From Mycobacteriales bacterium (GTDB lineage Bacteria; Actinomycetota; Actinomycetes; JAFAQI01): a stretch of 38,870 bases of DNA. Location: the NCBI GenBank assembly GCA_035504215.1, contig DATJSI010000097.1, positions 1-38,870 on the forward strand. The letters run 5' to 3'. A model generated the notes under the pieces. It was not told the origin of the DNA, did no database searches, and saw only the letters and a list, made by a program, of their open reading frames with translations. Below are positions 1-38,870 of this stretch, one piece after another (positions within the stretch are counted from its first letter, which is position 1; each line of letters opens with the position of its first letter). A program made the position numbers and the translations under genes.

Positions 1-121
1 TGCTCGACGCGCTCGGAGTGGTCGAGTTGCCGCTGGTGCCGTTGCCCCCGCTGCTGCCAGAGCTGCAGCCGGCCACGATGACGAGCAGGGCGAGCGCAAG
101 ACCGAGGCTGAGCTTCCTCAT
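1..121 (-). CDS. Lipoprotein, N-terminal part only (runs off left edge)
   Basis: Forty codons are visible from an ATG at 121 to the window edge. The product starts MRKLSLGLALALLVIVAGCSS: a short basic n-region, a leucine/alanine-rich core and a VAGC lipobox with Cys19 as the lipidation site. A Ser/Gly/Asn/Thr linker follows, as in actinobacterial surface lipoproteins. It should be exported by Sec and anchored to the outer face of the membrane. The body of the protein is outside the window, so function is unknown. It lies 50 nt downstream of an SDR gene on the same strand and could be its operon partner. One guess is a solute-binding protein, but nothing visible proves that. I see no clear ribosome binding site. 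Confidence 0.7.
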   Translation of the reverse strand, partial: MRKLSLGLALALLVIVAGCSSGSSGGNGTSGNSTTPSASS

Positions 122-171
122 GATCCAACCGTACCCGCGGGCGGCCGGGAAACGACGATGCGGGCCGTCGG

Positions 172-909
172 TCAGAACCGGGCGGACAGCCCGCCGTCAA
201 CGGTGATCGTCTGTCCCGTGAGGTAGCTGTTCTCGTCGCTGCACAACCAGACGGCATGTACGGCGATCTCGGGCGGTTGTGCCGCGCGGCGGATCGGCAG
301 CCGCTCGTGACCGACGTAGATCGACTGGAACCATTCGCTGTCCAGCTCGTTCTCACCATCGACGATCGACATCGGCGTCTCGACGAAGCCGGGCGCGATC
401 GCGTTCACGAGTACGCCGGAGCCGGCGAGCTCGAGCGCAACCGTGCGAGTCGCGGCTTCGAGGCCGCCCTTCGAGACGTCGTAGGCGAGCGAGAGTGGTT
501 CGCTCAGCCGGCCGTGGATGCTGGTGATGTTGAGGATGCGGCCATATCCCCGCTCGGCCATCTGCGCGCCGAGCCGGCTCATCAGGAACACCGGCGAGTG
601 CAGATTCACCTGCAGGGTGCGGTCGTAGGACGCCCGGCGTAGCGCCGTTGCGGGTTCCGGGATGGAGACCCCGGCGCAGTTGACGAGGATGTCGACGCCG
701 CCGAGCCGGTCGTTGGCCGCGGCCACGATGTGGTCGAGCGCGGTGGGGTCGGCGAGGTCGGCGGTCAGGACCGGCACCGGTCCGCCCTCGGCAAGGTCCA
801 GGCCGAGGACGGCGGCGCTTTGGTCGAGGAACGCCTGGGCAATTGCTCCCCCGATGCCCCCGGCGGCGCCGGTAATGAGCGCTCGCCGTCCAGCCAGGCG
901 ATCGCCCAC
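172..909 (-). CDS. SDR-family NAD(P)-dependent oxidoreductase
   Basis: A classical short-chain dehydrogenase of 245 aa, a normal family length. From the chosen GTG at 909 the cofactor loop TGAAGGIG is at residues 13-20, NCAG (for NNAG) at 77-80, the catalytic Ser at 130, and the YxxxK pair at Tyr143/Lys147. The C-terminus ends in the usual YLTGQTITVDGG segment. An ATG at 972 would add 21 residues unlike an SDR N-terminus, so GTG 909 (MGDRLAGRRALITG) is preferred. A -10-like TACTGT at 922-917 would make the message nearly leaderless from this GTG. The gene diverges from an SMP-30 lactonase, with LacI-type operator sequences between them. A role as sugar or sugar-acid dehydrogenase is inferred from context. 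Confidence 0.88.
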   Translation of the reverse strand: MGDRLAGRRALITGAAGGIGGAIAQAFLDQSAAVLGLDLAEGGPVPVLTADLADPTALDHIVAAANDRLGGVDILVNCAGVSIPEPATALRRASYDRTLQVNLHSPVFLMSRLGAQMAERGYGRILNITSIHGRLSEPLSLAYDVSKGGLEAATRTVALELAGSGVLVNAIAPGFVETPMSIVDGENELDSEWFQSIYVGHERLPIRRAAQPPEIAVHAVWLCSDENSYLTGQTITVDGGLSARF

Positions 910-943
910 AACCAGCACAGTACCAGGTTGAATGGCGGTTTGA

Positions 944-957
944 TGGAATCGGTTCTT
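944..957. promoter_or_regulatory. Putative LacI-family operator A
   Basis: TGGAATCGGTTCTT lies upstream of the minus-strand SDR gene. It matches the site at 12413-12426 in 13 of 14 positions although the two are 11 kb apart. The form, GGAA and TTC arms around a central CG, is typical of LacI-family operators. It would overlap the weak -35 (CATCAA, 945-940) of the SDR promoter. Confidence 0.55.
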
Positions 958-1021
958 CGGGCGCTTGACCACCGAGTTGACGGTTAGTCCGGGGGAACGG
1001 CAGAACCCGGCTCGATTTGAC

Positions 1022-1035
1022 TGGAAAGGTTTTCA
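1022..1035. promoter_or_regulatory. Putative LacI-family operator B
   Basis: TGGAAAGGTTTTCA is a near-perfect palindrome 51 nt upstream of the lactonase start at 1086. A TTGACT -35-like hexamer (1017-1022) abuts its left end, so repressor bound here would block RNA polymerase. No good -10 is visible; TTCGGT at 1041-1046 is the best candidate. Confidence 0.5.
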
Positions 1036-1085
1036 TGCCGTTCGGTTGCCGGGTTCGACGACGGGATCGTTCGGGGGAGTGGCAG

Positions 1086-1922
1086 ATGGCGGTCGGGGGG
1101 GTCGACGTGCACGGCCGGGTGGTCGCGGCCGAGCTGTACTTTCCGGAAGGCTTGCGCTGGCGCGACGGAGCGCTCTGGTTCACCGACCAGTACGGCGGCA
1201 CGGTCTGCCGGATCGGTGGCGGCTACGAGGTGGTTGCGCGGATGCCGGGCCGACCAGGTGGGCTCGGCTGGACCAAGGACGGCACGCTGCTGGTGGTCGC
1301 GATGGAGCGCAGGTCGGTGCTCTCAGTGGCACCCGGCGGCGCCCTCACCCTTTACGCCGACCTGTCCCACCTGCTGCCTGCGTATGCGAACGACATGCTG
1401 GTCGACCCGCAGGGGCGGGCGTACGTCGGCAATTACGGCTTCGACGTCGAGCACGGTGAGGCCGAGGCACTCACCCGGATCGCTCGGGTCGACCCTGACC
1501 GTTCGACGCACGTCGAGCCGCCGGAGCTGATGTTCCCCAACGGCACCGTGCTGGTGGATGGCGGCCGGACGATGGTTATCGCCGAGACCTTCGGCGACCG
1601 GCTGACCGAGCTGACCGTTGCTCCCGACGGCGGCCTGTCCGACCCGCGGACATTGCTGGAGCTGCCCAAGGGCTCCGGTCCGGACGGCATCGCCGTCGAT
1701 CGCGCGGGCCGGGTCTGGGTGGCGTGCGCGTTCTCCAGCCGGGCCATCGCGGTCACCCGGGCCGGCGAGATCGATGCCGAGATCGAGGTCCCCGGCGAGG
1801 GCGTCTACTGCCCCGAGATCGGCGGTCCGAACGGCACCACGCTCTACCTCGGCATCGCGTCCCTCGACGAGGAGTACGCCGCACGGACGCCGACCGGCCG
1901 GATCGAGGCGTACGACCTGTAG
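1086..1922 (+). CDS. SMP-30/gluconolactonase-type sugar lactonase
   Basis: The 278-aa product is a six-bladed propeller lactonase of the SMP-30/gluconolactonase/LRE family, which hydrolyses sugar lactones using one divalent metal. The expected metal ligands are present: Glu21 in FPEGLRW, Asn152 in FPNGT and Asp200 in GPDGI. An upstream in-frame ATG at 1017 exists, but the start at 1086 has a GGGGAG ribosome site 7 nt before it. The paralogue at 2702-3535 also begins just before this conserved segment. The protein has no signal peptide and should be cytoplasmic. It is closely similar to that paralogue (shared AAELxFPEGLRWRDG, ANDM, GRAYVGNYGxDV, FPNG, ETFxDR), so the locus has two lactonases in differently oriented units. 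Confidence 0.88.
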   Translation: MAVGGVDVHGRVVAAELYFPEGLRWRDGALWFTDQYGGTVCRIGGGYEVVARMPGRPGGLGWTKDGTLLVVAMERRSVLSVAPGGALTLYADLSHLLPAYANDMLVDPQGRAYVGNYGFDVEHGEAEALTRIARVDPDRSTHVEPPELMFPNGTVLVDGGRTMVIAETFGDRLTELTVAPDGGLSDPRTLLELPKGSGPDGIAVDRAGRVWVACAFSSRAIAVTRAGEIDAEIEVPGEGVYCPEIGGPNGTTLYLGIASLDEEYAARTPTGRIEAYDL

Positions 1923-1943
1923 CCGGTCTTCGAGGTCTGTGGC

Positions 1944-2705
1944 CTAGTACATGAGCTGGCCACCGGTGACGTTGAGCGTCGCCCCGGTGACGTAGCGCGC
2001 GTCGTCGCCCATCAGGAACGACACGGTGGATGCCAGCTCCTCGACCGCGGCCATCCGGCCGAGCGGAACCATCTGCCGGAAGTCCTCGATCTGCTGCTCG
2101 GACAACCCGCCGAGCATCATCTCCGTCTCCACGAATCCCGGGGCCACGGTGTTGACGCGGACCCCGTGCGGGGCGAACGTGCGAGCCAGCCCGCGCGACA
2201 TCGACACGACTCCGCCCTTGGTGGTGGCGTAGACCACGGCGCCGCCGAACCCGCCCGTGTTCCACGCCTGTGACGTGAAGTTGACGATGGACCCGCCTTG
2301 CCCCTGCCGAACGAGCGCGGTCGCAACCGCGCGGTTCAGGAAGAAGGTGGCTTTGAGGTTCACGTCGATCTGCAGGTCCCAGTCCTCCTCGCTCACCTCC
2401 TCGACCGTCGCGCGCCGGCGAAGTACGGCGGCCAGATGCGCGAGGCCGAGAAAGCGGTCCGCGGCCGAGAGCGCCGCCTCGACCAGGGCGTCGTGGCCGG
2501 CGAGGTCGCGCAGGTCGGTCGCCCAGGCGCGATGCCCGTCACCGGGTAGCGCGCCCACCACGGCGTCGAGCGGGTCGGCGTCCCGATCGACGGCGATCAC
2601 CGCAGCTCCGTCGTCGGCAAGTCGGCGCGCGGTGGCGGCCCCGATCCCTCGTGCGGCACCGGTGACGATCACGCTCGGGCGGCCTCCGGCCACGGGCGTG
2701 GTCAT
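1944..2705 (-). CDS. SDR-family oxidoreductase, last gene of the dehydratase operon
   Basis: A 253-aa short-chain dehydrogenase. The cofactor loop TGAARGIG is at 15-22, catalytic Ser at 145, Tyr159 and Lys163 in YATTK, and the C-terminus reads YVTGATLNVTGG. Unusually, the NNAG segment after strand 4 is replaced by HLAA (90-93). The loop still fits a Rossmann fold, but the usual Asn is missing. Its start ATG overlaps the stop of the upstream lactonase (ATGA at 2702-2705), so translation is coupled. As final gene of the operon dehydratase, E1 alpha, E1 beta, lactonase, SDR it probably oxidises a pathway intermediate, either the starting sugar or the product of the dehydratase. It converges with the other lactonase gene with a 21-nt gap. 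Confidence 0.88.
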   Translation of the reverse strand: MTTPVAGGRPSVIVTGAARGIGAATARRLADDGAAVIAVDRDADPLDAVVGALPGDGHRAWATDLRDLAGHDALVEAALSAADRFLGLAHLAAVLRRRATVEEVSEEDWDLQIDVNLKATFFLNRAVATALVRQGQGGSIVNFTSQAWNTGGFGGAVVYATTKGGVVSMSRGLARTFAPHGVRVNTVAPGFVETEMMLGGLSEQQIEDFRQMVPLGRMAAVEELASTVSFLMGDDARYVTGATLNVTGGQLMY

Positions 2706-3535
2706 GAGAGCGGCACCGCGAGAATGCGGCCGGCCGGATGGGCCGCCGCCTCCACTTCGTCGAGCGGAGCGACGGCGACGAACAACGTGTGTCCGTCATC
2801 GCCGATCACACAGCAGTTCACGCCCACCCCCGGGATCCGGATCTCGTCGACGACCTCACCGCCGCGCGTCACGGCGACCGCTCGTTCGCCGTACGCGCAG
2901 GGCACCCAGATCACCCCGTCGGCGGTCACTGCGATGCCGTCCGGCCCCGAGCCGGCCGGGAGCTCGACGATCGGTCTCGGGTCGAACAACCCGCCGTCGC
3001 GGCCGATCGACATCTCGGTCACCCGGTCCGCGAACGTCTCGGCGACGAGCAGCGTCCAGCCGTCGTCCACGATGACGCAGCCGTTGGGGAAGACCACCTC
3101 GGGCGGCTCGACGAGCACAGCACCGTCGGGGTTCACCCGGACGAGATGGGTCGCCTCGACCGGCGCACCCGCATCGACGTCGTAGCCGTAGTTGCCCACG
3201 TACGCCCGGCCGTGTGCGTCGACGACCATGTCGTTGGCGAGCTGCGGGCACACCTCGGACAGGTCGGCGTACGTCGAGGTCGAGCCGTCGGCGGCCACCG
3301 CGCGGAGCGCCTTCTCCTGCATGGAAACGGCCAGCAACGTGCCGTCCGGCAGCCACCCGAGACCGCTCGGTTGGCCCGGAACCTCGGCAACCACGCGGGT
3401 TCCGGACCGGCTCAGGCACGACACCGTGCCGCCGAAGACGTCGGAGAACCACAGCGAGCCGTCGCGCCAGCGCAGCCCCTCCGGAAAGAACAGCTCGGCG
3501 GCGGCAACCGAGTGCCGGGAGAAGTCGGCCGGCAT
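2702..3535 (-). CDS. SMP-30/gluconolactonase-type sugar lactonase, paralogue 2
   Basis: A 277-aa SMP-30 family lactonase and paralogue of the protein at 1086-1922. Metal-binding Glu19 lies in FPEGLRW, with the FPNG Asn and GPDGI Asp also present. The start ATG at 3535 overlaps the stop codon of E1 beta by one base (TGATG), and the gene end overlaps the next SDR start. It is therefore an internal, translationally coupled member of the operon. A start further upstream (3592) would run into the E1 beta coding sequence and is not needed. Expected role: opening of the aldonolactone made by an SDR to the free acid used by the enolase-superfamily dehydratase. It could instead act on another lactone or ester. 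Confidence 0.88.
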   Translation of the reverse strand: MPADFSRHSVAAAELFFPEGLRWRDGSLWFSDVFGGTVSCLSRSGTRVVAEVPGQPSGLGWLPDGTLLAVSMQEKALRAVAADGSTSTYADLSEVCPQLANDMVVDAHGRAYVGNYGYDVDAGAPVEATHLVRVNPDGAVLVEPPEVVFPNGCVIVDDGWTLLVAETFADRVTEMSIGRDGGLFDPRPIVELPAGSGPDGIAVTADGVIWVPCAYGERAVAVTRGGEVVDEIRIPGVGVNCCVIGDDGHTLFVAVAPLDEVEAAAHPAGRILAVPLS

Positions 3536-4524
3536 CAGTAGCGGACCAGAGTCCTCGCCGCGTCGACGATCGCGTCCACGTCCGGCAGCCATGCGTTCTC
3601 GAGGTTCTCGGCGTACGGGATCGGTGTCGCCGGCGACGTGAGCAGGACGGGAGGGGCATCGAACAGCTCGAAGTGCCCAGTGGTCATGCGCGCCACCAGC
3701 GACGCGCCCCAGCCGCCGTCCGGCGGCCCTTCTTGTACGACGAGCAACCGCGAGGTGGTCTCGAGCGAGCGGACGACGGCGTCGTCGTCGAACGGCACGA
3801 GGCAGCGCGGGTCGATCACGCAGGCCTCGATGCCCTCCGCCGACAGCTTGGCCGCTGCGTCGGCCGAGCGGTGTCGCATCTGCTGGGTTGCGACGATGGT
3901 CACGTCGCTGCCCTCGGTCACCACGGCCGCCTCGCCGAGCGGGACGAGCTCGCGTCCGGCCGGCAGCGTCCCCTTGAGGTTGAACAGGTTCTTGTGCTCG
4001 AAGACGAGCACGGGGTTGTCGTCGTCAACCGCGGACTGCATCAGTCCGAACAGGTCCTCGACCGTTCCCGGCACGGCGATTTTCAAGCCGGGAATGTTGA
4101 GGAACCAGTTCTCCGCTGGCTGCGAGTGCTGGGCGCCGAAGCCGCCGCCGGCGCCGTTGCTGAGCCGGATGGTGACCGCAAGGGTCCCCTGCCCGCCGGT
4201 CATGTAGCGCAGCTTCGCCAGCTGGTTCGCCAGCTGGTCGTAGGCGACCCCCGCGAAGTCCGCGAACATCAGCTCGGCGATCGGGCGAAGGCCGGTCAAG
4301 GCCGCCCCGATCGCGGTGCCGATGATCGCCTGCTCGGAGATCGGGGTGTCGCGCACCCGCATCGGACCGAACCGCTCGAGCAGTCCTACCGTCGTCTTGA
4401 ACGCACCACCGGCAGCCGCGACGTCCTCGCCGAAGAACACGACCCGCGGGTCTGCCTCGAGCGCGGCCGCGATCGACTGGCCGACCGCTTGCCGGTAGTT
4501 GGTTTCGCGCGCCTCGCCGCTCAT
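3535..4524 (-). CDS. TPP-dependent 2-oxoacid (or acetoin-type) dehydrogenase E1, beta subunit
   Basis: The 329-aa product has the length and order of an E1 beta subunit. Key segments are VFFGEDVA near 29-36, RVRDTPISEQAIIGTAIGAA at 57-76 with Glu64 as the conserved cofactor-side glutamate, and a C-terminal transketolase-like domain (DPRCLVPFDDDAV, then VVQEGPPDGGWGASLVA). It forms an alpha2beta2 enzyme with the neighbouring E1 alpha, whose stop overlaps this start (ATGA, 4521-4524). Family members decarboxylate pyruvate, branched-chain oxoacids or acetoin and normally pass the acyl group to a lipoyl E2. No E2 or E3 gene is in this window. Position between a sugar-acid dehydratase and a lactonase suggests a substrate other than pyruvate, but this is inference. 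Confidence 0.9.
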   Translation of the reverse strand: MSGEARETNYRQAVGQSIAAALEADPRVVFFGEDVAAAGGAFKTTVGLLERFGPMRVRDTPISEQAIIGTAIGAALTGLRPIAELMFADFAGVAYDQLANQLAKLRYMTGGQGTLAVTIRLSNGAGGGFGAQHSQPAENWFLNIPGLKIAVPGTVEDLFGLMQSAVDDDNPVLVFEHKNLFNLKGTLPAGRELVPLGEAAVVTEGSDVTIVATQQMRHRSADAAAKLSAEGIEACVIDPRCLVPFDDDAVVRSLETTSRLLVVQEGPPDGGWGASLVARMTTGHFELFDAPPVLLTSPATPIPYAENLENAWLPDVDAIVDAARTLVRY

Positions 4525-5522
4525 GCGAACACGTCCGTCGTGAGTGCCGACAGCCGGGGCTCGGGACTGGCGAGCGCTCGGTCCATTGCTTCCGACACCT
4601 CGCGTGCGGCGCTCTCGGCCGCCTCGTCGTCGGCTCCGGAGTCGAGCCGGCCCTGGCTGATCAAGGCATCCCGCAGGAGGCTGATCGGGTCGCGCGCCAA
4701 CCACTCGTCGAGCTCACCGGTCGGTCGGTAGGTCGCCTGGTCGCTGCGGGAGTGGCCGTGATGACGGTAGGTGTTGGCCTCGAGCAACACCGGCCCGTTG
4801 CCGCGCCGGGCGTGGTCGAGGGCCCATTCCGCGGCCGCCTGCATGGTGCGCACGTCGTTGCCGTCGACGCGCACGCCGGGTATCCCGTACGCGGCGGCAC
4901 GGTCGGCGAGGACCGTGATCCCCGTCGTCTGGGCCACGGCGCTGTACTCGCCGTACTGGTTGTTCTCCAGTACGAACAGCACAGGGAGCTTCCACACCGC
5001 GGCCATGTTCAGGCTCTCGTGGAAGGCGCCGATGTTGCTGGCGCCGTCGCCGAAGAACGCAACCGCGACCGAGCCGGTGCCGAGCACCTGCGACGCGTAG
5101 GCCGCGCCGAGCGAGATGGGCAGGTTCGCGCCCACGATGGCGTTGGAACCGAGCGCGCCTCTCGCGACATCGGTCAGGTGCATGGAGCCGCCCTTGCCAT
5201 GGCACAGCCCGAGCTCGCGGCCGAGGATCTCCGCGAAGCAGCGGTCGAGCTCGGATCCGATCGCGATGACGGCGCCGTGGCCGCGGTAGGTGCAGGTCAT
5301 CGTGTCCTGTGGCTGCATGGCCGCACACACGCCGACGGCGACCGCCTCCTGGCCGCTGTAGAGATGCGTGCTGCCGCGAACCAGGCCCTTGAGAAACAGC
5401 GTCTGCACGCCGTCCTCGAACCCGCGGATCAGCCGCATCGTCCGCAACAGCGCGGTGGCGTCGGCGGTCAGCGAGTCGTGGACGGTCGGCCAGCTGGTCG
5501 GGATCTCGCTAGCGGTGCCCAC
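4521..5522 (-). CDS. TPP-dependent 2-oxoacid (or acetoin-type) dehydrogenase E1, alpha subunit
   Basis: A 333-aa E1 alpha subunit. The TPP/Mg motif starts with GDG at 158-160 and ends with NN at 187-188. The N-terminal TYRGHG (78-83) and GKGGSMH (109-115) segments and the YRHHGHSRSD loop near 255 are all typical. The start is GTG at 5522 with a GAGGAG ribosome site 8 nt upstream; the nearby ATG at 5529 is out of frame and stops at once. It follows the dehydratase gene by 15 nt and overlaps E1 beta. The catalytic core looks complete. The specific substrate (pyruvate, acetoin, or a deoxy-keto sugar acid) cannot be decided from motifs. Confidence 0.9.
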   Translation of the reverse strand: MGTASEIPTSWPTVHDSLTADATALLRTMRLIRGFEDGVQTLFLKGLVRGSTHLYSGQEAVAVGVCAAMQPQDTMTCTYRGHGAVIAIGSELDRCFAEILGRELGLCHGKGGSMHLTDVARGALGSNAIVGANLPISLGAAYASQVLGTGSVAVAFFGDGASNIGAFHESLNMAAVWKLPVLFVLENNQYGEYSAVAQTTGITVLADRAAAYGIPGVRVDGNDVRTMQAAAEWALDHARRGNGPVLLEANTYRHHGHSRSDQATYRPTGELDEWLARDPISLLRDALISQGRLDSGADDEAAESAAREVSEAMDRALASPEPRLSALTTDVFA

Positions 5523-5537
5523 TGTTCATGCTCCTCG

Positions 5538-6647
5538 TCACTCTCGATCCGCTCTGTGCGCGGCGACGTAGTCCCAGTCCAGCTGCCAGCCCAGCCCCGG
5601 CGCGTCCGGCAGCTTCAGCATGCCGCCGGACAGTGTGGGCCGGTTGACGACCAGATTCCACCAGAAGGGGTCGCGGTCCGGGTGGAAGCACTCGGCGAAC
5701 GTCCCGTGCGGTTGGCTCGCGATCAGGTGCGCCGCCACGTGCGGTTCCTCGTGATGGGCGACGCGTACGTCGTAGGCCAGGGCGACCGCGGCCATCCGCC
5801 GCCAGGCGGTCGGGCCGCCCGACCACGAGGCGTCGAAGTTGCAGAAGTCGATCGCGCCGGCCTCCATGAGGTCGCGGCAGCCGCTCACGGTGTACTCCGA
5901 CTGCCCGGCCGCAACCGGCAGCCCGCCGAGGTAGCGCACGTCGCGAAGCGATCGCCGGTCGTTGTGCCAGCGCACCGGCTCCTCGAACCAGGTCACGTCG
6001 AGGTCGGCGCAGCGGCGGGCCAGCTCGACCGCGTCGGCCACCGAGTAGCCCTGGTTCGCGTCGATCGTCAGCACGAAGTCCGGCCCGGCCGTCTTGCGCA
6101 CGGTCTCGACCCGGGCCGCGTCCTCCGCGGGGGACAGGCCACCCACCTTCAGCTTCATCCCGGCCAGGCCGATCTCGAGATAGCCCTCCACCTCCGCGAC
6201 GAGGTCGGCATCGGTCTGGCCGTAATAGCCGCCGATGACCACCATCGGCACCGCGTCGCGGTAGCCACCCCACAACCGCCACAACGGGCAGTTGAGCGCC
6301 TTGCCGAGCGCGTCCCACGCGGCGGTGTCCAACCCGGCGAGCGCCACCAGGCCGATCCGGCGGTCGCGCAGGATGTCGAAGGTCGCGCGGTACCCGAGCT
6401 CCCACAGCGCTTCGATGCCGCGCACGTCCCGGCCGACGACCAGCGGCGCGATCTCGTCGTCGACCACTGCCTTGATCTCCTGCAGGGTCCGGTCCTCGTC
6501 TGCGACGTACGCTTCGCCGACCAAGCCGCCCGCGACGTGCAGCCGGACGATCAGCGTCGCCCGATGGGTCATCCGGTAGTGGCTGCCGCGGTACTCGCGC
6601 GCGAGCGGCGCGACCACCGGGACGGTCTCGACTCGATCGATCCTCAC
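5538..6647 (-). CDS. Mandelate racemase/muconate lactonizing enzyme family protein (probable acid-sugar dehydratase)
   Basis: A 369-aa enolase-superfamily enzyme. An N-terminal capping domain is followed by a barrel with Lys165-x-Lys167 (MKLKVGG), metal ligands Asp196 (IDAN), Glu222 (FEEP) and Glu251 (GQSE), and an Asp272/His298-299 pair (CNFDAS, AHHEEPH). The KxK plus Asp-His arrangement is that of the mandelate-racemase subgroup, whose members include many acid-sugar dehydratases. Dehydration of an aldonate to a 2-keto-3-deoxy acid fits the lactonase and SDR neighbours. The start is GTG at 6647 with GAGGA 7 nt upstream. It is the first gene of the minus-strand operon, with a LacI-type operator 34 nt upstream. 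An epimerase or racemase role is the main alternative. Confidence 0.85.
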   Translation of the reverse strand: MRIDRVETVPVVAPLAREYRGSHYRMTHRATLIVRLHVAGGLVGEAYVADEDRTLQEIKAVVDDEIAPLVVGRDVRGIEALWELGYRATFDILRDRRIGLVALAGLDTAAWDALGKALNCPLWRLWGGYRDAVPMVVIGGYYGQTDADLVAEVEGYLEIGLAGMKLKVGGLSPAEDAARVETVRKTAGPDFVLTIDANQGYSVADAVELARRCADLDVTWFEEPVRWHNDRRSLRDVRYLGGLPVAAGQSEYTVSGCRDLMEAGAIDFCNFDASWSGGPTAWRRMAAVALAYDVRVAHHEEPHVAAHLIASQPHGTFAECFHPDRDPFWWNLVVNRPTLSGGMLKLPDAPGLGWQLDWDYVAAHRADRE

Positions 6648-6680
6648 CGCGGGTCCTCGATGCTCGTCTCACCAACGTGC

Positions 6681-6694
6681 TGGAAACGTTTCGC
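6681..6694. promoter_or_regulatory. Putative LacI-family operator C
   Basis: TGGAAACGTTTCGC has a perfect core palindrome AAACGTTT with central CG, the classic LacI-family form. It lies 34 nt upstream of the first gene of the minus-strand catabolic operon and in the divergent region shared with the lacI-type gene. No convincing -10/-35 pair was found around it. Confidence 0.6.
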
Positions 6695-6806
6695 CAGAGT
6701 GTCGCACAGTGCCGGCGCACCCAGCGAGGGATCTGACCGGTTAACCCCCGCATCGAATGTTCGTTCAGTCTCCATCGCGACTACATCTGACTGGTCAATG
6801 CCGCAC

Positions 6807-6820
6807 CGGAACGGATTGCA
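6807..6820. promoter_or_regulatory. Possible autoregulatory LacI-type operator
   Basis: Read on the minus strand this is TGCAATCCGTTCCG, which keeps the TG.AATC.GTTC pattern of operators A and G. It lies 80 nt before the proposed start of the LacI-family gene, where autoregulation would be expected. It is weaker than the others because one arm carries a mismatch. Confidence 0.3.
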
Positions 6821-6899
6821 GTTGTGGCCACCGCCGGCTGGTAAGGTCCGAGCGACAATCGTCGCCCAAGGCGGGGATAGCGATGGGGACAGGGTCGTC

Positions 6900-7943
6900 G
6901 TGACCGCTCGAAACGGCCGGCGCGTCGGTATGCGCGACGTGGCCGAACGCGCCGGTGTTGCGATCTCTTCGGTGTCGCGAGTGCTCTCCGGCAACCCCGA
7001 CGTCAGCACCGTGATGCGCAACCGGGTCGAGGACGCGGTCGCGGCGCTCGGCTACGAGCGGGACCTGATCGCGCAGAGCATGCGCAGCGGCCGGACGATG
7101 TCGATCGGGTTCGTCGCGATCGACGTCGCCAACCCGGTGATCGCGGCGAACTCCGCCGGCGCGGTGACCGAGCTGCGCAAGGCGGGCTACAGCCTGCTGA
7201 TGAGCAACTCCCGCGGCGACCCCGCGCTCGACGCCGAGCACATCCGGCACTTCGAGCTGCGTCGGGTGGACGGTCTGGTCCTCTCCCTCGCCGACGAGCG
7301 GCATCCTCGAACGCTCGACGTGCTGCGCAAGTTCGAAGGGCCGATCGTGCTGATCGACCGTTCGCTGCCGGCCGACATCCCGGCCGGGGCGGTCGTCCAC
7401 AACCACGCCGAGGGCATGGTGCCCGCCGCCGAGCACCTGCTCGACCTCGGCCATCGCCGGCTCGCGCTGATCAACGGCGCACCGAATGTCCGGCCGTCCA
7501 GGGAGCGGGCGGCCGCGGTGCGCCGCGCGGTCAAAGGCCGGTCCGGGGCGACGCTGAACGTGCGGGCCGGCTCGTACTCCGCCGAGCACGGGTACGACGC
7601 GACGCTCGCGGCATTCGCCGAGCCACGTCCACCGACCGCGGTGATCGTCGGCGGAAACCAGATCCTGCAAGGGGTGATGCGGGCGTTGCGTGACCTCGGC
7701 CGGCGGATTCCCGACGACGTCAGCCTGGTGACCTTCGACACGGTGCCGCTGGCCGAGTTCCTCGAGCCGCCGCTGGCCTGCGTGGTCCGCGACCCGATCG
7801 AGGTCGGTCGCCAGGCGGCCGCTCTCCTGCTCGAGCAGATCGAGGGCGCCGAGCCGCGCACCGTGACGGTGCCGACGGAGTTCGTGCCGGCCGGCAGCTG
7901 CGCCGCGCCCCCGAAGCGGCCGGGCGCCCGCGCGGCTGAGTAG
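6900..7943 (+). CDS. LacI-family transcriptional regulator
   Basis: The 347-aa product has an N-terminal LacI helix-turn-helix (residues 11-31: MRDVAERAGV, then SSVSRVLSG) and a hinge region reading NRVEDAVAALGYERD. A periplasmic-binding-protein-like sensor domain runs from about residue 60 to the end (SIGFVAIDVANPV, GLVLSLADE, IVLIDR, DVSLVTFD). The reading frame is open far upstream, but that part lies over genes on the other strand. GTG at 6900 gives the normal family length and places the HTH 10 residues in. An ATG at 6798 would add an atypical extension. It sits between the two catabolic operons, divergent from the dehydratase operon, and is the natural reader of the repeated TGGAAWCGNTTCC-like sites. 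The inducer is probably a sugar or sugar-acid intermediate. Confidence 0.9.
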   Translation: MTARNGRRVGMRDVAERAGVAISSVSRVLSGNPDVSTVMRNRVEDAVAALGYERDLIAQSMRSGRTMSIGFVAIDVANPVIAANSAGAVTELRKAGYSLLMSNSRGDPALDAEHIRHFELRRVDGLVLSLADERHPRTLDVLRKFEGPIVLIDRSLPADIPAGAVVHNHAEGMVPAAEHLLDLGHRRLALINGAPNVRPSRERAAAVRRAVKGRSGATLNVRAGSYSAEHGYDATLAAFAEPRPPTAVIVGGNQILQGVMRALRDLGRRIPDDVSLVTFDTVPLAEFLEPPLACVVRDPIEVGRQAAALLLEQIEGAEPRTVTVPTEFVPAGSCAAPPKRPGARAAE

Positions 7944-7958
7944 TTGATACCGAGCGGT

Positions 7959-7972
7959 CGGAACCATTTCCA
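7959..7972. promoter_or_regulatory. Putative LacI-family operator D
   Basis: Read on the minus strand this is TGGAAATGGTTCCG, a good match to the shared operator pattern. It lies 15 nt after the regulator's stop codon and 129 bp before operator E. That spacing would allow a looped repressor complex over the promoter region of the second catabolic operon. Confidence 0.45.
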
Positions 7973-8087
7973 GCCCTCGACCAGCAGCGGCTCCACGTCG
8001 CCGACAGCTTCGCGCCGCGGGCGCGAACAGCTGTCCAGCACGGTCAACGGTTCCCGCCGGTCGCGACATCGGGCGTCGATAACGGCA

Positions 8088-8101
8088 GGGAATCGTTTCC
8101 G
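8088..8101. promoter_or_regulatory. Putative LacI-family operator E
   Basis: GGGAATCGTTTCCG (minus strand CGGAAACGATTCCC) is palindromic around a central CG. It lies 19 nt upstream of the TTGACA -35 element of the second catabolic operon. A degenerate relative, GGTCAACGGTTCCC, sits at 8042-8055. Confidence 0.5.
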
Positions 8102-8120
8102 ACCAACCGGCCCGTTCGCC

Positions 8121-8149
8121 TTGACAGGGCCGGTTGCCCGGGACACGAT
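8121..8149 (+). promoter_or_regulatory. Sigma70-type promoter of the isomerase-SDR-dehydrogenase-VOC operon
   Basis: TTGACA (8121-8126), 17-nt spacer, CACGAT (8144-8149). The -35 is consensus and the -10 keeps the key A and T positions. Predicted transcription start is near 8156, about 68 nt before the first ATG at 8224. The leader contains the inverted repeat TTCACCC-N10-GGGTGAA (8170-8193), which could be a second operator or a hairpin. Confidence 0.6.
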
Positions 8150-8169
8150 CGTGCTCCCGGCCGATGGTG

Positions 8170-8193
8170 TTCACCCGGCGGCACCGGGGTGAA
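8170..8193. repeat. Inverted repeat in the operon leader
   Basis: TTCACCC (8170-8176) and GGGTGAA (8187-8193) are perfect 7-bp arms separated by 10 nt. They lie just downstream of the predicted transcription start. This could be a binding site for a second regulator or an RNA hairpin; no poly-T follows. Confidence 0.4.
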
Positions 8194-8223
8194 GACGCCA
8201 GCGGACGAGCGATTGTGATCGGT

Positions 8224-8529
8224 ATGCAGACCCAGCGGTTCCTGGTGCGGATCCAGGTGAACCTGCCGCCCGGCACCGATCCGGCGACTCGCCGGTCGCT
8301 GCTCGACGCCGAGCGGAGCCGGGGAGCGGAGCTGGTGCGGGCCGGCACCATCCACGAGATCTGGCGCGTGCCCGGCACCTTCGGGAACGTCGGCATCTGG
8401 CAGGCGGCGGACGCGACCGCCCTGCACGAGGCGCTGAGCTCGCTGCCGTTGTTCCCCTACATGGCGATCGAGACCCTCGCGCTCGCCGACCATCCGCTCG
8501 CTCCGGTGCTCGCCGAGGTGGGCCGGTGA
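8224..8529 (+). CDS. Muconolactone delta-isomerase-like small protein
   Basis: The 101-aa product (MQTQRFLVRIQVNLPPG, then RAGTIHEIWRVPGTFGNVGIWQA, then LPLFPYMAIE) has the length and conserved segments of the muconolactone isomerase family, a ferredoxin-like fold that forms rings. The family is best known from the catechol branch of the beta-ketoadipate pathway, but many members sit in other catabolic clusters. No catechol-pathway genes are visible here. It may rearrange an unsaturated lactone formed from a sugar acid, or have another role. The start ATG at 8224 has only a weak ribosome site; a GTG at 8215 is an alternative. Its stop overlaps the next gene's GTG (GTGA at 8526-8529), so it is the first gene of a coupled operon. 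Confidence 0.75.
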   Translation: MQTQRFLVRIQVNLPPGTDPATRRSLLDAERSRGAELVRAGTIHEIWRVPGTFGNVGIWQAADATALHEALSSLPLFPYMAIETLALADHPLAPVLAEVGR

Positions 8530-9314
8530 GCGCGCTCGGGGACCAGGTCGGGATCGTCACCGGCGCCGGCAAGGGGATCGGGCGTGCGATCGCCGAGGAG
8601 CTGGCCCGGGCCGGCGCGGGCGTGGCAGTGTTCGACGTCGACGCGGACGCCGCCGCGGCCGCGGCCGAACAGCTGCAGGCGATCGGCGTACCGGCTCGTA
8701 GCTATGTCGTCGACGTTTCGCGCTCGGCCGACGTCGACTCGGCGTTCGAGCGGGTGCACGCGGACTTCGGGCGGCTCGACATCGTGGTCAACAACGCGGG
8801 CGTGTCCTTCGTGGGCCCGCACATCAAGGACGTCACCGACGACGTCTGGGACCGCAGCATCGGCGTGATGCAGACCGGGGTCTTCAACTGCATGCGCGCG
8901 TCGACTCGCTACCTGCTGCCGCAGCGCTCCGGTTCGGTGGTGTCGATCTCCTCGATCCGCGGTTTCTCCTCGAACCCGGGCCGGATCGCCTACTGCGCGG
9001 CCAAGGCGGCCGTGATCATGATGACCAAGGTCGCCGCTGCCGAGTGGGCGCCGTACGGCGTGCGGGCGAACGCGATCGCACCGGGTGTCCAGCGCACGCC
9101 GATGTGGGACGCCGACGTCGCCCTCGGCGTCGTGGACGAGGATCGAGTGCTTCGCACGACTCCGGCCGGCCGGCTCGGGGAGCCCGACGAGATCGGCAAG
9201 CTTGCGGTGTTCCTCTGCTCGGCGGAGGCCGGCTTCATCAACGGTGCCTGCGTCACGATCGACGGCGCGCTCACGTGCGTGCCGATCGACGGCGAAGTCA
9301 CGAGGCCGCAGTGA
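8526..9314 (+). CDS. SDR-family NAD(P)-dependent oxidoreductase
   Basis: A 262-aa classical SDR starting at a GTG that overlaps the preceding stop. TGAGKGIG is at 12-19, NNAG at 89-92, Ser142/143, and Tyr156/Lys160 in YCAAK. The last part carries FINGACVTIDGA. All catalytic residues are in place. It overlaps the next gene by four bases (GTGA, 9311-9314). Together with the following decarboxylating dehydrogenase it probably carries out consecutive oxidations of a hydroxy acid. The FabG-like look gives no substrate. It is one of three SDRs in this locus, each in a separate transcription unit. Confidence 0.88.
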   Translation: MSALGDQVGIVTGAGKGIGRAIAEELARAGAGVAVFDVDADAAAAAAEQLQAIGVPARSYVVDVSRSADVDSAFERVHADFGRLDIVVNNAGVSFVGPHIKDVTDDVWDRSIGVMQTGVFNCMRASTRYLLPQRSGSVVSISSIRGFSSNPGRIAYCAAKAAVIMMTKVAAAEWAPYGVRANAIAPGVQRTPMWDADVALGVVDEDRVLRTTPAGRLGEPDEIGKLAVFLCSAEAGFINGACVTIDGALTCVPIDGEVTRPQ

Positions 9315-10447
9315 GCCAGACCGCCGTGCCCGGCGTCGAACCGGCCGACCCCGGCATGCGCAACTCGCGGACCGGGCCGTTCCGGATCGCGGTGCTTCCC
9401 GGTGACGGGATCGGCCGGGAGATCATGCCGCCGACCATCGAGGTCCTCGACGCGCTCGCCGCGGACGAGGGGTTGGACGTGCGCTGGACGCATCTGGACT
9501 GGGGGACCGACCGCTACCTGTCGCTCGGCAGCTACCTGGAGCCGGCCGACCTCGACGGCCTGGTCGGTCAGGACGCGATCCTGCTGGGCGCGGTCGGTGA
9601 CCCCAGGGTTCCTGACGACGCCTCGCTCTGGGGGCTGTTGCTGCCGATCCGCCAGCGCTTCCGCCAGGCGGTGAACCTGCGTCCGATCATGTCGTTCGAC
9701 GGCATCGCCGGGCCGCTGCGCAATGGGGAGCGATTCGACTTCCTGATCGTCCGGGAGAACAACGAAGGGGAGTACGCCGGAGTCGGCGGGCGGCTGTTCT
9801 CGGGCGGCGACCGCGAGGTCGCGATCGAGTCTTCGGTCTTCACCCGCATGGGTGCCGAGCGGGTGATCCGGCTGGCGTTCGACACCGCGCGCAGCCGCCG
9901 CGGGCGGCTGGTGTCGGCGACGAAGTCGAACGCGCTGCGCTACTCGATGACGTTCTGGGACGCGGTCGTACGCGACGTCGCGACCGACTATCCCGACGTG
10001 AACCTTGAGTCCGTGCACATCGACGCGCTCGCGGCCCGCTTGGTGCGCTCGCCCCATGACCTCGATGTCATCGTCGCGTCGAACCTGTTCGGGGACATCC
10101 TCGCGGACCTCGGTGCCGCCTTGATGGGCAGCTTGGGGCTGGCGCCATCGGCAAACCTCAACATCGACGGCGATCTCCCGTCGATGTTCGAGCCGGTGCA
10201 CGGCTCGGCGCCGGACATCACCGGCCGTGGCATCGCCAACCCGATGGCACAGCTGTTGTCAGCCGCACTGATGCTCCGTCATCTCGGCGCCGAGGCGGCT
10301 GCAGACCGGCTGGAGCGCGCGGTTCGCCTCGCGCTCAGTACCTCTGCCGGGCGCACTCCCGACGTCGGGGGTACGGCGACCACGATCGAAGCCGCGCGCG
10401 CTGTCTCAGCCGCGCTGGCCGCAGCGGAAGGAGCGGACCGTGGGTGA
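9311..10447 (+). CDS. Tartrate/D-malate-type beta-decarboxylating dehydrogenase (isopropylmalate dehydrogenase family)
   Basis: The 378-aa product belongs to the isocitrate/isopropylmalate dehydrogenase family. GDGIG is at 32-35 region, RENNEGEY at 148-155, the active-site Lys205 lies in ATKSN, and metal-binding aspartates lie in SNLFGDILADLG. MFEPVHGSAPDI and a C-terminal NATT-like GGTATT complete it. The TKSN, SMTFWD and APSANLN segments resemble tartrate dehydrogenase and D-malate dehydrogenase (TtuC/DmlA type) rather than LeuB. Such enzymes oxidise and decarboxylate 2-hydroxy diacids using NAD and a divalent metal. The chosen GTG overlaps the SDR stop; an ATG at 9356 would also keep the whole domain. 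The gene overlaps the VOC gene by 8 nt. Confidence 0.87.
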   Translation: MSQTAVPGVEPADPGMRNSRTGPFRIAVLPGDGIGREIMPPTIEVLDALAADEGLDVRWTHLDWGTDRYLSLGSYLEPADLDGLVGQDAILLGAVGDPRVPDDASLWGLLLPIRQRFRQAVNLRPIMSFDGIAGPLRNGERFDFLIVRENNEGEYAGVGGRLFSGGDREVAIESSVFTRMGAERVIRLAFDTARSRRGRLVSATKSNALRYSMTFWDAVVRDVATDYPDVNLESVHIDALAARLVRSPHDLDVIVASNLFGDILADLGAALMGSLGLAPSANLNIDGDLPSMFEPVHGSAPDITGRGIANPMAQLLSAALMLRHLGAEAAADRLERAVRLALSTSAGRTPDVGGTATTIEAARAVSAALAAAEGADRG

Positions 10448-10925
10448 CATCGGCGCCGTGCACCACACCGGGCTGACGGTGCGCGACCTCGACCGATCGG
10501 TCGCGTTCTATCGCGACGTACTCGGCTGCAGCGTGATCATGGAGCAGGAGAAGGTCGGCGGCTATCTCGCCGCAATCGTCGGCTATCCCAATGCTTCGGT
10601 GCGGATGGCCCACCTGTACGACGCCGCCGGTCGCCACGTGATCGAGCTGTTCGAGTATCGAGCTCCCGACCTGCTCGATGCGGAGCTCGAACCACGCCGG
10701 ATCGGGAACGCCCATCTTTGCTTCGTGGTCGCCGACCTCGTCGCCGTCCACGAGCGGCTCGTGCAGGCCGGCGTCGAGCTGTTCAGCCCACCCGTTCCCA
10801 TCGACACCGGTGTCAACGCGGGCGGCTACGGGCTCTACCTGCGCGACCCTGACGGAATCACCCTCGAGCTGTTCCAGCCCGCGCCGGGCACGGCCGCGGA
10901 CGCCCTGCTGCGACTGACCTCATGA
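10440..10925 (+). CDS. VOC (glyoxalase/dioxygenase fold) family protein
   Basis: A 161-aa two-module vicinal-oxygen-chelate protein. The first module has VHHTGLTVRDLDRSVAFYRDV with a likely metal-binding His8-9 and IELFEY with Glu. The second has NAHLCFVVADL with His and ITLELFQ with Glu. That His-Glu-His-Glu set suggests an active metal site. The family includes glyoxalase I, methylmalonyl-CoA epimerase, extradiol dioxygenases and hydroxyacid lyases, so the reaction is not decided. It starts with a GTG inside the preceding dehydrogenase gene (8-nt overlap) and ends the four-gene operon. An epimerase or dioxygenase step on the pathway intermediate is the likely role. Confidence 0.82.
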   Translation: MGDIGAVHHTGLTVRDLDRSVAFYRDVLGCSVIMEQEKVGGYLAAIVGYPNASVRMAHLYDAAGRHVIELFEYRAPDLLDAELEPRRIGNAHLCFVVADLVAVHERLVQAGVELFSPPVPIDTGVNAGGYGLYLRDPDGITLELFQPAPGTAADALLRLTS

Positions 10926-10947
10926 GCCGAGCCGGCAAGGTAGGGAT

Positions 10948-10972
10948 CAGCACACCGGGGCGCGTTGTGCTG
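10948..10972. repeat. Perfect inverted repeat between VOC and ABC ATPase genes
   Basis: CAGCACA and TGTGCTG, 7-bp arms with an 11-nt loop, lie in the 76-nt gap between the two genes. It may weaken read-through into the transporter ATPase or bind a regulator. No poly-T tract follows. Confidence 0.35.
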
Positions 10973-11001
10973 CCATCCTGGGAGCCATCGGAGGGGTGTG
11001 G

Positions 11002-12180
11002 ATGGCACCGATAACGATCGACCGGGTCGGCAAGGTCTACCCGAACGGCTACGAAGCGATCCGCGAGCTGAGCCTCGACGTCGCCGAAGGCGAGTTCATG
11101 GTGCTGGTCGGCCCGTCGGGCTGCGGCAAGACGACGGCGCTGCGGATGGTCGCCGGGCTCGAGGAGATCACCTCGGGCACGCTGCGGATCGGCGACCGCG
11201 TTGTCAACAACGTCACGTCAAAGGATCGCGACGTGGCGATGGTGTTCCAGAACTACGCGCTCTATCCCCATATGACCGTGGCGGAGAACATCGCGTTTGC
11301 GCTCAAGCTGCGCCGCGTGCCGAGGGCGGAGACCCAGCGCAAGGTCGTGGAAGCAGCGGCCATCCTCGGCCTGACCGAGTGGATGGACCGCAAGCCCGGC
11401 CAGCTGTCCGGCGGGCAGCGCCAGCGGGTGGCGATGGGCCGGGCGATCGTGCGTGATCCCGCGGTGTTCCTGATGGACGAGCCGTTGTCGAACCTCGACG
11501 CGAAGCTGCGCGTGCAGATGCGTTCGGAGGTGAGCCGGATCCAGCGGCGGATCGGCGTCGCGACGCTCTACGTCACGCACGACCAGACCGAGGCGATGAC
11601 GATGGGGGACCGGGTCGCGGTGCTCAGGTCCGGCACGCTCCAGCAGTGCGACCACCCGCAGACGCTCTACGACTGGCCGAACAACCTGTTCGTGGCCGCC
11701 TTCATCGGTTCCCCGGCCATGAACCTGTTCGAGGCAGTGCTGAGCCCGGATGCAAGCTCGGTCACGATCGGCTCCCAGCAGATCGCCCTGCCCGAGCAGG
11801 TGCACCGGGCACGGCCGGGCGTGCGAGCGTACGGCGGCCGTGGCGTCGTCGTCGGGATCCGCCCGGAGGACCTTCCGGCGGCGGACGGTGCGGCCCCCGG
11901 GTCTCACACGCTGCGAGCGGAGGCGGTGCTCGTCGAAGCGCTGGGATCCGAGCTGTTGGTGCACTTCTCGATCGATGCCGAACGCGTGCACGTCGACTCC
12001 GCCCAGGACAATCCCAACGACGAGCTGGACGACTCAGGCGAGCTTGCGGTGCGCGGCGAAGGCATTGCGAGGGTCCAACCGCGCCTGCGCATCAGGGCCG
12101 GCGACCGCACGGAGTTCCTCGTCCACGCCGAGCGCATGCACTTCTTCGACCGGGAGACCCAGCAGGCCATCGTTCGGTGA
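11002..12180 (+). CDS. ABC transporter ATPase, MalK/UgpC/MsmK type
   Basis: A 392-aa CUT1-type ATPase. Walker A GPSGCGKT is at 37-44, Q-loop [10 protein letters not shown], signature LSGGQ at 135-139, Walker B VFLMDE at 155-160, D-loop NLDA, and the switch His193 in [11 protein letters not shown]-terminal regulatory/TOBE region of about 150 residues follows, as in MalK relatives. ATG 11002 is preferred because GGAGGGG lies 5 nt upstream. The earlier GTG at 10996 overlaps that ribosome site. It energises the importer formed by the binding protein and two permeases downstream, though it is separated from them by a 317-nt gap with its own promoter. MalK-type ATPases are often shared between several sugar importers. 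Confidence 0.93.
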
Positions 12181-12399
12181 CTTCGGGGACCGGAGCCGGT
12201 CACGGTTCGGCAACGGTTCCCTGGATGCGGTTGCGGCGACGGGTCGGCTCGCCCGGCGTAGCGGGGCCGGTCCACTTCAGGCTGCCCTTTTCCCAGGAAT
12301 ACCAACGGATGAGACGCCTTCCGAGTGGCCCGCCACGGGCCGGCCGGGGCCGTGCCGGGCGGCTGTCACGAGCGGTCGGCGAGGCATCGCCGGATGCGC
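12181..12399. other. Intergenic stretch upstream of the solute-binding protein promoter
   Basis: No credible gene is seen in this 219-nt stretch. It contains the degenerate operator at 12208-12221 and a GC hairpin GGCCCG-CCA-CGGGCC at 12327-12341 followed by more GC-rich pairing (CACGG with CCGTG). The latter could end transcription from the ATPase gene without a T-tract. The promoter of the next gene begins at 12400. Confidence 0.4.
12208..12221. promoter_or_regulatory. Possible auxiliary LacI-type operator
   Basis: CGGCAACGGTTCCC (minus strand GGGAACCGTTGCCG) keeps most of the operator pattern with one mismatch in the left arm. It lies 205 bp upstream of the promoter-embedded operator at 12413, a distance compatible with looping. 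Weak on its own. Confidence 0.3.
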
Positions 12400-12428
12400 T
12401 TGACATCGATCCTGGAATCGGTTCTACT
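12400..12428 (+). promoter_or_regulatory. Sigma70-type promoter of the binding-protein/permease operon
   Basis: TTGACA (12400-12405), exactly 17 nt, then TCTACT (12423-12428). This is the best sigma70-like promoter in the catabolic locus. Predicted start is near 12435, giving a leader of about 63 nt before ATG 12498. The operator at 12413-12426 fills the spacer and overlaps the -10. Confidence 0.7.
12413..12426. promoter_or_regulatory. Putative LacI-family operator G inside the promoter
   Basis: TGGAATCGGTTCTA occupies the promoter spacer and part of the -10 of the solute-binding protein gene. It differs from operator A (944-957) at one of 14 positions. The position is ideal for simple repression by steric block. 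Confidence 0.65.
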
Positions 12429-12497
12429 CAGACGCCACGGTCCGTCCGCTGGCGGGGTGCGGATGGAATCCGATCGGCTCGAGACGTCGAGGGTGCG

Positions 12498-13895
12498 ATG
12501 AACACGGCCATGATCAGTCCAGAGTCCACGAGCGGTGCGAGCCGGCGGTTTCGACGGACGCGGGTGGGATTCGTCGTCGTTGCTGCAGTGGCCGTGCTGG
12601 CCGCCGCCTGCTCCAGCTCCTCGAGCGGCGGTGGCGGCGGCTCGGGCGGCAGCGAACCGACCATCACGGTCTGGAACGACGCCCTTGCCTCCGGCTCGTG
12701 CGGCGTACCGGCCGCGAAGTCGTTCCTGACGAAGGGGGTCAACCTCTTCGAGCAGACCAACCCTGGGTTCAAGGTCAAGATCATCCAGGAGCAGTGCGAC
12801 GCATCGACCCCGTTCGACACCCTGCTGCAGTCCTCCGAGACCGCGGGCACCACTCCGGACATCGGGCAGATGTACGTCGGCGGTCAGGTCATCCAGAACG
12901 GCAAATACCTGGTCGACCTGCGGCAGTACCTCCCGTCGTCGTACATCAACTCGCTCACCGGCTGGACCTACGTGACCGATGGTTACGGCACGAAGACCGA
13001 CGGAGCGATCTGGGGCGTTCCCTTCGGCGCCGGCTACTGGTACTCGGTGTACTACAACAAGAAGGACTTCCAGAAGGCCGGCATCACGACGCTTCCCACC
13101 ACGTGGGCGGGCCTGCTGGCCGACGCCCACACGCTGAAGTCGAAGGGCATCACGCCGTTCGATATCGGCGAGAAGGAGGGCTACACCGGCGCGTGGACCC
13201 AGGACTCGTTCATTTCGGGCCTGGTCGGCGACGCCGGCGTGCTGAAGATGTTCAACGGCCAGGCGTCGCTGGACTCACCGACGCTGATCAAGCCGTACGA
13301 AGCCTGGCACAGCCTGTTCGCGCAGGGCCTCACCAACTCCGACGCACCGTCGCTGCCCAACGCCAACGGGATCGCCGACTTTGCGGCCGGCAAGGCAGCG
13401 ATGACCTTCACCGCCGGGTTCTTCAACAGCCAGTTCGAGAAGGGCCTCGGCTCGAACGTGGGGCTGTTCCCGATTCCCTCGCTGCCGGGGTCGGAGTTCA
13501 CCAAGAGCCTCTCCGGTGGCCCGAACAACGCTTACGTCGTGTTCAAGAACTCCAAGCACATCGCGGACGACGTCAAGCTGATCACGTTCCTCACCTCGCT
13601 GAAGGTGCAGCTGCTGTCGGCACAGGAGCTCGGCCAGTACCCGAACAACGTGTCCTTCAAGCCGACCGCGTCGTTCGACACGTCCCAGCCGCTGCTCGTC
13701 GACATCTACAAGTACATCCGGCTGCAGCACTACGTGACCGGTGAGGCCTTCGACAACGTGATGCCCGGCACGATCGACTCGTACTGGTACCAGACGAACT
13801 CGGCCGTCTTCGGTGGATCGCTCAGCCCGCAGAAGGCGGCATCGAGCATGCAGACGCAGATGAAGAGCTATCTGGCGACCGCCTCGACCGGATAG
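12498..13895 (+). CDS. ABC transporter solute-binding lipoprotein, CUT1 sugar family
   Basis: The 465-aa product has a twin-basic n-region, a hydrophobic core (VGFVVVAAVAVLAAAC) with Cys38 as the lipidation site, a Ser/Gly linker, then an extracellular sugar-binding protein fold (ITVWND, VNLFEQTNPGFKVKI, TTPDIGQMYVGGQ, IWGVPFGAGYWYSVYYNKKDF, FAAGKAAMTFTAGFF). This layout matches family 1 extracellular solute-binding proteins that feed CUT1 importers. Start ATG 12498 has GAGGG 4 nt upstream and fits the mapped promoter. A downstream ATG at 12510 is also possible. It is exported and membrane-anchored, and delivers the substrate to the permeases encoded next. Ligand is unknown, though aromatic residues in the YWYSVYY stretch suit a carbohydrate. 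Confidence 0.93.
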   Translation: MNTAMISPESTSGASRRFRRTRVGFVVVAAVAVLAAACSSSSSGGGGGSGGSEPTITVWNDALASGSCGVPAAKSFLTKGVNLFEQTNPGFKVKIIQEQCDASTPFDTLLQSSETAGTTPDIGQMYVGGQVIQNGKYLVDLRQYLPSSYINSLTGWTYVTDGYGTKTDGAIWGVPFGAGYWYSVYYNKKDFQKAGITTLPTTWAGLLADAHTLKSKGITPFDIGEKEGYTGAWTQDSFISGLVGDAGVLKMFNGQASLDSPTLIKPYEAWHSLFAQGLTNSDAPSLPNANGIADFAAGKAAMTFTAGFFNSQFEKGLGSNVGLFPIPSLPGSEFTKSLSGGPNNAYVVFKNSKHIADDVKLITFLTSLKVQLLSAQELGQYPNNVSFKPTASFDTSQPLLVDIYKYIRLQHYVTGEAFDNVMPGTIDSYWYQTNSAVFGGSLSPQKAASSMQTQMKSYLATASTG

Positions 13896-13897
13896 CG

Positions 13898-13959
13898 CGC
13901 GAGACGTTGGGTCGGCTCGGCTGCGGATCGGAACCCGGCCGGGTCGAACCAACCTCGCG
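13898..13959 (+). other. Large imperfect hairpin between binding-protein and permease genes
   Basis: CGCGAG (13898-13903), a 2-nt bulge, and GTTGG (13906-13910) pair with CCAAC (13949-13953) and CTCGCG (13954-13959). The loop itself holds the palindrome CCCGGCCGGG (13934-13943). It starts three bases after the binding-protein stop. Such intercistronic structures can protect the upstream message or cut read-through, so that binding protein exceeds permease. No T-tract is present. Confidence 0.45.
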
Positions 13960-13997
13960 GTGGGCACAGTAGACACTCCGGCTCAACCCCAGCGAGG

Positions 13998-14906
13998 ATG
14001 CGACCCGTGCAACCGACCTCGTCGCCACCCGAGCAGACCCAGCGGCGCCGGCGCAACATCTTCCCCTATGTCGCGATCCTGCCGGCGGCGATCCTCGTTG
14101 TCGGGCTGCTGGTCATCCCGATCGTCGACACGGTCTTTCACAGCTTCACGAACTGGGACGGCCTCACCAGCAGCTGGATCGGGCTGGAGAACTACCGGCT
14201 GATCTTCGACAACCCGGTGATCACCCAGGTGTTCAAGAACTCGCTGATCTTCCTCATCTCGGTGCCGCTGATCCTGGTTTCGTCGCTGCTGGTGGCGGTG
14301 CTGGTCTTCGAGAAGGTGGCCGGCTGGCGGGTCTTCCGCTTCCTGTTCTTCATCCCGAACGTGCTCTCACCGGTCATCATCGGCGTACTGTTCAGCACCT
14401 TCTTCCTGCCGGGTGGCCTGGTCGACAAGGTGCTCAGCCCGTTCGGCCTCGGGAACTATCCATGGCTGACCCACCCGTTCGCCGCCCGGTTCGTGGTCAT
14501 CGTGGCGCTGGTCTGGTCGTCGTTCGGGTTCGGGATGGTGGTCATCCTCTCGGCGATGACCACGATCGACCAGTCGCTGTACGACGCGGCCGAGATCGAC
14601 GGAGCCGGCTGGTGGCGCCGGCTGTGGTCGATCACCATCCCGATGATCTCGGGCGCGCTGCAGTTCCTCAGTGTGATCAACGTGATCTACACCTTCACCT
14701 CGCTGTTCGGCTTCGTGTTCGTCATCACGGCGGGCGGTCCCGGCTTCTCGACCACGACGCTGGACTACTTCACCTACCTGACCACCTTCGAGAACGGCCA
14801 GTTCGGGTACGGCGCCGCACTGGCCGCCCTGCTGTTCGTCGTCGTGCTGGTGCTCACGGCGGCTCAGGTCAAGCTCTTTCCCCAACGTGAGGTGCAAGGG
14901 GCATGA
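13998..14906 (+). CDS. ABC sugar transporter permease 1 (MalF/UgpA-like)
   Basis: A 302-aa inner-membrane permease with about six transmembrane segments, beginning with YVAILPAAILVVGLLVIPIVD. The EAA loop that contacts the ATPase starts at Asp196 (DAAEIDGAGWWRRLWSITIP). The NWDGLTSSWIGLENYRLIF periplasmic segment is typical of CUT1 first permeases. ATG 13998 is used here, but GTG 14007 may be the real start because GAGGA sits 8 nt before it. The gene lies 102 nt after the binding-protein gene, across a structured spacer. Its stop overlaps the next permease start (ATGA, 14903-14906). It forms the transmembrane channel together with permease 2. Confidence 0.93.
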   Translation: MRPVQPTSSPPEQTQRRRRNIFPYVAILPAAILVVGLLVIPIVDTVFHSFTNWDGLTSSWIGLENYRLIFDNPVITQVFKNSLIFLISVPLILVSSLLVAVLVFEKVAGWRVFRFLFFIPNVLSPVIIGVLFSTFFLPGGLVDKVLSPFGLGNYPWLTHPFAARFVVIVALVWSSFGFGMVVILSAMTTIDQSLYDAAEIDGAGWWRRLWSITIPMISGALQFLSVINVIYTFTSLFGFVFVITAGGPGFSTTTLDYFTYLTTFENGQFGYGAALAALLFVVVLVLTAAQVKLFPQREVQGA

Positions 14907-15730
14907 CCACGACCTCACGGATCGGGCGCGCAGCGGTCTTCGTCCTGCTCTGCCTGATCGGGATCTCGACCATCTACCCGCTGGTGTTCATGGCGTTGAA
15001 CAGCATGCGCACGACGCAGCAGTTCGAGGTGAGTCCGTACGGCCTGCCGAAGCACTTCACGACGGCGGACTACCACTCGCTGCTCTCGCAGGTCCCGTTC
15101 TTCCAGAGCATCCTGCACTCGATCATCGTCGTGGTGCCTGCCGTCATCCTGGCCACTCTCTGCTCGGCACTGATGGCATTCGTGCTCACCAAGACACCGG
15201 TGAAGCTCGGGAACTTCTTGTTCTGGGTGATGCTCACGGTGATGTTCATGCCGGGCATCGTGGTCCTGCTGCCGCTCTACGTGCGGATCGCGCACATGGG
15301 GCTGGCCAACAACTTCGCACCGGCGATCTTCCTCTACACCGCCATCAGCATTCCGTACGGCACCTACCTGTTGCGCTCGAACTTCCGCGCGATCCCGGAC
15401 TCGGTGATCGAGGCCGCGCGCGTCGACGGGGGCAGCTGGACCCGCATCTTCATCCGGGTCGTGCTGCCGATCGCCAAGCCCGGCATCGTGACGGTCGGGA
15501 TCCTCACCTTCCTGAACATCTGGAACGAGCTGTTCATCAGCCTGGTCCTGCTGCACCAGCCGAACAACGAGATGGTGACTCCGACGCTTGCGAACCTGTC
15601 CGGCAAGTTCAGCAGCGACGTACCGGTCATCATGGCGGGGCTGCTGATCGGTGCGGTGCCGACGCTGCTGGTCTACCTGGTCAGTGCTCGGGTCTTCATC
15701 CGCGGCATGCTGGCCGGAGCCATCCGCTGA
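14903..15730 (+). CDS. ABC sugar transporter permease 2 (MalG/UgpE-like)
   Basis: A 275-aa CUT1 second permease with six predicted membrane segments: FVLLCLIGISTIYPLVFMAL near the N-terminus, then IIVVVPAVILATLCSALMAF, further segments, and a last helix ending ARVFIRGMLAGAIR. The EAA motif starts at Glu170 (EAARVDGGSWTRIFIRVVLP). FMPGIVVLLPLYV, FAPAIFLYTAISIPYGTYLL and NIWNELFISLVLL are characteristic of MalG-type permeases. Translation is coupled to permease 1 by the ATGA overlap. Its stop codon overlaps the likely CTG start of the following MFS gene. Confidence 0.94.
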   Translation: MTTTSRIGRAAVFVLLCLIGISTIYPLVFMALNSMRTTQQFEVSPYGLPKHFTTADYHSLLSQVPFFQSILHSIIVVVPAVILATLCSALMAFVLTKTPVKLGNFLFWVMLTVMFMPGIVVLLPLYVRIAHMGLANNFAPAIFLYTAISIPYGTYLLRSNFRAIPDSVIEAARVDGGSWTRIFIRVVLPIAKPGIVTVGILTFLNIWNELFISLVLLHQPNNEMVTPTLANLSGKFSSDVPVIMAGLLIGAVPTLLVYLVSARVFIRGMLAGAIR

Positions 15731-16896
15731 CCGGTGACGAAGTCGCCGGTGCTGATCGGGCGGTACGCCGGCTCGTCGTCCTGGTCAGCATCCTCGTGCT
15801 GGCCGACACGATCTTCTACACCGCGCTGACCCCGCTGGTCCCGCACTACTCGGCCGTGAGCGGGCTCGGGAGCGGCGGGGTCGGCCTTCTGGTCGCGGGC
15901 TATCCGGCGGGAACGATGATCGCTGCGCTGCCGGTGGGTGTGGTCTTCGACCGGGTCGGCGCGCGCCGCACGCTGGTCGTCGCGATGGTGCTGATGAGCG
16001 TGTCCACACTCGTCTTCGGCTGGTCGCACGCGGCTGCCGTGCTGATCGCGGCTCGCGTGGTGCAGGGCGTGGGCGGGGCCTGCGCATGGACGGTCGGTCT
16101 CGCCGGGCTGGCCGGTGGGGTTCCGGCGCAGCGCCGGGGGCGTTACCTAGGGATCGCCTTCTCGGCGGCGGTTGCCGGTGCGCTGCTCGGGCCCGCGTTC
16201 GGCGCCGTCGCGGCCCGGCTCGGCACCGGACCGGTGTTCTCCGCGGCGGCGGTCGTCGCCGCGGTGGTCGCCAGCTTCCGCGGCCTGCTGCCCGACCACA
16301 CCGAACCGCAAGCGATGTCCCTGCGCGACGTTGCCTCGGTCGCTCGCCGGCCGGGCATCTCGCGTGGGCTGTGGCTCACCTCCCTCGCCGGAGTCGGTCT
16401 CGGCGTCCTCGGCGTGCTTGCGCCGCTGCGCTTGCACGACCTCGGCGCGAGCAGCGGGGTGATCGCCGCCGGCTTCGTCGCCGGCGGCCTGCTCGAGGCT
16501 GCACTGTCCCCAATCATCGGCAGGGTGAGCGATCGCCACGGACCGTCGCACACCGTGGTCTGGTCGTTGTTGGCCGGCCTGCTGACCTTCGCGCTGGTGC
16601 CGTTGGTCACGCCGTACGGCGTAACGCTCGTCTTCGTCGCGCTGGGCTCGACCGCGTTCGGGACGCTGTTCGTCCCCGCGTCCGCGTTGGTGAGTGACGT
16701 GACCGACGCGTTGGACGCGCCCCTCGGGCTGGTCTTCGGCCTGACCAACCTGATGTGGGCCGTTGGCCAGGGCAGCGCATCGGCGGTGAGCGGCTACATC
16801 GCGGACGCGACCTCGGATCGGGTGCCGTTCTTCGCGGCCGCCGGGCTGTGCCTGGTGAGTGCGCTGCTCGTCACGAGAGATAAGGAGGCGCGATGA
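15727..16896 (+). CDS. MFS transporter with probable CTG start
   Basis: About 389 aa of a 12-helix major facilitator protein, with DRVGARRTLVVAM as the loop 2-3 motif and two similar halves. The coding sequence runs from just after the permease stop, and the first helix (RRLVVLVSILVLADTIFYTAL) begins about 14 residues in. No in-frame ATG, GTG or TTG precedes that helix. The first GTG is inside it (LVLAD), which would destroy TM1. CTG 15727 overlaps the permease stop in the same CTGA manner as the ATGA/GTGA overlaps of the neighbours and has GGAG 7 nt upstream. It may import or export a pathway sugar or acid. The frame before 15727 lies over the permease gene and is not coding. Confidence 0.82.
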   Translation: MTGDEVAGADRAVRRLVVLVSILVLADTIFYTALTPLVPHYSAVSGLGSGGVGLLVAGYPAGTMIAALPVGVVFDRVGARRTLVVAMVLMSVSTLVFGWSHAAAVLIAARVVQGVGGACAWTVGLAGLAGGVPAQRRGRYLGIAFSAAVAGALLGPAFGAVAARLGTGPVFSAAAVVAAVVASFRGLLPDHTEPQAMSLRDVASVARRPGISRGLWLTSLAGVGLGVLGVLAPLRLHDLGASSGVIAAGFVAGGLLEAALSPIIGRVSDRHGPSHTVVWSLLAGLLTFALVPLVTPYGVTLVFVALGSTAFGTLFVPASALVSDVTDALDAPLGLVFGLTNLMWAVGQGSASAVSGYIADATSDRVPFFAAAGLCLVSALLVTRDKEAR

Positions 16897-17867
16897 GCTC
16901 GATCATCGACCGGAGCGGGCGGCGGGACGGCCTCAGCGTCGTCGTGCTGCGCACCGACCATGTCGAGGTTGCCATCGCGCCGGAGGCCGGCGGCAAGATC
17001 CTCGACCTGATCGATCCCGCGAGTGGGATGAACCTGCTCTGGCACAACCCGCGCATTCCGTTGTCGGCGACCTACGCCGGAGCTCCGTTCGACGACGTCT
17101 GGTGCGGCGGGTGGGACCAGATGTTTCCCACCGACGTACCGTGCGAGCTGGACGGCAACACGCATCACGATCACGGTGACCTGTGGATCGGTCCGTGGGC
17201 GTGGGAGGTCGTGTCCGATGACGGCGAGCGGGCGCAGCTGCGCATGCAGCGGCACAGTGCCTCTCTGCCGTGCCGGGCCGAGCTGTCGATCGGGGTCGAA
17301 CGATCGAGCTCGCAGGTTCGGGTACACCTTTCGCTGCACAACCTCGGCACCCACCGGATGCGGTTCATCTGGAACCAGCACATTGCGCACGCGGTCGCCC
17401 CGGGCTCGCGGGTGCACCTTCCGGCCGGCTCCTTCGACGTCGCCGGCTCCACCCCGTCACGGGCGGGCGCTGCGGACCGGGTCAGCTGGCCGGTGCACGA
17501 CGGACTGGACCTGAGCCGGATACCGGGACCGGAGCTCGGTGTCACCGAGTTCCTCTGCACGAACGACCTCGGCGGCGGCTGGTGCGCGGTCACCCACCCG
17601 GGCGTCGGCGTGGGAGTCCGGCTCGGCTTCGACCCAGCGGTGTTCCGGACGCCGTGGCTGTGGGGTGTCTTCGGCGGCTGGCGCGGTCACGAGCTGCTGC
17701 TGACCGAGCTCTGCACGAGCCGACCCGGTAGCCTCGCCACCGCAGTCGCGGACGGCTCAGCGGCCAGTCTCGGTCCGGAAGAGAGCCTGGCCACCGAGGT
17801 CGTCGTCACGATCGGCCATGACTTCGATCCCGAGGCGCCCGGCGACGAGGACCCGTTCGGCGGGTAG
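16893..17867 (+). CDS. Aldose-epimerase-like (galactose mutarotase superfamily) protein
   Basis: The 324-aa product has a beta-sandwich aldose-epimerase-like pattern: VEVAIAPEAGGKILDLID, then WCGGWDQMFPTD, THHDHGDLWIGPW, then IWNQHIAHAV and a late LLLTELCTS carrying a candidate catalytic Glu. The His residues in HHDHGDLW and NQHIAH are candidate catalytic or sugar-binding residues. It is probably a cytoplasmic protein binding the imported sugar and speeding anomer interconversion, which suits a following SDR that would use one anomer. Similarity to known mutarotases is distant, so the activity is not certain. It starts within the MFS gene end (ATGA, 16893-16896) and closes the transporter operon, converging with the Hcp-like gene 12 nt downstream. 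Confidence 0.75.
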   Translation: MSSIIDRSGRRDGLSVVVLRTDHVEVAIAPEAGGKILDLIDPASGMNLLWHNPRIPLSATYAGAPFDDVWCGGWDQMFPTDVPCELDGNTHHDHGDLWIGPWAWEVVSDDGERAQLRMQRHSASLPCRAELSIGVERSSSQVRVHLSLHNLGTHRMRFIWNQHIAHAVAPGSRVHLPAGSFDVAGSTPSRAGAADRVSWPVHDGLDLSRIPGPELGVTEFLCTNDLGGGWCAVTHPGVGVGVRLGFDPAVFRTPWLWGVFGGWRGHELLLTELCTSRPGSLATAVADGSAASLGPEESLATEVVVTIGHDFDPEAPGDEDPFGG

Positions 17868-17879
17868 CTGTCCGGCGGC

Positions 17880-18461
17880 TCAGAGGTGGATCTTGTTCGT
17901 GCGAGCGTTCCAGACCACCGTGTTGTACTTGCCGAGCTGACCGCTTGCGGCGTCGAACGGCGCGTAAGAGTACGAGATCTTCTCGTAGGACAGCGTGATG
18001 GCGTCGATCGGTGCCTCGTCGCCCGTCGTCTCCAGCCGGTACGAGCTGATCACGGCGTCGGACAGCTCGATCTTGACAAACTTGGCGCTGGTGCCGACGT
18101 CCTGGATGGTGATCTGGACGGTCGAGTAGACCTTGCCCTCCAGCATCGCGAGGAACAGCGTCGGCGAGCTGTTGCTTGCCGGGGCGGTGAAGGTGACCGT
18201 GGACGGGCTGGGCTCGCCCCGACCGGCTCGACCATGAACGGCGTGCTCGCCGCTGCCAAAGCTGACGCTGGTGGCGAGGATCGGCGACCCGTTGCCCAAG
18301 GTGACGAAGTACTCGACCGATCCGGCCCGGCCGACCAGGTCGGGCGCCGTGGTCGAGGCATGCGCCGTGCCCGGCAGGCCGGCCGCGCCCAGGAGCGCTC
18401 CGGCGCCGAGCGCACCACCCTTGAGAACCGTTCGCCGGCTCGTGTCGTGGTTGGTGTCCAT
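17880..18461 (-). CDS. Tat-exported Hcp-like (type VI effector fold) protein
   Basis: The 193-aa product starts with a Tat signal: SRRTVLK at 8-14, a Gly/Ala/Leu core and a likely cleavage after AHA near residue 36-37. The mature part has the order of Hcp-family proteins: YFVTLGNGSPILATSVSFG, then STVTFTAPASNSSPTLFLAM, VQITIQD, KFVKIELSDAVISSYRLE and DAITLSYEKISYSYAPFD. In T6SS bacteria Hcp forms the secreted tube and has no signal peptide. Here it is a stand-alone exported protein and no other T6SS gene is present. A GGGGGAGG ribosome site lies about 9 nt before ATG 18461. Its true role is unknown; a structural surface or extracellular ring protein is possible. Confidence 0.75.
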   Translation of the reverse strand: MDTNHDTSRRTVLKGGALGAGALLGAAGLPGTAHASTTAPDLVGRAGSVEYFVTLGNGSPILATSVSFGSGEHAVHGRAGRGEPSPSTVTFTAPASNSSPTLFLAMLEGKVYSTVQITIQDVGTSAKFVKIELSDAVISSYRLETTGDEAPIDAITLSYEKISYSYAPFDAASGQLGKYNTVVWNARTNKIHL

Positions 18462-18559
18462 GCTGTCGGCCTCCCCCTGGCTCAGCGCGAGGCGGCGAAG
18501 GTCACCCGCGGCTCGACCGTACGCCGCGCCGGTACGCGCAGCAAGGCGTCGCCGCGGGC

Positions 18560-19165
18560 TCAGCGCCAGGCGAAAACCGGCTGCTCCAGCTCGTCGACCC
18601 GGACCGTTCGCCCGTACAGCGCAAGCTCCCGGAACTGGTAGATGACCGCCGCAGTCGGCGCGTGGATGAGCGTCCCGAACATCAACAGCTGGATCACCGG
18701 CCGGCTGGACTGGCGGATCCGCTTGAACCGCGGCGCAACGGACAGTACGTCGGCGCGTGCTATGTGCACCCGAGCGACCTCCGCCGGGTTCGGGGTGATG
18801 CGATCCGTGACGGCGCCCGCCCACATCACGACCGGCGTGATCCGGTAGCCCGAGCGGGTGGGGTAGTCATCGAGCCGGCCGAGTACGGCGTCGGCGGCGA
18901 CGTCGAGACCGAGCTCTTCCGACAGCTCCCGGCGGGCGGCGTCCCCGGCCGACTCGCCGGGATCGACCCGCCCGCCGGGAAGGGCCCATTGCCCGGAGTG
19001 TGCGCGCATCGACTGCGGGCGTTTGGTCACCAGGATCCCGGGGCCGCGTTCGTCCTCGACGACCGCGAGCGCGACCGCGGCATCCTTCAGGGCGCCCAGC
19101 TCGTGTGCGCGGCGCTCGAAGCCGCCCACTCGCTCGGCGAGCGTGTCGCGGTCGAACCCCTTCAC
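18560..19165 (-). CDS. Nudix hydrolase, CoA-diphosphatase-like
   Basis: A 201-aa Nudix protein with a perfect Nudix box from Gly65 to Leu87: Gly65, Glu71, Arg79-Glu80, Glu83-Glu84 and Gly86 are all in place. The segment before it, ILVTKRPQSMRAHSGQWALPGG, resembles the signature of CoA-pyrophosphatase (NudL/YeaB-type) members. It would hydrolyse a nucleoside diphosphate linked compound such as CoA or its derivatives, with Mg or Mn. The start is GTG at 19165. A substrate other than CoA is possible because the motif match is by eye. It lies 98 nt upstream of the Hcp-like gene on the same strand with no visible functional link. Confidence 0.88.
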   Translation of the reverse strand: MKGFDRDTLAERVGGFERRAHELGALKDAAVALAVVEDERGPGILVTKRPQSMRAHSGQWALPGGRVDPGESAGDAARRELSEELGLDVAADAVLGRLDDYPTRSGYRITPVVMWAGAVTDRITPNPAEVARVHIARADVLSVAPRFKRIRQSSRPVIQLLMFGTLIHAPTAAVIYQFRELALYGRTVRVDELEQPVFAWR

Positions 19166-19230
19166 AGCGCGCGGAGTCTAACCGGCCGTCGGGGCGTCCG
19201 GGGCGGGCTGTGCCTCCGACAGGGTGCCGG

Positions 19231-20451
19231 TCAGCCCCGCTCGTACCCGATGACCGCGCGGCCGGCGCTCGTGTAGCCGAACTCCATCGCCCGGTCGCGG
19301 TACCAATGGGTGAGATGAGTCACCCCGGTCCACGCTCCGTTGACCCGGGTCTGCATGAAGATCCCGCTCTTCACCGACTTCGAGCTCTTGATGACCCGGG
19401 TGTAGGCGGCGTGCAGATGACCGCTGGCCGGGTTGAACGACAGCCGCAGCCCGGTGTCATGACCGGTCGTGTGCGCCAGCGGGATGGTGCCGATCCACTG
19501 GTTCGAGCTGCTCCAGTGCTGAACGAACAAGGCATGCTTGCGCGTGACGCCGGTAGTGGCCGGCTTGAGCAGACCGACCCAGATGGCGTCGTTGTAGGCC
19601 GCGATCGACTCGATCGTGTAGTCGGCCGAAGGCTGACCGAGGCTGGCGATCAGCGTCGGCGTCGACCAGTTCGTGTAGTCGTAGTAGTAGTAGTCCGACG
19701 TCGTCACGTAGACGCCCTCGTTCGTGCCGTCGCTGCCGTAGCCGACGACGGTCATCTTCTCGCTTCGCGGGTCGAACGCGAGCTGCACCGGGGTGAAGTC
19801 ATCATCGGTGGGGAGCGCACCCGAGGAGTTGAAGCTGCCGCCCGGGCTTCCGAAAAAGATCGTGGTCGCGTTGGTCGCGTCCGGGTCGGGCAGCATGACG
19901 CCGATCTGGTCCGGGGATCCCGGCACGGAGAACGCGGTCTGGCTCAGCCCGGGCCGCGCCGCCGGTGGATCGGTGCAGTCGGCGAGCGGCTCGACGAGAG
20001 TGGGTTCCGGAAGGCGCTGCGACAGCAACGAGGTGTCAGTGACGAAGACGCCGTCGCACTCGTCGATGACCGCGAACACGCGTGAGCCGTTGTAGCTGAG
20101 ATGAAGCTCTACCCGGATGCCGCCGGCCATCGGCCGGAGCCCCGGGATGGCCCGGGAGACCCATTTGGTCGCGCCCGGTCGCCTGGTGCGGTACACGATG
20201 TGGCCCTGGTCGCCGGGAGCTGACGGGCTCGCGACGCTGGAGACGACGTGCTCGCCGCCGTTGTGATCGCGCACGAAGGCAGCGGCGTTCGTGCCCTTAA
20301 CTACCGCACCTTGTCCGGACACGAAGAAGCCGGTGGGATGCGCCGGTTTCTTGGCGCCATGTGCGGTTGCACTTGCCAGTGGCAGTGCGGCGAACAGACC
20401 GCACGCCATGACCCCGATGACGGCGAACCAGCGGACCCGACGTGACCTCAT
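19231..20451 (-). CDS. Secreted protein of unknown function
   Basis: The 406-aa product begins MRSRRVRWFAVIGVMACGLF and has a classical Sec signal with likely cleavage after ASA near residue 28. ATG 20451 has GGGGAGG 8 nt upstream. The mature part has repeated beta-rich segments (HIVYRTRRPGATKWVS, IRVELHLSYNGSRVFAVID, VQLAFDPRSEKMTVVGYG, GLRLSFNPASGHLHAAYTR) and resembles a propeller of the sialidase/BNR type, but I recognise no family. A tyrosine-rich run (SDYYYYDYTNW) is encoded by a TAC repeat at about 19676-19700. It is likely extracellular. It sits between the Nudix and aminopeptidase genes, all on the minus strand, with an 80-nt gap upstream. Confidence 0.75.
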   Translation of the reverse strand: MRSRRVRWFAVIGVMACGLFAALPLASATAHGAKKPAHPTGFFVSGQGAVVKGTNAAAFVRDHNGGEHVVSSVASPSAPGDQGHIVYRTRRPGATKWVSRAIPGLRPMAGGIRVELHLSYNGSRVFAVIDECDGVFVTDTSLLSQRLPEPTLVEPLADCTDPPAARPGLSQTAFSVPGSPDQIGVMLPDPDATNATTIFFGSPGGSFNSSGALPTDDDFTPVQLAFDPRSEKMTVVGYGSDGTNEGVYVTTSDYYYYDYTNWSTPTLIASLGQPSADYTIESIAAYNDAIWVGLLKPATTGVTRKHALFVQHWSSSNQWIGTIPLAHTTGHDTGLRLSFNPASGHLHAAYTRVIKSSKSVKSGIFMQTRVNGAWTGVTHLTHWYRDRAMEFGYTSAGRAVIGYERG

Positions 20452-20531
20452 CCCGATTCCCTCCCCGCTGAAGACCCACGGACGCCCACTCAACGCTCGG
20501 GGGCTGGCGAAGGTTGACCAGACCGAGAGGC

Positions 20532-21473
20532 TCACCCGGTGAGGAAGTCGATCAGTCCTTTCATGTACGTCGCCTGGTCGTCGTACTGCGCGAGGTGGCT
20601 GCCGTTCGGCGAGTGCCAGTACCGCCCGTTGGGCAGCTGCTCCGCCATCCAGCGCAGATGCGAGGGATCCATCGTGTCGTGTTCGGCGCCCATCACCAGG
20701 GTGGGGACGGTGATCCGGTGCAGGTCCGCGGTGCGGTCCCACTCGGCGAGCTTGCCGGATGCCCCGAGCTCGCTCGGGCCCTGCATCGACACGTAGATCT
20801 GTTCGTTGATGTGGCTGAACATTCGCCCGACCGGCTCCGGCCAGTCCTTCTGCGGGATGCGCAGCACGTGGTGCGAGTAGTGCTGCTCGATCAGTAGCTC
20901 CATGTAGCGCGGGTCGTGCGTCTGCCCGCTCGCCTCGAGCCGCTTGATCTCGGCCAGTGCTGCTTGGTCCATCTGCGGCATCAGCACGTCCTCGGCGTAC
21001 CGGTTGTAGGCCGGAATCGAGGACATCATGCTCGAGATCACCAGACCCTTGAGCGCGTCTTGGTGCGCGAGCGCGTACTCGATCGCGAGGATGCCGCCCC
21101 AGGACTGGCCCATCAGGAAGAAGTTGGTCGGGTCCAGGCCGAGTGCGATCCGGACCTGCTCGACCTCGTCGACGAAGCGATCCACCTCCCAGAGGTCGGG
21201 CTCGTCGGGTTGGTCGCTGTACGTCGACCCGAGCTGGTCGTAGTAGTAGTACTCCACGCCCGCAGCCGGTAGGTAGCTGTCGAACGGTTCGTACTGCTCG
21301 TGCGTGCAGCCGGGCCCTCCGTGCAGGAGCAGCAGCTTGATGTCGGGGTTGTTGCCGACCCGCTTGGTCCAGACCTTGAACTCGCCCTTCGGCGTGCTGA
21401 CCGGGATCATTCGCACGCCGCCGGCGAGAACGTCGTCGCGACCGGTGTTGTCGAAGTAGCTCGCGAGCGCCAT
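20532..21473 (-). CDS. Proline-iminopeptidase-family alpha/beta hydrolase (S33)
   Basis: A 313-aa hydrolase with HGGPG at 51-55 (oxyanion loop of proline iminopeptidases), YYYYDQLGS, the nucleophile elbow GQSWGG with Ser124, Asp in VMGAEHDTMD and His in PNGSHLAQYD. All three catalytic residues are present. No signal peptide is seen, so it should be cytoplasmic. Family members remove N-terminal proline or act on amino-acid amides and small esters. ATG 21473 is chosen with AGGA 9 nt upstream; a GTG at 21491 would add six residues. It diverges from a LanC-like cyclase gene 74 nt away, so peptide trimming is a conceivable role, but housekeeping peptide turnover is as likely. Confidence 0.88.
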   Translation of the reverse strand: MALASYFDNTGRDDVLAGGVRMIPVSTPKGEFKVWTKRVGNNPDIKLLLLHGGPGCTHEQYEPFDSYLPAAGVEYYYYDQLGSTYSDQPDEPDLWEVDRFVDEVEQVRIALGLDPTNFFLMGQSWGGILAIEYALAHQDALKGLVISSMMSSIPAYNRYAEDVLMPQMDQAALAEIKRLEASGQTHDPRYMELLIEQHYSHHVLRIPQKDWPEPVGRMFSHINEQIYVSMQGPSELGASGKLAEWDRTADLHRITVPTLVMGAEHDTMDPSHLRWMAEQLPNGRYWHSPNGSHLAQYDDQATYMKGLIDFLTG

Positions 21474-21547
21474 ACCGCGATGTCCTATCACCCGAGGCCT
21501 GGTGGGCCCGCGAGATCGGCGAGGATGGTCGCGGTGAAAGGAGACCG

Positions 21548-22801
21548 ATGGCGACCGCCATCGTTGGGGTGAGCGAGCTCGACGCGTTCTGCGATCGAGC
21601 GCTCGACTGGTTGCTCGATGCCGGCGTTGAGACCGACCACGGGCTCGGTTGGCGCGGCTATCCGAGCGAGGCGGAGCTCAACCCGATCCTGTACAGCGGG
21701 TCGGCCGGCATCATCGTCACGCTGCTGGAGGCGCACGCGCACTACGGAGACGAGCGGTACGCCGAGGCCGCGTTGCGCGGCGCGCGCGAGCTCGCCGCGA
21801 CCCTCGATCCGGAATGGCCGTGCGGGCTGTACGTCGGGCTCAGCGGCATCGCGTTCGCCCTGCACGCCGTTCACGAAGCCTTCGATGATCCGGGATGCGG
21901 GACTGCGGCGGCGCGGGCGTTGGCCATGGTTCGCGACCGCTTCGACGGCGAGCGATGGTCCGACCAGTTCGAGCTGTTCGGCGGCAACGCCGGCGTCGCT
22001 CTCGGTGCGCTGGCGATCGGCGAGCTCGACCTCGCGGTCACGGCGGCCACGCCGTACCTGCGAACCGCCGAACCGACCGAGCGCGGCGTGAACTGGGAGG
22101 TGCGGACCGGATATGAGTCGCGCTTCCACCACATCTCGCACGGAACGCTCGGCATCGTGCTCGCGCTTGCGAGCGTGGGCGCGGCAACCGGCCGCACGGA
22201 CTTCGTCCAGCTCGCACTCGCCGGCGCCGCTGACGTGGTGAGTCGACACATTACAGATGACGACGGGTTTCTCGTTCCGCACTCCGACCCGCAGTTCCGC
22301 CCGGACGCCGTCGAGCGGTTCAGCTATGGCTGGTGTCACGGCCCGGCCGGGGACGCTCAGGTGTTTCGCAAGCTCGGCATGGTCACCGGTGATCCGCAAT
22401 GGGCGGGGCTCGCCGACCGCTGCTGGCACACCGTGCTCGGCTCGGGACTGCCGGCACAGCGGCGGGCGGGGTTCTGGGACAACGTCGGTCGCTGCTGCGG
22501 CACGGCCGGAGTGCTGGCACTCGGCTGCGACCGGCTGGTCGAGGCGGGCGACGACCCCGGGTTCGTCGATGTCCTTGTCGCGGACCTCGTCGGGTTGGCG
22601 ATCGACGACAGCGGCGGCGTCCGTTGGTCGAACATCGAGCATCGCGCGACGCCGAGCATTCTCGAGCCGCGCACGGGATGGGCGATGGGAAGCAGCGGTG
22701 TGATCCGTGAGCTGCTGCGCCGGGCGCGGATCGCGCTCGGCGGCGATCCCTGGTACGCCGTGGGCTGGCCCGATCATCCGATGGTGCGCCCGGTTGGCTG
22801 A
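21548..22801 (+). CDS. Stand-alone lanthionine synthetase C (LanC)-like protein with Cys-Cys zinc motif
   Basis: The 417-aa product has the repeating (alpha/alpha) toroid motifs of LanC-like proteins: YSGSAGIIVTLLEA, GLYVGLSGIAFAL, LFGGNAGVALG, HHISHGTLGIVLAL, YGWCHGPAGDA, GRCCGTAGVLALG and WAMGSSGVIREL. Zinc ligands are expected at Cys263 (WCHG) and Cys316-Cys317. In most LanC enzymes the last pair is Cys-His (CHG). Here it is Cys-Cys (CCG), as I recall for ProcM-like LanM synthetases with an all-cysteine site. The candidate catalytic His is in SHGTLG. AAAGGAGA sits just before ATG 21548. No LanB/LanM dehydratase or obvious precursor peptide is nearby. It is coupled to an MFS transporter gene and diverges from a peptidase gene. 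Confidence 0.85.
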   Translation: MATAIVGVSELDAFCDRALDWLLDAGVETDHGLGWRGYPSEAELNPILYSGSAGIIVTLLEAHAHYGDERYAEAALRGARELAATLDPEWPCGLYVGLSGIAFALHAVHEAFDDPGCGTAAARALAMVRDRFDGERWSDQFELFGGNAGVALGALAIGELDLAVTAATPYLRTAEPTERGVNWEVRTGYESRFHHISHGTLGIVLALASVGAATGRTDFVQLALAGAADVVSRHITDDDGFLVPHSDPQFRPDAVERFSYGWCHGPAGDAQVFRKLGMVTGDPQWAGLADRCWHTVLGSGLPAQRRAGFWDNVGRCCGTAGVLALGCDRLVEAGDDPGFVDVLVADLVGLAIDDSGGVRWSNIEHRATPSILEPRTGWAMGSSGVIRELLRRARIALGGDPWYAVGWPDHPMVRPVG

Positions 22802-24056
22802 ATCCTCACCCGTCGCGCTGCGCCGCAACCGCCGGTGGATGCTCTTCCAGGGCGGCCAGCTGCTGTCGGACGCCGGGAGCGCATCGACCGCCGTCGCCTA
22901 TCCGCTCCTCGTCCTGGTCCTCACGGGCTCTCCGGCGCGCGCCGGCATCGTCGGCTTCGCCCGCACGCTTCCGCTCGCCTTGCTGGCCATCCCGGCGGGT
23001 GTCCTGGCCGACCGCTGGAACCGCAAATGGGTCATGGTCGGCGCGGACGTCATCCGGGCCGGCGCGGTCGGAGTGCTCGCCGCGTTGATCGCCGCCGGCC
23101 ACGCGAGCTTCTGGGTCCTCCCGGTCGTGGCCTTTGTCGAAGGAGCCGGCAACGCGATGTTCCTGGCCGCCCAGGCCGGCGCGCTGCGGGCGATCGTCCC
23201 GCTCCCGCAGCTGCCCGAGGCGATGAGCTCGTTGGACGGCCGCGAGGCCGCGGTCCGGCTGGCCGGGCCGCCGCTCGGCGGCGCACTGTTCGCGGTGGCC
23301 AACGTCCTACCGTTCGCCGTCGACGCGGCGTCGTACCTGTTCTCGACCGGCTCGTTGCTCGCCATCCGTGCGCCGTTCCAGCAGAGCGCCGAGCGGAACC
23401 GCGGGTCGTTGCGCGCGCGGGCTGCCGAAGGTCTTCGCTACCTGTGGAAGCAGCGGTTCCTTCGAACCTGTGCCCTGCTGTTCGGGCTCACCAACTTCAT
23501 CGTTCCGGGCTTGCTGCTCGCCGTCGTGGTGCTGGCGCACCGGCGCCATCTGTCCGGTGGCGAGGTGGGGCTGCTCGTTGCATCGTTCGGCGCGAGCGTC
23601 TTGGTCGGCGCGATGATCGCATCGTCGATCCGGCGCGCGCTTCCGGTGCGCGGAGTGCTGCTGCTCGAGCTCTGGACCTATCTCGGTTCGGCGGTGTTTC
23701 TCTTCTGGCCCAACGTGTTCGTCCTGGCCGCCAGCCTGGTCCCGGCCGGGCTGGCGATTCCGGCATCGGACTCCGTCGTGCATGCCTATCGGATCGCGAT
23801 GACCCCGGACCGGCTGCTCAGCCGGTCCGAGTCGGTGCGCTCCACGTTGTCCCTCGCGATCGCGCCGTTCGGACCCTTGCTTGCCGGCTACCTGCTCAGT
23901 GTCACGACGCCACGGATCACGGTCAGCGTGTTCGTCGCCGTATCGGCCGTGCTGGCGGGCTGGGCGACGCTCAGCCCGTCGATTCGCAGCGCGCCGCGCC
24001 TCGACGAGGTTTTCAACGCGGGCGGGACAGGAGATCCGCCACTGCAAGCGTGTTGA
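22794..24056 (+). CDS. MFS transporter, probable exporter, coupled to the LanC-like gene
   Basis: About 420 aa with 12 predicted helices: GGQLLSDAGSASTAVAYPLLVLVL first, LADRWNRKWVMVGADVIRAGAV as the loop 2-3 motif, and similar segments in the second half. The pattern resembles the EntS/macrolide-efflux branch of MFS drug exporters. The start is uncertain: TTG 22794 overlaps the LanC-like stop by 8 nt and gives a normal N-terminus. The next ATG (22839) falls at the edge of TM1. Tight coupling suggests that it exports a product of, or related to, the LanC-like protein, though this is inference. Its 3' end overlaps the convergent PHP gene by 44 nt. Confidence 0.85.
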   Translation: MAESSPVALRRNRRWMLFQGGQLLSDAGSASTAVAYPLLVLVLTGSPARAGIVGFARTLPLALLAIPAGVLADRWNRKWVMVGADVIRAGAVGVLAALIAAGHASFWVLPVVAFVEGAGNAMFLAAQAGALRAIVPLPQLPEAMSSLDGREAAVRLAGPPLGGALFAVANVLPFAVDAASYLFSTGSLLAIRAPFQQSAERNRGSLRARAAEGLRYLWKQRFLRTCALLFGLTNFIVPGLLLAVVVLAHRRHLSGGEVGLLVASFGASVLVGAMIASSIRRALPVRGVLLLELWTYLGSAVFLFWPNVFVLAASLVPAGLAIPASDSVVHAYRIAMTPDRLLSRSESVRSTLSLAIAPFGPLLAGYLLSVTTPRITVSVFVAVSAVLAGWATLSPSIRSAPRLDEVFNAGGTGDPPLQAC

Positions 24057-25023
24057 TCACCCGAGCCGGCTCGACACCGCACTCCTCGGCCCGCTCGCAC
24101 CCGTTGCGCTGCCACTCGAGCTGCCCGGGCGCGTGCGCGTCGGTGTCGATGGAGAACACGCAGCCGGACTCAACCGCCTGGCGGAGCAGCCGGCGTGGCG
24201 GGTCCAGCCGCTCCGGGCGGGAGTTGATCTCGACCGCGACCCCGAACTGGCGGCAGGCCTCGAAGACGATCTCGGCGTCGAACTCCGACTCGGGCCGGCC
24301 ACGTCCGGCCAGCAGCCGGCCCGTGCAGTGGCCGAGGATGTCGGTGTGCGGGTTCGCGATCGCCGTCACCATCCGCCGGGTCATCGGGGCGCGGTCCATG
24401 CGCAGCTTCGAGTGCACGGACGCGACCACGATGTCGAGCTCGCCGAGTAGCTCGTCCTCCTGGTCGAGCGCGCCGTCCTCGAGGATGTCGACCTCGATGC
24501 CGGTGAGGATCCGGAACGGCGCCATCTCCTCGTTCAACCGGCGTACGACGTCGAGCTGCTCGCGAAGCCGCTCCGGGCTGAGCCCGCGCGCGACCGTCAG
24601 CCGCGGCGAGTGGTCGGTCAGCGCGACGTACTCGTGGCCGAGGTCGCGGGCCGCACGCACCATCTCCTCGATGGGGGACCCGCCGTCGCTCCAGTCGCTG
24701 TGCATATGCAGGTCGCCACGCAGCGCCCGCCGCATCCGGCTCGGGGGCTCGTCCGGCGGCAGGTCCGGTTCGACCTTGGCGAGGTAGGCCGGACGCCGGC
24801 CCGCGATCGAGTCCGCGATCGCTCCGGCGGTCGAGTCACCGATGCCGGCCAGCTGGGTGAGAGTGCCGTTCGCCGCCCGGCGGGTGAGCTCTTCGATGCC
24901 GAGCGACTCCGCGACCGACGCGGCCGTGCGGAACGCCTTCACCCGCGGCGTCGCCGCTCCGGTGCGTTCGAGCAGGTAGGCGATCTCGCGAAGATCGGCG
25001 ACCGGATCGCGCGCCGAGCTCAC
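24013..25023 (-). CDS. PolX-like PHP-domain phosphoesterase with N-terminal helix-hairpin-helix region
   Basis: A 336-aa protein. Residues 1-75 resemble the N-terminal helical domain of X-family polymerases (LREIAYLLERTG, FRTAASVAESL, LTQLAGIGDSTAGAIADSI with a helix-hairpin-helix). The PHP domain starts at GDLHMHSDWSDG (103-114), followed by ALTDHSPRLTVARGL, ILTGIEVDILEDG, VVASVHS, DILGHCTGR, VAVEINSRPERLDPP and FSIDTDAHAPGQLEW. These His/Asp residues build the trinuclear metal site of PHP phosphoesterases. Bacterial PolX has the same parts plus a polymerase palm, which is absent here, so it may be a DNA 3'-end processing or phosphatase protein. Start is GTG 25023. The 3' end overlaps the exporter gene on the other strand by 44 nt. 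Confidence 0.85.
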   Translation of the reverse strand: MSSARDPVADLREIAYLLERTGAATPRVKAFRTAASVAESLGIEELTRRAANGTLTQLAGIGDSTAGAIADSIAGRRPAYLAKVEPDLPPDEPPSRMRRALRGDLHMHSDWSDGGSPIEEMVRAARDLGHEYVALTDHSPRLTVARGLSPERLREQLDVVRRLNEEMAPFRILTGIEVDILEDGALDQEDELLGELDIVVASVHSKLRMDRAPMTRRMVTAIANPHTDILGHCTGRLLAGRGRPESEFDAEIVFEACRQFGVAVEINSRPERLDPPRRLLRQAVESGCVFSIDTDAHAPGQLEWQRNGCERAEECGVEPARVINTLAVADLLSRPR

Positions 25024-25130
25024 CGATCGACCTGCGGACGCGGCGCCACCGGGCGAGTATGCCGCGCAACCCGGCAGCCGGTGGCGAGGGGCTGCACCGC
25101 GCCGCGCCCGGACCGTGTTCTACTTCGGCC

Positions 25131-25340
25131 GTGAGCGATGCCGAGATCGTGGTCGACTGGGATCAGTGCGAAGGCAACGCAGTGTGCGAGAGCATCCTGC
25201 CGCAGGTCTTCCAGGTCGACGACGACAACTTCATGAACGTCCTCATGCCGAACCCGCCGGAGGAGCTGCTCGACAAGGTGCAGGAGGCGGTCGACATGTG
25301 CCCCAAGCGAGCGCTCGCGCTTCGCCGCGGAGGCGGGTAG
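25131..25340 (+). CDS. 3Fe-4S-type ferredoxin
   Basis: A 69-aa acidic ferredoxin with Cys13, Cys19 and Cys57-Pro58. The spacing Cys-x5-Cys with no Cys in the middle position, plus the late CP, is that of single-cluster 3Fe-4S ferredoxins that give electrons to cytochrome P450s and some oxygenases in actinobacteria. The GTG at 25131 gives the standard N-terminus (MSDAEIVVDWDQCEGNAVC). An upstream in-frame ATG at 25059 would add an unlikely 24-residue extension. No P450, ferredoxin reductase or Rieske gene lies nearby, so the partner is elsewhere. The gene converges with the pentapeptide-like gene across a hairpin. Confidence 0.9.
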   Translation: MSDAEIVVDWDQCEGNAVCESILPQVFQVDDDNFMNVLMPNPPEELLDKVQEAVDMCPKRALALRRGGG

Positions 25341-25362
25341 CGCGAGCTGGGACGGTGCGCGA

Positions 25363-25382
25363 CGCGACCGCTACTGGTCGCG
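25363..25382. terminator. Bidirectional hairpin between convergent genes
   Basis: CGCGACC (25363-25369) and GGTCGCG (25376-25382) form a perfect 7-bp stem with a 6-nt loop that contains the TAG stop of the minus-strand gene. It lies between the convergent ferredoxin and pentapeptide-like genes. There is no T-tract, as is usual in GC-rich actinobacteria. Confidence 0.5.
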
Positions 25383-25991
25383 GATCGCGATGCCGGCCTC
25401 GCGAGCCAGCGAGATCGCCAGCGAGGGCAGGTCGCTCGCGTCGATCTGCGCGCCCTTCAGGTGGAGCGCGCCGGTGACGCCGCCGAGGTCGCAGTCGGAG
25501 ATCACCAGACACTCGACCGTCGCCGCGTCGAAGCGGGCGCGGCGCATCGAGCAGCCGGTGATGCTCACGTGCTCGAACGTGGTGTTCGTGAAGTCGGCGC
25601 CTGACAGGTCGCAGTCGCGGAAGGTCACTCGCCGCAGCCGGCTGAAGCGCAGGGACAGCTCGTCGGTCACCCCGCCCTCGACCACGGTCTCCTCGAGCAG
25701 CCCGTTGGCGAACGTGACGCCGCGCAGCCGGGTGTCGGTGAGGGCCAGCCGGCGGGCGATGAAGTCGCGAGCCACGATGCCGGAAAGGTCGCATCCGTCG
25801 AGACGGAGGTCGACCAGCTCCGGTCGGTCGAGGGACAGCTCGAGCACCCGGGCGCCCGCGAGCCACAGGTCCGAGACGTCTTCGTCGCAGTCGCCGGCGA
25901 AGGTCGTGGCCGGTTCCGCGCCGCTGAGGTTCGGTGCGATCGGACGGTGCGCCTTGCCGCAGGGTGCGGCATCAGCGCCGGATCCACTCAC
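25371..25991 (-). CDS. Pentapeptide-repeat-like protein
   Basis: The 206-aa product has degenerate pentapeptide-type repeats over about residues 45-175, such as VDLRLDGCDLSGIVARDF, ALTDTRLRGVTFANGLL, RLRRVTFRDCDLSGADFTNTTF, VSITGCSMRRARFDAA and LVISDCDLGGVTGALHLKGAQI. Leu/Phe at the central position every fifth residue predicts a right-handed quadrilateral beta-helix. No signal peptide or membrane segment is seen. Known members include DNA-mimic gyrase-protecting proteins, but most have unknown roles, and nothing here argues for gyrase. GTG 25991 is chosen; an ATG at 26045 would add a basic 18-residue leader. It diverges from the methyltransferase gene by 98 nt. Confidence 0.75.
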   Translation of the reverse strand: MSGSGADAAPCGKAHRPIAPNLSGAEPATTFAGDCDEDVSDLWLAGARVLELSLDRPELVDLRLDGCDLSGIVARDFIARRLALTDTRLRGVTFANGLLEETVVEGGVTDELSLRFSRLRRVTFRDCDLSGADFTNTTFEHVSITGCSMRRARFDAATVECLVISDCDLGGVTGALHLKGAQIDASDLPSLAISLAREAGIAIRDQ

Positions 25992-26089
25992 CGTGGCGAG
26001 GGTAGCCGCCGGGCGAGATCGGACCGCCCGCCGAACAGGCCGCACCGACCGGGGGATGGGCCCGATCCGGCACCCAATAGCGTGACCTC

Positions 26090-26854
26090 ATGGTGACCCG
26101 ACAGGAACGCGCTCAGTCCTTCGGGTCGGTCGCGACGTCGTACGACCGGCTGCGCCCGGCGCCCGCGCCGGGGGCGCTGGACTGGCTCGTGCCGTCCGGC
26201 TGCACGGTCGCGGTCGACCTCGCGGCGGGAACCGGGTTGTTCACCCGGCCACTGGCCGAGCGCGTCCCTCGGGTGATTGCGGTGGAGCCTGACCCGAAGA
26301 TGCGCTCGGTCCTCGCCCTGCGCTCGCCGGGCGTCGAGCTGGTGGAAGGTACCGGCGAGGCGATCCCGCTTCCGGACGCCGGAGCGGACGCGCTGTTCGT
26401 CTCCTCGGCGTGGCACTGGCTGGACCCCGCGCGGGCGCTTCCGGAGATCGCCCGGGTGCTTCGCGACGGCGGCCGGCTGGGCGTGCTGTGGACCAGCCGG
26501 GACCGCGACGTGGAGTGGGTCCGAGACCTCGACCGGCTGCCGGGCGAGCCGCCCTGGGACGGCGAAGCCGAAGGCCGGCACCGCAGGCGGCGCGAGCTCG
26601 ACCTCACCCTGGGCGGCGCGTCCTTCTTTACGGCGGTCGAGCAGATGTCGTTCCCGGACACGCGGCGGATGCGCAAGGACGACGTGGTCGAGATGGCCGG
26701 CACCTACAGCGCGGTCATCACCGCCCCGCCGGACGTCCGGCGGACCGTGCTGGGCAACGCCCGGGCCGCGCTCGATCGGCGGTTTCCCGGGGTGGCCGAG
26801 GTCGAGTTCCCGATCCGGTCGTGGTGCTTCCGCGCCGACCGGCTCGCGCGCTGA
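26090..26854 (+). CDS. Class I SAM-dependent methyltransferase
   Basis: A 254-aa methyltransferase of the UbiE/Methyltransf_11 type. Motif I VDLAAGTGLFTRPLA is at 42-56, the acidic residue after strand 2 in VIAVEPDPKM, then GTGEAIPLPDAGADALFVSSAWHWLDPARALPEIARVLRDGG, a very typical motif II/III run, and GVLWTSRDRD. The N-terminal FGSVATSYDRLRP is also typical of this group. The substrate is unknown and may be a small molecule. The protein should be cytoplasmic. The gene stands alone on the plus strand and ends in a strong hairpin that starts at its own stop codon. Confidence 0.88.
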   Translation: MVTRQERAQSFGSVATSYDRLRPAPAPGALDWLVPSGCTVAVDLAAGTGLFTRPLAERVPRVIAVEPDPKMRSVLALRSPGVELVEGTGEAIPLPDAGADALFVSSAWHWLDPARALPEIARVLRDGGRLGVLWTSRDRDVEWVRDLDRLPGEPPWDGEAEGRHRRRRELDLTLGGASFFTAVEQMSFPDTRRMRKDDVVEMAGTYSAVITAPPDVRRTVLGNARAALDRRFPGVAEVEFPIRSWCFRADRLAR

Positions 26855-26890
26855 GGCGCAGCCACCGCGCCGAGCGGTGGCCGGCGCCTC
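26853..26890 (+). terminator. Strong hairpin terminator after the methyltransferase
   Basis: GAGGCGC (26853-26859) pairs with GCGCCTC (26884-26890) and GCCACCGC (26861-26868) with GCGGTGGC (26874-26881), loop GCCGA. The hairpin thus has 15 paired bases with one small internal loop. The stop codon lies at its 5' foot. A short TTG follows but no T-run. Confidence 0.65.
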
Positions 26891-26984
26891 TTGCCCGATT
26901 CAGGCCTGCGCGGCCGAGTGCGCCGGTACTCTCCGGCTCGTGGCGCCCCGCGGATCGTCGCCGAGAACCGGTCGCATCGACCGG

Positions 26985-27197
26985 ATGGCTGAAGGCGAGC
27001 CGCCGGCCGCCCGTGTCGAGGCCTTCCCGGTCGACGTCCGGCAGGCCGATCCCGGCAGCTCTCGAAGCGCATCCGTCATCGACCTCGAACACCTCGAGCG
27101 GCACGAGCCCGATCTGCGGGTCTTCGTGCGGTCGGAGCGGCGCTCCGACGCAACGCTCGAGGTCGTGCTTCGGCTGGTTCCCGACCCCGGCGCCTGA
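26985..27197 (+). CDS. Possible small protein, unknown
   Basis: A 70-aa reading frame from ATG 26985 (GTG 26940 is another start). The C-terminal half looks protein-like (SASVIDLEHLERHEPDLRVFV, then TLEVVLRLVPDPGA). The stop codon sits in the middle of a perfect 17-bp palindrome (27188-27204), which would suit a transcript end. No ribosome site is evident and no family is recognised. Otherwise the 26891-27211 stretch holds nothing else that I can support. Confidence 0.3.
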   Translation: MAEGEPPAARVEAFPVDVRQADPGSSRSASVIDLEHLERHEPDLRVFVRSERRSDATLEVVLRLVPDPGA

Positions 27198-27204
27198 GGC
27201 GCCG
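27188..27204. terminator. Palindrome at convergent gene ends
   Basis: CGGCGCCT-G-AGGCGCCG, perfect 8-bp arms around one base. It lies between the small plus-strand reading frame and the end of the minus-strand HAF-repeat gene at 27212. A symmetric GC palindrome here may stop transcription from both sides. Confidence 0.4.
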
Positions 27205-27211
27205 CAGGTTG

Positions 27212-28183
27212 CTACCCCAGCGGCCGGGCGAGGAATCCGGTGGTCGGCTTTCCCGGCCGGCCGAAGGTTCCGGTCACAACGCCGTCGGAGTTCACGAAGT
27301 TCACCTCGGTCTGCGCCCTCGCCTTGGGATAGCGCAGCCGCACGAGTCGATGGCCGGGAACGTGCAGGTAAACGATCGTTGCGGCGGCGGCGGAGCCGGT
27401 CGTCGCCGTGCCCACCCAGCTTCCGTTGTCCGCGACGGCGACGATCGCCGAGCCGCGACCGAGCGACGTGCCGGCGCGGGGTAGCCGGATCGAGTGCACG
27501 TTTCCGGCGCGGTCGACGAACCCGTACGTGACGTCGTGGCGGTCGGCGTAGCTGCCGACGATGACGCCGTTGTCGTTGACGCCGGACGCGAAGATCGCCG
27601 TCGCCTTCTTGATCGACAGCGACAGCAGGTGGACCGCTCCGGGCGGTCCCGCGAACGATCGTGGCCTCCCGCTCATCGTGAAGCCGGAGCCCACGACCTC
27701 GCCGTTGTCGTTCACTCCGCTCGCGATGACCGAGCTGGGGTTGAGCTTCGGCACCCTGACCCGGCGAAGCGTCCCGTCCGGGGTGCGCAGGTACAGCCGC
27801 GGGGCGCCGTGCCCTTTCGGGTTGAACGCCGACACCAGCAGCTCGCCACCAGGGGACACCGCATCGACCTGGATGCTGGGGTAACCGGGAACCTTGACCC
27901 AGGTGAGGTGGTCGCCCGGCGCCTTGATGAAGGTCCGGCTGGCGTTCGGTCCCGGACCGCTCACGGATCCGACGACATCGCCGGAGGACGTGAGCCCGGC
28001 GACGACGGCAGCGAGCCGGTGCGGGTCGTGCACCGACGGGACGTGCACGCGGGAGTAGTGGTAATGCCCGGCGGCGACCGCGGCTTGTGCGGGTGACGCT
28101 CGGACCGCAGCGGCGGCACCGGCGTTGCTCACCGTCGCCAGCAGCGCGAGGCCGATGAGGGCCACCGGCTGCTTCACGATCAT
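27212..28183 (-). CDS. Secreted HAF-repeat-like protein
   Basis: The 323-aa product starts MIVKQPVALIGLALLATVSN with a Sec signal peptide, probable cleavage after an AAA/ASA site near residue 20-30. The mature protein has several copies of a repeat around a GVNDNGEVVGS pattern: LTSSGDVVGSVSG, GVNDNGEVVGSGF, GVNDNGVIVGSYAD, VADNGSWVGTAT and NSDGVVTGTF, spaced about 45-50 residues. These match the HAF-type repeats seen in extracellular bacterial proteins and suggest a beta-propeller. Enzyme activity is not evident. ATG 28183 is preferred over an upstream GTG that would lie before the signal sequence. It diverges from a small lipoprotein gene by 109 nt. Confidence 0.75.
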   Translation of the reverse strand: MIVKQPVALIGLALLATVSNAGAAAAVRASPAQAAVAAGHYHYSRVHVPSVHDPHRLAAVVAGLTSSGDVVGSVSGPGPNASRTFIKAPGDHLTWVKVPGYPSIQVDAVSPGGELLVSAFNPKGHGAPRLYLRTPDGTLRRVRVPKLNPSSVIASGVNDNGEVVGSGFTMSGRPRSFAGPPGAVHLLSLSIKKATAIFASGVNDNGVIVGSYADRHDVTYGFVDRAGNVHSIRLPRAGTSLGRGSAIVAVADNGSWVGTATTGSAAAATIVYLHVPGHRLVRLRYPKARAQTEVNFVNSDGVVTGTFGRPGKPTTGFLARPLG

Positions 28184-28292
28184 CCGCGCAGTATGCCGGT
28201 GGGTGTTTCGAACCGGGCCGGCCGGCGCACGCAAATCGCACGAAAGCGCCACTCGGCTTCATTCCGCGGTCGCGGATGCCGAACTCCTCGGT

Positions 28293-28655
28293 ATGCGTAC
28301 AACCCTCGCCGCCGTGCTCTGCGCCGCATCGCTGGCGCTCGTCGCCGGCTGCGGCCACAGCACGCCGGCACCGGGGGCGGCGCAGGCAGCGTCGGCCTGC
28401 CAGTCCGGCGGGGCGCAGGCCGCCTCCCTGGCCGATCAGGCGGCGAAGCTCAACGGCAAGTACGTCCAACTCGCGACCGACGAGAATGCACTCGCGGCCA
28501 ACGAGGCCAGCCAGGAGCAAGCCGAGTCCGACGGCTCATCCTCAGACGACAGCGGCCTCGATGCGCTCGCCGGCGCGGAGTCGATGGGCTCGAGTGCCGA
28601 CCTCAAGGTGATCAAGGACTGCGTCTCGCTCGGGCTCTCGGTCACCCACCACTGA
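28293..28655 (+). CDS. Small lipoprotein of unknown function
   Basis: The 120-aa product begins MRTTLAAVLCAASLALVAGC, with a VAGC lipobox and Cys20 as the lipidated residue. The mature part is Ala/Ser/Gln/Asp-rich with a likely helical stretch (SLADQAAKLNGKYVQLATDENALAANEASQEQ) that might form a coiled coil. Two further cysteines (CQSGG and KDCVS) could form a disulfide. It is anchored on the outer face of the membrane. No family is recognised. It converges with the ogt-type gene with a 4-nt gap. The ribosome site is weak. Confidence 0.7.
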   Translation: MRTTLAAVLCAASLALVAGCGHSTPAPGAAQAASACQSGGAQAASLADQAAKLNGKYVQLATDENALAANEASQEQAESDGSSSDDSGLDALAGAESMGSSADLKVIKDCVSLGLSVTHH

Positions 28656-28659
28656 CCGC

Positions 28660-29199
28660 TCAGAACAGCGCTGGTTGCCCGCCCGGCTCGGCACCTTCGA
28701 TGTCGAGCAGCCGCAGCTTGGTCGTGACTCCGCCGCGCGCCGAGAAGCCGCCCAGCCGTCCGCCGGCCGCCAGCACGCGGTGGCACGGCACGATCAGCGG
28801 GACCGGGTTGTGTCCGAGCGCCTGCCCGACCGCCCGGGCGGCGCCGGGATCGCCGAGCCGGCCGGCGATCTCGCCGTAGGTCGTGGTCTGGCCGGGCCCG
28901 CACTCGCGCGCCAGCGCGTAGACCTTTCGATCGAACTCGGGGACGTCCGCCAGATCGACCTCGATGTCGCGCAGGTCGTCCGGCCGGCCCTCGACCAGAG
29001 CCGAGATCCCATCGATCGCGTGCTGCACCGACTCGGGCGGTGTCGCCGGTTGGGCGTCCGGGTGCAGCTTCAGCATCCGGTCCCGCGTGGCGGCAGCGGT
29101 CCGCTCCGGCAGCTGCACGCCGCGCACGCCGTCCGGGCCCCACACGATGCCGACCGGGCCGATCACGGTCTCGGCGATCGCATAACTCTCCCCGCTCAT
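28660..29199 (-). CDS. ogt: Methylated-DNA--protein-cysteine S-methyltransferase
   Basis: A 179-aa O6-alkylguanine-DNA alkyltransferase. The acceptor Cys139 sits in VPCHRV (137-142). The TTTYGEIAGRLG helix-turn-helix and the ARAVGQALGHNP segment with the arginine finger Arg122 come before it. The N-terminal domain is short and has no Ada-type Cys zinc domain, so it is an Ogt-type suicide repair protein that removes alkyl groups from O6-guanine in DNA. ATG 29199 is used. It is 20 nt downstream of the sigma factor gene on the same strand and may be read from the same transcript, linking DNA repair to that sigma factor's unit; this link is inference. Confidence 0.93.
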   Translation of the reverse strand: MSGESYAIAETVIGPVGIVWGPDGVRGVQLPERTAAATRDRMLKLHPDAQPATPPESVQHAIDGISALVEGRPDDLRDIEVDLADVPEFDRKVYALARECGPGQTTTYGEIAGRLGDPGAARAVGQALGHNPVPLIVPCHRVLAAGGRLGGFSARGGVTTKLRLLDIEGAEPGGQPALF

Positions 29200-29220
29200 C
29201 CCTCGCAGGCTAGTGACCGG

Positions 29221-30486
29221 CTACGACATCGTCTGGAGCCGATCGAGCTCCCGGACCCGTGCCGCGAGGAAGTCGCGCTCGACGGCGTTGTCGGTCAGCG
29301 CGAGCGCCGCGGCGTACTCGGCTCGGGCCTCGGGCCACCGGCCGGCCCGGCGCAGGAAGTCAGCCCGAGCGGCCGGCAGGTAGCGGTAGCCGCGCAGCTC
29401 GGGTTCGCTTGCTACCGCATCGATCGCGGCCAGCCCGGCCTGCGGTCCGTGCGCCATCCCGACGGCGACCGCGCGGTTGAGGGCGACCACGGGGGACGGC
29501 CAGATCGCGCAGAGCTCGTCGTAGAGGGCGACCACCTCGTCCCAGTCGGTTGCCTCCCATGTCGTGGCGCTGGCATGAACCGCCGCGATCGCCGCCTGCA
29601 ACGCGTAGCGACCCGGTGGCCGGCGGGCGCAGGCGTCGCGGACCAGCATCAGCCCTTCGCGGATCTCCGCCGCATCCCAACGCGAGCGATCCTGCTCCTC
29701 CAGGAGCAACAGCCGGCCGGTCCGGTCGACGCGGGTGTCGCGGCGTGCGTCGGTCAACAGGATCAGGGCGAGCAAGCCGGCGACATCGGGGTCATGAGGC
29801 AACAGCAGTCGCAACATCCGGGCGAGGTCGAGCGCGCGCTCCACCAGGTCCCGGCGGACGAGGTCGGCACTCACCGGCGCGGTGTGCCCGGTCGTGAAGA
29901 CCAGATGGATCACCCCGAGTACGGCGACCAGCCGCTCGGGCAGCTCGTGGGCGGGGGGCACCCGGTAGGGGATATGAGCGGCGGCGATCTTCTTCTTCGC
30001 CCGGGTGATCCGGGCGGCCATCGTCGGCTCGCTCACGAGGAACGCCTTGGCGACCTCGGCGGTCGTCAACCCGCAGAGCAGTCGCAGCGTCAGAGCGACC
30101 TGCGCTTCGGGCGCGAGCGCAGGGTGGCAGCAGGTGCAGATCAGCCGCAGCCGGTCGTCGGGGATCTCGCCGTCGTCCAGATCGAGGTCGGGCTCGGTCT
30201 CGGGCTCGGCGAGCTGCGGCATTGCGCGGACGAAGGTCGCGTCCCGCCGCTTCAGATCGAGCGCCCGCCGGCGAGCGACCGTCGTGAGCCAGGCTCCGGT
30301 TCGCTCCGGGATCCCTCTGGACTCCCAGACCGACAGGGCTTGCGCGTAGGCGTCCTGCACGCACTCCTCGGCCCGGTCCACGTCGCCGGTGACGCGCAGC
30401 GTCGCAGCGAGGACGAATCCCCACTCGCGACGATGCGCGTCCGCGACCGCAGCCGCGACGTCGGCGTGGCTCGGGGCGTTGGTCAG
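29221..30486 (-). CDS. ECF42-type RNA polymerase sigma factor, probable CTG start
   Basis: About 421 aa. Sigma region 2 is at the N-terminus (HRREWGFVLAATLRVTGDVDRAEECVQDAYAQAL, WLTTVARRRALDLKRR), region 4 follows (LTLRLLCGLTTAEVAKAFLVSEPTMAARITRAKKKI), and then the long C-terminal extension of about 220 residues with TPR-like helices (LYDELCAIWPSPVVALNRAVAV, YRYLPAARADFLRRAGRWPEARAEYAAAL). This is the ECF42 (SigJ-like) layout, and the gene directly follows a DGPF protein, as ECF42 genes typically do. The first in-frame GTG (30381) would cut off half of region 2. No ATG or GTG lies before it in this frame. CTG 30486, 2 nt after the DGPF stop with GGGG just upstream, gives the full domain. Confidence 0.87.
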   Translation of the reverse strand: MTNAPSHADVAAAVADAHRREWGFVLAATLRVTGDVDRAEECVQDAYAQALSVWESRGIPERTGAWLTTVARRRALDLKRRDATFVRAMPQLAEPETEPDLDLDDGEIPDDRLRLICTCCHPALAPEAQVALTLRLLCGLTTAEVAKAFLVSEPTMAARITRAKKKIAAAHIPYRVPPAHELPERLVAVLGVIHLVFTTGHTAPVSADLVRRDLVERALDLARMLRLLLPHDPDVAGLLALILLTDARRDTRVDRTGRLLLLEEQDRSRWDAAEIREGLMLVRDACARRPPGRYALQAAIAAVHASATTWEATDWDEVVALYDELCAIWPSPVVALNRAVAVGMAHGPQAGLAAIDAVASEPELRGYRYLPAARADFLRRAGRWPEARAEYAAALALTDNAVERDFLAARVRELDRLQTMS

Positions 30487-30488
30487 CG

Positions 30489-30833
30489 CTACCCCATCAC
30501 CATGATCGGGCGGACCTCGACGCCGCCGAAGCGGGCCGGCACCTGCTTGGCCACCGCGATCGCCTCGTCGAGGTCGGCCGCCTCGATGAGGTAGTAGCCG
30601 CCGAGCGCCTCCTTGGTCTCGGCGAACGGCCCGTCGGTCACGACCGGGCCGTCGACGCCCGGCCGGATCGAGGTCGCTGTCCCGGTCGGCTGCAACGCAT
30701 TGCCGCCGGCGACCGCCTTCGTGTTGTTCTCCCAGAACTTCGTGTGCTCGGCGCCGACCTCGCCCCAGAGCTCGGGGCCGCCGGTCGCGTACTCGGCTTC
30801 GTCTTCGTAGATCAGGACCAGGTACTGCGACAT
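30489..30833 (-). CDS. DGPF (YCII-related) family protein
   Basis: A 114-aa protein with the family-defining DGPF at 67-70 (VVTDGPFAETKEALGGYYLIEA), the N-terminal MSQYLVLIYEDE strand and the closing VEVRPIMVMG. The fold is a ferredoxin-like dimeric alpha/beta barrel related to YCII. These proteins occur next to ECF42 sigma factors and are often members of their regulons; their biochemical role is unknown. ATG 30833 has AAAGGAAAG 7 nt upstream. An upstream in-frame GTG or ATG would add an unlikely basic leader. It is the first gene of the DGPF-sigma(-ogt) unit and lies 85 nt downstream of an ECF42-like promoter. Confidence 0.92.
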   Translation of the reverse strand: MSQYLVLIYEDEAEYATGGPELWGEVGAEHTKFWENNTKAVAGGNALQPTGTATSIRPGVDGPVVTDGPFAETKEALGGYYLIEAADLDEAIAVAKQVPARFGGVEVRPIMVMG

Positions 30834-30917
30834 GGTGCGCTTTCCTTTCCGGTACGGGTCCGGCTCGCGAACCCGATCGCCAGTCCCGGGCCCGCGAACC
30901 GGACCCGACACCAGGAC

Positions 30918-30944
30918 GACGCTCTCACTACCGAGGGATCGACA
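30918..30944 (-). promoter_or_regulatory. ECF42-type promoter of the DGPF-sigma unit
   Basis: On the minus strand, TGTCGA (30944-30939), 17 nt, then CGTC (30921-30918). As I recall, the published ECF42 consensus is TGTCGA at -35 and CGA/TC at -10; this site matches both. It lies 85 nt before the DGPF start. Autoregulation by the sigma factor is therefore likely. Confidence 0.65.
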
Positions 30945-31004
30945 ACCAGACCGAGGTTTCGTTCGTCGGACTGGCAAAGAGGTGAACTTTGCCGGCCGCG
31001 CTGC

Positions 31005-31032
31005 GTGTCAGCCAAAAAGAAGCAGGTGTCAG
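31005..31032. repeat. GTGTCAG direct repeat, 21-bp period
   Basis: GTGTCAG occurs at 31005-31011 and 31026-31032, two helical turns apart, just upstream of the possible promoter of the first sedolisin gene. An A-rich stretch (CCAAAAAGAAG) lies between them. This layout suits a regulator binding as a tandem dimer on one DNA face. Confidence 0.3.
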
Positions 31033-31035
31033 GTA

Positions 31036-31064
31036 GAGACAATCGCGCCCGGTGGGGCTAGCGT
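31036..31064 (+). promoter_or_regulatory. Possible promoter of sedolisin gene 1
   Basis: GAGACA (31036-31041), 17-nt spacer, TAGCGT (31059-31064). The -10 fits TAnnnT and the -35 matches 4 of 6 consensus bases. The start would be near 31071, 40 nt before GTG 31111. Confidence 0.35.
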
Positions 31065-31110
31065 GCCGCCGACGGGCAATGGGACATCCGACAAGCAAAG
31101 GGTCGATTTC

Positions 31111-34100
31111 GTGAACAGAGGTTCTGTGCGTCAGCATTTCGCACGGCTCGTGACCTTCGTCGCCACGAGCGCGGTCGTCGTGGGCTTCATGGCTGCCGCT
31201 CCGGCAGCCGCTCACGGTGCTGCTCCGATGGCGAGGATCTCGTCGAACTACGCGCGGGTGAGCCGTCCCGCCGTGCTTCCGAGAGGCGCCCGTCTCGCCG
31301 GTGCCGCGCGCCGCAGCCAGACGATCAGCGGTGAGGTCGCGCTCGCTCCGCGCAACCCGGCCGCGCTGACGAAGGCTGCCGAGGCGGTTTCCAACCCGCG
31401 CTCGAAGACCTATCACCACTACCTCGGGAAGGGGAAGTTCGCCGCGGCGTACGGGCCTACTCGGGCGATGATCGACGCCGTCGAGGCGACCCTCAAGACG
31501 TCGCACTTGAAGGTGACGTCGCTGTCGGGCAACCACCTGCTGGTCCGGTTCAGCGGATCGATCGGTGATGCCGAGGATGCGTTCCGCACGCAGGTCTCGA
31601 ACGTGCGGCTGGCCAGCGGCCGGATGGCGCTCGCCACCACGAAGGCCGTGTCCTTCCCGGCGTCGCTCGCCTCGGACGTCACTGCCGTCGTCGGCCTGAA
31701 CACGATGGTCGAGCCGCGGAGCAACCTCGAGCGCGCGACCCACCCGGCCACGGTCAAGGCGATCGGCCACCACTTCACGCACCCGACCGGTGCGGCCAAC
31801 CCCTGCTCCGACGCGACCTCGACCGCGGGTGCCTATGGTGGCCTCACCGACGACCAGATCGTCCACTCCTACGGTGCGGACGGCCTGTACGGCGTCGGCG
31901 ACTTCGGCGCCGGTCAGACCGTCGGCATCTACGAGCTCGAGCCGTTCTCGCTCTCCGACCTCACCACCTTCGACACCTGCTACTTCAACGCCGGCGAGGC
32001 CGCGACGATGACCTCGCACGTCTCGGTCAAGAACGTCGACGGCGGGCCCGGCACGGGTTCCGGCGGCGGCGAGTCCATCCTCGACATCGAGAACGTCTCC
32101 GCGGTCGCGCCGGGCGCCAACATCGAGGTCTACCAGGCGCCCAACGGGGTCGCCGGCCCGCTCGACGACTACGACCAGATGGTCCAGGACGACACCGCGA
32201 ACATCATCTCGACCAGCTGGGGCGAGTGCGAGGCGCTCGCTCAGTCCTCCGAGCCCGGCGTGGTCAACGTCGAGAACGAGCTGTTCCAGCAGGCCGCGTT
32301 GCAGGGTCAGTCGGTGTTCGCCTCGGCCGGTGACTCCGGGTCCGACGACTGTGCAGAGGAAGCACCGAACCCGGTGACGCCGACCCTCTCGGTTGACGAC
32401 CCGACCAGCCAGCCGTTCGTCACATCGGTCGGCGGCACCACGACGACCAACGCCCAGGAGCCGCCCACGCAGCAGGTCTGGAACGACGGCAACCTCGGCG
32501 GCGGCACCGGCGGTGGCGTCTCCTCGACGTGGGGTGCGCCGAGCTGGCAGCAGCCGTTCCTCGACACCCAGGCGGCGGCCGATGCCGTCGCGGACGGTCT
32601 CCCGCCGTGTGCGGAGTCCCCTTCCAACGGTGCGTTGTGCCGTGAGGTTCCGGACGTTACGGCGCAGGCCGATGAATACACCGGCGGCATCACGATCTAC
32701 ATCGCGGCGTTCGGTGGCTGGACCACGATCGGCGGTACGTCGTCGGCGGCTCCGCTGTGGGCGGCCATGACCGCGCTGATCAACGCATCGAGCGGCTGCC
32801 AGAGCTCGGGCAACATCGGCTTCGCGAGCCCGTCGCTCTACGCGGTGGCCTCGGTGCCGGCCGACTACTCGGCGTCGTTCTCCGACCTGGGAACCGGTCA
32901 GGGCAACAACGACGTCTACAGCCTGAGCAACGGGCAGAACTACGCAACCAGGACCGGGTACGACATGGCGTCCGGCCTGGGCACGCCGGTCCTCACCGGA
33001 CCGACCGGCCAGGCCGGCCTGGCGAGCTACCTGTGCTCGTTGGCGCCCGCGTCCGCGCGGCCGTCGATCACCGGCCTGTCGCCGACTTCTGTCGCGGCCG
33101 GTTCGCCATCAGGGACGCTCACGATCAGCGGCTCGGGCTTCACCGGTGCGACCGGCCTGTCGATCGGCGCCTACGCGGTGCCGAGCGCCGACTGGTCGGT
33201 GGCCGACGACACCACGATCCATGTGACCACTATCCCGACCGGCGCCCAGGCGCTGACCGGCACCCTCGGTCCGCAGGACGGCACCGGCCGGGCGTTCGTC
33301 AGCGTGACCGGGAGTGACGGCGCGAGCTCGGTCGGCATGGATCCCGACGCCGAGCTGCTCTACCACAAGACCGCCTCGGCCTCCGACCCCACGGTCGAAG
33401 GTGTGACGTCCTTCGGCGGCTCGCAGGCCGGCGGCAACACGGTTGCGGTCTTCGGGTCCGGCTTCACCGGCACCACCGGGGTCACCTTCGGCGGCGTCGC
33501 GGGCACGAACGTCACCGTCATCAACGACAACGAGCTGCACGTCACCGTCCCGGCGTACGACTCCGGTACGACGACCTGCGCGACCGCTGCCGACCCGAAC
33601 ACCGACGTCTGCCAGGTGCAGGTCGTGGTGACCAACGGCACCGGTTCGAGCTCGACGGACACGATCCGGGTGCCGTACACCGGAGCGATCTTCGAGGGCA
33701 CGATCGGCGGCGCCAGCCTGCCGTCCTGCGTCGGTGCCGACACCTGCGAGGTCGTGCCGGCGGAGACGGAGTACGACTACCTGCCGACACCGATGATCAC
33801 GTCGGTGACGACGACCTCGGCGGATGACTCCACCGTGTGGGCCAGCGAGTTCGGCGACACGATCGCCACGATCGACGGATCCGGGTTCGACTCGCTCGGC
33901 TACCTGTGGACGTTGGTCGGCAACCCGGCGAGCAACGACAGCCAGGACTTCTCGACCGTCAGCGTCAGCCCGACCGAGATCCAGGTCGTCATCCCCGCAC
34001 ACAACGAGACCCTGAACCCGGTCTTGAAGAGCCTGAGCGTCCAGACGCTCGCGGGCATCTCGGCGTCCACCCAGTTCAAGTACGCCGGGCAGCCCAAGCT

Positions 34101-35037
34101 CACCGGGCTCACACCGCAAGGCGGGCCCGACCTGGGCGGCACGCAGATCACCGCGACCGGAGCTGCCTTTGAAGGCGTCGCGCCGGCCGACGGTGGCGCG
34201 CTGCTGTACACGTACCTCAACTTCGGGGTACCGACGGTTCAGCTCTCCGGGTACACCGCCGACAGCGACACGCAGCTGACGGCCACCACACCGCAGAACA
34301 ACCCTGGTGACTTCCTCGTCCAGGTCTGCACGGTGACGGACTGCTCGTTCCCGAACACCGAGAAGGCGTTCAACGACTCGTTGTTCGACTTCTTCGAACC
34401 CGGCGCTCCGCTGGTCACGAAGATGTCGGCCAGCTCGGGCCCGGCCTCCGGTGGCACGCACCTCACGATCACCGGGCAGAACCTCGGCGACGTTCTGGAC
34501 GTCACGTTCGGCAAGCAGGACGGGATCGACCCGCAGAACCCCTTCCAGATCCTGACCAACGGCAACACGACCGAGATCAAGGTGATCGTGCCGCCGGGCA
34601 AGCCGAACTCCACCGTGCATGTCAGAGTCGTGACGGCGGAGTCGTTCTTCACGGGGTCCGCACCGAGTGCTGCGAACGCCGCTTCGGCCTTCACCTACAA
34701 GCCGAGCGTGGCATCACCGCCGCAGGAGGTCACCTTCACGAAGCACGGTACGGCGGTCTCGGTGACGTGGAAGGCGCCTTACACCGACGGCGGGAGCCCG
34801 ATCCTGCATTACCGGGTGATCGCCGTCTCGCAGCCGAACAGCTTCAAGAAGGGCGCGAAGAAGCCGCCGAACGTGGTGGTGAAGACCAAGCACGCCTCGA
34901 CGCACAGTGCGGTCCTGACCGGCCTGCGAGGCGGCTGGACGTACAAGATCAAGGTGGAGGCGGTCACCAAGAAGGGGGACGGGTTGGCCGGCGAGCGCGG
35001 CAGCGACCCGTACGTATTCATCACCGATCCGGCCTGA
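31111..35037 (+). CDS. Secreted sedolisin-family (S53) serine-carboxyl protease with IPT repeats and FnIII-like domain
   Basis: A 1308-aa pre-pro-protease. A Sec signal covers about 1-37 (cleavage near AAAHGA). A pro-kumamolisin activation domain spans about 50-210. The catalytic domain at about 245-640 has Glu321 and Asp325 (ESILDIE), oxyanion Asp408 (SAGDSG), Ser544 in GGTSSAAP, and the calcium-site segment GYDMASGLGTP with Asp618. Four to five IPT/TIG-like beta-sandwich repeats follow, starting near 651, 761, 894, 995 and 1100. A C-terminal FnIII-like domain begins near 1199. Known sedolisins are acid-active endopeptidases that process themselves. GTG 31111 has AAAGGG 9 nt upstream and begins the signal peptide. 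The IPT and FnIII parts may bind a surface or polymer. Confidence 0.93.
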   Translation: MNRGSVRQHFARLVTFVATSAVVVGFMAAAPAAAHGAAPMARISSNYARVSRPAVLPRGARLAGAARRSQTISGEVALAPRNPAALTKAAEAVSNPRSKTYHHYLGKGKFAAAYGPTRAMIDAVEATLKTSHLKVTSLSGNHLLVRFSGSIGDAEDAFRTQVSNVRLASGRMALATTKAVSFPASLASDVTAVVGLNTMVEPRSNLERATHPATVKAIGHHFTHPTGAANPCSDATSTAGAYGGLTDDQIVHSYGADGLYGVGDFGAGQTVGIYELEPFSLSDLTTFDTCYFNAGEAATMTSHVSVKNVDGGPGTGSGGGESILDIENVSAVAPGANIEVYQAPNGVAGPLDDYDQMVQDDTANIISTSWGECEALAQSSEPGVVNVENELFQQAALQGQSVFASAGDSGSDDCAEEAPNPVTPTLSVDDPTSQPFVTSVGGTTTTNAQEPPTQQVWNDGNLGGGTGGGVSSTWGAPSWQQPFLDTQAAADAVADGLPPCAESPSNGALCREVPDVTAQADEYTGGITIYIAAFGGWTTIGGTSSAAPLWAAMTALINASSGCQSSGNIGFASPSLYAVASVPADYSASFSDLGTGQGNNDVYSLSNGQNYATRTGYDMASGLGTPVLTGPTGQAGLASYLCSLAPASARPSITGLSPTSVAAGSPSGTLTISGSGFTGATGLSIGAYAVPSADWSVADDTTIHVTTIPTGAQALTGTLGPQDGTGRAFVSVTGSDGASSVGMDPDAELLYHKTASASDPTVEGVTSFGGSQAGGNTVAVFGSGFTGTTGVTFGGVAGTNVTVINDNELHVTVPAYDSGTTTCATAADPNTDVCQVQVVVTNGTGSSSTDTIRVPYTGAIFEGTIGGASLPSCVGADTCEVVPAETEYDYLPTPMITSVTTTSADDSTVWASEFGDTIATIDGSGFDSLGYLWTLVGNPASNDSQDFSTVSVSPTEIQVVIPAHNETLNPVLKSLSVQTLAGISASTQFKYAGQPKLTGLTPQGGPDLGGTQITATGAAFEGVAPADGGALLYTYLNFGVPTVQLSGYTADSDTQLTATTPQNNPGDFLVQVCTVTDCSFPNTEKAFNDSLFDFFEPGAPLVTKMSASSGPASGGTHLTITGQNLGDVLDVTFGKQDGIDPQNPFQILTNGNTTEIKVIVPPGKPNSTVHVRVVTAESFFTGSAPSAANAASAFTYKPSVASPPQEVTFTKHGTAVSVTWKAPYTDGGSPILHYRVIAVSQPNSFKKGAKKPPNVVVKTKHASTHSAVLTGLRGGWTYKIKVEAVTKKGDGLAGERGSDPYVFITDPA

Positions 35038-35042
35038 CCAAC

Positions 35043-35080
35043 GCCACGGCCGCTGGGCTGATCGGCCCGGCGGCCGTGGC
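35043..35080 (+). terminator. Intrinsic-type terminator after sedolisin gene 1
   Basis: GCCACGGCCGC (35043-35053) pairs perfectly with GCGGCCGTGGC (35070-35080). The stem continues through a U-G wobble and GGGC/GCCC to a 6-nt loop, for 16 paired positions. ATTTGG follows. It begins 6 nt after the stop codon and is the strongest terminator-like hairpin in the window. Confidence 0.8.
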
Positions 35081-35116
35081 ATTTGGCCGAACTATCACCA
35101 AATCGTTACGTCAGGG

Positions 35117-35143
35117 ACGCCTGTCCAGCAGACTTACAGGCGT
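35117..35143. repeat. Inverted repeat upstream of sedolisin gene 2
   Basis: ACGCCTGT and ACAGGCGT are perfect 8-bp arms separated by 11 nt (19 bp centre to centre). It lies about 87 nt before GTG 35230 in the 149-nt stretch after the terminator, which otherwise shows no clear promoter. It may be an operator for the second protease gene or a hairpin. Confidence 0.4.
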
Positions 35144-35229
35144 TACATGTGGTGTCGTTAGAGCGACTTTTTCGGCCGAGCCCACCGGTTTCTCGCGCGG
35201 CCGTAAGCCGTATGGCTTGGGAGCTGCCC

Positions 35230-38200
35230 GTGAGGAGCGCACGCCTGGCGTTGCCCTGCGCGCTCGCGGGGCTGATCGTCGCAGGTCTCGGGTCGCCGGT
35301 CGCCGCTTTTGCCTCCGGCCGGCCGGCGCCCGCGCCGGTCCCGTTGTCCTCGGCGTACGCCCGGGTGTCGCCGGCCGTCCACCTGCCCTCCGGCGCGCGC
35401 CGGCTCGGCCTGGTGCGCGCCGACCGGCCGGTCTCCGGCGCCGTCGTCCTGCGGCCGCGAAACCCGGCCGAGCTCACTGCCGCCGCGCAAGCGGTGTCGG
35501 AGCCGCGCTCGCCCGGCTACCACCACTACCTGGCGAAGGGCGCGTTCCGCGCCCGGTTCGGGCCGACCGCCGCGACCATCGCCGCCGTGCGGACCGCGCT
35601 CTCGAGAAGCGGCCTGTCGGTCACGTCGGTGTCCTCCAATGGGCTGCTCGTGAACTTCCGCGGGACCGCATCCGACGCCGGGCGAGCATTTCGTACGTCG
35701 ATCTCCAACGTGCGGCTGCCGGACGGGCGGACCGGGATCGACACGACCGGCCCGGTGTCCCTGCCCGCGAACATTGCCGGCCAGGTCACGTCGGTGATCG
35801 GGCTCGACACCTTGGTGCACGCGACGACGAACCTCGAGCACGCCACGCATCCCGCGGCGGTCAAGGCGAAAGCACCGGCCGCGCCCGCGATCCCGGGAGC
35901 GCCCTCGGGTTGCAAGGGCGCGAAGGATGCCGCGGCCGACTTCGGCGGCCTCACCGACGCCCAGATCGCGCACTCCTACGGGTTGGCCAGCTCCTACGAG
36001 GCCGGTGACTTCGGTGCCGGCCAGCATGTCGGCATCTACGAGCTCGAGCCGTTCTCGACCACGGACGTCGCGACCTTCGACAAGTGCTTCTTCGGTGCGA
36101 CGCGGGCGACGCAGATGGCCAAGCGGCTGCGCACGATCGACGTCGACGGTGGCGGTGGCGACGGGCCCGGCAGCGGCGAGTCGATCCTCGACATCGAGGA
36201 TGTGTCCGCGATGGCGCCGCAGGCCACCATCGACGTCTGGGAGGCGCCCAACACGACCGCGGGCGGCATGGACGAGCTCGACCAGATGGTCGAGGACGAC
36301 ACCGACCAGGTCATCACCAGCAGCTGGGGCTTCTGCGAGATCGACGAGATCAACCTGCAGCCGGGCTACATCGACGCAGAGAACGCGTTGTTCGAGCAGG
36401 CCGCGCTGCAAGGCCAGACCGTGCTGAACTCCTCGGGCGACTCCGGCTCCGACGAGTGCGCGTACGACAGCCCGACGCCGGTGCAGCCGTACCTCTCGCA
36501 GAGCGACCCGGCGAGCGAGCCCTTCGTGCTCGGCGTCGGCGGCACCACGATCATCGACGCCACCAACCCGCCCGAGGAGCAGGTCTGGAACGACGGCAGC
36601 ACGGGTGGCGGCAGCGGCGGCGGCCCGTCGTCGATCTGGGGCGCCCCGTCCTGGCAGCAGCCGTTCATCACCGGCACCGACAAGCAGCTCGCCGAGGACG
36701 CGGTCACCGATGGGATGACGCCCTGCGCCCAGTCGCCGGATGGCAGCCTGTGCCGCGAGGCGCCGGACGTGTCCGCGCAGGCCGACGAATACACCGGCGC
36801 GATCACGATCTACACGAAGGCCTTCGGTGGCTGGACCACGGAAGGCGGTACGTCGTCCTCCGCGCCGCTGTGGGCGGGCATGCTCGCGGTGATCAACGCC
36901 TCCGCCGCGTGCCAGGCCGCCGGGCCGATCGGTTTCGTCGACCCGTCCCTGTACGCGATCGCGGCGATCCCCGCGGAGTACAAGGCGTCGTTCAACGACA
37001 TCAAGAGCGGCGACAACGACGTGTTCGACCTGAACGGCGGCGCGACCTTCCGGGCGCTCACCGGGTACGACATGGCCACCGGGCTCGGTTCGCCGCGGGT
37101 GAGGGGACTGACCGCCAACCTCTGCACGATGAAGGCGCCGAGCACGCCGCCCCCGGTGGTGAGCGGGGTCTCGCCGGAGGCGGTCGGCCCGACCACGACC
37201 GGCAGCCTGACCGTCACCGGCTCCGGATTCACCGGCGCGCAGGCGCTGTCGATCGACGCGTACGCGGTGCCGAGCGCCGACTGGACGGTGAACAGCGACA
37301 CCCAGATCACGGTCTCGCCGATCCCGACCGCACTTCAGGTCGGCACCGCATCGGGACTGGGCACCTCCTCTGCCGACGGCTCCGACGGCACCGGTCGCGC
37401 GGTGGTCACTGTCACCGGGAGCGGTGGCGCGACCTCCGCCGTCAACGCGGACGCCACCATGCTGTACGTCGACGGCACCTCGGCGGCTCCGGTCCCGTCG
37501 GTTGGCGGGATCTCGGCGTACGGCGGTGCGAAGGCGGGCGGCAACACGGTCACCGTCTTCGGGTCGGGCTTCGCCTCGAGCGCGCCGGATCCCATCACCA
37601 GCGTCACGGTCGGCGGCGTGCCCGCCCTCGGCTGGACGGTGAAGACCCCGAGCCTGCTCGAGGTGACGATTCCGCCGTACCAGTCAGGAACCACCCAGTG
37701 CGCGGCCGGAGACGACCCGACCACTGACATCTGCCAGGCCCAGCTGGTCGTGACGAATGCGAACGGGTCCAGCCAGGTCGCGACGATCGAGCCGCCCTAC
37801 GAAGGTGCGGAGTATGGCGGCGTCAGCGGTGAGACGAGCCTGCCTGACTGCGTGACCGGACACACCTGCGAGATCGTGGCCGCGGTCACCGAGTACGACT
37901 ACTTCCCCAAGCCGACCATCACCTCAGTGACGACTACCGATGCGACCGACCCGACGACCTGGGCGTCGGAGAACGGCACGACCCTGGCGTTCGTCAATGG
38001 CACCGGCTTCGACTACCTCGGGTTGGAGTACGCGAACATCGGGTCGCCGTCCGTGGCTAACAACCAGGACTTCAGCATCATCCAGACCGACGGCGCAACC
38101 CAGTTCGAGATCGCGCTGAACCCGAGCCATCGCACGCACGAGGCGGTCACAAAGGCGCTCACCGTGCAGACGCTTGCCGGCCGGTCGTCGGGGTGGCCGA

Positions 38201-38870
38201 TCCGCTACGCCGGAGTGCCGAGGATCTCCAAGATCACACCGAACGCCGGACCCGACACCGGTGGCACGCACGTGACCATGACCGGCACCGGCTTCGACGG
38301 CGTCGCCGTTGCCGACGGTGGCGAGCTCTCCTTCGGCTACCTGCCGTTCAACTCCTCGACCGTGCAGCTGTCCGGCTACACCGTGGCGAGCGACACCAAG
38401 ATCACCGGGAAGACGCCGGGCAACAACCCCGGCGCGTTCGCCGCGCAAGCCTGCACGCTGACCGGTTGCTCGGTGGCAACCTCCAAGAAGTCGCTGCACG
38501 ACACGCTGTTCGACTTCTACCAGCGAGGGACGCCGAGGGTCACGTCACTGTCGGTGAAGGCGGGGCCGGCTTCCGGCGGGACACGGGTCGTGATTCATGG
38601 CCACAACCTGGCGGACGCGGTTCTGGTCACGTTCGGCAAGCGGGTGGCGGAAGCCTCGAACGCGCCGCAGATCCTGACCAACGGCAGCAGCACCGAGGTG
38701 GACGCGCTCGCACCGCCGGGCAAGGCGGGCACTACGGTGAACGTCCGCGTCACTACGGTCGAGAGCCGCGTCACCCACCACGGTCCGAGCGCGCCGAGCG
38801 CCGGCGGCCGGTTCAGGTACCACGCGAGCATCGCCTCCGCGCCCCGACATGTGCGCGCAAAGAGCCATCT
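35230..38870 (+). CDS. Secreted sedolisin-family (S53) protease, paralogue 2 (runs off right edge)
   Basis: At least 1213 codons are open to the window edge. GTG 35230 has GGGAG 6 nt upstream and starts a clean signal peptide (MRSARLALPCALAGLIVAGL); ATG 35212 is in frame but lacks a ribosome site. Domain order matches the gene before it: activation domain, catalytic domain with Glu317, Asp321, oxyanion Asp404 and Ser542 (GGTSSSAP), the GYDMATGLGSP calcium segment, then IPT-like repeats. The start of the C-terminal FnIII-like part (SIASAPRHVRAK) reaches the edge. All catalytic residues are present, so it should be active. It is a tandem paralogue, with clear identity in the core (FGGLTDAQIAHSYG, IYELEPFS, ADEYTG, ITIY) and divergence in the signal and linker. 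Confidence 0.92.
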   Translation, partial: MRSARLALPCALAGLIVAGLGSPVAAFASGRPAPAPVPLSSAYARVSPAVHLPSGARRLGLVRADRPVSGAVVLRPRNPAELTAAAQAVSEPRSPGYHHYLAKGAFRARFGPTAATIAAVRTALSRSGLSVTSVSSNGLLVNFRGTASDAGRAFRTSISNVRLPDGRTGIDTTGPVSLPANIAGQVTSVIGLDTLVHATTNLEHATHPAAVKAKAPAAPAIPGAPSGCKGAKDAAADFGGLTDAQIAHSYGLASSYEAGDFGAGQHVGIYELEPFSTTDVATFDKCFFGATRATQMAKRLRTIDVDGGGGDGPGSGESILDIEDVSAMAPQATIDVWEAPNTTAGGMDELDQMVEDDTDQVITSSWGFCEIDEINLQPGYIDAENALFEQAALQGQTVLNSSGDSGSDECAYDSPTPVQPYLSQSDPASEPFVLGVGGTTIIDATNPPEEQVWNDGSTGGGSGGGPSSIWGAPSWQQPFITGTDKQLAEDAVTDGMTPCAQSPDGSLCREAPDVSAQADEYTGAITIYTKAFGGWTTEGGTSSSAPLWAGMLAVINASAACQAAGPIGFVDPSLYAIAAIPAEYKASFNDIKSGDNDVFDLNGGATFRALTGYDMATGLGSPRVRGLTANLCTMKAPSTPPPVVSGVSPEAVGPTTTGSLTVTGSGFTGAQALSIDAYAVPSADWTVNSDTQITVSPIPTALQVGTASGLGTSSADGSDGTGRAVVTVTGSGGATSAVNADATMLYVDGTSAAPVPSVGGISAYGGAKAGGNTVTVFGSGFASSAPDPITSVTVGGVPALGWTVKTPSLLEVTIPPYQSGTTQCAAGDDPTTDICQAQLVVTNANGSSQVATIEPPYEGAEYGGVSGETSLPDCVTGHTCEIVAAVTEYDYFPKPTITSVTTTDATDPTTWASENGTTLAFVNGTGFDYLGLEYANIGSPSVANNQDFSIIQTDGATQFEIALNPSHRTHEAVTKALTVQTLAGRSSGWPIRYAGVPRISKITPNAGPDTGGTHVTMTGTGFDGVAVADGGELSFGYLPFNSSTVQLSGYTVASDTKITGKTPGNNPGAFAAQACTLTGCSVATSKKSLHDTLFDFYQRGTPRVTSLSVKAGPASGGTRVVIHGHNLADAVLVTFGKRVAEASNAPQILTNGSSTEVDALAPPGKAGTTVNVRVTTVESRVTHHGPSAPSAGGRFRYHASIASAPRHVRAKSH

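Follow-up and report, generated by a model that had tools for sequence, protein, structure and literature searches.

Why should one actinobacterial genome carry, side by side, two proteases of about 1,300 residues in which a sedolisin core is followed by a long accessory part, and what might that part do? The window, by which we mean the whole 38,870-nt stretch of DNA analysed, is the entire contig C97, and copy 2 is cut at the window end because the contig ends there. The locus reads as follows:

29221–30381, minus strand: left neighbour, a sigma-70-family factor with DUF6596, syntenic in G001 and G002
31111–35037, plus strand: copy 1, a giant sedolisin of 1308 aa with a GTG start; frame uninterrupted to 35034, stop TGA at 35035–35037
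35212–38870, plus strand: copy 2, a giant sedolisin with an ATG start; cut by the contig end, the rest lying in G000:C29:1–301

The portion of copy 2 inside the window is a stop-free 1219 aa from the ATG at 35212; completed with bases 1–301 of contig C29 it comes to 1313 aa, the join showing an 18-base exact overlap, a preserved frame and agreeing synteny. The original prediction of two adjacent S53 proteases of this size was thereby confirmed. A third tandem copy to the right of copy 2, for which a search past the edge had been suggested, was not found: C29 completes copy 2 and then carries an enoyl-CoA hydratase-family (menB-like) gene. Pfam finds five Pro-kuma_activ matches in the genome, two on C97 and one each on C96, C62 and C32, and contig C96 holds a third full giant copy, which is solitary. 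The C62 and C32 sedolisins (995-aa and 725-aa frames) resemble the giants in having Pro-kuma_activ and S53-type sequence, but they have no TIG match in Pfam and share ∼28% identity with copy 1 across the protease region. Scanning positions 30380 to 35300 gave no promoter-like site and three terminator-like sites, against 1.9 expected.

The protease core

Residues of the giants were mapped from an alignment with kumamolisin 1gt9, using those kumamolisin positions that we take to be catalytic. The following features were placed:

31111–31218, plus strand: copy 1 Sec-type signal peptide, about residues 1–36 (sequence, crude signal rule; border by eye)
31288–31704, plus strand: copy 1 Pro-kumamolisin activation domain, net +9 (Pfam)
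31840–33036, plus strand: copy 1 S53 catalytic domain, residues 244–642, net −42 (kumamolisin alignment)
31933–31935, plus strand: copy 1 Glu275, equivalent to kumamolisin Glu32 (1gt9 alignment)
32071–32073, plus strand: copy 1 catalytic Glu321, equivalent to kumamolisin Glu78 (1gt9 alignment)
32083–32085, plus strand: copy 1 catalytic Asp325, equivalent to kumamolisin Asp82 (1gt9 alignment)
32332–32334, plus strand: copy 1 oxyanion Asp408, equivalent to kumamolisin Asp164 (1gt9 alignment)
32395–32397, plus strand: copy 1 Asp429, equivalent to the kumamolisin S1-pocket Asp179 (alignment; excerpted text of PMC11294657)
32740–32742, plus strand: copy 1 nucleophile Ser544, equivalent to kumamolisin Ser278 (1gt9 alignment)
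35392–35811, plus strand: copy 2 Pro-kumamolisin activation domain (Pfam)
36178–36180, plus strand: copy 2 catalytic Glu, equivalent to kumamolisin Glu78 (alignment)
36190–36192, plus strand: copy 2 catalytic Asp, equivalent to kumamolisin Asp82 (alignment)
36439–36441, plus strand: copy 2 oxyanion Asp, equivalent to kumamolisin Asp164 (alignment)
36853–36855, plus strand: copy 2 nucleophile Ser, equivalent to kumamolisin Ser278 (alignment)

The activation domain was matched by Pfam with E-values of 7e-25 in copy 1 and 2e-25 in copy 2, PF09286 scored far over its cut-off in both copies and was present in 12/12 rows of the giant alignment (A2), and phmmer aligned copy 1 residues 264–627 with kumamolisin 1gt9 at E 1.3e-34. 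Equivalents of kumamolisin E32, E78, D82, D164 and S278 occur in all 12 aligned giants, both window copies among them, bearing out the expectation that the catalytic residues are kept in both. The calcium-site Asp pair (Asp592 and Asp618 equivalents) is found in 10 of the 12, including both window copies, and is altered in L021 and L022. Judged by sequence, both copies are S53 (kumamolisin-type) pre-pro-proteases with a complete predicted Glu-Asp-Ser active site. That the second copy might be inactive is ruled out at the same level, its frame being intact and its active site full.

In prodomain type and in catalytic and calcium-site residues the giants match kumamolisin and kumamolisin-As, S53 enzymes of Alicyclobacillus (PDB 1gt9, 1t1e, 1sio). 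The 1t1e chain, however, has 552 residues, whereas the giants carry ∼650 extra residues of TIG and FnIII domains. Kumamolisin-As is given as lacking a binding domain in the excerpted text of a review (PMC11294657).

Distribution and age of the tandem copies

The architecture, consisting of a prodomain, an S53 domain, a TIG array and usually a C-terminal FnIII domain, is rare in the genomes searched: it was found in 3 of 12 family genomes and 2 of 396 phylum genomes, the genome under study counted in both, and in six named actinobacterial MAGs. The accessory part is long and, in these genomes, uncommon, as had been supposed; although close relatives share it, it is not common among them. No description or characterisation of the giant TIG–FnIII architecture was found in searchable papers; the protease core is of a known kind, and it is the extended version ending in a charged tail that seems not to have been described. 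G237 was not counted as a carrier, because its match spans 172 of the 535 positions in the model and no sedolisin frame emerged when its contig was scanned for motifs.

Two relatives, G001 and G002, each hold, flanked by the same sigma-factor and menB-like genes, a giant of the same architecture and 50–54% identity, one at the locus against two in the window; in G002, two other frames stand ahead of the menB-like gene. A degraded second copy was not seen in the 4.5-kb G002 gap, which contains a 995-aa frame and a 483-aa frame, by eye regulator-like and exported-looking, respectively. The Streptosporangiaceae MAG L019 likewise has two adjacent giants with S53 and TIG regions, the second cut by its contig end. 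These are sisters (100/99 support) and 74% identical, and the pair represents a separate duplication.

The two window copies are 53% identical over 1222 columns, with dN/dS ∼0.5. Corrected dS is 0.79 between them, 0.81 between copy 1 and the G002 gene and 0.62–0.76 among menB-like orthologues, and a tree with both copies as exclusive sisters was marginally rejected (p-AU 0.042). The dS comparison and the tree test rule out a recent duplication, in line with the original prediction of an old one. The copies date back about as far as the neighbouring genera, and in two of these the locus holds a single gene.

Copies 1 and 2 could be redundant and retained for gene dosage, with drift in a rapidly evolving exported protein accounting for their differences. 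At this locus the giants of the family have diverged to 50–54% identity while the menB-like neighbour stands at 86–87%, and divergence alone is therefore no proof of new function; moreover, the residue at the S1 position varies across all giants (D, S, G, L). However, the copies are roughly genus-old, both are intact with full active sites, and the third copy survives too, and we regard retention for dosage as rather unlikely. We propose that both paralogues are kept because they cut differently, for which the S1 pocket, with Asp in copy 1 and Ser in copy 2, would be the best candidate. Of the predicted split in substrate or pH range, this single substrate hint is what stands, at a position variable throughout the group, and a split in pH range is unsupported.

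The TIG array and the charge of the FnIII tail

Beyond the catalytic domain, copy 1 continues with two further regions:

33061–34701, plus strand: copy 1 IPT/TIG region, five stretches, about residues 651–1197 (Pfam; single-domain borders by eye)
34714–34983, plus strand: copy 1 C-terminal FnIII domain, net +10, 17 residues ahead of the stop (Pfam)

Pfam gives five TIG stretches in copy 1 and four in copy 2, and fn3 in copy 1 at E 8e-12. The claim that both copies have the same extra domains holds for TIG and, after the join, for FnIII; the FnIII tail of copy 2 lies outside the window, on C29. Straight after S53, PF01833 is present in 12/12 aligned giants and in G280. By contrast, fn3 was matched in 7 of the 12 rows of A2, where copy 2 and L019b are truncated, so that a C-terminal basic FnIII is not universal in the giant group; FnIII is missing altogether from L017 (whose C-terminus is uncharged), L021, L022 and G280. 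For mature copy 1 AlphaFold gave a poor model (mean pLDDT 52, pTM 0.31), and no claim is built on it.

Net charge was then compared along the giants. It is −25 to −63 for the catalytic domain in 12/12, +4 to +10 for the prodomain in 11/12 (0 in L018) and +7 to +20 for the terminal FnIII in all seven that end with one (copy 2 as joined). In L018, where ∼260 further residues follow the FnIII, that domain has net +1. The idea of attachment through the IPT/FnIII part can thus be refined, the consistently basic piece being the terminal FnIII and not the TIG part.

FnIII charges were also compared across the genome as a whole. The 28 FnIII matches read are an incomplete set, since the genome search overlooked at least one, that of a second NHL protein, which hmmscan found; they comprise 7 C-terminal domains, 20 internal ones and one, cut by a contig end, that was left out. 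Charges are +7 to +15 for the C-terminal and −10 to +6 for the internal domains, 17 of the latter negative (rank test, p 6e-5 per domain, or 5e-4 when each protein gives a single value or the three sedolisins are treated as one). The domains compared are related: 9 proteins supply the 20 internal ones, and sedolisins supply 3 of the 7 terminal ones. Three of those 9 proteins have a positive mean charge. In G001, G002 and G008, 7 terminal FnIII domains carry +4 to +24 against −10 to +10 for 20 others (p 1e-4), and in the class sample two terminal domains (+16, +20) compare with 24 others at −11 to +13 (p 0.011), although in these other genomes the charge of certain internal domains is as high as that of terminal ones (+7, +10, +13) and one terminal domain has only +4. 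Similar cationic end FnIII domains occur in the genome under study on a SpoIID-domain protein and two NHL-repeat proteins, and basic C-termini are also found on some exported-looking proteins without FnIII.

A proposed mode of surface retention

We propose that copies 1 and 2 are exported, zymogenic, acid-type serine-carboxyl peptidases on a TIG stalk, with a cationic FnIII foot on anionic wall polymer, that the paralogues cut differently and that the tail is a general device. As a whole, we give this reading a little under an even chance. After export, the basic prodomain would shield the acidic enzyme and be removed by cleavage at low pH; the TIG domains would form the stalk; and the foot would bind anionic cell-wall polymers and keep the enzyme there, letting peptides be set free at the cell surface. 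We infer both the acid-protease activity and the wall tethering of the giants. S53 occurrence is correlated with acidophily across archaeal acidophile genomes, according to the excerpted text of PMC6411800.

Alternatively, the giants may be free extracellular scavengers that use their TIG and FnIII domains to bind protein substrates in insoluble or polyanion-bound form, or to spread on them, the basic foot gripping substrate and not the cell's own wall. Collagenolytic proteases with C-terminal PKD, PPC or collagen-binding domains also combine a protease with a binding tail, and in the excerpted text of PMC11294657 such C-terminal domains bind or swell substrate, although there the accessory domains differ and the protease families are other than S53. 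Also in keeping with free enzymes, and unlike sortase-anchored wall proteins with their C-terminal LPXTG-type motif, none of the 11 giants checked has LPxT[GA] in its last 80 residues. However, the cationic terminal FnIII is shared with SpoIID-domain and NHL-repeat proteins, for which no protein substrate is expected, and a shared place fits this better than a shared substrate; we consider scavenging rather improbable. That the basic tail tethers nothing and is mere adaptation to acid surroundings, keeping the protein soluble or stable at low pH, is distinctly unlikely: the computed net charge of copy 1 does shift between pH 7 and pH 4, from −42 to −12 in the catalytic domain and from +8 to +17 in the FnIII, but most of the genome's internal FnIII domains are not basic.

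Under the retention proposal, the tail of the giants would be one use of a device found on unrelated exported proteins. Its broadest form, which we offer as speculative and doubtful, is that a cationic FnIII at the extreme C-terminus acts as a general non-covalent surface-retention tag in the class, on proteases, SpoIID-domain proteins, NHL-repeat proteins and others, with the giant sedolisins as acid proteases displayed by it; internal FnIII domains would then be mostly near neutral or acidic because they have no retention job.

If retention is correct, acid-type proteases would be kept on the surface and not lost to the medium, a point relevant to the question of which organisms benefit when protein is degraded in acid habitats. 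Likewise, a small cationic FnIII tag that functions across unrelated exported proteins would constitute a simple display module, and would allow the location of such proteins to be predicted from their sequence.

Tandem sedolisins across a contig join

Contig C97 (38,870 bases) makes up the entire window, in a genome of 3.47 Mb in 150 contigs, and carries two sedolisin genes:

31111-35034, plus strand: copy 1, pre-pro-sedolisin, open frame of 1,308 residues
35212 (ATG) to window end, plus strand: copy 2, pre-pro-sedolisin, open frame

Pfam identified Pro-kuma_activ and TIG domains in both copies and fn3 in copy 1, whose catalytic part was aligned to kumamolisin (1gt9) by phmmer (E = 1.3e-34). 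The copies are 53% identical across 1,222 columns. A search of the same genome showed that the copy 1 tail matches a 99-residue open frame at the extreme start of contig C29. The terminal 18 bases of C97 are identical to those that open C29, and the reading frame continues across them; as joined, copy 2 is 1,313 residues long, with its stop at C29:299-301. The following gene on C29, an enoyl-CoA hydratase family member judged by eye to be menB-like, shares 87% identity with the right-hand neighbour of the single giant of each of the related genomes G001 and G002; in G002 a 4.5-kb insert separates the giant from that neighbour. Similarly, the sigma-factor gene on the left side of copy 1 shares 71-80% identity with the left-hand neighbours of the G001 and G002 giants. 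The join is therefore independently supported by its flanking genes and, together with this synteny, gives the gene order sigma factor, copy 1, copy 2, menB-like gene. Between the giant and the menB-like gene of G002 (L082:12695-17215) lie a 995-residue regulator-like frame and a 483-residue exported-looking frame, both absent at this position from G001 and the window genome.

A third full giant of 1,312 residues (copy 3), 45-47% identical to copies 1 and 2, stands alone on contig C96, and contigs C62 and C32 each hold another sedolisin.

Age and distribution of the giants

Copies 1 and 2 formed an unresolved group (84/89) with the G001 and G002 giants in a 12-giant tree, copy 3 falling outside it. 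A 20-row tree placed copy 2 with the G001 and G002 giants to the exclusion of copy 1, with weak support (80/77). Constraining copies 1 and 2 as sisters cost 13 log units (p-AU 0.042) and constraining copy 1 with G002 cost 12 (p-AU 0.061), both borderline results for constraints chosen after seeing the tree. Corrected dS, obtained by a simple method that is rough at such divergence, was 0.79 between copies 1 and 2, 0.81 between copy 1 and G002, and 0.62-0.76 between menB-like orthologues. The duplication is thus about as old as these genera, with one copy likely lost in G001 and G002. Judged by dN/dS (0.46-0.65, against 0.12-0.15 for the menB-like gene), the family giants are constrained yet fast-evolving. 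A Streptosporangiaceae MAG locus, L019, has a tandem pair of its own, L019a and L019b, which are sisters (100/99) and 74% identical.

Scanning genome contigs of 84,980 species with two conserved peptide patterns revealed at least 33 loci encoding a relative, a lower bound because genomes without the exact patterns go unseen. In at least six of these, L017-L022, each labelled as an actinobacterial MAG, the match extends far beyond the protease part, reaching residues 984-1292 of copy 1. A query with the accessory region matched 3 of 12 family genomes, our own included, and, at E 1e-20 with up to three candidates per genome scored, at least 3 of 396 sampled phylum genomes: our own, G280, which encodes a genuine giant of 1,200 residues without FnIII, and G237, a partial match. 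The architecture was described in no title or abstract start found in searches of the openly accessible S53/sedolisin/kumamolisin literature.

Active site and charge of the giants

Residue numbers were transferred from the 1gt9 alignment. Equivalents of kumamolisin E32, E78, D82, D164 and S278, which have catalytic roles there, are retained in all 12 aligned giants, and both calcium Asp residues in 10. In the sedolisins at L021:2582-6136 and L022:1906-4971, Pro and Asn replace the calcium-site Asp pair and the triad is intact. Asp179 of kumamolisin-As is an S1-pocket residue said in PMC11294657 to set Arg preference. At this position copy 1, L017, L020, L021 and L022 have Asp, copy 2 has Ser, copy 3, G001, G002 and L019b have Gly, and L018 and L019a have Leu. 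The Asp/Ser difference is a lead to a possible split in specificity between copies 1 and 2, short of proof because the position varies throughout the giants.

Net charge (K+R-D-E per domain) is -25 to -63 for the catalytic domain in 12 of 12 giants and +4 to +10 for the prodomain in 11 (0 in L018). The FnIII domains that end the proteins are basic: +8, +15 and +10 in copies 1, 2 and 3, +20 in G001, +12 in G002, +7 in L019a and +10 in L020. That of L018 is +1 and is followed by ∼260 residues, which look repeat-like by eye (L018:3-4880). The L017, L021 and L022 giants lack FnIII; basic TIGs occur in L021 (TIG3 +9, TIG4 +3) and L022 (TIG2 +10), and the L017 C-terminal end is near zero. None of the 11 giants checked has an LPxT[GA] motif within its 80 C-terminal residues.

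Terminal FnIII domains and a putative wall foot

The idea of a terminal charge arose from our own genome's data. Its 28 FnIII matches were all read, one cut by a contig end being set aside: the seven terminal domains (≤17 residues from the stop) are +7 to +15, and 17 of 20 internal ones are negative (the rest +2, +3 and +6). Three of the seven terminal domains belong to sedolisins, one each to a SpoIID-domain and an NHL-repeat protein, and two to proteins without another Pfam match. The search missed at least one, a second NHL-repeat protein on contig C36 with a C-terminal FnIII by hmmscan (last 100 residues +13). All 27 matches were likewise read in G001, G002 and the related genome G008: seven terminal domains (≤25 residues from the stop), two of them from sedolisins, are +4 to +24, and 20 non-terminal ones -10 to +10. 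From a class sample of 40 genomes, 26 further loci, each from a different genome, were read: two terminal domains are +16 and +20, and 24 non-terminal ones -11 to +13. Rank tests, which treat domains as independent although they are not, gave 6e-5, 1e-4 and 0.011 for these three sets. With one value per protein in our own genome (7 terminal, 9 internal) p was 5e-4, as it was with sedolisins counted once (5 versus 9). A basic terminal FnIII is thus apparently not special to sedolisins. Basic C-terminal ends also occur in some FnIII-less proteins among 58 exported-like ones, a set that mixed unselected contigs with TIG- or FnIII-selected ones under crude gene and signal rules.

The C36 NHL-repeat proteins (L133:1521-2981 and 2985-4364, minus strand) are adjacent and exported-looking, both end in FnIII (last 100 residues +13 and +12) and they form a second adjacent pair with such an end. 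In the SpoIID-domain protein (C128; L135:7095-8720, minus strand) the basic FnIII stops four residues before the stop, and a similar-looking FnIII ends frames of 516 and 536 residues in G002:C143 and G008:C198. Four large frames, on C28 (1,661 and 1,571 residues), C82 (936) and C135 (1,000), have mostly acidic internal FnIII arrays, each followed by ∼225 residues, the last of which are alike.

S53 enzymes are exported, activated at low pH and active in acid, and by analogy the giants are predicted to be so too. Removal of the S53 prosegment linker at low pH is described in PMC6278154. The TIG array would be a putative stalk and the cationic FnIII a putative non-covalent wall foot. The teichoic acid-binding C-terminal region of Lactobacillus CbsA, as outlined in PMC7677277, is a precedent.
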